Of a stretch of 64,000 nt of DNA, positions 1 through 64,000 are shown piece after piece. Every line of letters begins with the position of its first letter. Position 1 is the first letter of the stretch. The notes beneath the pieces were generated by a model. The model was not told the origin of the DNA and did no database searches. It saw only the letters and a program-made list of their open reading frames with translations. The position numbers and the translations under genes are program-made. Source of the DNA: Ammoniphilus oxalaticus (GTDB taxonomy: Bacteria > Bacillota > Bacilli > Aneurinibacillales > RAOX-1); NCBI RefSeq assembly GCF_003609605.1, contig NZ_MCHY01000008.1:124001-188000 (forward strand). Direction: 5' to 3'.

Positions 1-1
1 C

Positions 2-739
2 GTTCCTGAAGAGAAGGATGAACAAGGAACTCAAGCTTATGCTGAGACAGGTATTGTTCAACAGGCGATCGCTAAGATTAAGGAGTGGGCACCGGAACTT
101 GTTGTAATTGCTGACACTTGTTTGTGTCAATATACAGATCACGGCCATTGCGGCATAATTAAAGATGGCGTTATTGACAATGATCCGAGTCTGGAATTGT
201 TGGTGAAAACGGCGATTGCTCAAGCGCAAGCGGGAGCGGACATTATTGCCCCATCCAATATGATGGATGGTTTTGTTGCCGCGATTCGCCAAGGATTGGA
301 TGAAGCGGGTTATGAGCAGACCCCGATTATGTCCTATTCGGTCAAATACGCATCTTCTTTTTACGGTCCGTTTCGAGATGCGGCGCATTCTACTCCACAG
401 TTTGGCGACCGAAAAACATACCAAATGGACCCAGCCAATCGCAGGGAGGCGATCCGTGAATCGCTGTCTGATGTGGAAGAAGGCGCGGATTTCTTAATGG
501 TTAAACCGGCTATGGCTTATATGGATATCATTCGCGACATTCGCGATCATTTTGAATTGCCGCTTGTTGCTTACAATGTGAGCGGTGAGTATTCGATGAT
601 CAAAGCAGGCGCGGCGAATGGGTGGATTGATGAAAAGCAAGTCGTCCTTGAATTACTGATCGGTTTTAAACGAGCGGGCGCTGATTTGATTTTGACGTAT
701 TTTGCAAAAGATGTGGCTAGGTGGTTGCAGGAACGATAA
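2..739 (+). CDS. hemB: Delta-aminolevulinic acid dehydratase (porphobilinogen synthase), 5' end missing
   Basis: Condenses two 5-aminolevulinate molecules to porphobilinogen in cytosolic heme biosynthesis. The reading frame is open from base 2, so the N-terminal part lies outside the window. Visible are the three-cysteine metal site [14 protein letters not shown], the first active-site lysine in [16 protein letters not shown], and the Schiff-base lysine in [11 protein letters not shown]. The ending [10 protein letters not shown] is normal for the family. The next gene, hemL, makes the HemB substrate, so the two form the end of a heme operon. The identification is secure; only the 5' boundary is unknown. 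Confidence 0.97.
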
Positions 740-776
740 TTCGAGTAATGGAACGAAACCAAAGGAGGGTATTGTT

Positions 777-2066
777 ATGAGTAAAAATCATGAGAAATCC
801 CGCGCATACTTTGAGGAAGCGCAAAAGTATATGCCGGGAGGTGTAAACAGCCCTGTGCGCGCTTTCCGTTCGGTTGGAATGTCTCCGCTTTATATTGAAT
901 CGGGCAAAGGATCAAGAGTGATCGATGTCGACGGCAATGAATACATAGACTATGTTTTATCCTGGGGACCGCTCATTCTTGGACATGCTCATCCGACTGT
1001 TGTTCAAGCGATCCAGGCAAGCGCGGAAAAAGGAATGAGCTATGGAGCGCCGACGGAGCTGGAAACTGAAATGGCCAAATTGGTGACTGAACTGCTCCCT
1101 GCTGTTGAAATGGTTCGGATGGTTAATTCGGGTACAGAGGCGACGATGAGCGCTTTGCGTCTTGCGCGCGGCTACACGAAACGAAATAAAATCTTGAAAT
1201 TTGAAGGATGTTATCATGGTCACGCGGATAGTTTGTTGATCAAGGCGGGTTCTGGCGTTGCTACACTCGCTTTGCCTGACAGCCCAGGTGTTCCAAGCGA
1301 TGTCGCAAGTAATACGATTACCGTGCCATACAATGACTTAGAGAGTGTCAAACTTGCCTTTGAACGATATGGTTCGGATTTGGCCGCTGTCATTGTTGAG
1401 CCGGTTGCTGGGAATATGGGGGTTGTTCCGCCGCTGCCTGGATTTTTAGAAGGGTTGCGGGAGGTCACAGAGCAGCATGGAACAGTATTGATCTTTGATG
1501 AAGTCATGACTGGTTTCCGTGTTGATTACCATTGCGCCCAAGGTAGATTCGGCGTGACGCCAGACCTAACCACATTAGGAAAAGTGATTGGCGGCGGGCT
1601 ACCGGTTGGAGCGTATGGCGGAAAGAGAGAAATTATGGAGCAAATCGCTCCGTCGGGACCTGTTTATCAAGCGGGCACGCTATCGGGGAATCCGTTGGCG
1701 ATGACGGCGGGATATACGACGTTGAAAGAGTTAGGTAAACCAGGTGTTTATGAGGAGCTGGAGCACAAGGCAAAGCGTTTAGAAGAAGGGATTGCCGCGA
1801 ACTGTCGAGAAGCGGGGATTCCATTTACGATCAATCGAGTCGGTTCGATGGTCTGTCTGTTTTTCACGGATCAACCCGTTCATAACTATGATGGGGCTAA
1901 GGCAAGTGATTTGGACCGATTTGCCAAATACTTTAGAAACATGGTTGAAGCGGGCGTATCGATTCCGCCATCCCAATTTGAAGGGATGTTTTTATCAACG
2001 GAACACTCCGATGAAGATATTGAATTTACGATTCAGGCGAATCGAATCGCGCTTAAAAATTTATAA
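777..2066 (+). CDS. hemL: Glutamate-1-semialdehyde 2,1-aminomutase
   Basis: PLP enzyme converting glutamate-1-semialdehyde to 5-aminolevulinate, the C5-pathway entry to heme. The start is the ATG at 777, preceded by AAAGGAGGG at 761-769; the frame is open further upstream but overlaps hemB. The product is 429 aa, the usual family length. The N-terminal [13 protein letters not shown] and the PLP-lysine segment [15 protein letters not shown] (Lys about residue 269) are diagnostic. It follows hemB by 37 bp and ends at a clear intrinsic terminator, so it closes the heme operon. Confidence 0.97.
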
Positions 2067-2075
2067 ACAGATAAG

Positions 2076-2112
2076 AAGGACGAGGGATAAACCCTTGTCC
2101 TTTTTGTTTTTT
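2076..2112 (+). terminator. Intrinsic terminator after hemL
   Basis: An 11-bp stem (AAGGACGAGGG with CCCTTGTCCTT, one G-U pair) with a 5-nt loop is followed by a T-rich run. Confidence 0.9.
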
Positions 2113-2211
2113 TCTGCCCTTTCGATTAGATGAAAGTCGCTTTTTAGTTCTAACCATGCGGGGAGGCCAATATATTTTAGGAGAAGGTAATATGGGGAAG
2201 GAGGACTATAC

Positions 2212-3714
2212 ATGATGCATAAAAATGGGCAAGGAACATACCAAATTGATTTGAAAGAAGTCTTACATTTAACGGATGAGCAAATCCCGATTGAAGAGAT
2301 AGAGGATCTCGAATTAGTTCAACAAATCGAGAGTAAGGAATACGGGGACAGTATTGAAATAACAGGTAGTCTCATTGTGTATGGAAATTATAGGGGCAAT
2401 CAAGATGCCGGTAAACTACAACCGACAGATGACTTGCCGGACAGTTTTGAGGAGTCCGTATTATTTGAGCCGTTAGCGACGGATCGAGGTCCGTTTTCTC
2501 CTTTAGCAAAAAACGACCGTTTGAACCATCAAATACCGATCCAAATTACCTTACCGCGGACAAAAGTGAAAAATGTAAATGAAATTTATACGTATGTAAG
2601 TTCATTTGACTATGATATTAAAACTCCCTATCAAATCGAAGTTACCGCAAGTTTGATTATCGGCGGTTTAGTTGATGAGGAGGAACCAATGGAAAATAAG
2701 CCAGCGCCGCAAGAGCAATATGAATTCATTTATACAGCGGGACAGCTCACTCCTGATTTAAAAGATTCCTCTTTAGAACCGTTTCAAGTTTTTGAGGAAC
2801 AAGCTTCAAGCAAACAAGATCATCAAGACCAAAATCGAAGCCATGAGCAGGAGGAGTCGTCTGGACAAATAGAAGTCCCAGAACGTTTGAAGCAACCCGA
2901 GCTGAAAGATTCGGAACTACCAGAACCGATTGCGCAATCCGAATTTAGAGAATCGGAACTTGAATCGGCCACAAGCGAACCCGAAGAAAGATCGCAGACA
3001 AATGAGCCGAGCGAGCAGGTGATCCAAAGCATCGATTCAAGGGAGTCGACTGAATCGCGTGAGCCGATCCAATTGAACGATGAGCCAGAGGCTGAGGTAG
3101 AGCCAACTGAACAGCGATTGGATCGTGAGCCTGACTTTGAAGTGGAATCAACTCAAGCTTCCCAGGATTCGGAATTGCCTCGCGAAGAAGAAACGGAAGA
3201 GGTCGTTGACGCGCGGGACGATGAAGCTGAGGAACGTGAGGAATCAACGCAAAACAATGTGATTCCGATTCCCCATCTAGCGGATCATGAGGCGCAAGAG
3301 CGTGATGAAACCGTTCAAGAAGAACCAGCCGAGCAAGATGTGCGGATCGCGATTACGAATAAACGACAGACGGAACAACAAGAAGAGCCGATTTCCTCCA
3401 TCTCTAGCTTCTTTGCAAATCGAGCGCCAGTCGCAACAGAGGAAGCGGCTCCTGATGTGAATGAGTCGCGCGAGAAGGATGAAGCTGCCGAATTAGATGA
3501 AAAAGATCGTGACGCAACTTACCTTGGGAATTTCATGGAAGACGACGCGGAGCAATTTACAAGAGTAAAAATATGTATCATTCAAAAAGATGAAACGATT
3601 GATGAAATTGCTGAAAGATATGAGTTGACTGTTGATGCCATCTTACGATCAAACGGGACGGCTCGTAATCAGGTGACAGCGGGTCAGTTGTTGTATATTC
3701 CCGTAAAGGGGTGA
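2212..3714 (+). CDS. spoVID: SpoVID-like spore coat morphogenetic protein with C-terminal LysM
   Basis: Likely SpoVID, the forespore-surface protein that drives encasement of the spore by coat layers. The N-terminal ~165 residues form a beta-rich SpoVID-type domain (ITGSLIVYGNYRG; two similar segments). Residues ~170-440 are an acidic Glu/Gln/Ser/Pro-rich, probably disordered linker. The last ~50 residues are a LysM domain beginning VKICIIQKDETIDEIAERY. The length of 500 aa fits SpoVID (575 aa in B. subtilis). ATG codons lie at 2212 and 2215 after GGGGAAGGAGG. The position between hemL and ysxE is the same as in B. subtilis. A mother-cell (SigE) promoter is expected but I could not place one. 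Confidence 0.88.
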   Translation: MMHKNGQGTYQIDLKEVLHLTDEQIPIEEIEDLELVQQIESKEYGDSIEITGSLIVYGNYRGNQDAGKLQPTDDLPDSFEESVLFEPLATDRGPFSPLAKNDRLNHQIPIQITLPRTKVKNVNEIYTYVSSFDYDIKTPYQIEVTASLIIGGLVDEEEPMENKPAPQEQYEFIYTAGQLTPDLKDSSLEPFQVFEEQASSKQDHQDQNRSHEQEESSGQIEVPERLKQPELKDSELPEPIAQSEFRESELESATSEPEERSQTNEPSEQVIQSIDSRESTESREPIQLNDEPEAEVEPTEQRLDREPDFEVESTQASQDSELPREEETEEVVDARDDEAEEREESTQNNVIPIPHLADHEAQERDETVQEEPAEQDVRIAITNKRQTEQQEEPISSISSFFANRAPVATEEAAPDVNESREKDEAAELDEKDRDATYLGNFMEDDAEQFTRVKICIIQKDETIDEIAERYELTVDAILRSNGTARNQVTAGQLLYIPVKG

Positions 3715-3720
3715 CCATCA

Positions 3721-4713
3721 TTGAAAGTCACGTTGAATCAACTAAAAAGACTGCTTGCAAGTTATCGATTAAAAGTGATTCAAGCCCACGCGGCGGAGAA
3801 CGGTTATGTAGTTGATACGAATAGAGGAAAAAGGTTAGTCAGTATCTGGGATAATGCGCAATTATTGCGTTGGTCCAATATGTGGCGCGAGGAATTAACA
3901 AGGCAAGACGGGCGTAGAGCCCAGCGGTTTTTAGTTAACCAAAATAAAAAGAAGTATGTTCATTATCGTGGTCATTATTTTGCTTTATCTGTTTTTCCAC
4001 AAGGAAGACAGATCGATCTCCAACGCGAAGACGAGTGTAAGTTGGCGGGCGAGCTTTTTGCGCATTTTCACTCCGCGTTGGACCGCATCGATCAAAAAGT
4101 GACGACAGAATGTCACGCCAAGTTGAATGAAGACTATTTTACCAACGGAAGCACGTTGATTAAAAATGTGATGGAGATTATTGAGCAAAAGTCGGAACCA
4201 ACACTGATCGATGAATTGATTTACGCTAATTTACCCTTACTGTATCAACGCTTCAGAAGGGCGCGTCAGCTATGGGAAGGGACGCAAGAACACACTTCCT
4301 ATTTTCCGTTATCTTTTTGTTGGTTTAACTTGGAGCAAATTAAATGGGATCAACGCGGTTGGATGATTCATGGCGGAATCAATCGTCCGCTGTCCGCGAT
4401 GCATCAAGATTCAGCTTTTCTCATACGTGAAATATATGAAAAAAGCGATTGGAATTTGCAATCTGTGATCGCTTTTTTGGATGGTTACATGCGTAAACGA
4501 AACTTGACAGAACATGAACTTATCTACATTCTTACTCAGTTTGCGATTCCTTGGGATGTGTGGGTTCATTTTGACGAGTACTTAAAAAATGATGGTCTTT
4601 GTGAAATTAAAGGTGAAAAGTTGTTAGAAGACTTACAAAAACAAAACCACTGGGATGAGCTGACTACCTTTTTTGGTCGGTTTATCGATCAACAAAAAAG
4701 CGCGTCTGCTTAG
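3721..4713 (+). CDS. ysxE: YsxE-like spore coat protein, CotS-family kinase fold
   Basis: Homologous by position and sequence character to YsxE, a CotS-related inner-coat protein with an aminoglycoside-phosphotransferase/choline-kinase fold. It has 330 aa and a TTG start 6 bp after the spoVID stop, with an AAGGGGTG ribosome site inside the end of spoVID; co-translation is likely. The region where the catalytic HxD loop should be reads FCWFNLEQIKWDQRGW and has no histidine-x-aspartate, so this is probably a pseudokinase. Compare the CotS-like protein at 46548, which keeps HRD. Confidence 0.82.
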   Translation: MKVTLNQLKRLLASYRLKVIQAHAAENGYVVDTNRGKRLVSIWDNAQLLRWSNMWREELTRQDGRRAQRFLVNQNKKKYVHYRGHYFALSVFPQGRQIDLQREDECKLAGELFAHFHSALDRIDQKVTTECHAKLNEDYFTNGSTLIKNVMEIIEQKSEPTLIDELIYANLPLLYQRFRRARQLWEGTQEHTSYFPLSFCWFNLEQIKWDQRGWMIHGGINRPLSAMHQDSAFLIREIYEKSDWNLQSVIAFLDGYMRKRNLTEHELIYILTQFAIPWDVWVHFDEYLKNDGLCEIKGEKLLEDLQKQNHWDELTTFFGRFIDQQKSASA

Positions 4714-4722
4714 CGGATCAGA

Positions 4723-4758
4723 AAACAGGGGAGAGCGAATGATGCATCTCCCCTGTTT
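4723..4758. terminator. Bidirectional terminator-like hairpin between ysxE and the small minus-strand gene
   Basis: A perfect 12-bp inverted repeat, AAACAGGGGAGA with TCTCCCCTGTTT, has a 12-nt loop. It lies between the convergent ends of ysxE and the 59-aa minus-strand gene. The A-rich left flank and T-containing right flank suit termination in either direction. Confidence 0.75.
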
Positions 4759-4766
4759 GGTGTGTT

Positions 4767-4946
4767 TTAAAACCAATCCAACTCGATTCCGATATAGATA
4801 AAGGAAATAATCAAGAACAACACGACATCAAAAGACGTGGGAAAAAATAGCGTGCGAATGAGTTGAAAGATACCTAATGGCAAAATGATTTGTTGGATGC
4901 CCGCCTTAATTTTCATATAAGTGGGATGGTATTTATAACGTTTCAT
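4767..4946 (-). CDS. Small membrane protein of unknown function (59 aa)
   Basis: Not recognised. The minus-strand ORF runs from an ATG whose complement is at 4944-4946 to TAA, giving 59 aa that begin MKRYKYHPTYMKIKAG and end YIGIELDWF. A GGGTGAT Shine-Dalgarno-like site, complementary to the 16S tail, lies 5 nt before the ATG. A basic N-terminus is followed by two hydrophobic stretches (about residues 19-34 and 39-54), suggesting two membrane passes. A good ribosome site, a shared terminator and coding-like composition support a real gene. No function is inferred. Confidence 0.6.
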   Translation of the reverse strand: MKRYKYHPTYMKIKAGIQQIILPLGIFQLIRTLFFPTSFDVVLFLIISFIYIGIELDWF

Positions 4947-5052
4947 TGACCATCACCCGTCCTTTCAGCGTACTCCTTATATTTTTTACTATATGAAGGC
5001 GAACACCTATGGGTGCTTTCAATCAATAGAAAGAAGCCCTGTGACTTCGGCT

Positions 5053-5101
5053 AGGATAGGAAAAAACGACCCATTTATCGTTTTCCTATCCTTTTTATTT
5101 G
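5053..5101 (+). terminator. Orphan plus-strand terminator hairpin upstream of the cbb3 operon
   Basis: A 12-bp stem (AGGATAGGAAAA with TTTTCCTATCCT), extended by CGA/TCG above a 2-nt bulge, is followed by TTTTTATTT. No plus-strand gene ends nearby. The preceding ~60 nt contain two smaller hairpins (CACC/GGTG near 5010 and AGCC/GGCT near 5035-5052), so it may end a short structured RNA. Confidence 0.6.
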
Positions 5102-5151
5102 CGCTTTTTCACCAATGGAGTGAGTATCACATTTTTGTCACAATTAATGTA

Positions 5152-5179
5152 TTGATTAACACTAATTTTACCTTATTAT
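5152..5179 (+). promoter_or_regulatory. Candidate SigA promoter of the cbb3 oxidase operon
   Basis: TTGATT at 5152-5157 and TATTAT at 5174-5179 are separated by 16 bp. This would give a leader of about 145 nt. The leader contains several G-runs (5249-5254, 5263-5266, 5292-5295, 5298-5300, 5313-5316) before the ribosome site GGGGAGG. The rest of the 4950-5330 intergenic region shows nothing else I can name. Confidence 0.4.
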
Positions 5180-5329
5180 AGATAATAAGAGTTTGTGAAA
5201 TACTGAGCATTCTAAACATTAACACCTTTGTAATAGTATTAAACGGTTGGGGGGATGTGTTCGGGGTAGTGAGCAAAGCAAAATGAAAAATGGGGTAGGG
5301 TTCATTAAAAATGGGGAGGTTTTATTGTT

Positions 5330-6697
5330 ATGTTAAGTAATGCAGAACATAGCGCAGCCAAAAATTTCTGGTATACCGCAATTGGATGGTTGCTTATTTC
5401 CATGCTTGCGGGACTAGTGGTCGCTTTTAAACAAGTGTGGCCTGAATTTATGGGGGGATCTGAATATTTAACTTACGGGCGGGTTCGTCCGATTCATACA
5501 AACGGAGTCTTATTAGCTTGGCTTTCGATGGTAAACGTCGGCTGTATGTTTTATATCGTGCCTAAATTGTTACGCACAAAGCTTTGGAGTGAAAAACTGG
5601 GGAATTTCACTTGTGTGTTATGGAATTTGGGGATTACTGCGGGGGTAGTCATCTTAGCAACAGGATATTCCACGGGTGTTGAATACGCGGAACTTCCATT
5701 ATGGTTAGATATCCTTGTCGCAGTTTTAGCTATTCTCGTTGCTGTGAATGTCTTTATGACAATTAAGAATCGAAAAGAGCAACAGTTATATGTGAGTATT
5801 TGGTATTTTGTCGGTTCATTGATTTGGTTGCCGGGCGTTTGGATTGTCGGTAATGTGCCTGCTCCGCTCGTTGGAGGAGCGATTCAAGCAAACATGAACT
5901 GGTTTTATGGACATAACGTATTAGGGCTTTGGTTTACAACAGTTGGAATCGGAACGATGTATTATCTTCTGCCAAAATTAACAGGGAAGCCAATCTATAG
6001 TCATAAATTATCATTGATTGGTTTCTGGACGATCGGTACGTTCTATGTTTGGAATGGCCCGCATCATCTTGTTAACAGCCCAATTCCTTTTTGGTTACAG
6101 AAAGCGGGAATTATCCCATCGATCTTATTAATTATTCCGGTTTGGACCGTATTGGCGAACGTCATTGGCACGATGAAAGGTCAATGGCATCAAGTTCGAG
6201 ATAACGTCAATTTAAAATTTTTAATGACCGCAATGATATTTTACTTAATGGCTTGTTTGCAAGGACCTTTCCAAGCACTAATGTCTGTAAGCGCCGTTAT
6301 TAAATATACGCATTGGGTGCCAGGGCACGCTCATATGGCCCCATTCGGAGCATTTTCGTTCATCGGCTTTATTATGATTTACTTTGCTGTGCCGCGAATC
6401 AGCGGAAAAGAGATCTATAGCAAGGTAGCTCAAAATTGGCATTACTATCTCTCGGTAGTCGGGTTTCTTGTGTTCGCGTTTAGTATGTGGATTGCTGGTG
6501 TGATGCAAGGATTTGCCTGGATGGACGGACTGCCGTTTATGGAAACGGTGAATATGACGAGACCGTTCGTAGCGGTTCGAGCTGTGGGCGGCACACTGAT
6601 GATCGTTGCTCAATTCTTCTTTGCTTGGAATATCTTCATGACGTTAAAAGCGGGGAGACATTACGAAGTTGATAAATCTGAATTAGTCTCAGCTTAA
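5330..6697 (+). CDS. ccoN: cbb3-type cytochrome c oxidase subunit I
   Basis: Catalytic heme-copper subunit of a C-type (cbb3) terminal oxidase in the cytoplasmic membrane; it reduces oxygen to water with high affinity. It has 455 aa and about 12 membrane segments. Ligand histidines are visible: H56 in RPIHTNG (low-spin heme), H195 in YGHN and H245-H246 in GPHH (CuB), and H328, H333 and H335 in the THWVPGHAH segment. GPHH and YGHN are typical of cbb3 rather than aa3 oxidases. The ATG follows GGGGAGG. It is the first gene of ccoN-ccoO-ccoS-ccoP. Confidence 0.95.
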   Translation: MLSNAEHSAAKNFWYTAIGWLLISMLAGLVVAFKQVWPEFMGGSEYLTYGRVRPIHTNGVLLAWLSMVNVGCMFYIVPKLLRTKLWSEKLGNFTCVLWNLGITAGVVILATGYSTGVEYAELPLWLDILVAVLAILVAVNVFMTIKNRKEQQLYVSIWYFVGSLIWLPGVWIVGNVPAPLVGGAIQANMNWFYGHNVLGLWFTTVGIGTMYYLLPKLTGKPIYSHKLSLIGFWTIGTFYVWNGPHHLVNSPIPFWLQKAGIIPSILLIIPVWTVLANVIGTMKGQWHQVRDNVNLKFLMTAMIFYLMACLQGPFQALMSVSAVIKYTHWVPGHAHMAPFGAFSFIGFIMIYFAVPRISGKEIYSKVAQNWHYYLSVVGFLVFAFSMWIAGVMQGFAWMDGLPFMETVNMTRPFVAVRAVGGTLMIVAQFFFAWNIFMTLKAGRHYEVDKSELVSA

Positions 6698-6720
6698 GAA
6701 CAGGGAGGGATTTCACCAAA

Positions 6721-7212
6721 ATGGATATGGAGAAAAGTGCGTTAGGTATTTTTATCGCGGCGCTTGTGTTGTTCATGATGGGAACGTTCGCCACGATTAT
6801 TTTACCGTTCTATGACGATGAAATGATGGCTACGAATAAAAACTCAGAGGCGAGAGCCTACGCAGATGGATCAGCGGAAGCATCGGGCAGAGAGATTTAC
6901 ATTCGGGAAGGTTGTAACACGTGTCACACGCAAGTTGTGAGACCTGTTAAAGCCGACTTGGCAATGAATATTGGACCTGTAACTGTACCTGCGGACTATC
7001 AGAACGATTCACCGCACTTGTGGGGATCAAACCGAACCGGGCCAGATTTAATGTGGGTTGGGGCAAGAACAAGCGCGGAGTGGAATCTGGAGCATCTGAA
7101 GGACCCGCAGAAAGTAGTGGATGGCTCGATTATGCCTAGCTATGATTATTTAAGCGAAACTGATCTGAATGATTTAGTCGCATACTTAATGAGCCTGAAG
7201 CCAGCTCAATAA
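6721..7212 (+). CDS. ccoO: cbb3-type oxidase monoheme subunit II (CcoO)
   Basis: Membrane-anchored monoheme cytochrome c that passes electrons to CcoN. The 163-aa protein has one N-terminal membrane helix (residues ~7-29) and an external domain. Heme c is attached at C65-N-T-C-H69, and M138 in GSIMPSY is the probable axial ligand. HLWGSNRTGPDLMWVG is typical of CcoO. It lies 23 bp after ccoN with GGGAGGG upstream. Confidence 0.94.
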   Translation: MDMEKSALGIFIAALVLFMMGTFATIILPFYDDEMMATNKNSEARAYADGSAEASGREIYIREGCNTCHTQVVRPVKADLAMNIGPVTVPADYQNDSPHLWGSNRTGPDLMWVGARTSAEWNLEHLKDPQKVVDGSIMPSYDYLSETDLNDLVAYLMSLKPAQ

Positions 7213-7235
7213 AGAATTGTGAGGAGGCGAAAGGA

Positions 7236-7376
7236 ATGTCAATAAGCACAATCTTGTTAATTACGATCATGGCTACTTTTTCTTTATCCGCTATTTTAAT
7301 GTACGTTGCGGCCAAAAAAGGCGGTCAGTTTGAAGATGTGGAAGGGATTAAATATCGGATGTTGGATGACGAATAA
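7236..7376 (+). CDS. ccoS: CcoS-like cbb3 oxidase maturation protein (46 aa)
   Basis: This short ORF lies between ccoO and ccoP, has AGGAGGCGAAAGG just upstream, and encodes 46 aa. One N-terminal membrane helix (residues ~4-25) is followed by KKGGQFEDVEGIKYRMLDDE. The tail GQF-D-x-(E/D)-G...R-(I/M)-L-x-D-(D/E) matches CcoS, which is needed to insert heme b and copper into CcoN. A CcoQ-type subunit would not normally carry this motif. Its place inside the structural operon fits a role in assembly. Confidence 0.75.
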   Translation: MSISTILLITIMATFSLSAILMYVAAKKGGQFEDVEGIKYRMLDDE

Positions 7377-7388
7377 GGGGGTTAGGAG

Positions 7389-7811
7389 ATGGAAAACAAT
7401 CAGCGGCATAACGATAAAGCTAAGCAGGAGCAAGAACATGTCGATGTTGTCAACGGGATGAAGCAAGGACATGGTCGGATTCCAAAGTTTCTTGTCTTTG
7501 TTTATACCTTTCTTGGCATCTGGGCTGTAGCTTATGCGTTAGGAGCGACACCATTAGATGAGCGGGAAACGCTGGCGGCTGGTGTGAGCGTTGAGGCGGG
7601 AAAAGGCTTAGCGGGATCATGTTTAGCTTGTCATGGAGCAGACCTAAGCGGTGGGCTTGGACCAAGTTTAATCGGTACAATCGGTCAACTCGGGGAAGAA
7701 GAATTTGAAAATGTAATGAGAAACGGTCGTAATACGATGCCGGCATTAGGGGCGGATTGGTCTGAGGATCAAATGGGCTCGATGATTGAGTATTTAAAAA
7801 CACTGGAATAG
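7389..7811 (+). CDS. ccoP: cbb3 oxidase cytochrome c subunit (CcoP-like, single heme)
   Basis: Membrane-anchored c-type cytochrome, the third subunit of the cbb3 oxidase. The 140-aa protein has a cytoplasmic N-terminus (~30 residues), one membrane helix (~33-52) and a cytochrome c domain with C78-L-A-C-H82 and M117 in GRNTMPALG as axial ligand. Proteobacterial CcoP carries two hemes; only one CxxCH is present here. It starts 12 bp after ccoS, with AAGGGGGTTAGGAG upstream. Confidence 0.88.
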   Translation: MENNQRHNDKAKQEQEHVDVVNGMKQGHGRIPKFLVFVYTFLGIWAVAYALGATPLDERETLAAGVSVEAGKGLAGSCLACHGADLSGGLGPSLIGTIGQLGEEEFENVMRNGRNTMPALGADWSEDQMGSMIEYLKTLE

Positions 7812-7815
7812 CGCC

Positions 7816-7840
7816 AAGAGGGGACAATTGCTCCCCTCTT
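7816..7840 (+). terminator. Hairpin after ccoP, possible weak terminator
   Basis: AAGAGGGG pairs with CCCCTCTT over a 9-nt loop. The following sequence (GTCCATTTCTATT) is only moderately T-rich, so read-through into the downstream genes is possible. Confidence 0.5.
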
Positions 7841-7873
7841 GTCCATTTCTATTAAAGAGGCGGGGTGTACCCA

Positions 7874-7975
7874 ATGTTAAGTAAGGTACAAATTATTCAT
7901 ACAATTTTATGGACGATCATGATAGTTTGGACGATTACAATTACACTCTATACGCTCAATCGAAAAGACCTTTAG
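7874..7975 (+). CDS. 33-aa single-pass membrane peptide upstream of the ABC transporter
   Basis: Not recognised. The ORF begins ATG at 7874 after GAGGCGGGGTG and encodes MLSKVQIIHTILWTIMIVW... ending YTLNRKDL. Nearly the whole chain is one hydrophobic helix with a basic C-terminus. It lies 33 bp before the ABC permease gene and just after the oxidase operon. It could be a small subunit of the transporter or of the oxidase (a CcoQ-like position). The ribosome site and composition favour translation, but no family assignment is claimed. Confidence 0.5.
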   Translation: MLSKVQIIHTILWTIMIVWTITITLYTLNRKDL

Positions 7976-8007
7976 GCAAACAAGAGAAAAGCGAGGAACG
8001 GTGGTGA

Positions 8008-9222
8008 ATGACGTTGAAACAGCAGGTGATCATTGCTTGGAGAAACCTCAGAAGGAAAATATCCAGAACCGCGCTACTTGCCGGGAGCGCGGGTTTAACC
8101 GCATTTATTTTATTTTCTAGTTATTTTTTCATTCACTCCATGGAACGCAGTGTTGAAGCGAGTTCAAGCCGTATGGGCGCTGACTTACTCGTTGTGCCGG
8201 CAGGCTATGGTTCGCAAGCGGGTGATCTGATTCTTTCGGGGACAGCGACACCTTTTTATATGCCCGATGAAGTAGCGGAGCAAATCAGTGAAATTCCAGA
8301 AGTAGAGCAAATCACAACGCAACTCTATCTGGAGACCGTTTCGACGATTTGCTGTCGCACAGAGGGGGATTTTCCGATTGTTGCGTTCGATCCCAAGACC
8401 GACTTTACATTAAAGCATTGGATGGCCCGGGATAAAGAACTTGGCATGTATGAGATTTTAATCGGTTCAGAAGCCGGCGGAAAAAACTTTATCTATCATT
8501 ATGACAATCGCTATGTCGATGAGTGGGTGACGTTGTTTGGGAAGGACTTCTTAGTCAAAGGGGTCATGTTTCCGACTGGAATGGGCACGGATCACACGAT
8601 CTTTATGACGATCGACGCAGCTCGGGAACTGAATGGCAAAAAGGGATCAGGACTTGAATTTCCCGATTCTCAGATTTCAGTTATTTTGTTAAAAGTAAGA
8701 CCTGGTTTAGAGACGTTTGTGCAAGGGAAAATCGAGCGAATGAATCTTGGGGTGGATGTGGCCCAGGGAAAAGGGTTGCAGGAAACGATTAAAACACAAA
8801 TATTTCCTGTTAAATTGTTAAGTTATGTGATGATTGCGATGGTCCTGATTATGTCTTCTTTGCAAGTCATGACGATGTTCACGGCGTTGATTAGCGAACG
8901 TCGCAAGGAAATCGGGATGTTGCGGGCGATGGGAGCGACGCGGTTTACTGTCTACCGGTTACTGTTGTTTGAAGCGGGGCTTGCCGCCTTTATGGGAGCG
9001 AGTATCGGTTCTTTGACAGCGGGAGCTATTTTGTACGACAATCGCATTTTTATTATGCAAGTGATGCAATTACCGCTTTTATTCCCAAGGTGGGGTTCAG
9101 GCGTCCTCATCGGACTTAGCGTGACCGCTTTAACGGTCCTCATTTCGCTGTTTGCTGTCATGATTCCGATCCGAAGCGCATTGAAATTAGAACCTTACGA
9201 GGCGATTAGAGAGGGGGAATAG
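8008..9222 (+). CDS. ABC transporter permease, MacB/FtsX type
   Basis: Membrane subunit of a MacB/LolCE-type ABC system, which acts as a mechanotransmitter rather than a classical importer. It has 404 aa: one N-terminal membrane helix (~residues 17-40), a large extracytoplasmic MacB periplasmic-core-like domain (~45-270) containing a Cys-Cys pair (TICCRTEG), and a C-terminal FtsX domain with three helices including ISERRKEIGMLRAMGAT. The adjoining ATPase starts 4 bp after its stop. The substrate cannot be deduced. The position next to the cbb3 operon may be incidental or linked to redox or metal handling. Confidence 0.88.
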   Translation: MTLKQQVIIAWRNLRRKISRTALLAGSAGLTAFILFSSYFFIHSMERSVEASSSRMGADLLVVPAGYGSQAGDLILSGTATPFYMPDEVAEQISEIPEVEQITTQLYLETVSTICCRTEGDFPIVAFDPKTDFTLKHWMARDKELGMYEILIGSEAGGKNFIYHYDNRYVDEWVTLFGKDFLVKGVMFPTGMGTDHTIFMTIDAARELNGKKGSGLEFPDSQISVILLKVRPGLETFVQGKIERMNLGVDVAQGKGLQETIKTQIFPVKLLSYVMIAMVLIMSSLQVMTMFTALISERRKEIGMLRAMGATRFTVYRLLLFEAGLAAFMGASIGSLTAGAILYDNRIFIMQVMQLPLLFPRWGSGVLIGLSVTALTVLISLFAVMIPIRSALKLEPYEAIREGE

Positions 9223-9226
9223 TTTG

Positions 9227-9892
9227 ATGATTCGTTTGAAACAAGTGATGAAAAGTTACCGGTTGAGTCGTGAACATACTGTTCAGGCTTTGCATGAAAT
9301 CGATTTGGAAATTAAAACGGGAGAATTTGTTTCAATCGTCGGCCCATCAGGAAGCGGAAAATCCACTTTTCTGGCGCTCGTCGGACTCCTCGATCGTCCA
9401 TCAGAAGGGAAAATGTGGTTTGCGGGACAAGATGTGACGGATCTTTCAGATCGTGCGCGGACTGCGATTCGGTCTGAGAGGTGTGGATTTATTTTCCAGT
9501 TCCCGAGCTTAATCCCGACATTGACCGCCGTGGAAAATGTCGTTTTGCCCAAAACGTTGTCTGGTCGTTACGCGGGTTCAGCGGATTTAACGCGGGGCGC
9601 GGAATTGCTTGCAAAAGTTGGTTTGGCGGATAAAACAGATCGACTGCCCTATCAATTGAGCGGCGGGGAACAACGCCGTGTCGCAATGGCGCGGGCGCTT
9701 ATGAATGAACCTGAAATCATTTTAGCGGATGAACCGACAGGGGCCCTCGATGACGAGAATGCGAAAGTGATGATGGACGTATTTAAAACGATGAATCAGC
9801 TAGGAAAAACGATCTTGATGGTTACTCACGACCAACAATTGACCGCCTATGCCTCGCGTACGATTCAAATTCGGGACGGTCGTGTTGTTTAA
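9227..9892 (+). CDS. ABC transporter ATP-binding protein, LolD/MacB type
   Basis: ATPase partner of the FtsX-type permease just upstream. Its 221 aa contain Walker A GPSGSGKST, the Q-loop FQFPSLIPTLTAVENV, signature LSGGEQRRVAMARA, Walker B IILADEPTGALD and the switch histidine in MVTHDQ. The ATG at 9227 is preferred over TTG at 9224 because GAGGGGGA sits 8 nt upstream of it. It is the last gene of its operon. Confidence 0.93.
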   Translation: MIRLKQVMKSYRLSREHTVQALHEIDLEIKTGEFVSIVGPSGSGKSTFLALVGLLDRPSEGKMWFAGQDVTDLSDRARTAIRSERCGFIFQFPSLIPTLTAVENVVLPKTLSGRYAGSADLTRGAELLAKVGLADKTDRLPYQLSGGEQRRVAMARALMNEPEIILADEPTGALDDENAKVMMDVFKTMNQLGKTILMVTHDQQLTAYASRTIQIRDGRVV

Positions 9893-9904
9893 AAGCCTTT
9901 CCTC

Positions 9905-9934
9905 TTGTCTATTATGATAGTAATTTGTTAAAAT
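9905..9934 (+). promoter_or_regulatory. Candidate SigA promoter of valS
   Basis: TTGTCT at 9905-9910 and TAAAAT at 9929-9934 are 18 bp apart. Transcription from here would begin just before the T-box leader. Confidence 0.5.
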
Positions 9935-9940
9935 AGGAAC

Positions 9941-10198
9941 AGTTTGATAGCAAGAGGCTTTGAATGGGAGGAGTAAGCAGTGAAACCCGCTAGAGAATGG
10001 AATCCGTGGCTGGAAGATTCCTGGGGAGGTAGCTGGTGAAGGTAGCCCGTGAGCTTTTCTTCTGAAGTGAAGTAGGAGGAAACGGAACCCGTCCGTTATC
10101 GGGCTTAAGTGAGTATGGCGTTATTTTTGATCACGCTATATTAACAAAGGTGGTACCGCGAACTTCTTCGTCCTTTGGATGGGGGAGTTTTTTGTTTT
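9941..10198 (+). promoter_or_regulatory. T-box leader of valS with intrinsic terminator
   Basis: The canonical T-box AAGGTGGTACCGCG is at 10147-10160. The N position of TGGN is T, which pairs with an A discriminator of tRNA. Upstream is a stem-I-like region with AGTA near 9974 and AGAGA near 9990. The terminator is at 10161-10198: AACTTCTTCGTCC pairs with GGATGGGGGAGTT through several G-U pairs, followed by TTTTTTG. Uncharged tRNA should stabilise the antiterminator and raise valS expression. Candidate valine specifier codons are GTG at 10067-10069 and GTA at 10072-10074; which one is used needs folding. Confidence 0.93.
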
Positions 10199-10251
10199 TT
10201 AAAAATAGTTTGTGATGATTGGATAGTTATTATAGGTAGGAGGAAGTCGTT

Positions 10252-12909
10252 GTGTCGAATAAAGAAACGAAAGAAATGCCCACTCAATATGATCCGAAAG
10301 CAGCGGAACAAAAATGGTATCCTTATTGGTCGGAAGGAGAGTTCTTCAAAGCGGAGAGAAACTCGGAAAAAACACCGTATACGATTGTCATTCCGCCGCC
10401 GAATGTGACAGGGAATTTACATATTGGACATGCCCTGAATAATACGATTCAAGATATTTTGATTCGAATGAAGCGGATGCAAGGTTATGACGCTTTATGG
10501 TTGCCAGGAATGGACCATGCGGGGATTGCGACGCAAGCGCGCGTTGAAGGGATGCTAAAGGAAGAGGGCTTATCCCGTTACGATCTTGGACGAGAAAAGT
10601 TTGTGGAGAAAGTATGGGAGTGGAAGGACAAGTACGCCGATATTATTCGTCAGCAATGGTCCAAAATGGGACTATCGCTCGATTATTCCCACGAACGTTT
10701 TACGTTAGATGAAGGTTTGTCGAACGCCGTGCGCGAAGTTTTTGTTCGGTTATATGAGAAAGGTCTGATTTATCGAGGTAAGTATATTATTAATTGGGAC
10801 CCGCAAACAAAGACGGCCCTATCTGATATCGAAGTAGAGTATAAAGAAGTAACAGGCGCGCTTTACCACCTACGCTATCCGTTAGTTGATGGCAGCGGTC
10901 ATATCGAGGTGGCGACAACGCGTCCAGAAACGATGCTTGGGGATACGGCAGTAGCGGTGCATCCGAACGATGAACGTTATCAGTCGTTGATTGGCAAAAA
11001 GGTGAAATTGCCGATTGTCGGACGCGAAATCACGATCGTTGCCGATGATTATGTCGATCAAGAGTTCGGAAGCGGAGCGGTTAAAATTACGCCAGCCCAT
11101 GACCCGAATGACTTTGAAATTGGCAACCGACATGATTTGGAACGCATTTTGGTGATGGATGAAAGCGGAACAATGAATGAAAACGCGGGACCTTATCAAG
11201 GAATGGACCGTTTTGAATGCCGCAAACAAATCGTCAAAGACTTACAAGAACAAGGCGTCTGCTTCCAGATTGAAGAGCACGTTCACCAAGTCGGTCACAG
11301 TGAACGCAGCGGCGCGGTTGTCGAGCCGTACTTATCCACGCAATGGTTCGTCAAGATGGGGCCATTAGCGGAAGCGGCGATCGAACAACAAAAAGGTGAA
11401 GATAAAGTTCAATTTGTGCCGGATCGATTTGAACGAACGTACCTACATTGGATTGAAAATATTCGCGATTGGTGTATTTCTCGTCAACTTTGGTGGGGCC
11501 ATCGCATCCCTGCTTGGTATTGTGAAGAATGTGGAGAGATGACGGTTTCTTCAACCGATATCCACAAATGTCCAAAGTGCGGCAGCGAAAAATTAGAACA
11601 AGATAATGACGTGTTGGATACGTGGTTCAGCTCTGCCTTATGGCCATTCTCTACATTAGGCTGGCCCGAACAAACGGAAGATTTGAAACATTTTTATCCG
11701 ACAGATGTATTAATAACAGGATATGATATTATATTCTTCTGGGTGGCGCGCATGATTTTTACAGGGCTTGAATTTACGGACGAAAATCCGTTTAAACATG
11801 TGTTGATCACCGGACTTGTGCGTGATTCAGACGGTAATAAGATGTCTAAGTCGTTAGGTAATGGCGTTGATCCAATGGATGTGATCGAGCGTTATGGAGC
11901 CGATGCGATGAGATACATGCTAGCTACGGGGAACACGCCAGGTCATGACCAGCGTTTCCGTTGGGAGCGTGTGGAGGGGGCGAGAAACTTTGCCAACAAA
12001 ATTTGGAACGCATCTCGCTTTGCCTTGATGAATTTAGAAGGTTTCACCGTTGACCAGATCGATTTAAGAGGTCCGTTAGGAATGACAGACAAATGGATTT
12101 TAACGCGTCTAAATGAAACAATTTCAGATGTGACACGTTTGCTTGACCAATACGAGTTTGGAGAAGCGGGGCGCTCCTTGTATAACTTTATTTGGGATGA
12201 TCTATGCGACTGGTATATTGAGATGGGTAAGTTGCATTTATACGGAGAGGACACAGCGAAGAAAAAGACGACTCAATCAGTGTTGTGTCACACCTTAGAC
12301 CAGACGCTGCGTCTGTTGCATCCGTTCATGCCGTTCATTACAGAAGAGATTTGGCAACACTTGCCGCATGACGGAAAGAGTATTACGGTTGCAGCTTGGC
12401 CTGAAGAAGATAAACAACATCATTATCCCGAATCTTTAAAACAAATGTCTTTATTGATGGACGTCATTCGCAGCGTTCGAAATATTCGAGCTGAAATGAA
12501 TGTGCCAATGAGCAGAAAGATCGAGTTGATTATCAAACCGACCAATCAGGAATCACTAGAATTGCTGCAACAAGGCGTGGACTATCTTCACCGTTTCTGT
12601 AATCCAGAACAGTTTGAATTAGCGCTCGAACCCAATGTGCCTGAAAAGGTCGTATCCGCTGTCGTAACTGGGGCGGAAATCTACTTGCCGCTTGCGGGTT
12701 TAATCGACATTGACAAAGAGATCGCTCGCTTGGATAAAGAAGCTCAAAACTTGGAAAAGGAAGTTGAGCGCGTCGCTAAAAAACTGAATAACGAAGGCTT
12801 TATCGCAAAAGCGCCTGAAAAGGTCATTGAAGAAGAGCGCGCCAAAGGGCGCGACTATGAAGAAAAATTAGCGCGAGTGAAAGCAAGGATTGAAGAATTA
12901 AAAAGCTAA
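10252..12909 (+). CDS. valS: Valyl-tRNA synthetase
   Basis: Class I aminoacyl-tRNA synthetase that charges tRNA-Val and edits misacylated threonine. It has 885 aa. HIGH lies at residues 57-60 ([15 protein letters not shown]) and KMSKS at 530-534. The editing domain lies between ([18 protein letters not shown]), and the C-terminal ~70 residues form the tRNA-binding coiled coil. The start is GTG at 10252 with GGTAGGAGG 8 nt upstream. It is controlled by the T-box immediately upstream and followed by folC, as in B. subtilis. Confidence 0.98.
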
Positions 12910-12940
12910 TTGGTTTAGTTGAATAGGACTTAAACTTATC

Positions 12941-12969
12941 TGACAGTGGGAGTGAGCTCCCTCTGTCAT
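12941..12969 (+). terminator. Hairpin between valS and folC
   Basis: TGACAG..GGAG pairs with CTCC..CTGTCA over a 4-nt loop with an internal 2x2 mismatch. No strong T-run follows, so it may act as a partial terminator or RNA-stability element. Confidence 0.5.
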
Positions 12970-13030
12970 TGGTTTAAGCAGCGACACATATACTGAAAAA
13001 AGATGAGGCTAGAGATGAGGGATAAGCGGA

Positions 13031-14353
13031 ATGCGTTCATTTGAACAAGCTTTGAACTGGATGGAAGAATTGCAAAAGTTTGGCATTAAACCCGGGTTGG
13101 AACGGATGAACTGGATGTTGGATCGATTAGGCAACCCGCAACGCCGCTTGAAGTTCATTCACTTGGCGGGCACGAATGGAAAAGGGTCGACCTTACAATA
13201 TTTAAACGGTGTGTTAAAAGTGGCTGGCTATCAAGTGGGCGTGTTTACTTCACCCGCAATCGATACATTCACAAGTCGGATTCAAGTGAATGGCGAATCC
13301 ATTTCTGATGAAGTGTTTGTTGAACTCGTTCAGCAGGTAAAACCGCTTGTGGAGGAACTGGAGCAGTCTGAATGGGGAAGTCCAACCGAATTTGAAGTGA
13401 CAACGATCCTTGCTTTATTATATTTTGCAACGAAAAGCTATCCGGATTTTGTGCTATGGGAAACAGGCTTAGGGGGACGATTGGATTCGACGAACGTTGT
13501 CACTCCGCTCGTTTCGGTGATTACAAACATTGGGCTTGATCATACCGATATTCTCGGTTCGACGAAAGAAGCGATTGCCGCTGAAAAAGCGGGGATCATC
13601 AAAAACGGCTTCCCTGTCATTACCGCTGAGACCGATCCTAAGGCGTTAACGGTATTACAAAATGTCGCCAGCGCAAAAAAAGCTCCCTTGTACCAACTTG
13701 GCGAGGAGTTTACATTTGAGCGTACGACGACGGATTTTTCGGAATTAATCGAGAAATTTGAATTTAAGGGACCGTTTCGAAACTATAGCGATTTACAGAT
13801 TGGCATGATCGGTAAACATCAGGCGGACAATGCTGCTTTAGCGGTGATGGTCTTGGAAGTGTTGCGACAATATTTTGCGGTTCATTTCGAATTGGAGCAA
13901 TTGAAGCAAGGGCTTGCGAATGCGCGTTGGCCAGGCAGACTCGAGATATTACATAATAACCCGCACATCATTTTAGACGGGGCGCACAACATCGGAGGCG
14001 TTGAAGCGTTGCGTGACGCGTTGCAAGAAAGATTCGCGCAGAACAAAATAATAGTTCTTTTTTCCGCCTTGCGGGATAAAGATGTAAAAGGTATGATTGA
14101 GCGATTAGCTCCACTATGTGATGAGGTTTATATCACGGATATCGAACATTCGCGGGCGGCGGATCCCGTGGAGATCGAGACGTTGTTTCGAGTAACGAAC
14201 CCTAAGCTATCAGTCCATACGATTTTGGATTGGCGCGAAGCGTTGGATGTTTGGTTGCGGTCACAGAACGATGGACAGTCTGTCTTCCTTGCGACAGGAT
14301 CATTATATTTGATTTCAAAAATACGCGCTGCGTTATTAAAAATGTTTCTTTAA
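13031..14353 (+). CDS. folC: Folylpolyglutamate/dihydrofolate synthase
   Basis: Adds glutamate to folates (and to dihydropteroate if bifunctional), retaining them in the cytosol. It has 440 aa in the Mur-ligase-like fold, with ATP loop LAGTNGKGST at residues 45-54, the folate segment FTSPAIDTFTSRIQVNG, and HNIGGVEALRDAL in the C-terminal domain. valS-folC is the B. subtilis order. There, comC and spoIIB follow; here murC and the pilus locus intervene. Confidence 0.96.
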   Translation: MRSFEQALNWMEELQKFGIKPGLERMNWMLDRLGNPQRRLKFIHLAGTNGKGSTLQYLNGVLKVAGYQVGVFTSPAIDTFTSRIQVNGESISDEVFVELVQQVKPLVEELEQSEWGSPTEFEVTTILALLYFATKSYPDFVLWETGLGGRLDSTNVVTPLVSVITNIGLDHTDILGSTKEAIAAEKAGIIKNGFPVITAETDPKALTVLQNVASAKKAPLYQLGEEFTFERTTTDFSELIEKFEFKGPFRNYSDLQIGMIGKHQADNAALAVMVLEVLRQYFAVHFELEQLKQGLANARWPGRLEILHNNPHIILDGAHNIGGVEALRDALQERFAQNKIIVLFSALRDKDVKGMIERLAPLCDEVYITDIEHSRAADPVEIETLFRVTNPKLSVHTILDWREALDVWLRSQNDGQSVFLATGSLYLISKIRAALLKMFL

Positions 14354-14390
14354 AAGCTCTGATTGACAGGAGAAGGATGGTGATACTCTA

Positions 14391-15764
14391 GTGACAACTA
14401 CAACCGAGCATGTTCATTTTATCGGAATAGGCGGTTACGGGATGAGCGCGATTGCTAGGGTTTTAGTCGATATGGGACACAAAGTTAGCGGCTCTGATAT
14501 GGCCCGCAAGGAGCTAACGGATAAGCTGCTTGAACGCGGGGCCCAAGTGTATATTGGACATAAAGCTGAGAATGTGTCAGGGGCGGACATCGTCGTCTAT
14601 TCCACTGATATTCCAAAAGACAATGTAGAATTAAGGGAAGCGAAAAAGCGGAATATTCCGCTGATCCACCGTTCAGATATGTTAGCTCGTATTCTAAATG
14701 AGCGCTCAGGAATCGCTGTGTCGGGCGCGCACGGAAAAACGACAACCTCCTCTATGATCTCGCTTGTGATGGAAAAGGCGGGGGCGGACCCAACCTATAT
14801 TATCGGCGGCGAAATTTTAGATATTGGCAGTAATGCGCGGGCGGGCGATAGCCCGTATGTTGTTGCGGAAGCGGATGAAAGCGATGGCTCCTTTTTGAAA
14901 TACCACCCGCAACTTGCTGTCGTCACCAACATCGGTCCTGACCATTTGGAAAATTACGACGGTGATTTTGAAAATTTGAAACAGGCGTATTGCCAGTTTT
15001 TATCCCATATAAAAGAGGACGGAAAAGCGATTGTTTGCGCCGATGATGAATATATTCGCGAGCTCATCCCACAAATCAGCAGTGATGTGATCACTTATGG
15101 ATTGGATGAACGGGCCGACTTTACCGCGGAAGACATCGTGTATGGCGATCGAACGATCACATTCAAAGTAAGACAGGGGAATCAAGTTTTAGGAGACATC
15201 AAACTCTCTGTGCCAGGAAGGCATAACATCCAAAATGCGTTGGCGACAATCATCGTCTGTCTGCAAGCGGGCATTCCTTTTGCCGACATTGCTGAGGTAA
15301 TCCAGCTTTTTCGAGGAGCAAAGCGTCGTTTCGAAGTGATTGGTGAGGAACGAGATGTTTTGATCGTGGATGATTACGCCCATCATCCGACTGAAATTGT
15401 AGCGACAATTCAAGCGGCTAAATCCACGAACCGTCGGATTATAGCTGTGTTTCAACCGCAACGATACACGCGCACATTTTTCTTGTTAGATGATTTTAGT
15501 CGCGCGTTTGCGGGAGCGGATCAAGTAATTATAACGGACATCTACTCCCCAGCTAACGATACAAGAATGGATGTTACGTCGGAAAAGCTAGTTGATTTGA
15601 TCAAGCAAAACTCGAATGAACAGGCTGTCTACATGCCGAGCAAAGACGACGTGTTTGACCACTTGAGCAAAATTAGTCAAGCGGGCGACATCGTGTTAAC
15701 GATGGGAGCGGGCGACATTTGGCAAGTGGCAATTCGGTTGCGTGATCATTTACAAGGGAAATGA
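14391..15764 (+). CDS. murC: UDP-N-acetylmuramate--L-alanine ligase
   Basis: Adds L-alanine to UDP-MurNAc, the first peptide step of peptidoglycan synthesis, in the cytosol. The 457-aa protein has N-terminal [17 protein letters not shown] loop GAHGKTTT at residues 112-119, [11 protein letters not shown], and [10 protein letters not shown] in the C-terminal domain; the order and length are standard for MurC. The start is GTG at 14391, with AGGAGAAGGATGGTGAT ending 8 nt upstream. In B. subtilis murC is not next to folC. Confidence 0.97.
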
Positions 15765-15795
15765 TGAAAGAAAAATGATGAATAGAAGGTGGGAG

Positions 15796-15823
15796 CAGGT
15801 GAGAGTTTTCTCACCTGTTTTTG
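15796..15823 (+). terminator. Intrinsic terminator after murC
   Basis: CAGGTGAG (15796-15803) pairs with CTCACCTG (15810-15817) over a 6-nt loop, followed by TTTTTG. Confidence 0.85.
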
Positions 15824-15859
15824 TTGGTTGGTCAGGCGGTTTAGCGATGTCGAAAGGGT

Positions 15860-16046
15860 CTCTAAAGGGATAATTGACCCTTGCAGCATGGATTGAATGA
15901 ATATGAACGCTGCAGAGGGAGATTTGACCGTTACAGAGCGAATATCTCGTGTTATCTCTTTTATTTTCGCTGTAAAGGGAGTTTTGACCTCTCTATAGTG
16001 CTGCCGGTTGATCGTTTAACTGTAAAGGCACTTTCGACCTTTACAG
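15860..16046 (+). repeat. Cassette A: four ~27-nt imperfect palindromes spaced 50/60/50 bp
   Basis: Units begin at 15860, 15910, 15970 and 16020. The consensus is a left arm CTGTAACGG or CTGTAAAGG, a 9-nt loop like GAGATTTGA, and a right arm CCGTTACAG. The second and fourth units have the best dyads; the third has a degenerate right arm. The cassette sits between the end of murC and the end of the minus-strand pseudopilin genes, so it lies between convergent genes. The same unit occurs inverted at 54660-54847. Apart from this and the murC terminator the 15765-16112 interval is empty. Confidence 0.85.
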
Positions 16047-16112
16047 ATTGCGCCCAAATGAGTTGGGTTAAAAATTCATCGTACTGTGAAAGGGGAACAC
16101 CTTATCCTATTT

Positions 16113-16721
16113 TTAGTTTAAACGATCCTTTAGCAGCTTTACTCGAATTGTATCAGTCGGAGCTGCCGTCTTATCCGCTTGAGCATGAACATTGTATTTT
16201 GTCCGATAAAAGTAGAAGTGGGCAATGATGAGCTCACCTTGTTCAATCCCAGAGCCACTTGGGATGGCTATATCATCTTTTTCTCCTTTACCATTGGCTT
16301 CATCTGTCAATGTCATATACTTCGGATTATCAACCACGCTTTCAGGTTCCATTAGTTCGATCCCGCTAATACATGGCGACAAGTCGTCTTCGTGAAAACC
16401 TTCGGATCGCTCACATAAGGTTAAATTTCTTTTCCCCGCATCATAATAGAGAACTTTATAATTTTTGCTCGCCCCATTCCACATTCTAAGCTCGTTTGAA
16501 TAGTCATTTTCCACATAATAAACCTGATTACTATCAGCCAGTATTTCCGACACCGTATTCAGTGTTGTTCGAATCTGAGCATCATCATTATATTTTTGAG
16601 TGGTCGTATTCCAATCTAAATTAATTGCGGAAAAGGCCATGAAAGCAACCCCTAGCACGATTGTACTAATGAACAGCGCAGCCATGATTTCAATAAGGGT
16701 CAGTCCTTTTTCATTATTCAT
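16113..16721 (-). CDS. Type IV pilin-like minor pseudopilin (PilW-like)
   Basis: Probable minor pilin primed for assembly of the type IV pilus. The N-terminus MNNEKGLTLIEIMAALFIS has a class III signal: cleavage would be after Gly, giving an N-terminal Leu and a Glu at +5, followed by a hydrophobic helix to about residue 27. The ATG at 16721 is preferred over GTG at 16730; GGGGTGAT lies 4 nt upstream. The 202-aa product has two cysteines in the globular part (LCERSEG and SPCISG) that may form a disulfide. Its start overlaps the end of the upstream PilV-like gene by 8 bp. Function is inferred from the signal and neighbours. Confidence 0.82.
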   Translation of the reverse strand: MNNEKGLTLIEIMAALFISTIVLGVAFMAFSAINLDWNTTTQKYNDDAQIRTTLNTVSEILADSNQVYYVENDYSNELRMWNGASKNYKVLYYDAGKRNLTLCERSEGFHEDDLSPCISGIELMEPESVVDNPKYMTLTDEANGKGEKDDIAIPSGSGIEQGELIIAHFYFYRTKYNVHAQADKTAAPTDTIRVKLLKDRLN

Positions 16722-17133
16722 CCTGATCACCCCAGCTTACGGTTACGAAGATGTCTTCAGGTATATATCCCCCACCAGTTTCTTTTTTTGCTAAGATCAC
16801 GGTAGCTAGTGATATAGAATGTTTAGAGGGAGCCACTCCATCAGTGTGTGTCGCTCGAATCGAAAAGGCGCCTGATTCTTTATTAAAATTATTTAGAAAT
16901 TCTGTCTGAAGTTTTTCGCTGCTATAAGGTGGTTCTTCCGCAGCTTCCTTTCGTATTTCATTAATCGTCTTTTCAGCTAGTTGCAAAGCCCTATATTGTT
17001 GATCGTCTTTTTGATCAGCGAGCAGTGTATATCCAGAGAGGTTAGCAAACATGAGGACAACGAGACTTAAAATAGCAGTTGCCGCCAATGTTTCAATCAA
17101 AGTTAGGCCTTTTTGATTATTTTTGATGTTCAT
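16714..17133 (-). CDS. Type IV pilin-like minor pseudopilin (PilV-like)
   Basis: The 139-aa protein has the prepilin signal NNQKGLTLIETLAATAILS (cleavage after Gly, Glu at +5) and a single N-terminal hydrophobic helix. The remainder is soluble and unlike the major pilins. The likely role is a pilus tip or initiation component, by analogy with PilV/GspI-type proteins. It is the first gene of a two-gene minus-strand operon, divergent from the PilX-like gene; a GAGG site lies 10 nt before the ATG. Confidence 0.82.
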   Translation of the reverse strand: MNIKNNQKGLTLIETLAATAILSLVVLMFANLSGYTLLADQKDDQQYRALQLAEKTINEIRKEAAEEPPYSSEKLQTEFLNNFNKESGAFSIRATHTDGVAPSKHSISLATVILAKKETGGGYIPEDIFVTVSWGDQDE

Positions 17134-17224
17134 CTAATAGCAACCTCATTTATAATGGAGTTAGACAGAGTCGTTTCTATTAAATCAATTATAGCAATCA
17201 CCAGGAAAAAAAGGGTGTGTTTTT

Positions 17225-18352
17225 ATGAAGAAATTACTTAATGATCGTGGGTCAGCCCTTGTTTATGTGTTGATGCTGTTGATGGCGCTCGGTATCTTTT
17301 CCCCCGTATTACTAAAAATGGTAAGTACGCAAACATTAGCGACGAATAAGGCTGAATATGAAAAGAAAGTGACTCAGTATTTATATGGAGCGATGGATAC
17401 TTTTATTGCTTATTTGGAAGCATATTCAACGCCGGAAAACCCCTCACTCGATCCAATTCAGCACGCCAAAGATTATTTTGAAAATTATCCGAGAAGGTCT
17501 GAAAAAGTAACTAATATTGAATTGCCAGACGGTGATACGCTTTTATATTCTTTTAAATACAAACCTACATCAAATGTAAAATATAAGGTGACGATGACTG
17601 TTATTGCTGGGGAGTTGAATCCGAATGAAGAAAAAGATGAGGGTGAACGTTTTTACGTTAAGAAAGAATTGGAATATGTGATTGATTTGGAGACGATAGG
17701 CGGATCGAATTTTCCTATTGGCTCTTTAGAGGGAGACAGTAACAACTTTAAAAGGTTAAGCGATGCCGAAAGGGAAAATAGAATTCAGCAATTTAAACCT
17801 ACTAAATTTGATTATGGAGATACAAACGATATTAAGACGTTTAAAGGGTTAGAGGAGGCAATGAACAAGGCGCTGGTTCGAAAGGACAAAAGTCAATTTA
17901 CGTTTAAACTTAGTTTGGACGATCGCATTAGTACGTCGACAAATTTGAACTTTTCCACTGCGAAGGACAAAGTTTTTATAATTTACGTAACCCAAGTTAA
18001 AAATGGTCAGGATGTTCTCCTCTATAATACTGATAAGCCGCAAAATAAATATCATGAACATAGTCTTCTCACGCTGAATAAAGATGTTAATTGGAATTTT
18101 AGAGGTATGCTTATTATAAACGGTAATTTAAATAACGAAAATAGTGTAACCTTGAATATTAACAATGTACTTGTGAACGGCTCCTTTTTTGCCTATGGTG
18201 TAGGAAATTCTAGATTTAACGGGTTCTACGAAGTGAGAAAAGAATATCTTGACGGAAAACACAAGGGAACTGGCAAAAGAGAAAGTGGGGACTTCTACAA
18301 AGATATCCCTGGTGACGACACACAAGTCGAATTTAGCTCACAAAGGAAGTGA
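17225..18352 (+). CDS. PilX-like pilus assembly protein (375 aa)
   Basis: N-terminus MKKLLNDRGSALVYVLMLLMALGIFSP resembles PilX-type minor pilins: a basic stretch, R-G, then a hydrophobic helix. The Glu at +5 of ordinary pilins is absent, as it is in many PilX/GspK proteins. The remaining ~340 residues are unassigned and rich in Asn/Lys; the second half (~230-340) has a repetitive beta-helix look with many Asn, Leu and Ile. Its last bases overlap the pilB ribosome site, so it is co-transcribed with pilB. The family assignment is moderate and the function inferred. Confidence 0.65.
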   Translation: MKKLLNDRGSALVYVLMLLMALGIFSPVLLKMVSTQTLATNKAEYEKKVTQYLYGAMDTFIAYLEAYSTPENPSLDPIQHAKDYFENYPRRSEKVTNIELPDGDTLLYSFKYKPTSNVKYKVTMTVIAGELNPNEEKDEGERFYVKKELEYVIDLETIGGSNFPIGSLEGDSNNFKRLSDAERENRIQQFKPTKFDYGDTNDIKTFKGLEEAMNKALVRKDKSQFTFKLSLDDRISTSTNLNFSTAKDKVFIIYVTQVKNGQDVLLYNTDKPQNKYHEHSLLTLNKDVNWNFRGMLIINGNLNNENSVTLNINNVLVNGSFFAYGVGNSRFNGFYEVRKEYLDGKHKGTGKRESGDFYKDIPGDDTQVEFSSQRK

Positions 18353-18357
18353 TAAAC

Positions 18358-20010
18358 TTGAACCAAAGAAAAAGATTAGGCGATCTACTCGTCGAATATG
18401 GTTTGATTACCGACCAACAGTTGCAACAAGCGTTAGCAGAGCAAAAGGAGTCGGGGATCAAACTCGGCGATTTGCTGATTACTAGAGGCTATATTACCGA
18501 GCAACAAAAGATAGAACTGCTAGAATTCCAATTAGGGATTCCGCATGTGCAGTTACATCGGCAAAGACTAGATGATCAGACGATTCACTTAATTGATGAA
18601 CAGCTTGCAAAAAAATATCATGTGCTGCCTCTGCGTATTCAGGAAGGCAAAATGGTAGTTGCGATGTCGGATCCACTAGATTACTATGCGATCGATGAAA
18701 TTCGGCTAAACACGGGGTATCCCGTATCTCCTGTGATTGCAATGCGGGATGAGTTGAATCGGGCGATTAACAAGCACTATAGTGGTCAACAGTCGATGAT
18801 GGACGCAATCGTTGGAATGACGGAGGAAACGCTGCAAAATGAAGCGGCCGATGATAACGCCCCTGTTGTGCGGCTGATCAATGAAATTATCGCGCAAGCG
18901 GTCGATTTAGAGGCCAGTGATGTCCACTTGGACCCTCAAGAAAGTCGCGTGAAAGTTCGGTTTCGGGTGGATGGCATGTTACGAACGGAGCGGGAATACC
19001 CCATTTCGATGCTAGGATTAATGACTTCTCGACTCAAAATTCTGGCAAACCTCAATATTGCGGAACGAAGATTGCCGCAAGATGGTCGTTTTGAAATGAT
19101 GATCGGCGCCAAGCAAATTGATATCCGAATATCTACCTTACCGACGATTCACGGCGAAAAAACGGTGTTAAGAATTTTGGATATGTTAAACGCTCATCGA
19201 AGTATTCGACAACTGGCTTTTTCGGAACACAATCTCGCCCTTTTTGAAACGTTAATTTCAGCTCCTTACGGGTTGATTTTAATTACAGGGCCGACGGGGA
19301 GCGGTAAGACAACAACCCTCTACTCGGCGCTCAATCAATTGAATAACGATGACGTTAACATTATTACGGTCGAGGATCCTGTTGAATACCAACTGGCGGG
19401 CATTAACCAGGTGCAGGTCAATCCGTCGGCTGGCTTGACGTTTGCCAACGGACTGCGTTCCATTTTGCGGCAAGATCCAAACATCGTCATGATCGGAGAG
19501 ATTCGAGACAAGGAAACGGCGGAGATGGCGATTCGGGCGGCGTTAACGGGCCATTTAGTATTAAGCACATTACATACGAATAACGCGACGAGCGCGATCA
19601 GTCGCTTGGTCGATATGGGAATCGAACCGTTTTTAGTATCCTCTTCATTGCGTGGGGTGATCGGTCAGCGGTTAGTGCGTCAAATCTGCGCCCATTGCCA
19701 AGAATCGGTTGAAATAACAGCGGAAGATTCCGCGTTGTTTGCCAGATATGGGATGGATGTTGAAAAGGTAAAAGTCGGAAAAGGGTGCGTGAACTGTCAT
19801 ACGAGCGGATTCCGAGGCCGCATCGCGATTCAAGAAGTTTTACCTGTGGATGATCAGTTGAAACGGTTGATTAATCAAGGTCAGGCAGAAACAGATTACA
19901 AAACGCATGCGGTTGAGCATGGTTTTACACCGATGTTTATGGATGGATTGCATAAAGTGGCGCAGGGGTTGACGACGTTGGAAGAAGTGGTCAGAGTAAC
20001 GATCGACTAA
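18358..20010 (+). CDS. pilB: Type IV pilus extension ATPase PilB
   Basis: Cytoplasmic hexameric ATPase powering pilus extension. It has an N-terminal MshEN/T2SSE_N domain (RLGDLLVEYGLITDQQL), then the motor domain with Walker A GPTGSGKTTT near residue 311, Walker B IVMIGEIRDKETAEMA, and the His box LVLSTLHTN. A tetracysteine zinc site is formed by CAHC (~444) and CVNC (~477). TTG at 18358 is taken as the start because AAAGGAAGTGAT is 6 nt upstream; a GTG at 18349 in the same frame overlaps that site. The length of 550 aa is typical. Confidence 0.95.
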   Translation: MNQRKRLGDLLVEYGLITDQQLQQALAEQKESGIKLGDLLITRGYITEQQKIELLEFQLGIPHVQLHRQRLDDQTIHLIDEQLAKKYHVLPLRIQEGKMVVAMSDPLDYYAIDEIRLNTGYPVSPVIAMRDELNRAINKHYSGQQSMMDAIVGMTEETLQNEAADDNAPVVRLINEIIAQAVDLEASDVHLDPQESRVKVRFRVDGMLRTEREYPISMLGLMTSRLKILANLNIAERRLPQDGRFEMMIGAKQIDIRISTLPTIHGEKTVLRILDMLNAHRSIRQLAFSEHNLALFETLISAPYGLILITGPTGSGKTTTLYSALNQLNNDDVNIITVEDPVEYQLAGINQVQVNPSAGLTFANGLRSILRQDPNIVMIGEIRDKETAEMAIRAALTGHLVLSTLHTNNATSAISRLVDMGIEPFLVSSSLRGVIGQRLVRQICAHCQESVEITAEDSALFARYGMDVEKVKVGKGCVNCHTSGFRGRIAIQEVLPVDDQLKRLINQGQAETDYKTHAVEHGFTPMFMDGLHKVAQGLTTLEEVVRVTID

Positions 20011-20031
20011 TCGATGGTGGGAGTGATCAGG

Positions 20032-21075
20032 ATGGATATTATTGAATTATTAAAAAAAGCAAAGCAAAAGGGAGCGTCTGATTTACATATGACGACTGGA
20101 GCTGCCCCCGTTTTTCGGTTGCATGGACAACTCGTTCCAGCGTCGACGACAATCTGTGAAGGAAATGACACGACACGCGCCGCTCAACAATTATTGACAG
20201 ATGAACAGACGCGCCAATTAGAAGCGAACGGAGAAATTGACTTTTCTTTCGGTTTGCCAGGGATTTCTCGTTTTCGTGTCAACATTTATAAGCAACGCGG
20301 CAGTTTAAGTTTAGCGATTCGAACGATTCCACATGAAATACCGGATATGGACAGACTTGGTTTGCCCTCTTTAGTTCGTCAGATTTGTGAACGACAACAA
20401 GGGCTGTTTTTAGTTACGGGGCCAACGGGCAGCGGAAAATCAACCACTTTAGCGGCGATGGTGGACCATATTAATCGAACCTACGCTAAACATATCATCA
20501 CGTTGGAAGATCCAATTGAGTATCTGCATCGACACAAAACAGGCCTTGTGGATCAACGAGAGGTCGGGAGTGATACAGCTTCATTTGCTAGCGGTCTACG
20601 CTCTGCATTGCGTCAAGATCCTGATGTTATTCTCGTAGGTGAAATGCGCGACTTGGAAACGATCAGCACGGCAATCAGCGCTGCGGAAACAGGTCACTTA
20701 GTGTTGGCGACACTTCATACTACGAACGCGCCGCAGACGATCGATCGAATCATTGATGCCTTTCCGACAGGTCAACAACAGCAAGTCCGTTTACAATTAT
20801 CGAGTAATTTACTTGGCGTGTTGGCTCAACGGTTGATTCCGCTACTTGATGGAAGTGGTAGAACCGCAGCTTTTGAGGTGATGGTCAATTCAACCGCGAT
20901 TGCAAATTTGATCAGGCAAGAAAAAGCGCACCAGATTAAATCGATGATGGAGACGGGCTCACAACTTGGAATGGTGACGATGGAACAATCGCTTACGCGA
21001 CTCGTTAATCAAGGAATGATTAACTCGGCAGCCGCTTATGAAATTTGTCCAAGTTTGCTCGGACGATTTGATTAA
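20032..21075 (+). CDS. pilT: Type IV pilus retraction ATPase PilT
   Basis: Retraction motor for twitching motility or DNA uptake. The 347-aa protein begins MDIIELLKKAKQKGASDLH, with Walker A GPTGSGKST near residue 130, Walker B VILVGEMRDLETI and the His box LVLATLHTTNAPQTIDRIID (AIRAxT-like ISAAETGH). ATG at 20032 is preferred to ATG at 20014 because GGGAGTGATC lies just upstream and PilT proteins begin near this point. The usual C-terminal AGLITE-like motif is weak here (NQGMINSAAAYEI). Confidence 0.94.
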   Translation: MDIIELLKKAKQKGASDLHMTTGAAPVFRLHGQLVPASTTICEGNDTTRAAQQLLTDEQTRQLEANGEIDFSFGLPGISRFRVNIYKQRGSLSLAIRTIPHEIPDMDRLGLPSLVRQICERQQGLFLVTGPTGSGKSTTLAAMVDHINRTYAKHIITLEDPIEYLHRHKTGLVDQREVGSDTASFASGLRSALRQDPDVILVGEMRDLETISTAISAAETGHLVLATLHTTNAPQTIDRIIDAFPTGQQQQVRLQLSSNLLGVLAQRLIPLLDGSGRTAAFEVMVNSTAIANLIRQEKAHQIKSMMETGSQLGMVTMEQSLTRLVNQGMINSAAAYEICPSLLGRFD

Positions 21076-21105
21076 TTGGGTTAATGAGGGAAGGAGGAGC
21101 GCCGT

Positions 21106-22317
21106 ATGCTAGAGTTTACGTATTCGGGCTACAATGCTCAACAAAAGAGAATACAAGGGAAGATCGAAGCCCGCGATAAACGGGAAGCATTTCGGAACTT
21201 AAAGCAACAGGGTATGCTAATCACACACTTGAATGAACGGAAGCAAACGATCTTGACGAAAGACATTGAGATTTTAACGCCAGGTGTCAAGCAAAGAGAC
21301 TTTGTCGTGTTTTGCCGTCAATTTGCTACGTTGCTGCGAGCAGGGGTCGGGATTGCCGAAGCGTTACAAATTCTCGTTCAGCAGACGGACAGTAAAGTGT
21401 TGAAAAAGGCGCTTGAAATCGTGCTGGAGGATGTGCGGTCTGGCTCATCATTGTCAGTGGCTTGCCAGCAGCAGCGTAAAGTGTTTCCTGTCATCTTTGT
21501 CAGCATGGCTCGCGCAGGCGAAACGAGCGGGAGCTTAGATGACATGCTGGACAAACTAGCTGGCTATTTTGAAAAGGAGCACAATGTAAAAGGAAAGATA
21601 AAGTCGGCGCTGTTTTATCCGATTGCTGTCGGGATCTTGTCTGTGCTCGTCAGCTTTTTCCTAATGTGGAAAGTGGTGCCCCAGTTTGTTTCTGTATTTC
21701 AAAATGTGGGACTCGAGTTGCCTTGGATCACGCGTTTTGTGCTTGGGGTTAGTGAATGGGTCGGCTTGTATTGGTTCCTATTGCTCGGTTTGCCTGTCCT
21801 CATTTGGGCTGTTTTGTTCCTCTATGGAAAAAACGAAAAAGGGCGCTATCAAATTGACTGGGTTAAACTGAAGCTGCCGATCGTCGGCTCTTTGCTGATA
21901 AAATCTTCACTGGCTCGGTTTAGTCGCACATTCTCGACACTTTACCAAGCGGCGGTGCCTGTTGTGCCGACACTCGCAATTCTCGTCGACATCGTCGGCA
22001 ATCAAGTCATTTCCCAATCATTGAACCGAGCCCGAGATAACTTGCGCGAGGGACAACCACTGGCCCAACCTTTTAGGGAAAATTCAATCTTCCCGCCAAT
22101 GGTCTCGCAAATGATTGCGATCGGTGAACAAACGGGGAATCTAGATGAAGTGATGGGGAAAGTAGCGGATTATTACGAGGAAGAAGTGGACCAAATGGCG
22201 GAGCGGATGAGGTCGTTGATCGAACCGATCATGTTAGTTGTTGTTTCGTTCATCGTTGGAATTATAGTGCTTGCTGTGTTGTTGCCGATGTTCGCATTAT
22301 ATGAAGGAATGACGTGA
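21106..22317 (+). CDS. pilC: Type IV pilus inner-membrane platform protein PilC
   Basis: Polytopic platform protein joining the PilB/PilT motors to the pilus base. The 403-aa protein has two T2SSF repeats: FCRQFATLLRAGVGIAEAL near residue 67 and FSRTFSTLYQAAVPVVPTLAIL near 267. There are about three membrane segments, including the C-terminal VVVSFIVGIIVLAVLLPMFALYEGM. It starts 31 bp after pilT with GAAGGAGGAGC upstream. Confidence 0.95.
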   Translation: MLEFTYSGYNAQQKRIQGKIEARDKREAFRNLKQQGMLITHLNERKQTILTKDIEILTPGVKQRDFVVFCRQFATLLRAGVGIAEALQILVQQTDSKVLKKALEIVLEDVRSGSSLSVACQQQRKVFPVIFVSMARAGETSGSLDDMLDKLAGYFEKEHNVKGKIKSALFYPIAVGILSVLVSFFLMWKVVPQFVSVFQNVGLELPWITRFVLGVSEWVGLYWFLLLGLPVLIWAVLFLYGKNEKGRYQIDWVKLKLPIVGSLLIKSSLARFSRTFSTLYQAAVPVVPTLAILVDIVGNQVISQSLNRARDNLREGQPLAQPFRENSIFPPMVSQMIAIGEQTGNLDEVMGKVADYYEEEVDQMAERMRSLIEPIMLVVVSFIVGIIVLAVLLPMFALYEGMT

Positions 22318-22342
22318 TTAACAGAGAGACGTCCTCTGTTAA
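22318..22342 (+). terminator. Hairpin immediately after pilC
   Basis: A perfect 9-bp stem TTAACAGAG/CTCTGTTAA has a 7-nt loop and begins at the pilC stop codon. No T-run follows; it may protect the pilBTC mRNA or weakly terminate. Confidence 0.55.
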
Positions 22343-22373
22343 CAAGATTGTAACAGGTTCTAGCATTTTCTTC

Positions 22374-22402
22374 TTGTCGAGAATGGGCTAATTTTATATA
22401 AT
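22374..22402 (+). promoter_or_regulatory. SigA promoter for the major pilin genes
   Basis: TTGTCG at 22374-22379 and consensus TATAAT at 22397-22402 are exactly 17 bp apart. Transcription should start near 22409, giving the pilin gene its own promoter apart from pilBTC. Confidence 0.8.
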
Positions 22403-22408
22403 GGAGAC

Positions 22409-22535
22409 ACAGGAAATGAGTGGTAATTATAAATGGGTCGTGATGATTTTCATTCTGTAGATGGGCGCTTAGAATGAAGGAAACGAGTAGCGCAACCGAA
22501 CCCGCCTCTATGTTGCGAGGGCGGATTTTTTTTGT
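22409..22535 (+). promoter_or_regulatory. Candidate riboswitch/attenuator leader of the major pilin gene
   Basis: Visible in the leader: stem TTCATTCT (22449-22456) with AGAATGAA (22471-22478); its loop contains GCGCT (22465-22469), which can pair with AGCGC (22489-22493) to form an H-type pseudoknot. CGCAAC (22491-22496) can instead pair with GTTGCG (22512-22517). The intrinsic terminator is CCGCCTC (22502-22508) with GAGGGCGG (22517-22524) and a run of eight T. The pseudoknot and the CGCAAC/GTTGCG stem share 22491-22493, and the latter disturbs the terminator, so the arms are mutually exclusive. I do not recognise the class; no c-di-GMP-I core such as GACGCAAAGCC is present. Confidence 0.65.
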
Positions 22536-22567
22536 TTTTAAAACCTACTAATGGGAGGGAAAGAAAC

Positions 22568-22954
22568 ATGAGGGAAGCGTTGAAAAGATTTTGGAACAAT
22601 CAAAAAGGGGTCACCTTGATCGAGTTACTCGCGGTTGTTGTGATTTTAGGGATTATTGCGGCAATTGCAGCACCGAGTGTTATGACGAACTTTGATAGTG
22701 CCAAAACGAATTCGGATGCTCAGACGGAAGCAATAATTAAAGATGCGGTGCAAAGGTTTGCTTTGGATAATCCGATACCAGAGGATGGCACCATTAAAAT
22801 AAAGGTTCATTTAGTAGATGGTGGTTATTTACAGGACGTGCCGAAGCAGTCGTCTAATAATCAATATTTTACAGAAGTAAAAATAACTGTTAATGCAAAT
22901 GGTAAAATAGTATTTAATGGATTTAAAACAGCCAATGAAAAGCCTACGACATAA
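22568..22954 (+). CDS. Type IV major pilin, copy 1
   Basis: Structural pilin, 128 aa. After MREALKRFWNNQKG comes the class III cleavage site G|VTLIELL with Glu at +5 and a hydrophobic helix (VVVILGIIAAIAAP) that packs in the pilus core. ATG at 22568 follows GGGAGGGA; an earlier in-frame ATG at 22532 falls in the leader terminator. The first ~58 residues are nearly identical to the next gene, while the globular domain differs. It has no cysteines. Expression probably depends on the structured leader upstream. Confidence 0.93.
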   Translation: MREALKRFWNNQKGVTLIELLAVVVILGIIAAIAAPSVMTNFDSAKTNSDAQTEAIIKDAVQRFALDNPIPEDGTIKIKVHLVDGGYLQDVPKQSSNNQYFTEVKITVNANGKIVFNGFKTANEKPTT

Positions 22955-22975
22955 TAAGAATAATAATTCGAAATA

Positions 22976-23003
22976 CCCCCCCTTCAAGGAGGGGCTTTGT
23001 TTA
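22976..23003 (+). terminator. Terminator between the two pilin genes
   Basis: A C-run (22976-22982) pairs with GGAGGGG (22988-22994) with one A-C mismatch and a 5-nt loop; CTTTGTTT follows. Confidence 0.65.
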
Positions 23004-23046
23004 CGGAGTATAGCGGTTGATTTGTGAAAAATGGGGGTGACTGACT

Positions 23047-23469
23047 ATGTGGATGGCGTTGAAAAGATTTTGGAACAATCAAAAAGGGGTAACCTTGATC
23101 GAGTTACTCGCTGTAGTTGTCATTTTGGGTATCATCGCCGCAATTGCGGCACCAAGTGTGATGACTAACTTTAATAGTGCAAAAGTTAATAGTGATGCCC
23201 AAACCCAGGCAATTATTGAGGATGCTGCAAAGCGAATGGTGCTGGATCTTACAAGTCACACGAGGACAGAGGGGATTAATCAGCCTGAAACCTCTCGGCT
23301 GGGATATGTAAAGTTTGACAAAGAATCAATAGAATTAACGGATTATTTGGATGTAAAATCTAATGATGCACAAATTCCAACTGCTGAAGATTCAAATAAA
23401 TTCTTTAGATTAAAGATAGTTCAAGGAAAAGTAACTGTTACTATAGGTGAGTCTACACCAATCGATTAA
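23047..23469 (+). CDS. Type IV major pilin, copy 2
   Basis: Paralogue of the pilin just upstream, 140 aa. The segment LKRFWNNQKGVTLIELLAVV and the following hydrophobic helix are the same as in copy 1, with cleavage after Gly and Glu at +5. From about residue 60 the proteins share little, so this looks like a tandem duplication followed by divergence of the exposed head domain. GGGGGTGACT precedes ATG 23047; a second ATG at 23053 is possible. Confidence 0.92.
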   Translation: MWMALKRFWNNQKGVTLIELLAVVVILGIIAAIAAPSVMTNFNSAKVNSDAQTQAIIEDAAKRMVLDLTSHTRTEGINQPETSRLGYVKFDKESIELTDYLDVKSNDAQIPTAEDSNKFFRLKIVQGKVTVTIGESTPID

Positions 23470-23482
23470 ACTAAATAATTTA

Positions 23483-23520
23483 GAAGACAATCCCCATAGG
23501 GCTTGTCTTCTTTTCTTTTT
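23483..23520 (+). terminator. Intrinsic terminator after pilin copy 2
   Basis: GAAGACAA (23483-23490) pairs with TTGTCTTC (23503-23510), with an inner CCC/GGG, followed by TTTTCTTTTT. Confidence 0.9.
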
Positions 23521-23561
23521 TCGTACATGATTAAGCTAACACCCATTAGAAGGAGGCCTCT

Positions 23562-24323
23562 ATGAACACTCTTATCTTCATTTTCATCACACTTCTATCC
23601 CTTTTCCTCGCATCGTTCCTCAACGTTGTCGCTATCCGTATTCCAAAAGGGGAATCGATCGTGTTTCCCGCTTCACATTGTGTCCATTGTGAACATCGCT
23701 TGGGTCCACTAGACTTGATCCCTGTTATTAGTTTCTTTCTATTAAAGGGAAGATGTCGCTATTGTCAGGCGAAGGTTTCCTATATTTACCCTGTGGGGGA
23801 GATGTTCACCGCTAGCGTGCTCGTTTATACTAGTTACAAGGTAGGCTGGGGATTGGAGTTGCTGATTGCTTTGCCGTTAATGGCATTCCTCGCTTCGATT
23901 ACAATCAGTGATTTATTGTATAAAATTATTCCGAATAAAGTGAACTTATTTTTCTTCATTTATTTCATGATGGTTCGCCTATTCTACTATCCGCAACCGC
24001 CGCTTACGTATTTGATCGGTATGTTGGTCGGCGGCGGGTTGTTGTTATTGATTGCGATTGTTAGCCGCGGCGGGATGGGCGGCGGTGATATCAAACTAAT
24101 GGCTGTCGTTGGGATGGCGCTTGGCTGGCAGCCGGTGATTGTCTCTTTTTTGTTGGCGTCCTTGTTCGGCGGATTAATCGGTGTCATCCTGTTGCTGGCG
24201 AAAGTAGTTAAACGAAAACAAGCGATTCCATTTGGCCCTTTTTTAGCGGCTGGTATTTTCGTTACATATTTTTGGGGGAATGAGATCATTTTAGCTTATC
24301 TGAACTGGATCCTTCGTTCCTAA
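23562..24323 (+). CDS. pilD: Prepilin peptidase / N-methyltransferase (PilD/ComC)
   Basis: Membrane aspartyl protease that cleaves and N-methylates the prepilins of this cluster. The 253-aa protein has an N-terminal membrane helix and a cytoplasmic zinc loop with two CxxC pairs (CVHC and CRYC). Catalytic aspartates are in ISDLLYKIIPN and GMGGGDIKLM. It occupies the position of B. subtilis comC between folC and spoIIB, so it is the orthologue. The ribosome site is AGAAGGAGGCC. Confidence 0.95.
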   Translation: MNTLIFIFITLLSLFLASFLNVVAIRIPKGESIVFPASHCVHCEHRLGPLDLIPVISFFLLKGRCRYCQAKVSYIYPVGEMFTASVLVYTSYKVGWGLELLIALPLMAFLASITISDLLYKIIPNKVNLFFFIYFMMVRLFYYPQPPLTYLIGMLVGGGLLLLIAIVSRGGMGGGDIKLMAVVGMALGWQPVIVSFLLASLFGGLIGVILLLAKVVKRKQAIPFGPFLAAGIFVTYFWGNEIILAYLNWILRS

Positions 24324-24339
24324 AAAGGGAGCTAGCGTG

Positions 24340-25368
24340 ATGTTAAACTGGGGAATTTGGAAAAATAAAAGAACGGTAGGTTTGGAAATAAAGGATACGA
24401 TCATCAAATTGGTAGAACTGGAGCGAACAGGGGAAGACGTCCAAATTAAGAAGTTTTATAGTGAGCCGATCCCTGCGGGGGTGGTCACGGCGGGACAGAT
24501 CGTTGATCAGGACCATTTCTTTGAGATCCTTTTTTTGATGAAAGAGAAGACAGGACTGAAAAACCAGTCAATTCATTTGGCGATCGATTGCCAACAAGTA
24601 TTGCTGCGTCCTTTACAGATAAGTAACGCGCCAAAAAAAGAATTAAGAAAAGCGATTGAGCTAGAAATTGAGAACCAAATTCAACCGCCTTTTGATGAAT
24701 ATGTTTTTGACTTTTCAATTTTAAATGATGTGGAAACAGGCGACGGGGAGGAACGTCTGGAATTGATGCTCGTGATCGCCCCAAAAGCCTACATAACCTC
24801 TTATGTCGATCTGTTGCGAGAACTTGATCTGAATCCGAAAAGTGTGGACTTGGGCCCACTGTCCGTCGTTAGAGCGTTGCGGGCCAATGAAGCTTGGGCA
24901 TTGGACCGTACGTTTATGATTATTAATGTAGGGGATAAAAGCACGGAGGTGAGCATCGTCCATGATCGCGTTTTGAAGATGGTCAGATCGTTTGCGTTGG
25001 ATGTGCATGCGTTCCTTTATGATTCAGATCATAGTACTACGGATGCGCGCGACTTTGTAGAGATTCAAGAGCAGCGTTCGATGATTCAATCATTTGCCAA
25101 TGAGATGGGTGGAGAGTTGGAGCGGATTATCAACTTTTATTTATACACGTTAAATAATCGTGATCAGCAAATTGCTCAAGTTATTTTGGTAGGGGAAATT
25201 ACGAACTTGCATGAACTAGCGGATTATTTGTCCATTCGTTTGAACTTGCAAGTGCTGGTTGAGGGGATTCGGGAGCAATATATCGCCCCTTCGTTGCGTG
25301 ACCAGTTTGGCCCGCAATCCCCTTCTTTTGTCGTTCCATTTGGACTGGCGCTGAAGGATGTGAACTAA
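24340..25368 (+). CDS. pilM: Type IV pilus assembly protein PilM
   Basis: Cytoplasmic actin-like ATPase fold protein that links PilN/PilO to the motor complex. The 342-aa product starts MLNWGIWKNKRTVGLEIKD (phosphate-1-like segment) and contains MIINVGDKSTEVSIV (phosphate-2-like) and VILVGEITNLHEL (adenosine-loop-like). ATG at 24340 is preferred over GTG at 24337 on spacing from AAAGGGAG. The next gene starts 1 bp after its stop. Confidence 0.9.
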   Translation: MLNWGIWKNKRTVGLEIKDTIIKLVELERTGEDVQIKKFYSEPIPAGVVTAGQIVDQDHFFEILFLMKEKTGLKNQSIHLAIDCQQVLLRPLQISNAPKKELRKAIELEIENQIQPPFDEYVFDFSILNDVETGDGEERLELMLVIAPKAYITSYVDLLRELDLNPKSVDLGPLSVVRALRANEAWALDRTFMIINVGDKSTEVSIVHDRVLKMVRSFALDVHAFLYDSDHSTTDARDFVEIQEQRSMIQSFANEMGGELERIINFYLYTLNNRDQQIAQVILVGEITNLHELADYLSIRLNLQVLVEGIREQYIAPSLRDQFGPQSPSFVVPFGLALKDVN

Positions 25369-25369
25369 G

Positions 25370-25948
25370 TTGGAAATCAATTTAATTCCGAAAGAACCAT
25401 TCGTTGTTAAACACTTTAAACAGCTGCTGTTGCTTATTTGTTTTATCTTGCTTCTTATGTCTATTTCGATTACGCAATATATTTTGCAGCAGGAGAAGAT
25501 TTTGGCCCACGCTGAGGAAAGGGTCATTGCGCTTAAAAAAGAGAAAAGTCTATTGGAACAAGACATTGCCTATAACCGTGGAGTGCTAGAGCGGGAAGAA
25601 GAATTGAAGGAGTATCGTAAATATAAAGCCTTAATAGAAGGAATTGAAGCGAACCGCGGTCCGAGTTGGGCATTTGTGTTAGAGGAGGTTTCAACGGCGT
25701 TGCCGGACCATGCGGTTTTGTTGGAGCTAGAAGGGGAAGGGAATCGCGTGTTAGGAACGGCCGCTGTTTATAATTTGACGGATGCCGCCTATTTTCTTGA
25801 TCAAATTGAAAACCTAGACACGATTGAGAGCTCGTATATGCGGATTATTCAAGAATCAGAAGTGTATGAGGACTATCACGTGGACCCGCGGCAAGCGAAA
25901 ATCGTCGAGTTCACTTTGTATACGAAAGGGGCGCGGGGCGATGATTAA
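25370..25948 (+). CDS. pilN: Type IV pilus assembly protein PilN
   Basis: Single-pass membrane protein whose short cytoplasmic N-terminus binds PilM. The diagnostic INLIP motif is at residues 3-7; a membrane helix follows (~19-39) and then a coiled-coil region. It has 192 aa and a TTG start at 25370 directly after the pilM stop, with GAAGGATGTG upstream inside pilM. It overlaps pilO by 8 bp, indicating coupled translation. Confidence 0.88.
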   Translation: MEINLIPKEPFVVKHFKQLLLLICFILLLMSISITQYILQQEKILAHAEERVIALKKEKSLLEQDIAYNRGVLEREEELKEYRKYKALIEGIEANRGPSWAFVLEEVSTALPDHAVLLELEGEGNRVLGTAAVYNLTDAAYFLDQIENLDTIESSYMRIIQESEVYEDYHVDPRQAKIVEFTLYTKGARGDD

Positions 25949-27002
25949 ACGTGAATTATCCCGTCTCAATCCTTTCAAGGGCAGCTCGTTTGAGAAGCGT
26001 TCTTATCTCACATTGGGATTGATTTTTGTTGCTGGACTCGTTTTCATTTTGGGCGCCTTTTTATTGCTTTATGAATTTAAGATTAAACAAGTGGCCGCGA
26101 TGGAAGCGCAGGCGCATGAGTTGAAACAATTTATAAGCGAACATGAGCAAGAAAAAGAACGCCTAACGATGCCTGTCCCGCCCAATGAGGCAGAGGCGTT
26201 GAGTTATGCTCGCAAAGTTCCGACGGCTAGAGAATTGCCCCGCATTTTAGCGGATCTGGAGCAAATCGCAAATGTGACGGGGATTAACATCGAAAGCGCG
26301 GAAGTGAATGAAGTGAAGCCGACCCATGAGGATCTTGTGACTACGTTTCTGAAAGAACTAGGCGAATTGGCGAAAGATATGAAAGAAGATGGAGAGGGAG
26401 CAGCAGAGCAAGAAGGTGACGCTGCGCCGCCTCGTCAACGAGAACGGATCTTCATTACGGAACCTGAACGTTTTTTAGAGGGAATTATCGGACAAGCTGA
26501 AGGCGGTAATGATAAGACAGATGACGAATCAGATGGTGTAACGAAGATTGCCCCCGAATTAGAGGAGTATATTCCTTTCGGGATGATTAGATTTGAAGTA
26601 GAGGCGACAGGAACCTATCATAGCCTGATGAATTTTCTAGGTTTACTGCGAACTAACGATCGTTTAACACATGTTGAAAAATGGGAATATCAGTATTTAG
26701 ATACGCGCCGTGATGCGGTTGGTTCAAAACCGGTGATTCAATTGAGTTTTAAAGTCTTCTATTATAAGCAGCCAGTTGAATTTATTCCAGAGCTACCGCC
26801 GCTTGAGCTGGAAACGGGTGGGAAGAGCTCGATTATCGTTGTTCCTAAATCATGGATTGAGACTCCGCAGACGACAACGGATGAGGATGAATATGAAGGC
26901 GCAAATCCAGAAGGAACGGCAGAGGCAAAAGAGGCGGCGATGCGTGAAGCAATAAAAGTGCTGTCTGAGCAGATTCCAGTCGATCCGATTACAAAAGATT
27001 GA
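25941..27002 (+). CDS. pilO: Type IV pilus assembly protein PilO-like
   Basis: The 353-aa protein starts at ATG 25941, overlapping pilN by 8 bp. It has a cytoplasmic N-terminus, one membrane helix (~26-48), a coiled coil (~52-80) and a C-terminal ferredoxin-like domain with EATGTYHSLMNFLGLLRTND, typical of PilO. It is longer than usual (about 200-270 aa elsewhere): an acidic Gly/Glu/Asp-rich insertion spans roughly residues 120-200, and there is a Glu-rich tail. The order PilM-PilN-PilO supports the call. Confidence 0.85.
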   Translation: MIKRELSRLNPFKGSSFEKRSYLTLGLIFVAGLVFILGAFLLLYEFKIKQVAAMEAQAHELKQFISEHEQEKERLTMPVPPNEAEALSYARKVPTARELPRILADLEQIANVTGINIESAEVNEVKPTHEDLVTTFLKELGELAKDMKEDGEGAAEQEGDAAPPRQRERIFITEPERFLEGIIGQAEGGNDKTDDESDGVTKIAPELEEYIPFGMIRFEVEATGTYHSLMNFLGLLRTNDRLTHVEKWEYQYLDTRRDAVGSKPVIQLSFKVFYYKQPVEFIPELPPLELETGGKSSIIVVPKSWIETPQTTTDEDEYEGANPEGTAEAKEAAMREAIKVLSEQIPVDPITKD

Positions 27003-27092
27003 ATGGGCTGTTCGGATAAATCAATTGTTCTATTAATCTCTCACTTTTCATAGATATGGATTAAGAACCTCTATCAAAAGGAGAGATTATAG

Positions 27093-28340
27093 ATGGACAA
27101 CAATCGAGCTCGAATCACAATTAAGTTAGGACAAGCTGACGAACCTACGAAAATTGATGAGGTACCAGAGACGGAAGAAACGGCGCCAAAGGTGATTGAA
27201 ACTGCAACCGAGACCGAGGAGGTCGTTTTCAAGAAGCCCGCTAAAAAAGAGCGGCGCCCGAAAAAGAAAATCGATAAAAAAACGGTTGCTCCTGTTTTGG
27301 AGGAGACAGAACCAAAAGAAGAAAAAGGGTTCTTAGCGTCAATGAAAGAAGTGGCGCGTGGCAAGGAGCGTTCCGATGAGGAGCAACCGGATCCTGATCT
27401 ATGGTATGGACCAAAGTATGTCGCGACAACGGGTGAGACAAGCAAACAACTCCTGTCCACGCCCCGCGATTCCAAAGGGATCTTAGGCGTTATGGCTTCA
27501 GTAACAGGAGCGGTCGCGGTTGGTCTGTTGTTCGGCTATGTGGTTCTTTCCTTTTTCCAATCAGGAATGATTCAAGATGGGAACGATTTGGCCGCGCTCC
27601 CTTCATCTGGAGAAGAACAAGCGGCGACAAACGAAGAAAAACAAACGAATGAGCAGGAAGCAGATGAAAAATCATCCGAAGAACCGTCGATTACAGTGAC
27701 CGGAGCGAGCGAAACAGTTTCAATTGAAGTGCCGCCGACAACGTATTATGTTGTGCAAGGCGGTGTGTTTAAAGATCAAGCAAGCGCGGCTCCCTACGTG
27801 GCAGAGATGAAAAGCAAAGGTTGGCCAAGCAAGTTTTTGGGTGATCAACCGACCCATTTGTTATTCGGGATCGCTTTGCAACGGGAGCAAGCGGCCGCGC
27901 TTGCCGCTCAATTTAAAGATACGGATGTATTTGTAAAAGAGATGACTGGAGAAGCAAAGGCGCTCACCGTCCCCCTGAAACAGGGGGCAGCAAGTTCGCC
28001 CGAAGAGTGGACACGTTGGTTTGAGCAAGAACAAGCCTTTGTGGGAGCGGTCGGCAGCTCGATTAACGCGGCGCTTTCGGCGGGACAACTAAGCGCCGAG
28101 CAAATGAAGTCGATTACAGAGACGCACCGCAACGCGCTCCAATCAGGCAGAGAATTGATTAGCAAACTTCCTGAATCAGAGCAAGCGGTCGGCAACCGCT
28201 TATTAGAAGATTTTACAAAGGGAGTTAAAGCCCTCGAGCAATACGAGAAACAACCAGCCGTTGGTCATCTTTGGCAGGCGGAACAAGCTTTACTTGACGC
28301 CTTCATGAGTAAACAACAGCTGCTTGCTTCGTTTCAATAA
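27093..28340 (+). CDS. spoIIB: SpoIIB-like SPOR-domain protein
   Basis: Likely counterpart of SpoIIB, which helps septal peptidoglycan remodelling at the start of engulfment. The 415-aa protein has a charged cytoplasmic N-terminus (~130 residues), one membrane helix (~131-152) and an external acidic linker. A SPOR domain follows from TTYYVVQGGVFKDQASAA (~210-280), and then a helical C-terminal region. The position between the prepilin peptidase and maf is that of B. subtilis spoIIB. The N-terminal Lys/Glu-rich part is low-complexity. Confidence 0.82.
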   Translation: MDNNRARITIKLGQADEPTKIDEVPETEETAPKVIETATETEEVVFKKPAKKERRPKKKIDKKTVAPVLEETEPKEEKGFLASMKEVARGKERSDEEQPDPDLWYGPKYVATTGETSKQLLSTPRDSKGILGVMASVTGAVAVGLLFGYVVLSFFQSGMIQDGNDLAALPSSGEEQAATNEEKQTNEQEADEKSSEEPSITVTGASETVSIEVPPTTYYVVQGGVFKDQASAAPYVAEMKSKGWPSKFLGDQPTHLLFGIALQREQAAALAAQFKDTDVFVKEMTGEAKALTVPLKQGAASSPEEWTRWFEQEQAFVGAVGSSINAALSAGQLSAEQMKSITETHRNALQSGRELISKLPESEQAVGNRLLEDFTKGVKALEQYEKQPAVGHLWQAEQALLDAFMSKQQLLASFQ

Positions 28341-28354
28341 AGAAGCGATGAACG

Positions 28355-28393
28355 AAAGAGCTAACCCTACGTGACGAGGGTCAGCTCTTTTTC
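28355..28393 (+). terminator. Strong intrinsic terminator after the SPOR gene
   Basis: AAAGAGCT-a-ACCCT pairs with AGGGT-c-AGCTCTTT over an 8-nt loop, followed by TTTTTC. Confidence 0.93.
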
Positions 28394-28432
28394 AAGCTGA
28401 AAGCTAAAGAATTTAGGCCTTTCAGCTTGAAA
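28390..28432. repeat. 43-bp near-perfect palindrome between spoIIB-like gene and maf
   Basis: TTTCAAGCTGAAAG (28390-28403) is the exact inverse of CTTTCAGCTTGAAA (28419-28432), with TAAA/TTTA inside. It directly abuts the terminator above and lies just before TTGACA at 28442-28447. It could be an operator, or a second terminator read from the other strand. Confidence 0.75.
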
Positions 28433-28569
28433 CAAAATTTGTTGACAAGAGGTTCGTTTGCTACACTGAAATTATGATAGGAATTAGAAGGTTGAACCCA
28501 CGCTAAAAATAGGTAATGGACTGATAGAAGAACAAAGGAATGGGAATAGAAAGGGGCTCGCGTGATCGT

Positions 28570-29187
28570 ATGCAACAGCAAATTATTTTAGCTTCAGCAT
28601 CCCCGCGGCGTCAGGAGATGTTACAAAATTTAGGACTCGAATTTACGATCCATCCCAGTGGAGCAGATGAAACGGTAGTCGGTAGGGTAGAGCCATCGGA
28701 TCTTGTGGAGATGTTGGCTGTTCGCAAAGCCGCTGATGTGGCAAGTTCTTATCAGTCGGGAATCGTGATTGGATCAGACACGGTTGTTGCTCACAAAGGA
28801 CAAGCTTTAGGAAAGCCAGTGGACGATCAAGAGGCGTTTCAAATGTTGTCGAGTCTACAAGGTCAAACCCATTCTGTGTTTAGCGGGCTCGCTGTGATCA
28901 ATGCGAAAAACGGGGTATGCCAGCAAGGCTGGGTGGAAACGAAGGTGCATATGCGCCCCGTTTCAGAAGAAGAGATTCGCGACTACATTTTGACCGGAGA
29001 ACCGCGGGATAAGGCGGGCGCTTATGCGATCCAAGGGTTCGGTTCACTTTTTGTAAATGGAATTGAAGGGGACTATTTTTCAGTCGTTGGGATGCCGATT
29101 CGTTTATTGGCGCAATACTTGGAGCAGTTTGGAGTCAATGTTTTAAAACAGGTTCATCAGAGACATACTCGTAAACATCGGGAATAA
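28570..29187 (+). CDS. maf: Maf-family nucleotide pyrophosphatase
   Basis: Nucleoside triphosphate pyrophosphatase acting on non-canonical or modified nucleotides; in B. subtilis it is linked to septum formation. The 205-aa protein has ILASASPRRQEML, GSDTVV and GKPVDDQEA, then GEPRDKAGAYAIQGFG, all Maf landmarks. ATG 28570 gives the normal N-terminus; ATG 28540 in the same frame would add 10 residues but has no spaced ribosome site. It begins the maf-radC-mreB run seen in B. subtilis. Confidence 0.94.
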   Translation: MQQQIILASASPRRQEMLQNLGLEFTIHPSGADETVVGRVEPSDLVEMLAVRKAADVASSYQSGIVIGSDTVVAHKGQALGKPVDDQEAFQMLSSLQGQTHSVFSGLAVINAKNGVCQQGWVETKVHMRPVSEEEIRDYILTGEPRDKAGAYAIQGFGSLFVNGIEGDYFSVVGMPIRLLAQYLEQFGVNVLKQVHQRHTRKHRE

Positions 29188-29210
29188 ATAGATGTAAGGG
29201 GTTATACAAA

Positions 29211-29894
29211 ATGAAAACGAACAGCTTAGTGAATGTCCCGACCAGTGAATTGCCGAGAGAAAGAATGATTCAGTATGGTTTAGACGCCTTATCGAACGCG
29301 GAGTTGATTGCGATCTTGCTTCGCACGGGGACAGCGGGAGAATCAGTGTTAAGTCTGGCGCAGCGTGTATTAGGGCAGGTGGGAGGAATTCGTCAGTTTC
29401 TTGATGTATCTCTTGAAGAGCTTACTGCAATCAAAGGGATCGGCGTCGCTAAAGCTGTTCAACTATTGGCTGGAATTGAGCTGGGCAGGCGAATTGCTAA
29501 TTCGACTCCCGAGCAACGATGGACGATTCGTTCCCCAGAAGATGTCGCAAAATTGATGATGGAAGAGTTAAGACATTTGAAAAGGGAAAAATTCGTTTGT
29601 TTGTTCCTCAATACAAAAAACCAAGTGTTGGCCCAACACACGGTTTCGATTGGTAGTTTAAATTCATCTGTTGTGCATCCGCGCGAGGTGTTTAAAGAAG
29701 CGATTCGGAGAAGTAGCGCAGCGATTATTTGTTTGCATAACCATCCGAGCGGAGATCCGACGCCAAGTCAGGAAGATATTGAAGTGACGAAACGTTTAAT
29801 TAACGCCGGACAGATTATTGGAATTGCAGTGCTTGATCATGTGATTATAGGCGATGGTCGTTTTTACAGTTTAAAAGAAAATGGATGTATTTGA
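29211..29894 (+). CDS. radC: RadC/YsxA-family JAB-domain protein
   Basis: The 227-aa protein has an N-terminal helix-hairpin-helix segment (AIKGIGVAKAVQLLAGIELGR) and a JAB/MPN metalloprotease-like domain. Metal-ligand motif H176-N-H178 ... D189 is intact in CLHNHPSGDPTPSQED. The historical DNA-repair name is not firmly supported for the family. It lies between maf and mreB as in B. subtilis. Confidence 0.93.
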   Translation: MKTNSLVNVPTSELPRERMIQYGLDALSNAELIAILLRTGTAGESVLSLAQRVLGQVGGIRQFLDVSLEELTAIKGIGVAKAVQLLAGIELGRRIANSTPEQRWTIRSPEDVAKLMMEELRHLKREKFVCLFLNTKNQVLAQHTVSIGSLNSSVVHPREVFKEAIRRSSAAIICLHNHPSGDPTPSQEDIEVTKRLINAGQIIGIAVLDHVIIGDGRFYSLKENGCI

Positions 29895-29973
29895 ATTCGA
29901 CCGGAAAACTATTTATAATAAAATGTTGATGAGACGGTTACAGATGTTGAGATGACGGAAGGAGATTTATGCG

Positions 29974-31014
29974 ATGTTTGGTGGTTTCTCTCGGGATATG
30001 GGTATTGACCTCGGTACGGCAAATACACTTGTTTATGTAAAAGGAAAAGGAATTTTGGTGCGTGAACCTTCAGTCGTGGCAATTCGAACGGATACAGGTT
30101 CGATTGAAGCGGTTGGAAATGACGCGAAAAATATGATTGGTAGAACACCAGGAAACATCGTCGCAGTGCGGCCGATGAAGGACGGGGTCATCGCCGATTT
30201 TGAAACGACAGCAACAATGATACGGTATTTTATTCGGCAAGCGCAAAAGAATCAAGGGATTCTTTCTAGAAGGCCAAATGTGATGGTCTGTGTGCCTTCC
30301 GGAATTACAGCGGTTGAAAAAAGAGCGGTAGAGGATGCGACAAAACAAGCGGGCGCGCGAGAAGCTTACACGATTGAGGAACCGTTTGCGGCTGCGATTG
30401 GAGCGGATCTGCCGGTTTGGGAACCGACAGGTAGTATGATCGTCGACATCGGCGGCGGAACGACTGAAGTGGCGATTATTTCTTTAGGAGGAATCGTGAC
30501 CAGTCGATCAGTTCGTCTTGCAGGCGATGAAATGGATGAAGCTGTGATTCAATACATAAAGAAGCGTTATAACTTAATGATCGGGGAAAGAACGTCCGAG
30601 ACGCTTAAGATGGAAATTGGTTCAGCGATGCCTTCCGAACAAAATGAAAAGATGGACATCCGCGGCAGAGATCTTATTTCCGGCCTTCCGAAAACGATTG
30701 AGGTTACTTCTCATGAGATTACTGAAGCGTTGCTAGAAACGGTCAACAGCATTATTGACGCTGTGAAAGTGACATTAGAGAAAAGCCCGCCTGAATTGGC
30801 GGCGGATATTATGGACCGTGGAATTGTGCTAACAGGTGGCGGGGCATTGCTTCGTAACTTGGATAAACTTTTAAGTGAGGAGACAGGCATGCCTGTTCTT
30901 GTTGCCGAAAACGCGTTAGATTGCGTTGGAATTGGGACAGGTCGGGCTCTAGAAAATCTTCATCTGTTTAAATCTAAATCAGGGATCACGGCACGTTCTA
31001 AAAGGGGAAGATAG
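29974..31014 (+). CDS. mreB: Rod-shape-determining actin homologue MreB
   Basis: Cytoskeletal ATPase guiding lateral wall synthesis at the inner membrane face. The 346-aa protein has [16 protein letters not shown] (phosphate 1), [19 protein letters not shown] (phosphate 2) and [15 protein letters not shown] (adenosine loop). A GGAAGGAG site precedes the ATG. It is the first gene of mreBCD-minCD. Confidence 0.97.
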
Positions 31015-31032
31015 AAAAGCGGGTGTTATCGG

Positions 31033-31947
31033 GTGTCGAATTTCTTTTTCAAGCGACGATTGCTTGCCTTATTATTAAGTCTGATTGTTTTGGTTACGAT
31101 GATGGGAATCACGGTGAAGGATCGCCCCTTTCCTACTTGGCCAGAACGAGTTATCAGAGATTCTTTTGCTTTTGTAGAGGGGTTAGTCTATAAGCCCGCA
31201 ACAGCAGTGGCGGCCTTTTTTGAGAGTTTTCAAGAGATATACCACGTATACGAGGAAAATAAAGCATTAAAACAGAATTTGCAACAACTTACACAACTCA
31301 CGGCCCAATTAAATGAGGTAAAATTAGAAAATAAACAATATGCGAAGTTGCTCGAAGCGAAAGAATCAAAACTATCTGATTATCAATTGAAAATAGCCGA
31401 GGTCGTGGCGAGAAGCCCTGATCGATGGAACCACATGTTGATTATAGATACAGGAAGTAAAGACGGGATTAAACCCAATATGGCGGTCGTTACACCGGGA
31501 GGATACATTGGGCGGATCCAAAGCGTTTCGAAGTATTCAGCGCAAGTTGAACTTGTCACTGATATTGAACATGGAAACCACATTGGAGCGGTCGTGCAAG
31601 CGGATGAATCGGTGTACGGCGTCGTAGAAGGGTATGACTCCAAGAACAACTTGTTAATTATGAGAAAAATACCGTTGCAAGCGAAAGTCGCGCCAAAGCA
31701 ACTTGTTATTACGTCTGGACTTGGCGGCACGATCCCGCGCGGATTAATCCTAGGCGAAGTGATTTCCGTAAAAACAAATGACCTGTTTTTAACAAAGGAT
31801 GTCTTTATTAAACCGAGCGCGAACTTAAATCAGTTAGAAAAGGTATTTGTCGTTGAACGTTCGTTTCTTCCGCCACCCGAAATTCCGACCCCTGAACGCC
31901 AGCCAGACAATTCGACGTCCGCTGACGAGGGAGAAGACGCATCGTGA
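31033..31947 (+). CDS. mreC: Rod-shape-determining protein MreC
   Basis: Bitopic membrane protein of the elongasome. The 304-aa protein has a GTG start, a basic N-terminus, a membrane helix (~7-25), a coiled coil (~68-112) and a two-lobed beta domain with DTGSKDGIKPNMAVVTPGG and SGLGGTIPRGLILGEV. A Pro-rich acidic tail follows. It overlaps mreD by 4 bp. Confidence 0.95.
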   Translation: MSNFFFKRRLLALLLSLIVLVTMMGITVKDRPFPTWPERVIRDSFAFVEGLVYKPATAVAAFFESFQEIYHVYEENKALKQNLQQLTQLTAQLNEVKLENKQYAKLLEAKESKLSDYQLKIAEVVARSPDRWNHMLIIDTGSKDGIKPNMAVVTPGGYIGRIQSVSKYSAQVELVTDIEHGNHIGAVVQADESVYGVVEGYDSKNNLLIMRKIPLQAKVAPKQLVITSGLGGTIPRGLILGEVISVKTNDLFLTKDVFIKPSANLNQLEKVFVVERSFLPPPEIPTPERQPDNSTSADEGEDAS

Positions 31948-32462
31948 GGTGGGGCATTTTGATCGGCCTCTTGGTTTTGTCTTTTATTTTGGAAGGAACG
32001 ATTGTGCAAGTATTTAGTATGAATGCCTGGGAAGGCTCATTTTATATCCTGCCTCGTTTTGCGCTGGTGTTGCTCGTCTTTATTTCGCTTTTTGTCGGGA
32101 GAAGAAAAGCGTTTTTGCTCGGCGTCTTGATAGGTCTATTGTTCGATATCAACTATACGGGGGTTATTGGGGTTTACGCCTTTTCGTTGGCCCTCATTCC
32201 CTATCTTTCAGCGCTAGCTTACCAATATTTTCAGCTTAATATATTTTTAATTATTTTGACTGTTTTTTTGAGCGTGTATGTTCAAGAGAGCATTACTTTC
32301 TTTTTATACGATTTATTCGGATTAGCGCGCGGACATTATGATCTGTTAACCCACTTGCCTACAGCGGCATTTAATGCGTTGGTCGCGCTTATTTTGTACC
32401 AACCGATCACGCGTTTTTTAGAAAAAATCAGTGATGGCAGGCAGGATGAGGAGAGGATTTAG
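31944..32462 (+). CDS. mreD: Rod-shape-determining protein MreD
   Basis: The 172-aa polytopic protein has about five membrane helices and starts at a GTG that overlaps the mreC stop (GTGA). Low sequence conservation is normal for MreD; position between mreC and minC and the hydrophobicity pattern support the call. Confidence 0.9.
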   Translation: MRWGILIGLLVLSFILEGTIVQVFSMNAWEGSFYILPRFALVLLVFISLFVGRRKAFLLGVLIGLLFDINYTGVIGVYAFSLALIPYLSALAYQYFQLNIFLIILTVFLSVYVQESITFFLYDLFGLARGHYDLLTHLPTAAFNALVALILYQPITRFLEKISDGRQDEERI

Positions 32463-32491
32463 TAATATAGAGGGCTAAAGCAGGAAAATAA

Positions 32492-32526
32492 ATCCCCCGC
32501 GGCGAATGAAATGAATGTGGGGGGAT
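32492..32526 (+). promoter_or_regulatory. Hairpin able to mask the minC ribosome-binding site
   Basis: ATCCCCC (32492-32498) is exactly complementary to GGGGGAT (32520-32526), which is the only Shine-Dalgarno-like sequence before minC. The 21-nt loop holds no gene. Confidence 0.4.
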
Positions 32527-32532
32527 CGCTGC

Positions 32533-33228
32533 ATGACAATGATAAAGAATATTGTAACCATCAAGGGGAAGAAAGACGGACTCGTGTTTCAATTGGATGA
32601 CGTCTGTTCGTTAGATGAACTCTATGCTCAATTAAAAGAAAAAGTGGAGCATAGTCATCAACAAATCCTTTCGGGCCCCCCTGTGGAGATTACAATTGAG
32701 CTCGGTAATCGCTATTTAAATGTGGAACAGGAAAAAGAACTTCGCGACATCATCGGCTTAAGGCCTAACTTAGTTGTGAGGACACTTGAATCCGATGTAA
32801 TTACGAAGGAACAAGCTTTACTAGATAAATTGGCGTCCATTATGCGGGTTGAAATTGGCACGGTTCGTTCAGGACAGGAATTGAGGTCCGAGGGGGATTT
32901 GCTGTTGCTTGGCGATATCAATCCGGGAGGTTGCGTTTATTGCGCGGGAAGCTTGTTTGTGATGGGCGCTCTGCGTGGAATGGCTCATGCGGGGTGTAAT
33001 GGAGATGAGCAAGCAATCATTGCCGCTTCGCAATTGCGTCCGACACAATTGCGAATCGCTGACATTATTAGTCGACCTCCTGATGAGTGGATGGATGGCA
33101 ACTATGAGATGGAATTTGCTTATTTAGAAGAAGGGCAGATGTCGATCGATAAATTAAATCAGTTGCATCGATTACGATCTGATTACTTTCGTGATAAAGG
33201 GGCTCTAGGTAACATGGGGGGAATTTAA
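32533..33228 (+). CDS. minC: Septum site-determining protein MinC
   Basis: FtsZ-assembly inhibitor that prevents polar division. The 231-aa protein has an N-terminal FtsZ-interacting domain (NIVTIKGKKDGLVFQLDD) and a C-terminal beta-helical domain (GDINPGGCVYCAGSLFVMGALRGMAHAG) that binds MinD. ATG 32533 is favoured over an upstream in-frame ATG at 32515 by the GGGGGG site 8 nt away; ATG 32539 is an alternative. minD begins at the next base after its stop. Confidence 0.95.
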   Translation: MTMIKNIVTIKGKKDGLVFQLDDVCSLDELYAQLKEKVEHSHQQILSGPPVEITIELGNRYLNVEQEKELRDIIGLRPNLVVRTLESDVITKEQALLDKLASIMRVEIGTVRSGQELRSEGDLLLLGDINPGGCVYCAGSLFVMGALRGMAHAGCNGDEQAIIAASQLRPTQLRIADIISRPPDEWMDGNYEMEFAYLEEGQMSIDKLNQLHRLRSDYFRDKGALGNMGGI

Positions 33229-34029
33229 ATGGGAGAAGCGATCGTAGTTTCATCTGGAAAGGGCGGGGTCGGTAAAACGACCAGCTCAGTTAACATTGGA
33301 ACAGCTTTAGCGTTAAGTGGAAAAAGAGTCTGCTTAGTCGATGGGGATATTGGACTGCGAAATCTAGATGTGATGATGGGCCTAGAGAACCGAATTATTT
33401 ACGATTTAGTCGATGCCGTTGAGGGCGAGTGCAGACTGCAACAAGCGTTGATCAAAGACAAACGATTCGATCATCTTTTTTTATTGCCCGCCAAACAAAC
33501 GAAAGATAAAAACGCGATTACACCTGAACAAATGGAAGCGCTCATTATGGAATTGAAACAAGATTTTGACTATATTATTATTGATTGTCCGGCGGGGATT
33601 GAGCAGGGATTTAAAAACGCGGTAATCGGAGCGGATCATGCGATTGTGGTGACTGTGCCTGAACCAACAGCGGTTCGGGACGCCGATCGGGTGATTGGTT
33701 TGTTGGAAAAGGAGAAGACAAGTCCTCCAAAATTAATCATTAATCGGATTCGTTATGGAGCAATGAAACAAGGCGATATGTTGGATGTCGATGATGTTAT
33801 TCAGCAATTGGGAATTGAAATCCTAGGCATTGTGCCCGATGACCCTGGTGTCATTAAAGCTTCTAAAGAAGGGGAAGCGATCGTGATGAACCATGAATCT
33901 AGAGCCGGATTAGCTTATCGTAATATCGGCAGAAGGATTCTTGGCGATCAGGTTGCGTTGCTTCGATTAGAGGAGCCGAATCAGGGTGGTTTTTTTAGAA
34001 AAGTGAAAAGTTTATTTGGAATCAAGTAG
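33229..34029 (+). CDS. minD: Septum site-determining ATPase MinD
   Basis: ParA/MinD-family ATPase that recruits MinC to the membrane. The 266-aa protein has the deviant Walker A SGKGGVGKTT at residues 9-18, DGDIGLRNLD and the Walker B-like YIIIDCPAGI. The C-terminal amphipathic membrane-targeting helix GGFFRKVKSLFGIK is intact. Confidence 0.97.
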   Translation: MGEAIVVSSGKGGVGKTTSSVNIGTALALSGKRVCLVDGDIGLRNLDVMMGLENRIIYDLVDAVEGECRLQQALIKDKRFDHLFLLPAKQTKDKNAITPEQMEALIMELKQDFDYIIIDCPAGIEQGFKNAVIGADHAIVVTVPEPTAVRDADRVIGLLEKEKTSPPKLIINRIRYGAMKQGDMLDVDDVIQQLGIEILGIVPDDPGVIKASKEGEAIVMNHESRAGLAYRNIGRRILGDQVALLRLEEPNQGGFFRKVKSLFGIK

Positions 34030-34065
34030 CGGGATCTAGTGATAGGTCTCGCTATTTTATTTTTC
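34027..34065 (+). terminator. Intrinsic terminator after minD
   Basis: TAGCGGGA (34027-34034) pairs with TCTCGCTA (34047-34054) with one G-U pair, followed by TTTTATTTTTC. The stem uses the stop codon of minD. Confidence 0.85.
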
Positions 34066-34171
34066 AGAAAAAGTTTGTAACATAGGGCGTGATCCTCATT
34101 TTCCCTGTTCTAACTTGTCTTGCTTGTACATAAATTGTAGGCAAGGACAAGACTAGGGGAGGGCGGGTAAC

Positions 34172-34981
34172 ATGAGCTTGGAATCAATCAGGCGACGACG
34201 GGAAGCGAGATTGCGTCGTTTGCGTGAAGAAATGAAACAGGAAACTTCTGCTTATGGAGAAGTTGATCCGAATACGGCAGTAAACTCTGAACAAAGCGCC
34301 ATCACCCGATCAACAAATGATGAATGGGACTTTTGGAGTGATGAGTACACGTGGGATGATGAGGATGAACATGGATCCGAAAAACCTCAATCTACCCATC
34401 TGCTCAAAACGATGATTTCCGTGTTTATTGTAAGTGTTTGCTATATTATCTACCATACGGATTCCCCTGTTTCAAATCAGGGCAAACAATTTATTGGTGA
34501 GGTGATGACTCGTGAATTTAACTTTCAAGGGGTTGTTGCGGAAGTAGAAAATAGATTCGGCATCAACCCAACGATACTCCCTACGATTCGACCGCAGTCG
34601 TTTTCAACACAAGCCGTCTGGACCCCGACGGCAAAACAAGCGGAACTGTTAACTCCGCTTAAAGGGGAAGTGACGTCAACGTTTGCGATCGATCGGACCG
34701 CGATTCAAATCGTAGCTGAAGACGAAACCGTGAAGGCGGTTGACGAAGGGGTTGTTTTGTTTGCGGGTCAAGAGGAAGAAGGAATCAATACAATTACGAT
34801 TCTTCATAAAAGCGGAACAAAGACGACCTATACAGGATTGAATGAAATTCGCGTCTCAGCCGAGGACTGGGTACAACCGGGCCAACCAATCGCGGACATG
34901 AAGCCGGGTTCTACCTTGCATTTTAGCATGCAAACAAAAGACGAATATATCGATCCAATGAGTGTGATTACGTTTGAGTAG
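34172..34981 (+). CDS. spoIVFA: Stage IV sporulation protein SpoIVFA-like (M23/LytM fold)
   Basis: Partner and regulator of the SpoIVFB protease in the outer forespore membrane. The 269-aa protein has a basic Arg-rich N-terminus, an acidic stretch, one membrane helix (~70-88) and an external LytM-like domain (~170-265) with the TSTF..., EGVVLFAG and STLHFSMQ segments. The catalytic zinc residues of active M23 peptidases are not all present, as is usual for SpoIVFA. Order minD-spoIVFA-spoIVFB is that of B. subtilis. It overlaps spoIVFB by 8 bp. Confidence 0.9.
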   Translation: MSLESIRRRREARLRRLREEMKQETSAYGEVDPNTAVNSEQSAITRSTNDEWDFWSDEYTWDDEDEHGSEKPQSTHLLKTMISVFIVSVCYIIYHTDSPVSNQGKQFIGEVMTREFNFQGVVAEVENRFGINPTILPTIRPQSFSTQAVWTPTAKQAELLTPLKGEVTSTFAIDRTAIQIVAEDETVKAVDEGVVLFAGQEEEGINTITILHKSGTKTTYTGLNEIRVSAEDWVQPGQPIADMKPGSTLHFSMQTKDEYIDPMSVITFE

Positions 34982-35837
34982 ATTTCAGATTGCAGGCATT
35001 CGCTTAAAAATTCACCCTTTCTTTTGGTTGATTGCGATCGCTGCCGCTGCGACGGGGCAATTTATGGCCTTGATCACCTTATTTGCGATCGTGATTATGC
35101 ATGAACTCGGTCACGTTTTCGCTGCGTTAGCCGTTGGTTGGCGTGTAACAAGCATTGAATTGCTTCCGTTTGGCGGTGTGGCAAAAGTAGATGAAGGGGG
35201 TTCAACGAAAGCAGCGGATGAAGTGATTGTTGCTTTGGCTGGTCCGTTTGTCAATGTCGTCATGATCGTGATTGGATATGGATTTTGGCGCTTTGGAATT
35301 TGGGGAGATGCGTGGAGTGAATTTTTTCTGACGGGCAATGCGCTGATCGCTGGGTTTAATCTTTTGCCGATCTGGCCGTTGGATGGGGGAAAAGTGTTGC
35401 AAGCGATGCTGAGCAAATTTATTTCCTTTTACTATGCCGCTCAATATTCACTTTATTGGTCTAGCTCCTGTTTAGTTGTCTTAATCGCGGTTTCTTTTTT
35501 ATTTTCCTTTCAGTGGAATTTGATTATTATTTGCGTCTATCTTCTTTTTGAAAATAGGATGGCTTGGAAACAAGGTCAATATCAATTTATCCGATTTTTA
35601 TTGATGAAGCGAGATTTGCAAAAAAAGGATACGCTTCCGATTGTCACGCGGACGATAACGCCAGACACTTCCCTTAGCGGGGCCGTAAAATTATTGAAAA
35701 AAGAAGCTTTTCATCGCTTTTATGTGAACGATTTACGCTCCAACCGAATTGCGGTATTGTGTGAAGATCGCATCCTCTCGTTCTTTTTTGAGAAGAATCC
35801 GAATAAAACTATTTCAGAAATCATTACAGTTGGGTAA
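34974..35837 (+). CDS. spoIVFB: Intramembrane metalloprotease SpoIVFB (pro-sigma-K processing)
   Basis: Site-2-type protease that releases mature sigma-K in the mother cell. The 287-aa protein has H43-E44-L-G-H47 in a membrane helix and the third zinc ligand D137 in LPIWPLDGG, the same numbering as in B. subtilis. There are about six membrane segments and then a C-terminal CBS-like domain. Start is TTG at 34974, inside the end of spoIVFA, which indicates coupled translation. Confidence 0.94.
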   Translation: MSRFQIAGIRLKIHPFFWLIAIAAAATGQFMALITLFAIVIMHELGHVFAALAVGWRVTSIELLPFGGVAKVDEGGSTKAADEVIVALAGPFVNVVMIVIGYGFWRFGIWGDAWSEFFLTGNALIAGFNLLPIWPLDGGKVLQAMLSKFISFYYAAQYSLYWSSSCLVVLIAVSFLFSFQWNLIIICVYLLFENRMAWKQGQYQFIRFLLMKRDLQKKDTLPIVTRTITPDTSLSGAVKLLKKEAFHRFYVNDLRSNRIAVLCEDRILSFFFEKNPNKTISEIITVG

Positions 35838-35874
35838 ACTAAAGGTAAAGTGAAGGTAAAAGAGGGAGTGCATT

Positions 35875-37368
35875 TTGAAACGGATTATTGCGAATTGCGC
35901 CTACATAGAAACACGGGTAGCGGTGATGGAAAATAACCATTTGGTCGATTTGTTCATTGAACGATCGGCGCGACAAGGGTCTGCTGGAAAGATCTATAAG
36001 GCGCGGGTAATCGATGTGTTGCCCGGGATGCAAGCGGCTTTTGTTGATATTGGGCAAGAAAAAAATGGCTATCTGCATGTGAATGATTGTCTCGCCGCGG
36101 AACAAAAAAAAGATGGTAAAGCGCCAAGCATTCGAGAAGTCGTCAGGCAAGGACAAGAATTACTCGTTCAAGTGACGAAAGAAGCGCTGGGAAGCAAGGG
36201 AGCTAAAATGACGGCCCAGCTTAGTTTTCCAGGTCGCTTTCTCGTTTATATGCCGACTGATCCATACATTGGCGTCTCCGCAAAAATTAAGAACGAACAC
36301 GCGCGTGACGGTCTGCGAGAGCTATTAAGCGCGCTTTGTGAGGGGACCGAAGGGGTTATTGCGCGGACTGTTGCTGAAGAAGCCAGTGAAGAGGAGATCC
36401 GCGCCGATTTTATTTTTCTAAAAAAATTATGGGAACGAACGCAAGTAAAGGCGAAGGCGGTGAAGTCGCCAGAGATTGTTCATCGGGATGTAGAGTTAGT
36501 GACACGGATTGCGCGTGATATTCTAACGGATGAGATTGAAGAGTTCTGGATTGATGACGCGCGACAATATAGGAACCTTCTTGAACAATTAGGCGATGTG
36601 ATTCCAACAATCAATCAGAAACTAAAATTATATCAAGGCGCAACAGCGATTTTTGATCACTTTGAAGTGGAAAATGAATTGGAAAAAGTATTGCTCAAAA
36701 AAGTGTGGTTAAAAAGCGGCGGTTATTTAGTGATTGATCAAACAGAGGCATTCACAGCGATTGATATCAATACGGGAAAGTTTGTAGGTCGCGTCAATTT
36801 AGCGGAGACCGTCTTTCAAACAAACCGCGAGGCGATCGATGAAATTTTCCGACAATTGAGGGTTCGAGATATTGGAGGAATTATCCTCGTAGATTTTATC
36901 GATATGCGCAACGAACAACATCGCTCTCGTATTTTACAAGAGATGAAGGAGCGGGCCAAACAGGAACGGACGCGGATTCATGTGTATGGGTTTACACAGC
37001 TCGGATTGCTTGAAATGACGAGGAAAAAAGTGAGGCAAACGGTCGATGAAATTGTAATGAAAACGTGTTCGGCATGTGAAGGTACGGGAAAAACGCGCTC
37101 TGAAATGACGATCGCCGCAAAATTAGAGCGAGAAATTAAAGAGTATGTCTCGGGTATGGGTGTGGAGGCTCTCTTAATTGAAGTGAACCCAAGCTTAATT
37201 GCGTTTTTTGAGGATAGAAATTTCAAGGTAAAGGAAATGGAGCAGCGAACGGGGGCAAAACTAATTTTGAAAACGAACCTGCAACAATCTGAACAGGATT
37301 ATCGGATCTTGTTTACGGGAAGTTTCTCAGATGCCCAAAAGCGGGCCGCGTCGATTCAAGCTGAATAG
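35875..37368 (+). CDS. rng: Ribonuclease G/E family endoribonuclease
   Basis: Single-strand endoribonuclease for rRNA or mRNA processing. The 497-aa protein has N-terminal RIIANCAYIETRVAV, an S1 domain with KARVIDVLPGMQAAFVDIG, the catalytic DNase-I-like region (AIDINTGKFVGR, GGIILVDFIDM) and a CSAC zinc-link. TTG start at 35875 is 6 nt after AGAGGGAG. B. subtilis lacks RNase E/G, so this gene helps to exclude Bacillus sensu stricto. Confidence 0.94.
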   Translation: MKRIIANCAYIETRVAVMENNHLVDLFIERSARQGSAGKIYKARVIDVLPGMQAAFVDIGQEKNGYLHVNDCLAAEQKKDGKAPSIREVVRQGQELLVQVTKEALGSKGAKMTAQLSFPGRFLVYMPTDPYIGVSAKIKNEHARDGLRELLSALCEGTEGVIARTVAEEASEEEIRADFIFLKKLWERTQVKAKAVKSPEIVHRDVELVTRIARDILTDEIEEFWIDDARQYRNLLEQLGDVIPTINQKLKLYQGATAIFDHFEVENELEKVLLKKVWLKSGGYLVIDQTEAFTAIDINTGKFVGRVNLAETVFQTNREAIDEIFRQLRVRDIGGIILVDFIDMRNEQHRSRILQEMKERAKQERTRIHVYGFTQLGLLEMTRKKVRQTVDEIVMKTCSACEGTGKTRSEMTIAAKLEREIKEYVSGMGVEALLIEVNPSLIAFFEDRNFKVKEMEQRTGAKLILKTNLQQSEQDYRILFTGSFSDAQKRAASIQAE

Positions 37369-37394
37369 CATCGAGTAGATGGGAATGTGTGGAC

Positions 37395-37422
37395 TTGACA
37401 CGGAGCTTGTTAGTATGATAAT
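37395..37422 (+). promoter_or_regulatory. SigA promoter of the rplU-prp-rpmA operon
   Basis: Consensus TTGACA (37395-37400) and GATAAT (37417-37422), preceded by TAT, are separated by 16 bp. This is a strong promoter typical of ribosomal-protein operons. Confidence 0.8.
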
Positions 37423-37428
37423 CTTTCT

Positions 37429-37554
37429 TTTGTTGATATCATGTTTGACTCTCTGTCATACATGCTACAACCGCGCAGCTCAGGTAATCATAAGTCGATT
37501 TATTTCGCGCCTGTGTTTGGCGAGTCTGAGTATATGAATAGGGAGGTGCAGTGA
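37429..37554 (+). promoter_or_regulatory. Probable L21 leader (autoregulatory 5' UTR of rplU)
   Basis: An untranslated leader of about 125 nt precedes rplU, as in other Bacillota where an L21 leader RNA is known. CGCGCC near 37506 and GGCGAG near 37519 suggest a hairpin. Structure was judged by eye only. Confidence 0.45.
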
Positions 37555-37866
37555 ATGTACGCAATTATCGAAACTGGCGGAAAGCAATATAAAGTTGAGC
37601 AAGGCGCTGAACTATATATTGAGAAGCTTCCTCAAACTGAGGGAGATACAGTAACTTTTGATCGTGTGTTAATGGTTAACAAGGACGGTAACGTATCAGT
37701 AGGAAGTCCTACTGTAGATGGCGCGTCTGTAACAGCTAAGGTTGAAAAGCACGGTCGCGGGACTAAGATTGTCGTTTATAAATATAAGCGCAGAAAGAAC
37801 TACCACAAAAAGCAAGGTCATCGTCAACCATTCACTAAGGTTGTCATCGAAGCGATCAACGCTTAA
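37555..37866 (+). CDS. rplU: 50S ribosomal protein L21
   Basis: The 103-aa protein begins [17 protein letters not shown], the L21 signature, and ends in a basic RNA-binding stretch ([17 protein letters not shown]). A GGGAGGTG ribosome site precedes the ATG. First gene of the conserved L21-Prp-L27 operon. Confidence 0.99.
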
Positions 37867-37871
37867 ATGAA

Positions 37872-38228
37872 ATGATTAAAGCGCAAGTGCGGCGTACCGA
37901 TGCGGGGGACGTTGAATCATTCACGATTGTAGGACATGCTGGGTATGCGGAGCGGGGACAAGACATTGTCTGCGCTGCTGTATCTGGCATTTCATTTGGG
38001 GCGATTAACGCCATTCACAGTTTGCTTGATGTTGAGCTTGGTGTGGAACAAGGCAAGGATGGCTATCTTAGATGTTTGGTGCCGCATTTTGAAGATGTGG
38101 AAACCCATCAAAGGGTTCAGCTATTACTTGATGGAATGATCGCCTCCCTGCAGTCGGTAGCTTTTGAATATGGACAATTTGTCAGTATTAATGATCAGAA
38201 TAATACCAGGAGGTGGACCTCATGTTAA
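37872..38228 (+). CDS. prp: Ribosomal-processing cysteine protease Prp
   Basis: Removes the N-terminal extension of ribosomal protein L27. The 118-aa protein has the catalytic pair H22 ([12 protein letters not shown]) and C34 ([10 protein letters not shown]). It starts 5 bp after rplU with no obvious Shine-Dalgarno sequence, so it probably depends on coupling to rplU. Its last 7 bp overlap rpmA. The L27 made by the next gene carries the extension that this protease cuts. Confidence 0.95.
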
Positions 38229-38512
38229 AAATGAATCTTCAATTCTTTGCATCTAAAAAAGGAGTAGGTTCTACTAGAAACGGACGTGACAGTATTGCAA
38301 AGCGTCTTGGCGTTAAACGCGGAGACGGACAATTTGTAACGGCTGGTAACATCCTTGTGCGTCAACGCGGCACAAAAATTTATCCTGGACTTAACGTTGG
38401 AAGAGGAGCGGATGACACGTTATTCGCGCTTTCTGATGGCGTTGTTCGCTTTAAGCGTTTGGGTCGCGACCGTAAGCAAGTTGTGATCGAAACAGTTGCG
38501 CAAGAAGCGTAA
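38222..38512 (+). CDS. rpmA: 50S ribosomal protein L27 with cleavable N-terminal extension
   Basis: The 96-aa protein starts [21 protein letters not shown]. The segment [10 protein letters not shown] is the Bacillota-type prosequence removed by Prp before the mature SKKG... N-terminus, which reaches the peptidyl-transferase centre. ATG 38222 has AGGAGGTGG 7 nt upstream. Confidence 0.98.
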
Positions 38513-38526
38513 AAATCTAGTAAAAG

Positions 38527-38553
38527 AAACCCGACTGATGTCGGGTTTTTTGT
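38527..38553 (+). terminator. Intrinsic terminator after rpmA
   Basis: AAACCCGAC (38527-38535) pairs with GTCGGGTTT (38540-38548), with a 4-nt loop and a run of T. Confidence 0.95.
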
Positions 38554-38627
38554 GTTATACTAGTGAAGCATCCACGTTCTTCCAATCTTTCCACATTTGA
38601 AAAGATAGATACGTTGGAAAAGCTGGA

Positions 38628-38652
38628 GAGAGATACGTAATTTGTATCTCCG
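38628..38652 (+). other. Hairpin in the spo0B leader
   Basis: GAGATAC pairs with GTATCTC across a short A/T loop, ending about 8 nt before the AAGGAGG ribosome site of spo0B. A TATACT hexamer at 38556-38561 may be the -10 box of the spo0B promoter, but no convincing -35 was seen. Confidence 0.4.
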
Positions 38653-38673
38653 TGTAAGGAGGAAGCTTTAATT

Positions 38674-39291
38674 TTGGAAAGTAAACGGTCTATAGATAAT
38701 TCAATCCAGGAAGAACAACAGAAATTTTTGACAACGCTAAGTCTTTTAAGGCATGATTTATTGAATCATTTTCAAGTAGTGCTCGGTTATTTAAAGCTGC
38801 AGCGGTATGATTTGTGCGAAGAATATATCATGCGCGTGACAGAAAACGCCAACAATGATAGTCGAATTTCATCTTTGGGAATCAGCCCGCTGGTGGCGTA
38901 CTTGTTAACATACAATGCCCTGCATCCCGAATTAAAATTAGAAGTAGAGGTACCCGAAATTGTAAATTTAGCCCGCCTTCCAGAAGAAAATCAACAGCAG
39001 ATCTCACAGCTTGTGATTGGGGTCGTTGAGAGTTACCAACAGCACGGCCTTTTCAATCAGGGACAACCGAATACCTTGGTTGTCGTTATCAAGTCGTTGG
39101 ATCAAAAGTTGTATATCTCAGCAGAATATGAAGGTTTCTTGAATGAACAGGCTTGTTTGCAAAGTTTGCGCTCTTTGGCGCAACAATTGGGGGATGAAGA
39201 AGGGCTATTTGTGGAAGGATTACATAATAAGCGCGAATCGATTATGGAGTTTTATGTACCTCTATCCATAGAAGCAGAGGTGAAAGGATAA
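38674..39291 (+). CDS. spo0B: Sporulation initiation phosphotransferase Spo0B
   Basis: Passes phosphate from Spo0F to Spo0A in the sporulation phosphorelay. The 205-aa protein has the phosphoacceptor helix LLRHDLLNHFQVVLGYL (His27) and a C-terminal degenerate GHKL-like domain. TTG start at 38674, with AAGGAGGAAGC upstream. obg begins at the next base after its stop, as in B. subtilis. Confidence 0.93.
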   Translation: MESKRSIDNSIQEEQQKFLTTLSLLRHDLLNHFQVVLGYLKLQRYDLCEEYIMRVTENANNDSRISSLGISPLVAYLLTYNALHPELKLEVEVPEIVNLARLPEENQQQISQLVIGVVESYQQHGLFNQGQPNTLVVVIKSLDQKLYISAEYEGFLNEQACLQSLRSLAQQLGDEEGLFVEGLHNKRESIMEFYVPLSIEAEVKG

Positions 39292-40578
39292 ATGTTTGTT
39301 GATACAGCAAGAATCTATGTCAAAGGCGGGGACGGCGGGAATGGCATGGTTGCTTTCCGTCGCGAAGCGCATGTGCCGCAAGGAGGTCCCGCAGGCGGGG
39401 ACGGTGGACGCGGCGCAGATGTTGTGTTTGTGGTCGATGAAGGGTTGCGAACACTTGTCGATTTCAGGTATCAGCGCCATTTCAAAGCGCCCAAAGGGGA
39501 AAACGGTCGCAGTAAAAGTCAACATGGGGCAGGCGCTGAGGATATGGTCGTAAGAGTTCCGCCCGGCACAGCCATTTATGACGACGATACAGGGGATTTG
39601 ATAGGCGATCTGGTTTCTCATGGGCAACGTCTCGTTGTCGCCAAAGGCGGACGCGGCGGAAGAGGAAATATCCGTTTTGCGAACCCAGTCAACCCGGCGC
39701 CCGAAATTTCCGAAAATGGCGAGCCAGGTGAAGAAAGAAATATTCGTCTCGACCTTAAAGTGTTGGCTGATATTGGTCTTGTTGGTTATCCGAGTGTTGG
39801 AAAATCAACGCTTCTTTCCGTTGTGTCCGCGGCGAGACCGAAGATCGGCAATTATCATTTTACAACGTTAACGCCTAATTTAGGCGTTGTTGATGTAGGG
39901 GATGGACGGAGTTTTGTAATGGCTGATTTACCTGGATTGATAGAAGGGGCGCATGAAGGAATTGGGTTGGGTCACCAATTTTTGCGTCACGTAGAGCGAA
40001 CGCGCGTCATTATCCACGTGCTCGATATGGCTGGAAGCGAAGGCCGCGATCCAATCGAAGATTACCAACAGATCAATCAGGAGTTAACACTTTATAATCA
40101 AAAGCTAGAGGAACGTAAACAAATTGTTGCCGCAAATAAAATGGATCTCCCAGAAGCGGAAGAGAACTTAATCGCATTCCGTAAATTTGTTGGAGAAGAA
40201 GTTCCGATTTATCCTGTTTCCGCGGCTACACAACAGGGAATTCAACAACTGTTATACGCAGCAGCTGACTTACTGGAAACGATTCCTGTCGCCCCACTCG
40301 TTGAGGAATTGGAGCAAGAGTCCGCGGAACGAGTTGTTTATAAGGCGGAAAAAGAACCTGATAAATTTGAAATCCGCAGGGAAAATGAATTGTATGTGGT
40401 CGAAGGGGTTCATATCGAGCGCATGATGAAAATGACTAATTTAAATTCTCATGACTCTGTGCAACGATTTACGCGAACGATGCGCAATATGGGCGTTGAC
40501 CGACGATTGCGTGAACTTGGGGCCGAAAACGGCGATATCGTGCGAATTGGAGAATTTGAATTTGAATTTGTGGAATAG
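39292..40578 (+). CDS. obg: Essential GTPase Obg
   Basis: Ribosome-associated GTPase involved in 50S assembly, the stress response and sporulation. The 428-aa protein has an N-terminal Gly-rich Obg fold (~1-158), the G domain with GYPSVGKS at 165-172, [12 protein letters not shown] and NKMD, and a C-terminal OCT domain. Confidence 0.97.
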
Positions 40579-40581
40579 GCT

Positions 40582-40623
40582 AAAAGTCGATTGAGGGAAG
40601 GAAAGAGCCTCATCGACTTTTTT
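40582..40623 (+). terminator. Intrinsic terminator after obg
   Basis: AAAAGTCGA..GAGG pairs with CCTC..TCGACTTTT over a 10-12-nt loop, with TTTTTTC following. Confidence 0.85.
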
Positions 40624-40698
40624 CTATTGTCAAAGAGGATATAATGCACTATAATGTCCACTATACGAAAACAAATGTTTTCTGCTGGAGGACTTAGG

Positions 40699-41142
40699 AT
40701 GAAACGCGAGGAGAAATATTACTTAGTCCGTGATGAAATATTGCCAGAAGCGATTTTAAAAACAGTCGACGCTAAAAAGCTGCTTGATTCTGGGGAAGCC
40801 TTGACCGTGAATGAGGCGGTAGAGAAAGTCGGCTTGAGCAGAAGCGCTTATTACAAATACAAAGATGGCGTTTTTTTATTCAATGCGATGTCGCGGGAAG
40901 TGATCGTTACGATTGCGGCAACATTAGAGCATCGATCGGGAGTTCTTTCTAAATTTCTAAGTTTTGTGGCTCGCCAGGGCGGAAATGTGTTAACAATCAA
41001 TCAAACAATCCCTGTCCAAGGGATGGCCCATGTTTCTATGTCAATCGATACAGCTTTTATGAATCTTACGACAGCCGAATTTATCGAAAAACTTGGAAAT
41101 TTAGATGGTGTGACGAAAGCAGTGATTGTTGGAAGAGGTTAA
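40699..41142 (+). CDS. pheB: ACT-domain protein PheB
   Basis: The 147-aa protein has an N-terminal helical part with LSRSAYYKYKDGVF and a C-terminal ACT domain (ATLEHRSGVLSKFLSFVARQGGNVLTINQ) expected to bind an amino acid. It matches B. subtilis PheB, encoded between obg and pheA there. ATG 40699 lies after GGAGGA; the in-frame upstream extension is discarded. Its exact biochemical role is unknown. Confidence 0.9.
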   Translation: MKREEKYYLVRDEILPEAILKTVDAKKLLDSGEALTVNEAVEKVGLSRSAYYKYKDGVFLFNAMSREVIVTIAATLEHRSGVLSKFLSFVARQGGNVLTINQTIPVQGMAHVSMSIDTAFMNLTTAEFIEKLGNLDGVTKAVIVGRG

Positions 41143-41175
41143 CAAGGATTTTAATTAGGTAAAGGGGAATGCATC

Positions 41176-42480
41176 ATGGAAAAAAAACAAGTAAAAGTTG
41201 GATTATTAGGACTCGGTACAGTAGGTACAGGGGTTGCGCGTATTTTGGAAATGCATCAGGACGATCTTCTTAAACAGACTTCAGTAGAAATTAAAATAGC
41301 GAAAGTGCTTGTGAGTGATTTACAGAAAAAGAGAAGCATCGAACTTGACGCGGACTTATTTACGTTATCTGCCGCAGATATTATCGAAGATCCAGAAATC
41401 GACATTGTGATTGAATTAATTGGCGGAATTGAACCGACGAAACAATATATTTTGGATGCGTTAGATCGCGGTAAACATGTCATCACAGCAAATAAGGATT
41501 TGATGGCGTTGCATGGTACCGAAATTTTAGCGAAAGCGGCTGAAAAAGGATGCGATGTTTACTATGAGGCGAGTGTAGCTGGTGGAATTCCAATTTTAAG
41601 AGCGTTAGTCGATGGCTTTTCCTCCGATCGTATTCATAAAATGATTGGAATCGTCAATGGAACGACGAATTACATATTGACGAAGATGAGCCAGGAAGGC
41701 GCTCAATACGAAGACGTGTTAAAAGAAGCGCAAGAGCTAGGCTACGCGGAAGCGGATCCGACAGCGGATGTCGAAGGATTTGACGCGGCTCGAAAAATGG
41801 CGATCTTAAGCAACCTAGGATTTAAAGTTGATTTTGATTTAAATCATGTCGATGTGCGCGGCATGTCGAACGTAACGGCTGAAGACATCGCTTACGGCAA
41901 AAAGTTAGGATACGTCATCAAGCTACTCGGGATCGCGCAGCGAGATGAAGGCTGTATTGAAGTAAGTGTGCAGCCAACGATGATACATCGCAAACATCCG
42001 TTGGCTTCTGTTAACGGAGTGTTTAATGCTGTTTATGTGTATGGCGCAGCGGTAGGCGAAACGATGTTTTACGGCCCTGGAGCGGGTGAATTGCCGACAG
42101 CGACGGCGGTAACATCTGACTTAGTCACTGTTGTTAAAAACATGAAGCTCGGTATCAGCGGTAAAAGCGTGGTCGCCCCTTATCGTGAAACGATCTTAAA
42201 GACGCCCGAGCAGATCGAATCGAAATTTTTCCTGCGCTTGTTAGTGTCCGATCAACCAGGCGTGTTGGCGGAAATTACGACAAGATTAGCGAGTTATGAT
42301 ATTAGCATTGAACAGATTATTCAGCAACCAAACCGCGATCATGCGGAAGCCGAGATTATTTTAATCACACACATGGCATCCAAAAAAGGCATGGATCAAA
42401 TTTTAACGGAGCTGACAACGATTGAAGCTGTTAAAGAAATCAAAAGTTACTACCGCGTAGAGGGTCTAGAGGATAAATAA
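41176..42480 (+). CDS. hom: Homoserine dehydrogenase
   Basis: NAD(P)-dependent reduction of aspartate semialdehyde to homoserine, a branch point to threonine and methionine. The 434-aa protein has the Rossmann motif GLLGLGTVGTGVARIL, VIELIGGIEPTKQYI, the catalytic GYAEADPTADVEGFDAARK and a C-terminal ACT domain for feedback regulation. thrB follows, while thrC is not in this cluster, unlike the B. subtilis hom-thrC-thrB order. Confidence 0.96.
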   Translation: MEKKQVKVGLLGLGTVGTGVARILEMHQDDLLKQTSVEIKIAKVLVSDLQKKRSIELDADLFTLSAADIIEDPEIDIVIELIGGIEPTKQYILDALDRGKHVITANKDLMALHGTEILAKAAEKGCDVYYEASVAGGIPILRALVDGFSSDRIHKMIGIVNGTTNYILTKMSQEGAQYEDVLKEAQELGYAEADPTADVEGFDAARKMAILSNLGFKVDFDLNHVDVRGMSNVTAEDIAYGKKLGYVIKLLGIAQRDEGCIEVSVQPTMIHRKHPLASVNGVFNAVYVYGAAVGETMFYGPGAGELPTATAVTSDLVTVVKNMKLGISGKSVVAPYRETILKTPEQIESKFFLRLLVSDQPGVLAEITTRLASYDISIEQIIQQPNRDHAEAEIILITHMASKKGMDQILTELTTIEAVKEIKSYYRVEGLEDK

Positions 42481-42529
42481 TGGCTAGTCGAATGCGAACA
42501 AGAGGCGCGGGGATGAAAGAGGTACAGTC

Positions 42530-43456
42530 ATGAGAAATACAGTTCAAGTTACAGTGCCGGCCAGTACAGCTAATCTAGGACCGGGCTTTGATACGATAGG
42601 AATGGCATTTCAGTTATATACGACGATCCGAATGACTGTTTCGGATCGTCCTGAGGTCATTATGCATGGTGATCAATTACATGAATTGCCGACAGACCAA
42701 ACGAATCTTGTTTACCAAATGGCAGAACTCATTTTTAACAAAATTACTCGAGAGCTTCCGCCGTTGCGTATCGAAATGAAAAGCGATATTCCTTTAACGC
42801 GCGGTTTGGGCAGCAGCGCCACCGCGATCGTCGGCGGATTAGTCGCGGCAAACTTTCTTGCGGGCGAACCGCTTTCTAAAGAAGAGATCTTGTCAATTGC
42901 CGCCGAGCTGGAAGGGCACCCGGATAATGTTGGAGCCGCTTTGTTCGGCGGAATTGTTGTCGCCGTCATGGAAGAAGAGCGAGTTCCGTATTTGAAAATT
43001 AGCCCAGATCCTCAATTAAAAGCTTTAGCCGTTATTCCTGATTTTCAGCTTTCAACAGAGAAGGCGCGCAATGTGTTGCCGCAACAATATTCCAAACAAG
43101 ATACCGTATTTTCGGTGGGGCGCGCTAGTTTGCTAGCGGCTGGCTTAGCGAGTGGTCAGTATCATGTGTTAGCTTCGGCAATGCAAGATAAGTTGCACCA
43201 ACCTTATCGGATGAGTCTTGTGCCTGGTATGGAAGAACTATTGCAAGGTGTGTATGAGTATGGCGCTTTGGGAGCCGCATTGAGCGGAGCCGGTCCGACC
43301 GTGATTGCCTTGCTGCATGGTGAGGACGACGAACTTGGAAAATTTATGCAAGAAACATTGCTGAAGCACGAGATCCAATCGAAAGTATTGCGTCTATTGC
43401 CTGACCGTCTAGGCGCCAGGGTTGAAGTTGTTGACACCCCTTTTGAGACCGAGTAG
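42530..43456 (+). CDS. thrB: Homoserine kinase
   Basis: GHMP kinase that phosphorylates homoserine for threonine synthesis. The 308-aa protein has VPASTANLGPGFDTIGMA, the phosphate-binding loop PLTRGLGSSATAIVGG and the C-terminal ALSGAGPTVIAL. Confidence 0.96.
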   Translation: MRNTVQVTVPASTANLGPGFDTIGMAFQLYTTIRMTVSDRPEVIMHGDQLHELPTDQTNLVYQMAELIFNKITRELPPLRIEMKSDIPLTRGLGSSATAIVGGLVAANFLAGEPLSKEEILSIAAELEGHPDNVGAALFGGIVVAVMEEERVPYLKISPDPQLKALAVIPDFQLSTEKARNVLPQQYSKQDTVFSVGRASLLAAGLASGQYHVLASAMQDKLHQPYRMSLVPGMEELLQGVYEYGALGAALSGAGPTVIALLHGEDDELGKFMQETLLKHEIQSKVLRLLPDRLGARVEVVDTPFETE

Positions 43457-43487
43457 AGTGGAAAGAAAAGATTGGAGAATGAGCAAG

Positions 43488-44348
43488 ATGGACAGAAAAG
43501 TAGCTTTTTTAGGTCCGATCGGGACGTTTTCCGAGGAAGCGGCTCGCTTTTTCTTTGAAGATCGATCGGCCAGCTTCATTCCCTTTTCCAGCATTCCGAA
43601 TGTGTTGGAATCGTTAGCGCGTGGCGACGTTGAATTTGCAGTCGTTCCGATTGAAAATTCAATAGAAGGAACGGTTAATTTAGCGATGGACTGGTTGGTT
43701 CATCGAATTGATGTGCCGATTCGCGGCGAATTAGCCTATCCGATTTCCCAGCATTTAATGGGCGCGCAGCAAATAGAGCTAGAACAAATCGAAAAGGTCC
43801 TGTCTCATCCGCAAGCGATTGCTCAATCAAGACTATTCTTGCAAGAACATCTGCCAAATGTGGAAATCGAGTATACGAAAAGCACGGCGGAGGCCGTTCA
43901 GCTCGTGAGCGAGAACCCGGATAAACGTTGGGCTGCGATCGGAAACCGCCTTTCCCAACAAATCTATCCGGTTCATTTTTTACGCGAGTCGATTCAAGAG
44001 CAATCGAATAACTATACCCGCTTTTTGTTAGTGAGTTCCGAAAAGCTAGAAGGCAAGGCGACAGATCGCGAGAAAACGACCGTGCTTGTGACGTTGCCGT
44101 CCGATTTCCCTGGCGCGCTCCATCAAGTATTAGCTGCTTTTGCATGGAGGAAAATTAACTTATCAAGAATCGAATCTCGTCCAACTAAGACGGGCCTTGG
44201 GAACTATCATTTTATTATTGATATCGAACAAAAAATGGACGATATATTATTGCCAGGGGCCTTTGCGGAAATGGAAGCGCTCGGTTGCCAAGTAAGGAAC
44301 TTAGGTTCCTATCCGTGCTACGTCAAACAGGTCACGGTCGGCTCCTGA
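43488..44348 (+). CDS. pheA: Prephenate dehydratase
   Basis: Converts prephenate to phenylpyruvate in phenylalanine synthesis. The 286-aa monofunctional enzyme has FLGPIGTFSEEAA, the catalytic TRF within NYTRFLLVS, and a C-terminal ACT domain containing the ESRPTK segment that binds phenylalanine. Start chosen at ATG 43488, 10 nt after GGAG; ATG 43479 is too close to it. Confidence 0.95.
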   Translation: MDRKVAFLGPIGTFSEEAARFFFEDRSASFIPFSSIPNVLESLARGDVEFAVVPIENSIEGTVNLAMDWLVHRIDVPIRGELAYPISQHLMGAQQIELEQIEKVLSHPQAIAQSRLFLQEHLPNVEIEYTKSTAEAVQLVSENPDKRWAAIGNRLSQQIYPVHFLRESIQEQSNNYTRFLLVSSEKLEGKATDREKTTVLVTLPSDFPGALHQVLAAFAWRKINLSRIESRPTKTGLGNYHFIIDIEQKMDDILLPGAFAEMEALGCQVRNLGSYPCYVKQVTVGS

Positions 44349-44357
44349 ATTTGTTGA

Positions 44358-44387
44358 TTGACAAACAAATTACGTGAACACTATAAT
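44358..44387 (+). promoter_or_regulatory. Consensus SigA promoter between pheA and ilvE
   Basis: TTGACA (44358-44363) and TATAAT (44382-44387), both perfect hexamers, are 18 bp apart. A transcript would start near 44394, just ahead of the terminator hairpin at 44417. Confidence 0.8.
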
Positions 44388-44416
44388 GACAATAATTAAT
44401 AATGATGAAACGTGTA

Positions 44417-44447
44417 AAAAGTCTCGTTCAGGAGACTTTTCTTTTTC
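44417..44447 (+). terminator. Intrinsic terminator/attenuator in the ilvE leader
   Basis: Perfect 9-bp stem AAAAGTCTC/GAGACTTTT with a 6-nt loop and CTTTTTC. It serves pheA but also lies about 25 nt downstream of the predicted start site of the promoter at 44358. Confidence 0.88.
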
Positions 44448-44482
44448 AGATATAATTGACAAAATCTTTATAAGGTTGTGGG

Positions 44483-45382
44483 GTGTCAGGCGTGGACAGA
44501 TGGATCTACTTAAATGGAGAATTTGTTAAAAAAGAAGATGCTAAAATATCTGTATTTGACCATGGATTATTGTATGGAGATGGGATCTTTGAAGGCATCC
44601 GCGTTTATAATGGGAATGTATTTAAATGTAAAGAACATATCGACCGACTCTATGATTCAGCTAACTCAATTTTGTTGGAGATCGGTTTAACGAAGTCGGA
44701 ATTAACAGAAGTGATGCTGGAAACGGTGCGCCGCAACGGGATGAAGGACGCTTATATCCGATTAGTCGTTTCTAGGGGTGTCGGGGATTTAGGGTTAGAT
44801 CCACGGAAATGTCCGAAAGCAACGGTGATTATTATCGTTGAGGAATTAGCTATTTTTCCTAAGGACCATTATGAGACAGGGATTCGAATTATTACGGTGC
44901 CGACCCGAAGAAATACACCCGACGCTTTGAATCCAAAGATCAAGTCGCTGAATTATTTGAACAACGTTCTTGTTAAGATTGAAGCAAACTTGGCGGGAGT
45001 TAGTGAAGCGCTGATGTTGAACGCGCAAGGTTATGTGTGCGAGGGGTCGGGCGATAACATTTTTGTCATTAAAGATAATATTATCTATACACCGCCAAGT
45101 TACCTCGGCGCCCTAGAAGGGATCACACGCAATTCTATCATGAAACTAGCGATTGAAGCGGGTTATACGGTGAAAGAGGAACCATTTACGCGACATGATG
45201 TTTATATTGCCGATGAAGTGTTTTTAACAGGAACAGCGGTGGAGGTCATTGCTGTTAACGAAGTAGATGGCAGAAAGATTGGGGATGGCCGTCCTGGACC
45301 GATTACTAATACGTTACTTGAAAAATTTAAGAGCATCGTGGAAGTAGATGGGAAGCAAGTATTCGATGTCGTTCAACAGTAA
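44483..45382 (+). CDS. ilvE: Branched-chain amino-acid aminotransferase (class IV)
   Basis: PLP transaminase for the last step of Ile/Leu/Val synthesis. The 299-aa fold-type IV protein has YLNGEFV, FDHGLLYGDGIFEGIRVY, the PLP lysine in KIKSLNYLNNVLVKIEA and EGSGDNIFVI. A D-amino-acid transaminase is a possible alternative, but the sequence fits the IlvE side better. GTG 44483 follows AAGG by 7 nt; GTG 44492 is also possible. Confidence 0.88.
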   Translation: MSGVDRWIYLNGEFVKKEDAKISVFDHGLLYGDGIFEGIRVYNGNVFKCKEHIDRLYDSANSILLEIGLTKSELTEVMLETVRRNGMKDAYIRLVVSRGVGDLGLDPRKCPKATVIIIVEELAIFPKDHYETGIRIITVPTRRNTPDALNPKIKSLNYLNNVLVKIEANLAGVSEALMLNAQGYVCEGSGDNIFVIKDNIIYTPPSYLGALEGITRNSIMKLAIEAGYTVKEEPFTRHDVYIADEVFLTGTAVEVIAVNEVDGRKIGDGRPGPITNTLLEKFKSIVEVDGKQVFDVVQQ

Positions 45383-45434
45383 ACCTAATCGTTGCTTGTA
45401 GCGGGTCGAAGCTTGGCCGCCTGACGACGAATGC

Positions 45435-45468
45435 AAAGGATTGTTCCGCAATGGAGCAATCCTTTTTT
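45435..45468 (+). terminator. Intrinsic terminator after ilvE
   Basis: A 13-bp stem (AAAGGATTGTTCC with GGAGCAATCCTTT, one U-G) and 5-nt loop are followed by TTTTTTG. Confidence 0.95.
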
Positions 45469-45568
45469 GTGTCGCAACGTTTTCAAATTATTCTTTTTGA
45501 ATCAAAATGAGCAATTGGCCCACCTTTGCATATGATGTATGGACTTATGTTAGAGGAGGGTCTTAGCG

Positions 45569-46477
45569 TTGAGAATCCATATTGTAAAAAGAGGAGAAAC
45601 GTTAGCTAAAATAGCAAAGAGATACAATGTTCCCTTAGAGCGTTTACGTGAAATCAATCAACATCTGAAGGATCCAGAGAAATTGACGGCTGGAGCTAAA
45701 GTAAAGGTGCCCACAGCAGGAATTCGTTTAAAGACAAAGCAAGTGGTTCCTGTTTCCAAACAAGCGAAGCAAGATGTGGAGTTGGTCAATGTTCAGCAGT
45801 CATTCGAGTCAATGGATCCATTAGAATCATCTTCGGTAAGACCGATAACTCCGAGTGTCATGGAGCAACCGTTGATGCCTGAGGCGCAGTCATCATTCGA
45901 TTTTAGTAGTTCAGATGATGGAACCCGTCAATTTAACCCAACTGTAGGCTATCCATATCAAGGGGTTCCGACGATGTTCGACCCTTATTTATATCCTCCG
46001 CAAGCGTGGCAAGGATATGGACCCTACACTAGCGGTGTAACGATGCAACCTGCTGACGCGCCCTATTCGCCCTACGCGTTCGGTTCTGGTTTTCAACCGT
46101 CCTATCAAGCTCCATACTCCTTCTATCCGCCGTATGAATACGGATGTAACAGTTGTCAACCACCGATGCCATACGGGCCGAGCGGTTATTATGAACATAC
46201 CTATCCCGGAACAACTTTCGGTTCGGACGCGGGATACTTGACGCCATGGCAGACACACGCATATGGAGGCGGTGTTCCATTTCCATCCCAAACGCAATCT
46301 TTGGCGCATGGTCCGTATGATTCAGACTTTTTTACGCGTCCCTATTACCCAACGCTTTATCATGAAGGTCATTACATGAGAGAAGCGGGAGCTCCGTTTC
46401 AATCCGATCTAGATTATGCGTCGGGTAGCCCGGATTTGGAGCCAATCGATCGCGAAGATGAGTCATCATCAGTCTAA
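45569..46477 (+). CDS. safA: SafA-like LysM spore coat assembly protein
   Basis: Probable SafA, the inner-coat morphogenetic protein that anchors to cortex peptidoglycan and interacts with SpoVID. The 302-aa protein starts with a LysM domain (IHIVKRGETLAKIAKRYNV, ~1-50). Residues ~120-280 are an unusual Tyr/Pro/Gly-rich low-complexity region (YPYQGVP, YSPYAFGSG, FYPPYEYG), consistent with a cross-linked coat matrix. TTG start at 45569 after TAGAGGAGGG. Its genomic place upstream of bofC and ruvA agrees with B. subtilis safA. Confidence 0.87.
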   Translation: MRIHIVKRGETLAKIAKRYNVPLERLREINQHLKDPEKLTAGAKVKVPTAGIRLKTKQVVPVSKQAKQDVELVNVQQSFESMDPLESSSVRPITPSVMEQPLMPEAQSSFDFSSSDDGTRQFNPTVGYPYQGVPTMFDPYLYPPQAWQGYGPYTSGVTMQPADAPYSPYAFGSGFQPSYQAPYSFYPPYEYGCNSCQPPMPYGPSGYYEHTYPGTTFGSDAGYLTPWQTHAYGGGVPFPSQTQSLAHGPYDSDFFTRPYYPTLYHEGHYMREAGAPFQSDLDYASGSPDLEPIDREDESSSV

Positions 46478-46490
46478 AAGTTCTACATCA

Positions 46491-46517
46491 AGAGGGCTGC
46501 GTTCGCGCGGCCTTTTT
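46491..46517 (+). terminator. Terminator between safA and the CotS-like gene
   Basis: GGGCTGCG pairs with CGCGGCCT (G-U pairs included) over a tight loop, followed by TTTTTG. Confidence 0.75.
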
Positions 46518-46547
46518 GATCGATAGAAATAAAAGGAGCTGTTGACG

Positions 46548-47567
46548 ATGCAGGTTCAGTTGACTCAAATGATTCAACGTCACTGGGGGCGTCAGGTGTA
46601 CGCGATTCGGGACAAGAGGAAAGCAATTGTAGCGGACACAAATAAAGGGCTGCTTTATGTGAAGAGCTATTCTTCAAAAGAAAAAGCGGATTGGGTTGTT
46701 TCTCTTTCCCGGCAGCTGCTCCAAAAAGGGTTTTCAGAAACATTACGTTATTACGATACAAAAGAGGGTCGTTCGGTCGTTCCATTCAATGGGAGCTATT
46801 TTGTTGCGATTCGGCCAATTATGGGGCGTGACGCCAAATACGATGATGTGTATGATGTGATGCGGACCGTTCATTGTTTAGGTGAGTATCATCGGCATGC
46901 GAAGGGGATTGAGGGGGGACCAAGTTTGGAAACGAAGGCGGCCCCTATTATTGAGAAATGGGAAAATCGATTGGAACGGTTCTTGCTCGTGACGCAAAAA
47001 TTGCAGAGTAGCCGATCGGTCGGAAATCTTGAAAAGCGGATTATTCGAATCTCTCCTTATATCCTGGCTGAAGCTCGAGCAGCGTTAGATATGGCTCGTC
47101 GTTCTCCGATTGTTGAAGAGTACCAAGCAGCGCTCGCATCGAGAGCGGTAGCCCATCGCGATTTGGCAAGTCATAATTTTTTGATCGGTGATAAGACATT
47201 CTTGATTGATTACGATACGGCAATGTATGACACGCCACTAATTGATTTAATCCAAATGATTGATCGGACGCTAGATCAACAGAAATGGCAGTTCGATTGT
47301 TTTTATAGAATGATGGAACAATATCAATTGAGCGTCCCCTTAACTGAACAACAATATGCGCTCGTTTATTTATTGCTGCGCTATCCGGATAATTTCATGC
47401 GGGAAGTGATCGGTCTTTATGAGGGGAAGCGTCGCTTTGTTTCTAAAAAAATTGATGCGTATTTGACGATGATCATAAAACAATGGTCGCAACGGATGAA
47501 CTTTTTTAGAGGCAGTCAACACTTTTTATACGAAGAACAGCAAAGCGAATCAACGATTGTGGTATGA
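46548..47567 (+). CDS. CotS-family spore coat protein with kinase-like fold
   Basis: The 339-aa protein has the aminoglycoside phosphotransferase-like fold used by CotS, CotI, YtaA and YsxE. It keeps the catalytic-loop pattern AVAHRDLASHNFL (H-R-D ... N) and the metal-binding D of LIDYDTAMYDTPLIDL, so it may still bind nucleotide. ATG 46548 is 9 nt after AAAAGGAG. It follows safA, whereas in B. subtilis safA is followed by coxA. Confidence 0.85.
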   Translation: MQVQLTQMIQRHWGRQVYAIRDKRKAIVADTNKGLLYVKSYSSKEKADWVVSLSRQLLQKGFSETLRYYDTKEGRSVVPFNGSYFVAIRPIMGRDAKYDDVYDVMRTVHCLGEYHRHAKGIEGGPSLETKAAPIIEKWENRLERFLLVTQKLQSSRSVGNLEKRIIRISPYILAEARAALDMARRSPIVEEYQAALASRAVAHRDLASHNFLIGDKTFLIDYDTAMYDTPLIDLIQMIDRTLDQQKWQFDCFYRMMEQYQLSVPLTEQQYALVYLLLRYPDNFMREVIGLYEGKRRFVSKKIDAYLTMIIKQWSQRMNFFRGSQHFLYEEQQSESTIVV

Positions 47568-47580
47568 TAAAATGAGGGAG

Positions 47581-47618
47581 AATGGCTGTTGTCTCTAAAC
47601 TTAGCAGCGACAGTCATT
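47581..47618 (+). other. Hairpin between the CotS-like gene and nadE
   Basis: AATGGCTGTTGT (47581-47592) pairs with GCGACAGTCATT (47607-47618) using three G-U pairs over a 14-nt loop. No T-run follows, so its role is open. Confidence 0.4.
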
Positions 47619-47663
47619 CCACTTGTCTTAAGGTGAAGTCTTAGATTGGGAGGTCGATTCATA

Positions 47664-48413
47664 ATGAGTAAAATAGAGGATAAAATCAATTTAGTCGTAA
47701 ATTGGTTGCGTGACCAAGTCCAACAAAGCGCTACTGCTGGTCTACTTGTAGGTGTAAGCGGAGGGATTGACAGCGCCGTTGTTGCGGGGTTAATCAAAAG
47801 AGCCTTTCCTGATCAATCATTAGGAGTGATCATGCCATGTGATTCAAATCCGAAGGATGGGGAAGACGCGTTGCGAGTCGTACAAGCTTTCGGGCTAGAC
47901 TATACTCAAGTCGACCTTACACAGTCACATCACCTATTATTGAAAGTGATCGATCAACAATTAAAATATAAAAAGGCTTATCGCGAGGAAGTCAGCAAGG
48001 TGAATGACGGGAACTTAAGAGCCCGTATGAGAATGGCAACGCTTTACGCGATAGCGGCCCATTATCGTTATTTAGTCGTTGGCACAGACAATGCCGCGGA
48101 ATATTATACAGGTTATTTCACGAAATATGGCGACGGCGGGGTTGATTTATTGCCCTTGCTCCATTTGAAAAAAAGGGAAGTCTATGAATGGGGACGTGTG
48201 TTAGGTGTTCCTTCAGAGATTATCGATAAACAACCGAGCGCCGGTTTGTGGGAAGATCAAACCGATGAAGATGAACTCGGGACAACCTATGAGCAGATAG
48301 ATGCTTGGTTAGACGGGAAAGAAATCCCCGATAAGGACCTACAAATTGTGGAGCGATTGCGACGGATTTCGGAACATAAGCGTCAAACGCCGCCATCACC
48401 TCCTAAATTTTAA
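47664..48413 (+). CDS. nadE: NH3-dependent NAD+ synthetase
   Basis: Final step of NAD synthesis: amidation of deamido-NAD using ammonia. The 249-aa protein lacks the glutaminase domain. It has the ATP loop VGVSGGIDSAVVAGL, RMRMATLYAIA and GTDNAAEYYTGYFTKYGDGG. ATG 47664 is 10 nt after GGGAGG. Confidence 0.95.
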   Translation: MSKIEDKINLVVNWLRDQVQQSATAGLLVGVSGGIDSAVVAGLIKRAFPDQSLGVIMPCDSNPKDGEDALRVVQAFGLDYTQVDLTQSHHLLLKVIDQQLKYKKAYREEVSKVNDGNLRARMRMATLYAIAAHYRYLVVGTDNAAEYYTGYFTKYGDGGVDLLPLLHLKKREVYEWGRVLGVPSEIIDKQPSAGLWEDQTDEDELGTTYEQIDAWLDGKEIPDKDLQIVERLRRISEHKRQTPPSPPKF

Positions 48414-48517
48414 CCAGTACAATAGTCGGGCGACTAAGATTTATAAAATTTCATAAACGTGTATAAAACCTTCTTCGAATGGGGATAAATGGAGTTAAAA
48501 GCGAAGAAGGGGTATTT

Positions 48518-49138
48518 ATGCGTAATAATAGAAAAAGTCTGAAACCCCATGGTTTTTTCCTTGGTTTAATTAGCGCTCTCGTGCTAGCTATACTTGTGGG
48601 ATCGGCATGGCTGATGATGGACACACTGAACTTGAATAGCAGTACAAAAGTGAACGAACAAGCGAAATGGGCTAAACCCGCGCTTGCTCAAGAGCAAGTA
48701 ATGGTTACATTGCAAAAAACGTACGTTTGCGGTGTAGAGGAAGAGGAAAAGGTAACCAAAACGGTTTCTTCATCTGATCAATTGTTTAAGGAATATAGTG
48801 ATTGGGAACTCGTTTCCAAACAAGACAATCGTTATGTATTTAAGAAGTTAGAACATGATTTGGCGCCTATGTGCAAGGAACATGGCTATTTCGGTTTAAC
48901 GGATGGGGAAGTTTTGACATTGTTTGAAGGACCGCCACAAGAACAAAAAGTGATTCAAACTTTTTTCCAAATCAATACAGATAAATTCGAATCCGGGTTA
49001 TTTCAAAATGATCTCGACCTTTTAAAACAAGGGATTCGGATCCATGACTTGGCGGAATACAATAGTATTTTATCGACATACGGAGAATATTCGGATGAAA
49101 GTTTGTCATCCCATCATCGACAAGCGGTGGATGAGTAG
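48518..49138 (+). CDS. bofC: BofC-like intercompartmental checkpoint protein
   Basis: Forespore-secreted inhibitor of the SpoIVB protease, which delays SigK activation. The 206-aa protein has an N-terminal membrane/signal helix (~16-35). It contains YVCGVEEEEK, LEHDLAPMCKEHGYFGLTDG and LTLFEGPPQEQKVIQTFFQ, the conserved BofC core with two cysteines. ATG 48518 follows GAAGGGG. The target pathway includes SpoIVFB, encoded at 34974. Confidence 0.92.
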   Translation: MRNNRKSLKPHGFFLGLISALVLAILVGSAWLMMDTLNLNSSTKVNEQAKWAKPALAQEQVMVTLQKTYVCGVEEEEKVTKTVSSSDQLFKEYSDWELVSKQDNRYVFKKLEHDLAPMCKEHGYFGLTDGEVLTLFEGPPQEQKVIQTFFQINTDKFESGLFQNDLDLLKQGIRIHDLAEYNSILSTYGEYSDESLSSHHRQAVDE

Positions 49139-49146
49139 GGACAGAT

Positions 49147-49188
49147 AGGAGCTAACCTAATGATCTAGGCTAGCTCCTTTTAATTTTT
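49147..49188 (+). terminator. Intrinsic terminator after bofC
   Basis: AGGAGCTA-a-CCTA (49147-49159) pairs with TAGG-c-TAGCTCCT (49166-49178), then TTTTAATTTTT. Confidence 0.93.
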
Positions 49189-49258
49189 AATGGAAGACAT
49201 ATGTTCGTATGTTTTGATATAGTGTAAAATAGAGGATAAAAAGAAGTGGGAGGAAAAA

Positions 49259-49753
49259 ATGCGAATTATTGGCATCGACCCAGGGATTGCCATTGTTGGC
49301 TTTGGCATCATTGAGAAACAAGGAAGTAGGCTCATCCCAATTCAGTATGGATGCCTGCGAACGAAAGCGCATACGCCAGAACCGTTAAGGTTGAAGCAAA
49401 TATATGAGGCGCTCACGAGTATTCTGGAGAAGTATCAGCCAGAAGTAATGGCTATTGAAAAGATCTTTTTTAATCGAAACGTGACGACGGCGTTTTCTGT
49501 TGGACAAGCAAGGGGAGTGATGGTCTTAGCCGCGGAGCAAGCTGCAATGCCTGTTTACGAGTACACGCCATTGCAAATGAAGCAGGCCGTTGTCGGGTAC
49601 GGACAGGCGGAAAAAAGGCAAGTTCAGGAAATGGTTAAACTTTTATTGCATTTGAAGGAAGCTCCGAAACCGGATGACACTGCGGATGCGCTAGGTATCG
49701 CGATTACCCATGCTCATTCCTCTCATATAGAAATACGAATGAATGGAGAATAA
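49259..49753 (+). CDS. ruvC: Holliday junction resolvase RuvC
   Basis: Endonuclease resolving Holliday junctions with RuvAB. The 164-aa protein has the acidic active site: D7 in IIGIDPG, E in AIEKIFFNRN, and the C-terminal KPDDTADALGIAITH aspartates. B. subtilis lacks RuvC and uses RecU, so its presence marks a different lineage within the Bacillota. Confidence 0.96.
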   Translation: MRIIGIDPGIAIVGFGIIEKQGSRLIPIQYGCLRTKAHTPEPLRLKQIYEALTSILEKYQPEVMAIEKIFFNRNVTTAFSVGQARGVMVLAAEQAAMPVYEYTPLQMKQAVVGYGQAEKRQVQEMVKLLLHLKEAPKPDDTADALGIAITHAHSSHIEIRMNGE

Positions 49754-49759
49754 ATAACG

Positions 49760-50386
49760 ATGATCGACTTTATCGATGGTCAGGTAGAATATGTAGAATC
49801 GGATTCCGTCGTGCTGGAAACGACGCAAGGGATCGGGTATCGGATTTTTTGCCCGAATCCTTACGCAATGAAAGTAAAGGAAAGTTTACGCGTTTATACA
49901 CATCATCATGTTAGGGATGACGCGATTTCACTGTACGGATTCCGCTCGCGGGATAAACGTGGCTTGTTTCGTAAATTACTCGATGTGACAGGGATTGGTC
50001 CAAGAGGCGCATTGGCGATTATTGCCGCTGCTGAACCGCATCAAATCGTGACAGCGGTTCAACATGAAGATATGAATTTTCTAACTAAATTTCCGGGAGT
50101 TGGAAAGAAGACGGCGGGACGAATGATTTTGGAATTGAAAGACAAACTGAACGAATTCCTGATCCCTGGCTCTGCAGATGGACTTTTGGCCGACCCAATG
50201 GCAGAGGGGCAAACGATTCAAACGTCGTCATCGATCACAACCGCTTTTAATGAGGCGAGCGAAGCGCTATTGGCCTTAGGTTATTCGGAAAATGAAGTGC
50301 GGAAAGTGATGGCTAAGTTACATGGAGAGACAGATTCAACGGAAGAGTTGATCAAAAAAGCTTTGCAATTGTTCATTAGTTCATAA
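49760..50386 (+). CDS. ruvA: Holliday junction branch-migration protein RuvA
   Basis: Tetrameric junction-binding protein. The 208-aa protein has an N-terminal OB fold (MIDFIDGQVEYVESDSVVLE), helix-hairpin-helix motifs (LLDVTGIGPRGALAI and FPGVGKKTAGRMILELKDKL) and a C-terminal RuvB-binding three-helix domain. Confidence 0.97.
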   Translation: MIDFIDGQVEYVESDSVVLETTQGIGYRIFCPNPYAMKVKESLRVYTHHHVRDDAISLYGFRSRDKRGLFRKLLDVTGIGPRGALAIIAAAEPHQIVTAVQHEDMNFLTKFPGVGKKTAGRMILELKDKLNEFLIPGSADGLLADPMAEGQTIQTSSSITTAFNEASEALLALGYSENEVRKVMAKLHGETDSTEELIKKALQLFISS

Positions 50387-50411
50387 ATGAAATGAAGGGG
50401 AGCGGGAAGGG

Positions 50412-51410
50412 ATGGATGATCGGATTATTTCGGCGCAAATGTCTGAAGAAGACATTGGCATGGAATTGAGCCTTCGACCGCGCTTTTTAGATGAATACAT
50501 AGGGCAACAACAGATCAAAGAAAACTTGAAGGTCTATATCGAAGCTGCCAAAATGCGCAAGGAGTCACTAGATCACGTCTTGTTATACGGTCCCCCCGGA
50601 CTCGGTAAGACGACGTTATCGATGATCATTGCGAACGAATTGGGCGTGCAGCTTAGAACGACGTCAGGACCGGCGATTGAGCGACCTGGCGATTTAGCGG
50701 CTATTTTGACAAACTTGCAACATGGCGATGTACTATTTATTGATGAGATACACCGTTTAAATCGCAGTGTCGAGGAAGTGCTCTATCCCGCAATGGAAGA
50801 CTTTGGGCTCGATATCATTATTGGGAAGGGACCGAGCGCGCGATCCGTGCGACTTGATCTGCCTCCATTTACATTAATTGGGGCGACAACACGAGCGGGA
50901 TTGTTATCCTCGCCACTAAGAGACCGATTTGGTGTGGTTAGTCGGCTGGAGTACTATCATTTGGATGAACTTTCCTTTATTGTAGAGAGAACGGCTGAAC
51001 TTTTAGATATGGAAATTGCGACTCAAGCCGCCAAAGAAATTGCGATGCGTTCGAGGGGAACTCCGCGGATCGCGAATCGCTTATTAAAAAGAGTGCGCGA
51101 TTTTGCTCAAGTCGAAGGTAGCGGGCGTATAACAGAGCATGTCGCAGAGAAAGCTTTAGAGAGGATGCAGGTTGATCGGCTTGGTCTAGACGACATTGAC
51201 AGTAAATTGATCTTAGGGATTATCGACAAGTTTACTGGGGGACCCGTTGGTCTTGAAACAATTGCGGCCACGATCGGAGAAGAAGCCCATACAATTGAAG
51301 ATGTGTATGAACCTTATCTGCTGCAAATCGGTTTTCTACAACGGACGCCGCGCGGGCGAATCGTTACGCGCTTAGCTTACGAACATTTCAATCGGGAGGT
51401 GCCGACATAA
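50412..51410 (+). CDS. ruvB: Holliday junction DNA helicase RuvB
   Basis: AAA+ motor for branch migration. The 332-aa protein has [12 protein letters not shown], Walker [11 protein letters not shown], Walker [12 protein letters not shown], sensor [18 protein letters not shown] and a winged-helix C-terminus ([17 protein letters not shown]). Confidence 0.98.
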
Positions 51411-51411
51411 G

Positions 51412-51630
51412 GTGAATCCTGTCGCGAAATTATTGATCATAAGTGGGCTGGTGATGGTTGCTGTAGGAATTGTGTGGCAATTCGGCGGCCGATTCCTTAA
51501 TCTGGGCCGATTACCCGGAGATATCGTTGTAGAAAAGGAAAATTTCCGTTTTTATTTCCCGCTTATGACAAGTATCATCGTAAGCATCGTGTTGTCGCTC
51601 CTATTTTATATTATGCGGTTGTTTAGATAA
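51412..51630 (+). CDS. DUF2905 family membrane protein
   Basis: The 72-aa protein has two membrane helices separated by the conserved GRLPGDIVVEKENFRFYFPL. It is commonly encoded between ruvB and queA in Bacillota. GTG start at 51412, 1 bp after the ruvB stop. No function is known. Confidence 0.88.
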   Translation: MNPVAKLLIISGLVMVAVGIVWQFGGRFLNLGRLPGDIVVEKENFRFYFPLMTSIIVSIVLSLLFYIMRLFR

Positions 51631-51726
51631 ATCGTGTTGGGGCGCGTTTGTTAGGTATGGCGGCGAGGGAAACTTGTAAAACTAGAACTATAGAATGAAG
51701 CCAGATGGATTAAGGATGGGACAGAT

Positions 51727-52755
51727 GTGGACGTAACATTATTTGATTTTGATTTGCCGGAAAAATTAATTGCTCAAACCCCGCTGCAAGAGCGTACAGC
51801 TTCACGACTGCTTGCCGTAGATAAGCAAACGGGGAAGATTGAACATCGAAAATTTACTGATTTGCTAGGGTATTTACAAGCGGGTGATCTGCTTGTTTTA
51901 AATGATACTCGCGTCTTGCCAGCTCGATTGTTTGGTGTGAAGCAAGATACAGGGGCAAAAGTTGAATTGTTGTTATTGAAGCAACTCGCGGATGATCGGT
52001 GGGAAACTCTTGCTCGACCAGGCAAAAAAATAAAACAGGGAGCGACGCTTAGTTTTGGCGATGGAAAGTTGACTGGGGTCTGTGAAGGCTATACGTCTGC
52101 CGGCGGCAGGGTGGTCCGATTTGAATATGAAGGAATATTTAACGAGATACTCGATGAACTTGGGCAAATGCCGCTTCCGCCGTATATTAAAGAACAATTA
52201 AATGATGCGGAACGATATCAGACGGTTTTTGCGAAACATCCAGGTTCTGCCGCTGCTCCGACAGCGGGACTTCACTTTAGCGAAGCGTACTTGCAACAAA
52301 TTCGCCGAAAAGGAATCCAGATTGCTTATATCACGTTGCATGTTGGGCTAGGGACGTTTCGACCCGTTCAGGTTGATGAGATTACGGAACATAAAATGCA
52401 TGCGGAATACTATTCAATATCAGAAGAAAATGCAGCATTGATCAATCGCGCAAAAAGCGAAGGAAAGCGAGTCATCGCGATCGGCACCACAGCGACTCGC
52501 GCTTTAGAAACGGTAGCGAGTTCTCACGACGGAACGATTGTCGAAGGCGATGGATGGACCGATATATTTATCTATCCCGGCTATTCCTTTTCAATTGTTG
52601 ACGGGATGATTACGAATTTTCATTTGCCTAAGTCAACTCTTGTGATGTTGGTAAGCGCCTTTGCAGGCAGGGAACTTATTTTGCGCGCCTATCATGAAGC
52701 GATTCAAAACGAATATCGCTTTTTCAGTTTTGGGGATGCGATGTTTATCGTTTAA
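51727..52755 (+). CDS. queA: tRNA preQ1(34) S-adenosylmethionine ribosyltransferase-isomerase
   Basis: Transfers ribose from SAM to preQ1 in tRNA to make epoxyqueuosine. The 342-aa protein has [50 protein letters not shown] and [20 protein letters not shown] start at 51727. The partner gene tgt follows. Confidence 0.97.
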
Positions 52756-52800
52756 CCGCTTCTTTTCATGTATAATGATGTTTTAGAGTGGAGGAATTGA

Positions 52801-53934
<1,134 letters not shown>

Positions 53935-53967
53935 ACACTTTTATATATAATGAAGGAGGGATTGTTT

Positions 53968-54297
53968 ATGGTTGAACTAGCGGCGTCACCACCAGGGGGG
54001 TTAGGCGGATCCTTTATACCTCTTATTCTAATGGTTGCTATTTTTTATTTTCTACTGATTCGTCCGCAACAACGGAGACAAAAGCAAAGGAACGCGATGT
54101 TAGGCGCGGTAAAGGTAGGAGATAAAATTGTTACGATTGGTGGAATTCATGGGACGATCATGTCATTAGATGATGGCAGTGTACAACTTCAAATTGCTGA
54201 TAACATCCAAATTACCATCGACAGACAAGCGATCAATCAGGTAAAAGCAAGTGATGCTGACACTGATACTGATACTGAAACTCTAACGACAACTTAG
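53968..54297 (+). CDS. yajC: Preprotein translocase subunit YajC
   Basis: Accessory of the SecDF translocon. The 109-aa protein has an N-terminal membrane helix (LILMVAIFYFLLIRPQQRRQK) and a small soluble domain GDKIVTIGGIHGTI. ATG 53968 lies after AAGGAGG. The Ser/Thr/Asp-rich tail (DADTDTDTETLTTT) is degenerate repeat sequence. Confidence 0.95.
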   Translation: MVELAASPPGGLGGSFIPLILMVAIFYFLLIRPQQRRQKQRNAMLGAVKVGDKIVTIGGIHGTIMSLDDGSVQLQIADNIQITIDRQAINQVKASDADTDTDTETLTTT

Positions 54298-54309
54298 ATG
54301 CGAAGTAGC

Positions 54310-54356
54310 GGGCGTGAGAGAAACGTATGTTTTTCTTGCGCCTGTTATTATTTTGG
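54310..54356 (+). terminator. Probable terminator after yajC
   Basis: GGCG..AGAGAAA pairs with TTTCTT..CGCC over an ~8-nt loop; downstream is TTATTATTTT. Confidence 0.65.
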
Positions 54357-54423
54357 GGTTAAGGCGGGTTAAGGTTTCGAAGTGTTGCGGCTGGGATGTA
54401 AATTGAAGCGAAGATGGATCGAG

Positions 54424-54609
54424 TTAGTTGGACTTTTGTCAACTAAGTAGGGTACAACCGATTTGGTAGGCCCAATAGATGGACATCTGTCAACTAAGGT
54501 GATTTATCTGCCTGAAAAAGGGGTAGAGAGCTCAATAGATGGACTTGCGACAACTAACTTTGGTCAAATCTCATCCTCAAGTTTACATAAGTGGACTTTA
54601 GACAACTAT
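54424..54609 (+). repeat. Cassette C: four 23-nt palindromic units spaced 51/60/52 bp
   Basis: Units begin at 54424, 54475, 54535 and 54587. The best copy has arms TTAGTTgGAC and GTCAACTAA around TTTT, with one bulged G. The others read ATAGATGGAC...CAACTAA or ATAAGTGGAC...CAACTAT. The spacer between units three and four contains GGTCAAATCTC (54562-54572), the core of cassette B. It lies just downstream of yajC and beside cassette B. Confidence 0.85.
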
Positions 54610-54659
54610 GGGCAGTCGTCGTTTGGATCAGCGTGGCGAGATACAACATCTCGACCCTT

Positions 54660-54847
54660 CTGTAATGGTCAAATCTCCCGTTACAGAATAGACGGATGAA
54701 GAATTGCCTCTGCAACGGCCGATACTCCCGCTAGAGCCTCCGATCCAGATAAATACATCTATATTATGAATGTAAAGGTCTGGAAGCCCCTTACAGAATG
54801 AATTACAATGAAAAGCTCTGCTGTAACGGTCAAATCTCCCGCTAGAA
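54660..54847 (-). repeat. Cassette B: inverted copy of cassette A, four ~27-nt palindromes spaced 50/60/51 bp
   Basis: Units begin at 54660, 54710, 54770 and 54821. Read on the minus strand, the first is CTGTAACGG-GAGATTTGA-CCATTACAG, matching the 15860-16046 cassette; the third is more diverged. The remaining sequence to 55025 holds only the yrzE terminator. The site lies between the convergent yajC and yrzE genes. Confidence 0.85.
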
Positions 54848-54955
54848 ACAATGAGTCGATCCCATTTACGCGCAGCCTTACACTGCAGCGCGCCACATCG
54901 TGAAATAGCTTATCCCCTCAAAATCACCCTTAAATCCGCAGCCACCCTTTCAAAC

Positions 54956-55006
54956 AAAAAGGGGGCCCCGAGACAACGGCTTTTCACCGCTTCACTGGAC
55001 GACCCC
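54956..55006 (-). terminator. Probable terminator of the minus-strand yrzE gene
   Basis: On the minus strand GGGG...AGCGG pairs with CCGTT...CCCC in a two-part stem, followed by CTTTTTG. Confidence 0.55.
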
Positions 55007-55025
55007 ATGTAACCCAAGTATTGAT

Positions 55026-55409
55026 TTATTTAGTTGACTGTGACAAGTTGACACCAAGCACTCCGCCAAGCGCGCCGACGACGAAAGCGATCACCAAAAA
55101 TAAGAGCACGGAAAGTTGGGGGGCAACATCAAAAGCAAGAAATCCGATAAGAAAGACAAGTATAAAGTAAGCCACTCCTGTTAAGCCGCCAAAATACCAT
55201 CCTTTTTGTCCCCCTCTTCGCCCAGCTATGTATCCGCCAATTAATAAGCTCAATCCATTAATACTGTAAGTGAAGTAAGGTAAAGTGAGCTCACTCATTT
55301 GACTAAAATGCAACAACAACGATGTAAGTAGTGAGCCAATGACGACGAGCCCAAGTGTGGTAAGCGCCCCCGTGATGATCGGAGAAGACGAACTAGCGAT
55401 CGTTTTCAT
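55026..55409 (-). CDS. yrzE: TIGR04086/YrzE-like membrane protein
   Basis: The 127-aa protein has four hydrophobic helices and Gly-rich turns (GGYIAGRRGGQKGWYFGGLTG). It matches the TIGR04086/YrzE family, located beside yajC in B. subtilis. ATG (complement at 55407-55409) is preceded by GGGAGGG; a longer frame to 55427 has no better site. It is on the opposite strand from its neighbours. Function unknown. Confidence 0.82.
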   Translation of the reverse strand: MKTIASSSSPIITGALTTLGLVVIGSLLTSLLLHFSQMSELTLPYFTYSINGLSLLIGGYIAGRRGGQKGWYFGGLTGVAYFILVFLIGFLAFDVAPQLSVLLFLVIAFVVGALGGVLGVNLSQSTK

Positions 55410-55584
55410 AGTTAAAAACCCTCCCAAAATAAATATGCAATTTGTACAATCTATGTTGGGACAGGGCTGTTTATGACAGGCTGTCTAACTTTGAAAAATG
55501 GGTGAGTTGGTAAAGATTCGATTACATAGATGTTACCCGTCAAGTTCAAACTAGGAAATAATCGCTGTAACGAGGAGGATTCCA

Positions 55585-56166
55585 ATGGATTTAGTTATCC
55601 TTATGATCCGCGCCTTGTTTTTCTATTTTCTGATCATGTTGGCTATGCATCTCCTTTTTAAAAGTAAAAAAGTGTCGCTAGCTGACTTGTTAATTGCGTT
55701 TATCATAGCCCAATTGTCGATAATTGGAATTGATCGGCCTAGTGAGCCTTTATCGATGATTTTGCTGCCGATTGGATTGATGCTGGCATTGCATCAACTT
55801 TTCGGACCGATTTTCCGTACTCAAGGCGCGAGCGACCAGAACGAGAAGCAAACCGAAACCACCAAAAATCGAAACCAAAGGGAAACTACATCTGCTCCGT
55901 CTTCATCTGTATCACCATTACGCACCGCGGCGGCAGATATCGAAATGGCGGAGATGGAATCGGTTGTCACGCAATATCCAATAGGACCACTTCCGTTATT
56001 GCTTATTCTTGACGGTCGCGTGTTTGATGAGAACTTGCAACAGATTGGTCAAACGCGGTTTTGGTTAAAAAACGAAGTTCAGAAGTTTGGCGCGCGACGC
56101 TTTAATGAAGTGGCCTACTGTAGTATGGATAGTCATGGACGCGTTTTTTTGGATAAGAAAAATTAA
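55585..56166 (+). CDS. yrbG: DUF421/YrbG-like membrane protein
   Basis: The 193-aa protein has three N-terminal membrane helices (~1-75), a low-complexity Gln/Thr/Ser linker (~80-115) and a C-terminal DUF421-type domain. That domain has PLPLLLILDGRVFDENLQQIGQ, TRFWLKNEV and a short acidic end. The position between yrzE and spoVB agrees with B. subtilis yrbG. The stop overlaps the convergent spoVB stop. Confidence 0.8.
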   Translation: MDLVILMIRALFFYFLIMLAMHLLFKSKKVSLADLLIAFIIAQLSIIGIDRPSEPLSMILLPIGLMLALHQLFGPIFRTQGASDQNEKQTETTKNRNQRETTSAPSSSVSPLRTAAADIEMAEMESVVTQYPIGPLPLLLILDGRVFDENLQQIGQTRFWLKNEVQKFGARRFNEVAYCSMDSHGRVFLDKKN

Positions 56167-57740
56167 CGCGCTTTAAAAAAGGGAGCGAGCAGCTTCCCTA
56201 CACCCGGGATTCGTTGCACGTCTTGTTTACCAAGAACCCTTAACCAAACGAGCGCCACTGCGTAAATGAGCATCGCCCCTATGGAAGCGATTAATAAAGT
56301 GATTGGCAGTGGGTAGCGCGAGGTTAAGATCTCAAATAAATAGGCACCTGCGAATCCCATTAAACCCATGGCAAGCATGACCTTTAGCGGGTCTTTAATA
56401 TCTATTGTAAATTGGGTGAGCTTGACCACGCTAAAAAAGTGAAGCAAGCTGACTAACACGATTCCAATGCTAATCGCGATCGTAATACCATGTGTTCCAA
56501 GGGCAGGTTGGGTTGCTAAAAAGAGAATGGCGACCGTTTTAATGACGGCTCCATAGATGGAATTTTTCATTGCGGCATGGGCGTAATCTAAACCTTGCAG
56601 GGCCGCGGCTAGTGGTCCCTGAAAATATAGAAATAGGCAAAAGGGAACCATCACCTTCATAATTGTCCCAACTTCCGTTGAACCGTAAATGACTTGCGCT
56701 AACGGTTCAGCGAAGATAAACAGTAGCACAGTGAAGGGAGCGCCAATCACGAGAGCGATCCGCAATGACTGGTATATGCGTCGATGGACCATTTTCCAGT
56801 TATTTGCGGCGCGCGCTTCAGCTACGGCAGGAACGAGCGAAACAGCTAGAGAATAAGTAAAGAAAGTCGGAAAAGTAAGCAATGGCATGGCCATTCCTTG
56901 CAATTGACCATAGTAAGCTGTGGCCGCTGCGGTCGTTAGTCCAGCGATCGCTAAACTTTGGGCGACAACAATCGGCTCAATCCAAAATGTGAGCGAACCG
57001 ATCAAACGTCCAGACGTGACGGGAACGGCGATGCGTAGCAAACCTTTGATTGTATCGCTATGTCGGCGAAGGGCATGCCTCATTTTAGAGCCGACCCAAA
57101 TTGGCATGAAGTTTTTCCGTCTAAATTGATAAAACAAGGAGATCATTCCCGCCAATTCTCCGATCACCACGCCAACTAACGCCGCAGCAGAGGCGTATTC
57201 GACACCATACGGCATAAAATAAGAAGCAAGAATGAGCACGGTAAAGATGCGTACGAACTGTTCGATTAATTGGGAGGTAGCGGTAGGGATCATATTTTGT
57301 TTCCCCTGAAAGTATCCCCGAATGATCGATGTAACGGCCACGATGGGAATAATCGGCGCGATTCCGATCAAAGACCAATACACGCGTTGATCGGTGAGCA
57401 TATACTTTGAAATTAAAGGGGCGCCGAGGATCATCGCTGTCGTAAAGATAACGCTAAGGACAGAAACGAGCAGCAATGATATTTTTAAAATCGATTTTAC
57501 TTTTTGCTTATCCTTTTTTACAGACGCTTCGGCAATCAGTTTGGAAATCGCGATCGGCAAGCCAAACTGTGTTAGAGTGATCACAAGGTACATCGTCGGA
57601 ACGGCCATTTGATAGAGACCCATTCCTTCCGCTCCGATAATTCTCGATAAAAAAATCCGATTGATAAAGCCCATCAATTTTGTAATCAATCCCGCACCAA
57701 CGAGGATTAAAGTACCTTTAAAGAATGATTGCTTTGACAT
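56163..57740 (-). CDS. spoVB: Stage V sporulation protein SpoVB (MOP-family flippase)
   Basis: Polytopic MviN/MATE-like protein needed for spore cortex synthesis, probably a lipid-linked precursor flippase. The 525-aa protein has about 14 membrane helices. Its N-terminal GTLILVGAGLITKLMGFINR and IIGAEGMGLYQMAVP are typical of SpoVB. It ends at the same bases as the convergent yrbG-like gene (56163-56166). Confidence 0.93.
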   Translation of the reverse strand: MSKQSFFKGTLILVGAGLITKLMGFINRIFLSRIIGAEGMGLYQMAVPTMYLVITLTQFGLPIAISKLIAEASVKKDKQKVKSILKISLLLVSVLSVIFTTAMILGAPLISKYMLTDQRVYWSLIGIAPIIPIVAVTSIIRGYFQGKQNMIPTATSQLIEQFVRIFTVLILASYFMPYGVEYASAAALVGVVIGELAGMISLFYQFRRKNFMPIWVGSKMRHALRRHSDTIKGLLRIAVPVTSGRLIGSLTFWIEPIVVAQSLAIAGLTTAAATAYYGQLQGMAMPLLTFPTFFTYSLAVSLVPAVAEARAANNWKMVHRRIYQSLRIALVIGAPFTVLLFIFAEPLAQVIYGSTEVGTIMKVMVPFCLFLYFQGPLAAALQGLDYAHAAMKNSIYGAVIKTVAILFLATQPALGTHGITIAISIGIVLVSLLHFFSVVKLTQFTIDIKDPLKVMLAMGLMGFAGAYLFEILTSRYPLPITLLIASIGAMLIYAVALVWLRVLGKQDVQRIPGVGKLLAPFFKAR

Positions 57741-57831
57741 CCCGAGAGCTCCTTCTGTTTGCTAATACTTACATAGACATCTTATGCATGTACAATAGGG
57801 ACAAGACCAAATAAAAAAAGGGGGGGACAGG

Positions 57832-58080
57832 ATGGCTCAAGTAGAACGTAGTCTGGAGGAATTGGAGCGTGAAATGGGCGCGATTTGTCAGAGTAAAGCG
57901 GAAGAGTTTCATCTGCTCGGTTATGAACAAGTAAGCGCCGACGAAATTTGGGAATGTGTGTCGACAAATTATGCGCAAGAAGTACCGCCATTGCACAAAG
58001 TGGTCAATGACATTTTGTCGTTAACCGTTACGAAATTTATGAATTGGATGATGATGAAAATGTATCGTGGGGAAATATAG
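57832..58080 (+). CDS. comN: Post-transcriptional regulator ComN (YrzD)
   Basis: The 82-aa soluble protein LSLTVTKFMNWMMMKMYRG... has the ComN/YrzD pattern. In B. subtilis ComN acts on comE operon mRNA and localises with MinJ/DivIVA. The gene is divergent from spoVB as in B. subtilis. The ATG follows a G-run (GGGGGG). Confidence 0.85.
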   Translation: MAQVERSLEELEREMGAICQSKAEEFHLLGYEQVSADEIWECVSTNYAQEVPPLHKVVNDILSLTVTKFMNWMMMKMYRGEI

Positions 58081-58117
58081 ACTAAATCCTTCCTTTTCTG
58101 AAGTGTTAAGCCAATAA

Positions 58118-58146
58118 TTGACTCGATTTTCACAGATGCGTATAAT
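58118..58146 (+). promoter_or_regulatory. SigA promoter of secD-secF
   Basis: TTGACT (58118-58123) and consensus TATAAT (58141-58146) are exactly 17 bp apart. The ~110-nt leader contains a small TACAC-TTCG-GTGTA hairpin. Confidence 0.85.
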
Positions 58147-58263
58147 GGTCGTGTTGAATAAAAAGACGCGGTGAGATAATCAATTACACTTCGGTGTACG
58201 AAGATAAAAACTTGCTAATTTGTGTCTTGGATTTAGAGAGATAAAAGGAGGAAAAGAACAACC

Positions 58264-59499
58264 ATGATTAAATGGAACCGAATTGTCGCCTTTTTAGCGG
58301 TTGTAGGGATCACGTTTGCCTTGATCGGAACGACCGCTAAAGGAGTGATCGGGGGAATCACGCTTGGCCTCGATCTACAAGGCGGATTCGAGACGTTGTA
58401 TGAGGTTAAGCCAATTGAAGAAGGACAGGAACTAACCAAAAATACGATGAAAGATACTGTTGGAGCGATTTTAAAACGGATCGACATTCTCGGGGTTGCT
58501 GAACCGGAAATCGCAATTGAAGGTTCAGATCGGATTCGCGTTAAATTAGCCGGGGTGACGAACCAAGAAGAGGCGAGAAAATTGTTAGGCGAACCGGCCA
58601 GACTAGCGTTTCTTGGTCCGAATGGGGAAGAATTAATGACGGGGAACGATCTAGCCAAGGATGGAGCGTCTGTCCAATATGATGAACTTCACCGTCCTTT
58701 TATCTCTTTGAAGCTAGCAAATGCGCAAAAGTTTGAGGATATCACAAGAGAATATTTACATCAGCGGATTAGCATTGCGCTTGATGAACAAATTTTGACA
58801 AGTCCAGAAGTACAAAGTGTTATCTCTGGCGGGAATGCTTCGATTACGGGAGAATACACTGTAGAAGAAGCAACACAGTTGGCGAATATCTTAAATGCGG
58901 GCGCGTTGCCTGTTGAGATGACAGAGATTTATTCAAACAGTGTCGGAGCTAAATTAGGGGCGGAGTCTCTAGATAAGGCTATTTTTGCCGGTATTATCGG
59001 GGTTGGAGCTATCTTTTTGTTTATGTTCCTTTTTTACAGATGGGCAGGCATTATTGCGATTGTTACACTGGTCGCTTATATGTATACGATCTTAGTTGTC
59101 CTAAATTGGATGCATGCGACATTGACTTTGCCTGGGATTGCCGCCTTTATTTTAACCGTTGGGATGGCGGTTGACGCTAATATTATTACGTATGAGCGGA
59201 TCAAGGAAGAACTGCGAGCGGGTAAATCGTTGACTTCCGCTGTGCGAGCGGGACAGCGTCGTTCACTCTCGACGATTTTAGACGCAAATATCACGACGAT
59301 GATTGCGGGAGCCGTGCTGTTTTATTTCGGGACAAGCTCCATTCAAGGTTTCGCCGTGACATTGATGGTCGGGATTGTGATGACGATGTTGACTGCCGTA
59401 CTTGGCACAAGATTATTGCTGTCGATCTGGGTTCGCTCCAATGCGCTGCGTAAGCCTTGGTTTTACGGCGTAAAGGAGAGTGAGATCAATGAACTTTAA
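58264..59499 (+). CDS. secD: Protein translocase subunit SecD
   Basis: RND-type subunit that uses the proton gradient to help Sec export. The 411-aa protein has GLDLQGGFETLYEV, an extracytoplasmic P1 domain and a C-terminal six-helix domain including GMAVDANIITYERIKEEL. In B. subtilis SecDF is a single protein; here secD and secF are separate and overlap by 11 bp. Confidence 0.96.
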   Translation: MIKWNRIVAFLAVVGITFALIGTTAKGVIGGITLGLDLQGGFETLYEVKPIEEGQELTKNTMKDTVGAILKRIDILGVAEPEIAIEGSDRIRVKLAGVTNQEEARKLLGEPARLAFLGPNGEELMTGNDLAKDGASVQYDELHRPFISLKLANAQKFEDITREYLHQRISIALDEQILTSPEVQSVISGGNASITGEYTVEEATQLANILNAGALPVEMTEIYSNSVGAKLGAESLDKAIFAGIIGVGAIFLFMFLFYRWAGIIAIVTLVAYMYTILVVLNWMHATLTLPGIAAFILTVGMAVDANIITYERIKEELRAGKSLTSAVRAGQRRSLSTILDANITTMIAGAVLFYFGTSSIQGFAVTLMVGIVMTMLTAVLGTRLLLSIWVRSNALRKPWFYGVKESEINEL

Positions 59500-60403
59500 A
59501 AACATAGATTATGTAAGTAAACGGAAGGTTTTCTTTACAATATCTGGTTTTATTCAAATTATTGGGATTATCGCCATTCTTGTGTTCGGCTTTAACCTTG
59601 GCGTTGACTTCCAAGGCGGGACAAGGTTGGATGTGTTAGTTGGGGAAACGTTTGCGGAACAGGATGTTCGCGCTGAATTGCAAACGGTTGGTCTTACTCC
59701 TGGAACGATTGAGACAGCAGGGAATCAAAAAGAACGGGCCGCGGTTCGGTTTACTGAAGCGTTGAGTAAAGAACAAGTTGCAAGCGCGAAAACGGCTCTT
59801 ACGGAAAAGTATGGCGAGCAAGTCGATATTGAGGAAAGCTCCGTTGACCCGATGATGGCCCGTGAATTGGTCCGTCAAGCAATCTATGCAGTGGGTCTCG
59901 CGTCACTCGGAATTATTATTTACTTAACAATCCGCTTTGAATACCGATTTGCGGTGACAGGCGTGCTTGCCTTGCTGCATGACGCATTTGCCGTGATTGC
60001 TGTATTCTCTATTTTTAAGATTGAAGTGGACTTAACTTTCATCGCTGCGATCTTAACGATTGTCGGATATTCCATTAACGACACGATCGTAACGTTTGAT
60101 CGGATTCGGGAAAACTTGCCCCGTTATAAAGTTAAGGGGATGGAAGACCTGGAGAAGGTCGTCAACGTGAGTATTCAAGAGACGATCGTTCGATCGTTAA
60201 ACACAGTTATTACGGTATTGTTCGCTTCTGTTGCTTTACTTATTTTTGGCGGTGAGAGTATTCGTAACTTTGCATTGGCGTTAACGGTCGGCTTAGTTTT
60301 CGGAATGTACTCCTCAATCTTTATTGCGGCGCAATTATGGTTGGATTGGAAAGGCAAAGAGCTTTTCAAAAAACGCCCGCTTACAAATAATGAAGCCAGC
60401 TAA
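59489..60403 (+). CDS. secF: Protein translocase subunit SecF
   Basis: Partner of SecD. The 304-aa protein has GVDFQGGTRLDVLV and SINDTIVTFDRIRENLP in six membrane helices. ATG 59489 is preferred over GTG 59480 because AAAGGAG is better spaced. It overlaps the end of secD. Confidence 0.95.
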   Translation: MNFKNIDYVSKRKVFFTISGFIQIIGIIAILVFGFNLGVDFQGGTRLDVLVGETFAEQDVRAELQTVGLTPGTIETAGNQKERAAVRFTEALSKEQVASAKTALTEKYGEQVDIEESSVDPMMARELVRQAIYAVGLASLGIIIYLTIRFEYRFAVTGVLALLHDAFAVIAVFSIFKIEVDLTFIAAILTIVGYSINDTIVTFDRIRENLPRYKVKGMEDLEKVVNVSIQETIVRSLNTVITVLFASVALLIFGGESIRNFALALTVGLVFGMYSSIFIAAQLWLDWKGKELFKKRPLTNNEAS

Positions 60404-60424
60404 GGCGCAAACTAGTTATGAACA

Positions 60425-60450
60425 CCGCGGGACGTGATCCCGCGGGTTTT
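60425..60450 (+). terminator. Intrinsic terminator after secF
   Basis: CCGCGGGA pairs with TCCCGCGG over a 5-nt loop, followed by GTTTTT. Confidence 0.92.
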
Positions 60451-60472
60451 TACTATAACATGAAGAGGGCAG

Positions 60473-61408
60473 ATGTTGATCGCTATGAGTGAAGATCGTT
60501 TTAAGAAAGCGGAGTTTGCCGCGTGGCTCGGTATTGTTGGAAATATCGGTCTAGCAGTCGGGAAAGGGATCATTGGTCTTTCCGCAAACAGTAAGGCATT
60601 AGTAGCCGACGCAGTTCACTCCGCATCCGATGTTGTCGGGTCATTAGCTGTGTTAATTGGACTGCGCGCCGCGAAAAAGCCGCCAGATGAAGATCATCCC
60701 TATGGACATGGGAAGGCTGAATCAATCACGGCAATGATTGTCGGAATGCTGCTGTTCATTATTGGCTTGCAAGTCGGCTATGGTTCGATCAAGGCTTTGT
60801 TTCAGCCGCTTAGCTCCCCGGGCTTGATTGCTGTTTTCGCCGCGTTTGTCTCGATGGCGTTGAAAGAAGCCATGTTTCGATACAAGTATCGCTTAGGTAA
60901 AAGGTTAAAAAGTCCAGCTTTAATCGCGAATGCTTGGGAGCATCGTTCGGACGTTTATTCTTCTTTAGCGGCAATGGTGGGGATCGGCGGAGCGATCATA
61001 GGAAGTAAATACGGACATCCATTCCTGCTTTATTTAGATCCAATCGCTGGAATTATCGTCTCGTTACTCGTATTAAAGATGTCATATGATATCATGAAAG
61101 AATCTATACATAATACATTGGATCATGTGATGCGCTCAGATGATGCGCGAAGTCTTGTGGAAGCGGTAGAAAAAGTGGATGGCGTGCTTGCTGTTGATCA
61201 ATTACTGGCCCGAGAACATGGTCATTACGTGATCGTTGACGTAAAAATAGCAGTTAAACCGAATATAACGGTTGAAAAAGGTCATGCGATTGGTAAGAGT
61301 GTAAAAATGAGGCTGATCTCAGATTTTGATAATGTTCATGATGTGATGGTTCATATTAATCCGTATTATAGTGATTTTGATTCCAGTCCGTCTGAACTCC
61401 AGCATTGA
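60473..61408 (+). CDS. Cation diffusion facilitator transporter
   Basis: Divalent metal/proton antiporter. The 311-aa protein has six membrane helices and the metal sites VADAVHSASDVVG in helix II and EHRSDVYSSLA in helix V. HPYGHGKAE precedes helix III and a C-terminal cytoplasmic dimer domain follows. The metal (Mn, Fe or Zn) cannot be deduced. ATG 60473 or 60485. It occupies the interval where B. subtilis carries recJ. Confidence 0.93.
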   Translation: MLIAMSEDRFKKAEFAAWLGIVGNIGLAVGKGIIGLSANSKALVADAVHSASDVVGSLAVLIGLRAAKKPPDEDHPYGHGKAESITAMIVGMLLFIIGLQVGYGSIKALFQPLSSPGLIAVFAAFVSMALKEAMFRYKYRLGKRLKSPALIANAWEHRSDVYSSLAAMVGIGGAIIGSKYGHPFLLYLDPIAGIIVSLLVLKMSYDIMKESIHNTLDHVMRSDDARSLVEAVEKVDGVLAVDQLLAREHGHYVIVDVKIAVKPNITVEKGHAIGKSVKMRLISDFDNVHDVMVHINPYYSDFDSSPSELQH

Positions 61409-61463
61409 TTGCACGTAAATAAGACTTGTATAAAAAATGTAGTTGTTGAGGGGGATTTTTGGC

Positions 61464-61976
61464 ATGGATTTCAAGAAGGCAATACGCGTTATTCCTGACT
61501 TTCCACAGGAAGGTGTTCGATTTAAAGATATAACGACACTTTTAAAGGACGGGCAGGCATATAAAGACATGGTCGACGAAATGGCTGAGTACGCTCGGTC
61601 TTTAAAAATTGATGTGATTGCGGGTCCGGAGGCGCGGGGGTTTGTAATCGGAGCGCCTTTAGCGTATGCGTTAGGTGTTGGCTTTGCTCCAGTGCGTAAA
61701 TCCGGAAAATTGCCAGGTGAAGTAGTCAGCCTTGAGTATGAATTGGAATACGGTAAAGACCAGCTGGCCATGCATAAAGACGCAATTCAACCGGGGCAAC
61801 GCGTATTGATTGCCGATGATTTGTTGGCGACGGGGGGAACGATTGAAACAACGGTCAATCTTGTTCGACAACTCGGTGGGGAAATTGCCGGGGCGGCTTT
61901 TTTAATCGAGCTAACGTATCTAAAAGGCAGGGAAAAAATCAGCGATGTCGATGTATTTTCCCTTGTGAAATATTAA
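61464..61976 (+). CDS. apt: Adenine phosphoribosyltransferase
   Basis: Salvages adenine to AMP. The 170-aa protein has the PRPP-binding motif [32 protein letters not shown] and the flap [13 protein letters not shown] 61464 follows GAGGGGGA by 8 nt. Confidence 0.96.
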
Positions 61977-61997
61977 ATTATCATAATCAATTTAATA

Positions 61998-62056
61998 AAA
62001 AGCAATATTCCTGCAACAATTCCGTAAATATAGGAGGGTAGGAATATTGCTTTTTT
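61998..62056 (+). terminator. Intrinsic terminator between apt and relA
   Basis: A 15-bp perfect stem (AAAAGCAATATTCCT with AGGAATATTGCTTTT) is followed by TTTTTTG. The loop is unusually large (about 27 nt) and contains TAGGAGGG. Confidence 0.85.
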
Positions 62057-62141
62057 GAATGATGAAGCTTTACAATCGATATATATTCAAAGATAATGGA
62101 AGATAAAATACAGGTTCGAATAGGCGAAGGGTGAATTTTAT

Positions 62142-64000
62142 ATGAGCGTGGATACTGTTGCAATTGAACACGTTGCTGAACAAGCGATTGCCAAATCAAA
62201 AAGGTATCTTCCTAAGAAAGATGTAGATATGCTAATGAGCGCCTTTGAACTTGCGCGGGATGCCCACGCAGGGCAAGTACGCAAATCAGGCGCGCCTTAT
62301 ATTGTCCATCCGATTGCCGTTGCGGAAATTTTGATTGACATGCAAATGGATGCGGTTACTGTCGCTGCCGGTTTCATGCATGATGTTGTTGAAGATACAT
62401 CTGTTACTCTTGATGAAATTAAACAAATATTTGGAGAAGATACAGCTAACCTTATTGATGGGGTTACAAAATTGGGTCGGATTAAGTACAAATCAAAAGA
62501 AGAACAGCAAGCTGAGAATCATCGTAAAATGTTTTTGGCGATGGCTCAGGATGTGCGCGTCATTCTTATCAAGCTAGCGGACCGTCTACACAACATGAGG
62601 ACGTTAAAACATCTTCCTGAAGAAAAACAAAGAAGGATTGCCAATGAAACGATGGAGATCTTTGCTCCTTTGGCGAATCGGCTGGGGATTGCTTCAATTA
62701 AGTGGGAACTGGAAGATATCGCGTTACGCTACATCAATCCTCAACAATACTATCGCATTGTCAATTTGATGCAAAAGAAACGAACGGAACGTGAAAAATA
62801 TATCGAGCAAGTGATGGAGGAGATCCGTCACCGATTAAAGGAAATGCGTATTGATGCGGATATTTCAGGTCGGCCTAAGCATCTTTATAGCATTTACCGC
62901 AAGATGATCACGCAAAGTAAAGAGTTTAACGAAATTTATGATTTACTTGCTGTCCGCGTCATTGTCGAGGATATACGTGACTGTTACGCAACGCTTGGCA
63001 TCATTCATACACTTTGGAAGCCAATGCCTGGCCGATTTAAGGATTACATTGCGATGCCAAAGGCGAACATGTATCAATCGTTGCATACGACCGTGATTGG
63101 ACCGAACGGGGAGCCTCTTGAGGTGCAAATCCGCACGTATGAAATGCATCGCACCGCGGAATATGGGATTGCCGCGCACTGGGTGTACAAAGAAGGAAAA
63201 GGGGCAAGTAAAGACTCAGTTGAAAGTAAGCTAACTTGGTTTAGAGAAATTTTAGAATGGCAAGACGATGCAAAAGATGCTCAAGAGTTTATGGAATCGC
63301 TAAAAATGGATTTATTTACGGATGTTGTATTCGTATTTACTCCAAAAGGCGATGTCATCGAACTGCCAAAAGGTTCTGTGCCGCTTGATTTTGCTTACCG
63401 AATTCACTCTGAGGTCGGAAATCGGTGTATTGGAGCGAAAGTAAACAATAAAATTGTTACGTTAGATCATTCGCTAAAGACGGGCGATATTGTTGAGGTG
63501 CTCACATCTAAACATAGCTATGGCCCAAGTAGGGATTGGTTGAAAATAGCCCAGTCGTCACAGGCAAAGAATAAGATTAAGGCGTGGTTTAAAAAGGAAA
63601 AGCGAGACGAAAATGTTTTAAAGGGCAGAGAACTTGTTGAAAATGAACTGAAAAAACAAGGTTTTGAACCGAAAGAGGCTTTGAGTTCGGAAAACCTTGC
63701 CGAAGCGACGAACAAATTTAATTTTAATAATGAAGAAGATATGTATGCGGCGATCGGGTATGGTGGTTTAACAGCGGCCCAACTTGTGACGCGCGTAACG
63801 GAGAAAATCAGAAAAAACCGCGAGGAAAAATCGGTTCCTGAGTTCAAACAACAAGATTTTCATCGGCGGAAAAGACCAGATCAAGGTATTTCTGTCAAGG
63901 GCGTCAACAATTTATTGGTTCGCTTCTCTCGGTGCTGCACACCGATTCCAGGTGATGCGATCGTTGGCTTTATTACGCGAGGACGAGGGGTATCAATTCA
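62142..64000 (+). CDS. relA: Bifunctional (p)ppGpp synthetase/hydrolase, 3' end missing
   Basis: Rel-type alarmone enzyme. The frame is open from ATG 62142 to the window end (about 619 residues of an expected ~730). It has the N-terminal HD hydrolase domain (GFMHDVVEDT, IKLADRLHNMRTL), the synthetase domain (RFKDYIAMPKANMYQSLHTTV) and a TGS domain (VFVFTPKGDVIELPKGSVPLDFAY). The Cys-Cys motif RCCTPIPGD starts the zinc-finger region. The ACT domain lies outside. apt-relA order is as in B. subtilis. Confidence 0.97.
   Translation, partial: MSVDTVAIEHVAEQAIAKSKRYLPKKDVDMLMSAFELARDAHAGQVRKSGAPYIVHPIAVAEILIDMQMDAVTVAAGFMHDVVEDTSVTLDEIKQIFGEDTANLIDGVTKLGRIKYKSKEEQQAENHRKMFLAMAQDVRVILIKLADRLHNMRTLKHLPEEKQRRIANETMEIFAPLANRLGIASIKWELEDIALRYINPQQYYRIVNLMQKKRTEREKYIEQVMEEIRHRLKEMRIDADISGRPKHLYSIYRKMITQSKEFNEIYDLLAVRVIVEDIRDCYATLGIIHTLWKPMPGRFKDYIAMPKANMYQSLHTTVIGPNGEPLEVQIRTYEMHRTAEYGIAAHWVYKEGKGASKDSVESKLTWFREILEWQDDAKDAQEFMESLKMDLFTDVVFVFTPKGDVIELPKGSVPLDFAYRIHSEVGNRCIGAKVNNKIVTLDHSLKTGDIVEVLTSKHSYGPSRDWLKIAQSSQAKNKIKAWFKKEKRDENVLKGRELVENELKKQGFEPKEALSSENLAEATNKFNFNNEEDMYAAIGYGGLTAAQLVTRVTEKIRKNREEKSVPEFKQQDFHRRKRPDQGISVKGVNNLLVRFSRCCTPIPGDAIVGFITRGRGVSI

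Follow-up and report, generated by a model that had tools for sequence, protein, structure and literature searches.

Regularly spaced four-dyad arrays at gene ends of Ammoniphilus oxalaticus and other Bacilli: a predicted protein-binding platform

Results and discussion

Two four-dyad cassettes and a sister array lie between convergent genes

The window analyzed here is a 64,000-nucleotide stretch of the Ammoniphilus oxalaticus genome (C8:124001-188000). It contains a cluster of four imperfect palindromes of 27 nt (cassette B), whose starts are spaced by 50, 60 and 51 bp and which is directly preceded by a second four-dyad array; both arrays are located between the ends of two convergent ORFs, one YajC-like and one encoding a TIGR04086/YrzE-like membrane protein (Table 1). 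The sister array shares the layout of cassette B and differs from it in the arm, representing a sub-family TARNNG-N9-CNNYTA (TAGTTG-N9-CAACTA type). A further four-dyad cluster on the opposite strand, cassette A, is found 38.8 kb away, between convergent MurC-like and prepilin-like ORFs. Names of the genes flanking cassettes A and B were read from translations and gene order, without a domain search; the order of the YajC-like and TIGR04086/YrzE-like genes was also checked in the orthologs of relatives. A search of the window against Rfam 15 at gathering score yielded three matches, all outside cassette B, i.e., a T-box leader, a cyclic di-GMP-II riboswitch and an L21 leader.

Table 1. Positions of the arrays, their units and neighboring features within the window
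Feature	Position	Strand	Remarks
T-box leader	9951-10178		Rfam 15
MurC-like ligase ORF	14391..15764	+	left flank of cassette A; name from translation
Cassette A	15860..16046	-	gaps 50/60/50
Cassette A dyads	15860-15886, 15910-15936, 15970-15996, 16020-16046	-	
Prepilin-like ORF	16113..16730	-	right flank of cassette A; name from translation
Cyclic di-GMP-II riboswitch	22428-22510		Rfam 15
L21 leader	37459-37537		Rfam 15
YajC-like ORF	53950..54297	+	left flank of the 54425-54847 arrays; convergent partner; name from translation and gene order
Terminator-like site	54305-54348		before the arrays
Sister four-dyad array	54425..54608	+	directly upstream of cassette B; gaps 51/60/52
Sister array units	54425-54445, 54476-54496, 54536-54556, 54588-54608	+	
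Cassette B	54660-54847	+	start spacing 50/60/51
Cassette B dyad 1 CTGTAATGGTCAAATCTCCCGTTACAG	54660..54686	+	centre 54673
Cassette B dyad 2 CTGCAACGGCCGATACTCCCGCTAGAG	54710..54736	+	centre 54723
Cassette B dyad 3 ATGTAAAGGTCTGGAAGCCCCTTACAG	54770..54796	+	centre 54783; most degenerate, score 14.6
Cassette B dyad 4 CTGTAACGGTCAAATCTCCCGCTAGAA	54821..54847	+	centre 54834
TIGR04086/YrzE-like membrane protein ORF	55026..55427	-	right flank; convergent partner; name from translation and gene order

The original prediction, made from the letters of the window, had reported that cassettes A and B share one 27-nt unit and that both lie between convergent gene ends. We confirmed both points: the eight units have 9 invariant columns and a mean column identity of 81%, and the 23-nt core of the unit matched the window three times as compared to none in 100 shuffles. 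The spacing of 50/60/51 assigned to both cassettes is exact for cassette B, while that of cassette A is equal to it within 1 bp. Neither the sister array nor the genome-wide family to which these arrays belong had been part of the prediction.

The cassettes belong to a genome-wide family of arrays

The unit has the consensus CTGTAANGG-N9-CCNTTACAG. With a position weight model, 157 non-overlapping units were found in the window and 20 further stretches of 20 kb each, and at a threshold of 12 the unit model gave 168 matches in the sampled DNA as compared to 0 in one shuffled version. Within the approx. 460 kb sampled of the 3.3-Mb genome the units form 27 arrays; 15 of the 20 stretches were picked around known matches, and the genome statistics thus refer to sampled stretches that were mostly so chosen. 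Three clear arrays were present in a less biased sample (164 kb, made up of the window and the remaining five stretches), and a rough extrapolation gives about 60 arrays per genome. Arrays contain 2 to 16 units, most commonly four (11 of the 27 arrays), and cassettes A and B represent the basic four-unit form of the family.

Spacing within the arrays was nearly invariant. Of 132 centre-to-centre gaps, 77 measured 50-52 bp and 52 measured 60-63 bp (together 129; the exceptions were 85, 99 and 110 bp), with the two classes alternating almost throughout the arrays. Most units in this genome share one orientation; where single units are flipped (e.g., orientations --++, -+-++ and +++-), the spacing of the centres is unchanged. 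The arrays that supplied these gaps were detected without using geometry, and since the geometry scans described below searched for a set layout, the gap statistics of the 27 arrays are the only ones free of that choice.

Units from different arrays were 70% identical, as compared to 28% for spacers (26% for shuffled spacers), even though spacer lengths are constant within about 1-3 bp between arrays. As the units alone match and the spacers do not, cassette B is not a copy of cassette A, contrary to what had been proposed. Conversely, spacers within one array are near-duplicates (79-85% identity); long arrays are tandem duplications of a pair of about 111 bp.

Two further observations concern the surroundings of the arrays. 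A repeat family, TTTTACTAAACAATATTGTGGGT and its variants, is clustered in two regions (G000:C9:562000-581999 and 618000-637999, i.e., L037 and L038; G000 is the genome studied here), often near dyad arrays. In L028 (G000:C6), a six-unit array and a two-unit array are separated by two ORFs (14534-15659) whose translations resemble OrfA and OrfB of an IS3-type transposase; an insertion sequence may have split what had been one array.

The geometry recurs in other Bacilli with different arms

The window-type consensus had no matches across 84,980 GTDB species and none in 80 sampled relatives. The unit sequence itself is specific to this genome; the geometry is not. (In a separate comparison, the oxalyl-CoA decarboxylase at G000:C11:117032-118681 scored above the NCBIfam cut-off here and not in relatives G001-G003.) The four-dyad layout was found in seven other Bacilli genomes representing four families. 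In relatives G001 and G002 the first geometry scan recovered it with arms unlike those of the window (AATARCGG-N9-CCGYTATT); units of both kinds have TARNGG as half-site and the same inner N9. Among 300 Bacilli, the pattern TARCGG-N9-CCGYTA occurred far above its reversed-pattern control in only a handful, indicating a patchy distribution: 144 vs 0 matches in G001, 20 vs 0 in G002, 39 vs 7 in G119, 26 vs 3 in G033, 12 vs 0 in G226, 12 vs 2 in the genome studied here and 133 vs 3 in G026. The last was rejected as a cassette genome; the locus read there (C4 about 88,670, L192) is a 41-bp tandem array of TARCGGCATCCRGTGCCGTTA units.

Gaps were 51/62/51 in G001 and 51/61/51 and 51/62/51 in G002. 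Three genomes, each from another family, showed gaps of 50/61/50 (G033), of 50/62/50, 51/62/51 and 51/72/51 (G119), and of 52/73/52 (G226), and a Paenibacillus thermotolerans record gave a weaker match (score 27). This match, the first geometry scan and the gap read-outs of the other genomes all come from scans set to look for this geometry. A survey of adjacent AATARCG half-sites points to families f1, f5, f21 and f33; in f33 (G104 and G255), AATAACG is repeated every 52 bp, with a TTGACAGCTTT...AAAGCTGTCA-like palindrome inside, and seems to belong to another class of tandem repeat. Among the viral contigs listed for AATAACG-N43-45-AATAACG, 79 of 80 had a single hit, which we read as chance.

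Across genomes the long gap measures 61-62 or 72-73 bp, the two lengths differing by roughly one turn of the helix. With 10.5 bp per turn, all gaps share one phase (coherence 0.92), although the helical period is constrained only loosely because the phase rests on two main gap classes. Two sub-types occur in G001, G002 and G119. One has symmetric units; the other is globally inverted, its first two units pointing towards the last two, with AATAACG on the inner side and TGTCCG or GGTCCG on the outer. In the central gap, several G033 cassettes share AATACTTCGCATAAT (on either strand) and some of those in G001 have a TTGCAAACGTTTGCA-like palindrome; the centre may thus hold a fifth site.

Arrays are enriched in convergent gaps and, at two orthologous loci, their dyads are conserved

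With genes called as simple ORFs, 14 of the 26 classifiable arrays of this genome were located in convergent gaps, as compared to 68 of 410 gaps overall (P = 4e-5), and only one of the 26 in a divergent gap. Pooled data from five genomes, in which a few loci are counted twice, gave 32 convergent, 34 tandem and 3 divergent locations. Comparison of 138 flanking proteins, all against all, did not reveal any convincing cassette-adjacent gene family across genomes; just two pairs linked proteins of different genomes, both weakly (23-32% identity).

Two G119 cassettes are both present, beside the same gene, in G305 and G376 of the same genus. Between G119 and G376, identity at the two loci was 80% and 88% for dyads, 63% and 61% for spacers and 56% and 52% for flanks; the gene adjoining the first locus showed 84% DNA identity. 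In a small test pooled over these two loci of one genus, dyads (84%) were significantly more conserved than spacers (62%; P = 2e-6) and flanks (54%; P = 2e-9). The more distant G394 has no cassette at either locus, and cassette B is absent from the orthologous yajC/yrzE gap (46-233 bp) in three relatives of the same family. These comparisons indicate that cassettes are gained and lost and, for the two loci of one genus, that their dyads are maintained while present.

The original prediction had called the element dispersed and either functional or mobile rather than due to chance. Dispersal and function are supported by dozens of arrays, by a geometry that recurs across genera and families and by orthologous dyads more conserved than spacers and flanks; mobility is not, as array ends show no conserved terminal repeats or target duplications. 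The same evidence bears on a reading of the cassettes as clusters of recombination or transposition sites, in which the two inner-facing pairs would delimit a minimal non-autonomous element or form the synaptic site of a recombinase. The globally inverted sub-type in G002, G119 and G001 would fit such a role, as would the variable presence of a cassette at a given locus between species. On the other hand, conservation reaches no further than about 15 nt from the centre of the outer dyad, flanking direct repeats are not in excess, spacers are unrelated between copies, and single cassettes persist with conserved dyads; moreover, blastn searches of plasmids with the window arrays and of phages with a G119 cassette gave no match. 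We consider this explanation unlikely.

The units are probably double-stranded dyads rather than hairpins

The half-site can be written as TARNNG facing its inverse across 9 bp. If the units acted as hairpins, a possibility raised by the original prediction in its proposed checks for compensatory arm changes and bidirectional termination, the two arms might be expected to covary. The comparison of arm pairs did not reveal any compensatory changes: among 80 non-redundant units, an excess of Watson-Crick pairing over chance was significant at 0 of 13 symmetric position pairs, and both half-sites draw independently on one degenerate alphabet (C T S Y A R N G G). In G001, the most variable symmetric pair was likewise independent (32 observed against 34.4 expected); some excess, seen at one pair in G002 and at two further pairs in G001, is attributed to the mixing of the two sub-types. 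As the arms do not covary and the half-sites share a degenerate alphabet, we interpret the units as double-stranded protein-binding dyads, and this pattern would be the signature of a site read by a dimer rather than of a selected hairpin. Independent half-site variation within a shared alphabet, together with dyads conserved above their spacers, likewise fits a predicted cluster of protein-binding dyads.

An RNA-level role, as bidirectional terminators or as hairpins stabilizing 3' ends, would agree with the location of the sites at 3' ends and in convergent gaps, with the A and T bases that flank G001-type units and with the fold of the first unit of cassette B (z -5.5). The other three units of this cassette fold no better than shuffled sequence, however, and the fixed 50/61/50 spacing would have no obvious purpose for hairpins. 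Moreover, cassette B has no G+C-rich stem followed by a T-run and is rejected as an intrinsic terminator; the only terminator-like site found precedes the arrays (Table 1). Together with the independent arms, these findings make an RNA-level role very unlikely.

REP/REPIN-like elements would be hairpins that owe their spread and maintenance to a RAYT (Y1 tyrosine transposase). The cassettes resemble them, as their units are palindromic, intergenic and arrayed, at 3' ends and in convergent gaps, and REPs are reported to be palindromic intergenic units that prefer convergent or unidirectional gaps (PMC3733652). REPINs, in contrast, commonly show compensatory changes (PMC3116915), which the arms lack, the poor folding of three of the four cassette B units also argues against a hairpin, and the consensus does not begin with a GTAG or CGTC tag. 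A RAYT elsewhere in the genome had been suggested as a partner. The genome has one Y1_Tnp hit, in a RAYT-like 156-aa ORF (G000:C9:610287-610616; L023:1468-1938), and hits of similarly low score occur in G001-G003. This ORF looks truncated or disrupted, its C-terminus departing from the family, no unit of the array family was found in its inspected surroundings, and Y1_Tnp gave no hit in array-bearing G033 and G226 (98-99% complete). A RAYT-driven origin, already weakened by these results, is therefore very improbable. MITEs and CRISPR arrays were rejected as well, the former for want of terminal inverted repeats and target-site duplication, the latter because the repeats are degenerate rather than near-identical and spacers are duplicated within arrays.

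A predicted nucleoprotein platform at gene ends

Overall, we regard it as reasonably probable that the cassettes are clusters of four phased, predicted protein-binding dyads at gene ends. Each cassette would bind a putative dimeric DNA-binding protein, or paralogues, at four double-stranded dyad-symmetric sites with centres at about 50, 61 and 50 bp, i.e., about 5, 6 and 5 helical turns, the long gap sometimes being one turn longer. Four dimers held in constant helical phase could form one higher-order nucleoprotein complex, probably looped or wrapped; placed between gene 3' ends, it would serve as an architectural or insulating node. Larger arrays would arise by tandem duplication of the pair of about 111 bp. 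An architectural, insulating or supercoil-related role, as proposed for E. coli BIMEs, is suggested less strongly than the binding of a protein, as we infer it from location at gene ends alone. As a more tentative proposal, somewhat less probable than not, the cassettes may constitute a helically phased four-dyad node, in dozens of copies per genome and in several families of Bacilli, that organizes or insulates the chromosome at gene ends, the putative protein having changed its DNA specificity from lineage to lineage without any change in the 50/61/50 geometry.

Our best reading is thus of a widespread, predicted protein-binding platform at gene ends that is apparently undescribed; we came across no account of it in the open-access literature. 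Palindromic repeats between genes are usually attributed to RAYT-driven REPs or to terminators, and this class of cassettes fails both tests while showing strict geometry across several families of Bacilli and site conservation above the surroundings in individual copies. It predicts a sequence-specific DNA-binding protein that acts at gene ends, and could provide a clean system for asking whether complexes with an architectural or insulating role are placed between convergent genes in bacteria.

Comparison with known systems

CRISPR arrays also consist of short repeats at a regular distance; in the cassettes, on the other hand, repeats are degenerate, and spacers come in two alternating lengths and nearly duplicate one another inside an array. 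Bacterial MITEs (e.g., bcr1 of Bacillus cereus) are likewise short, dispersed and intergenic, but in the cassettes terminal inverted repeats outside the dyads are lacking, target duplications are not in excess, and spacers are unrelated between copies. The CIRCE operator, which is the binding site of HrcA (TTAGCACTC-N9-GAGTGCTAA), has the same 9-N9-9 dyad format of 27 bp; the cassettes differ from it in sequence, in having four sites in phase and in being located at gene ends rather than promoters. REPINs are similar in having short palindromes in fixed-distance pairs and a spacer less conserved than the ends, and differ in their compensatory changes and in a basic unit that is an inverted doublet instead of four dyads.

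The BIME/REP arrays of enterobacteria share with the cassettes palindromic units, short and regularly spaced intergenic arrays, mostly convergent or co-directional gaps, and a copy number that varies by tandem duplication (here from 2 to 16 units). Unlike these arrays, the cassettes have neither a GTAG/CGTC tag (the arms in other genomes being AATARCGG) nor arm covariation, their units mostly share one orientation, and spacing is constant to about 1-3 bp around four dyads. As a kind, the cassettes are closest to BIMEs, from which they are set apart by their geometry, by the absence of hairpin constraint and by needing no RAYT.
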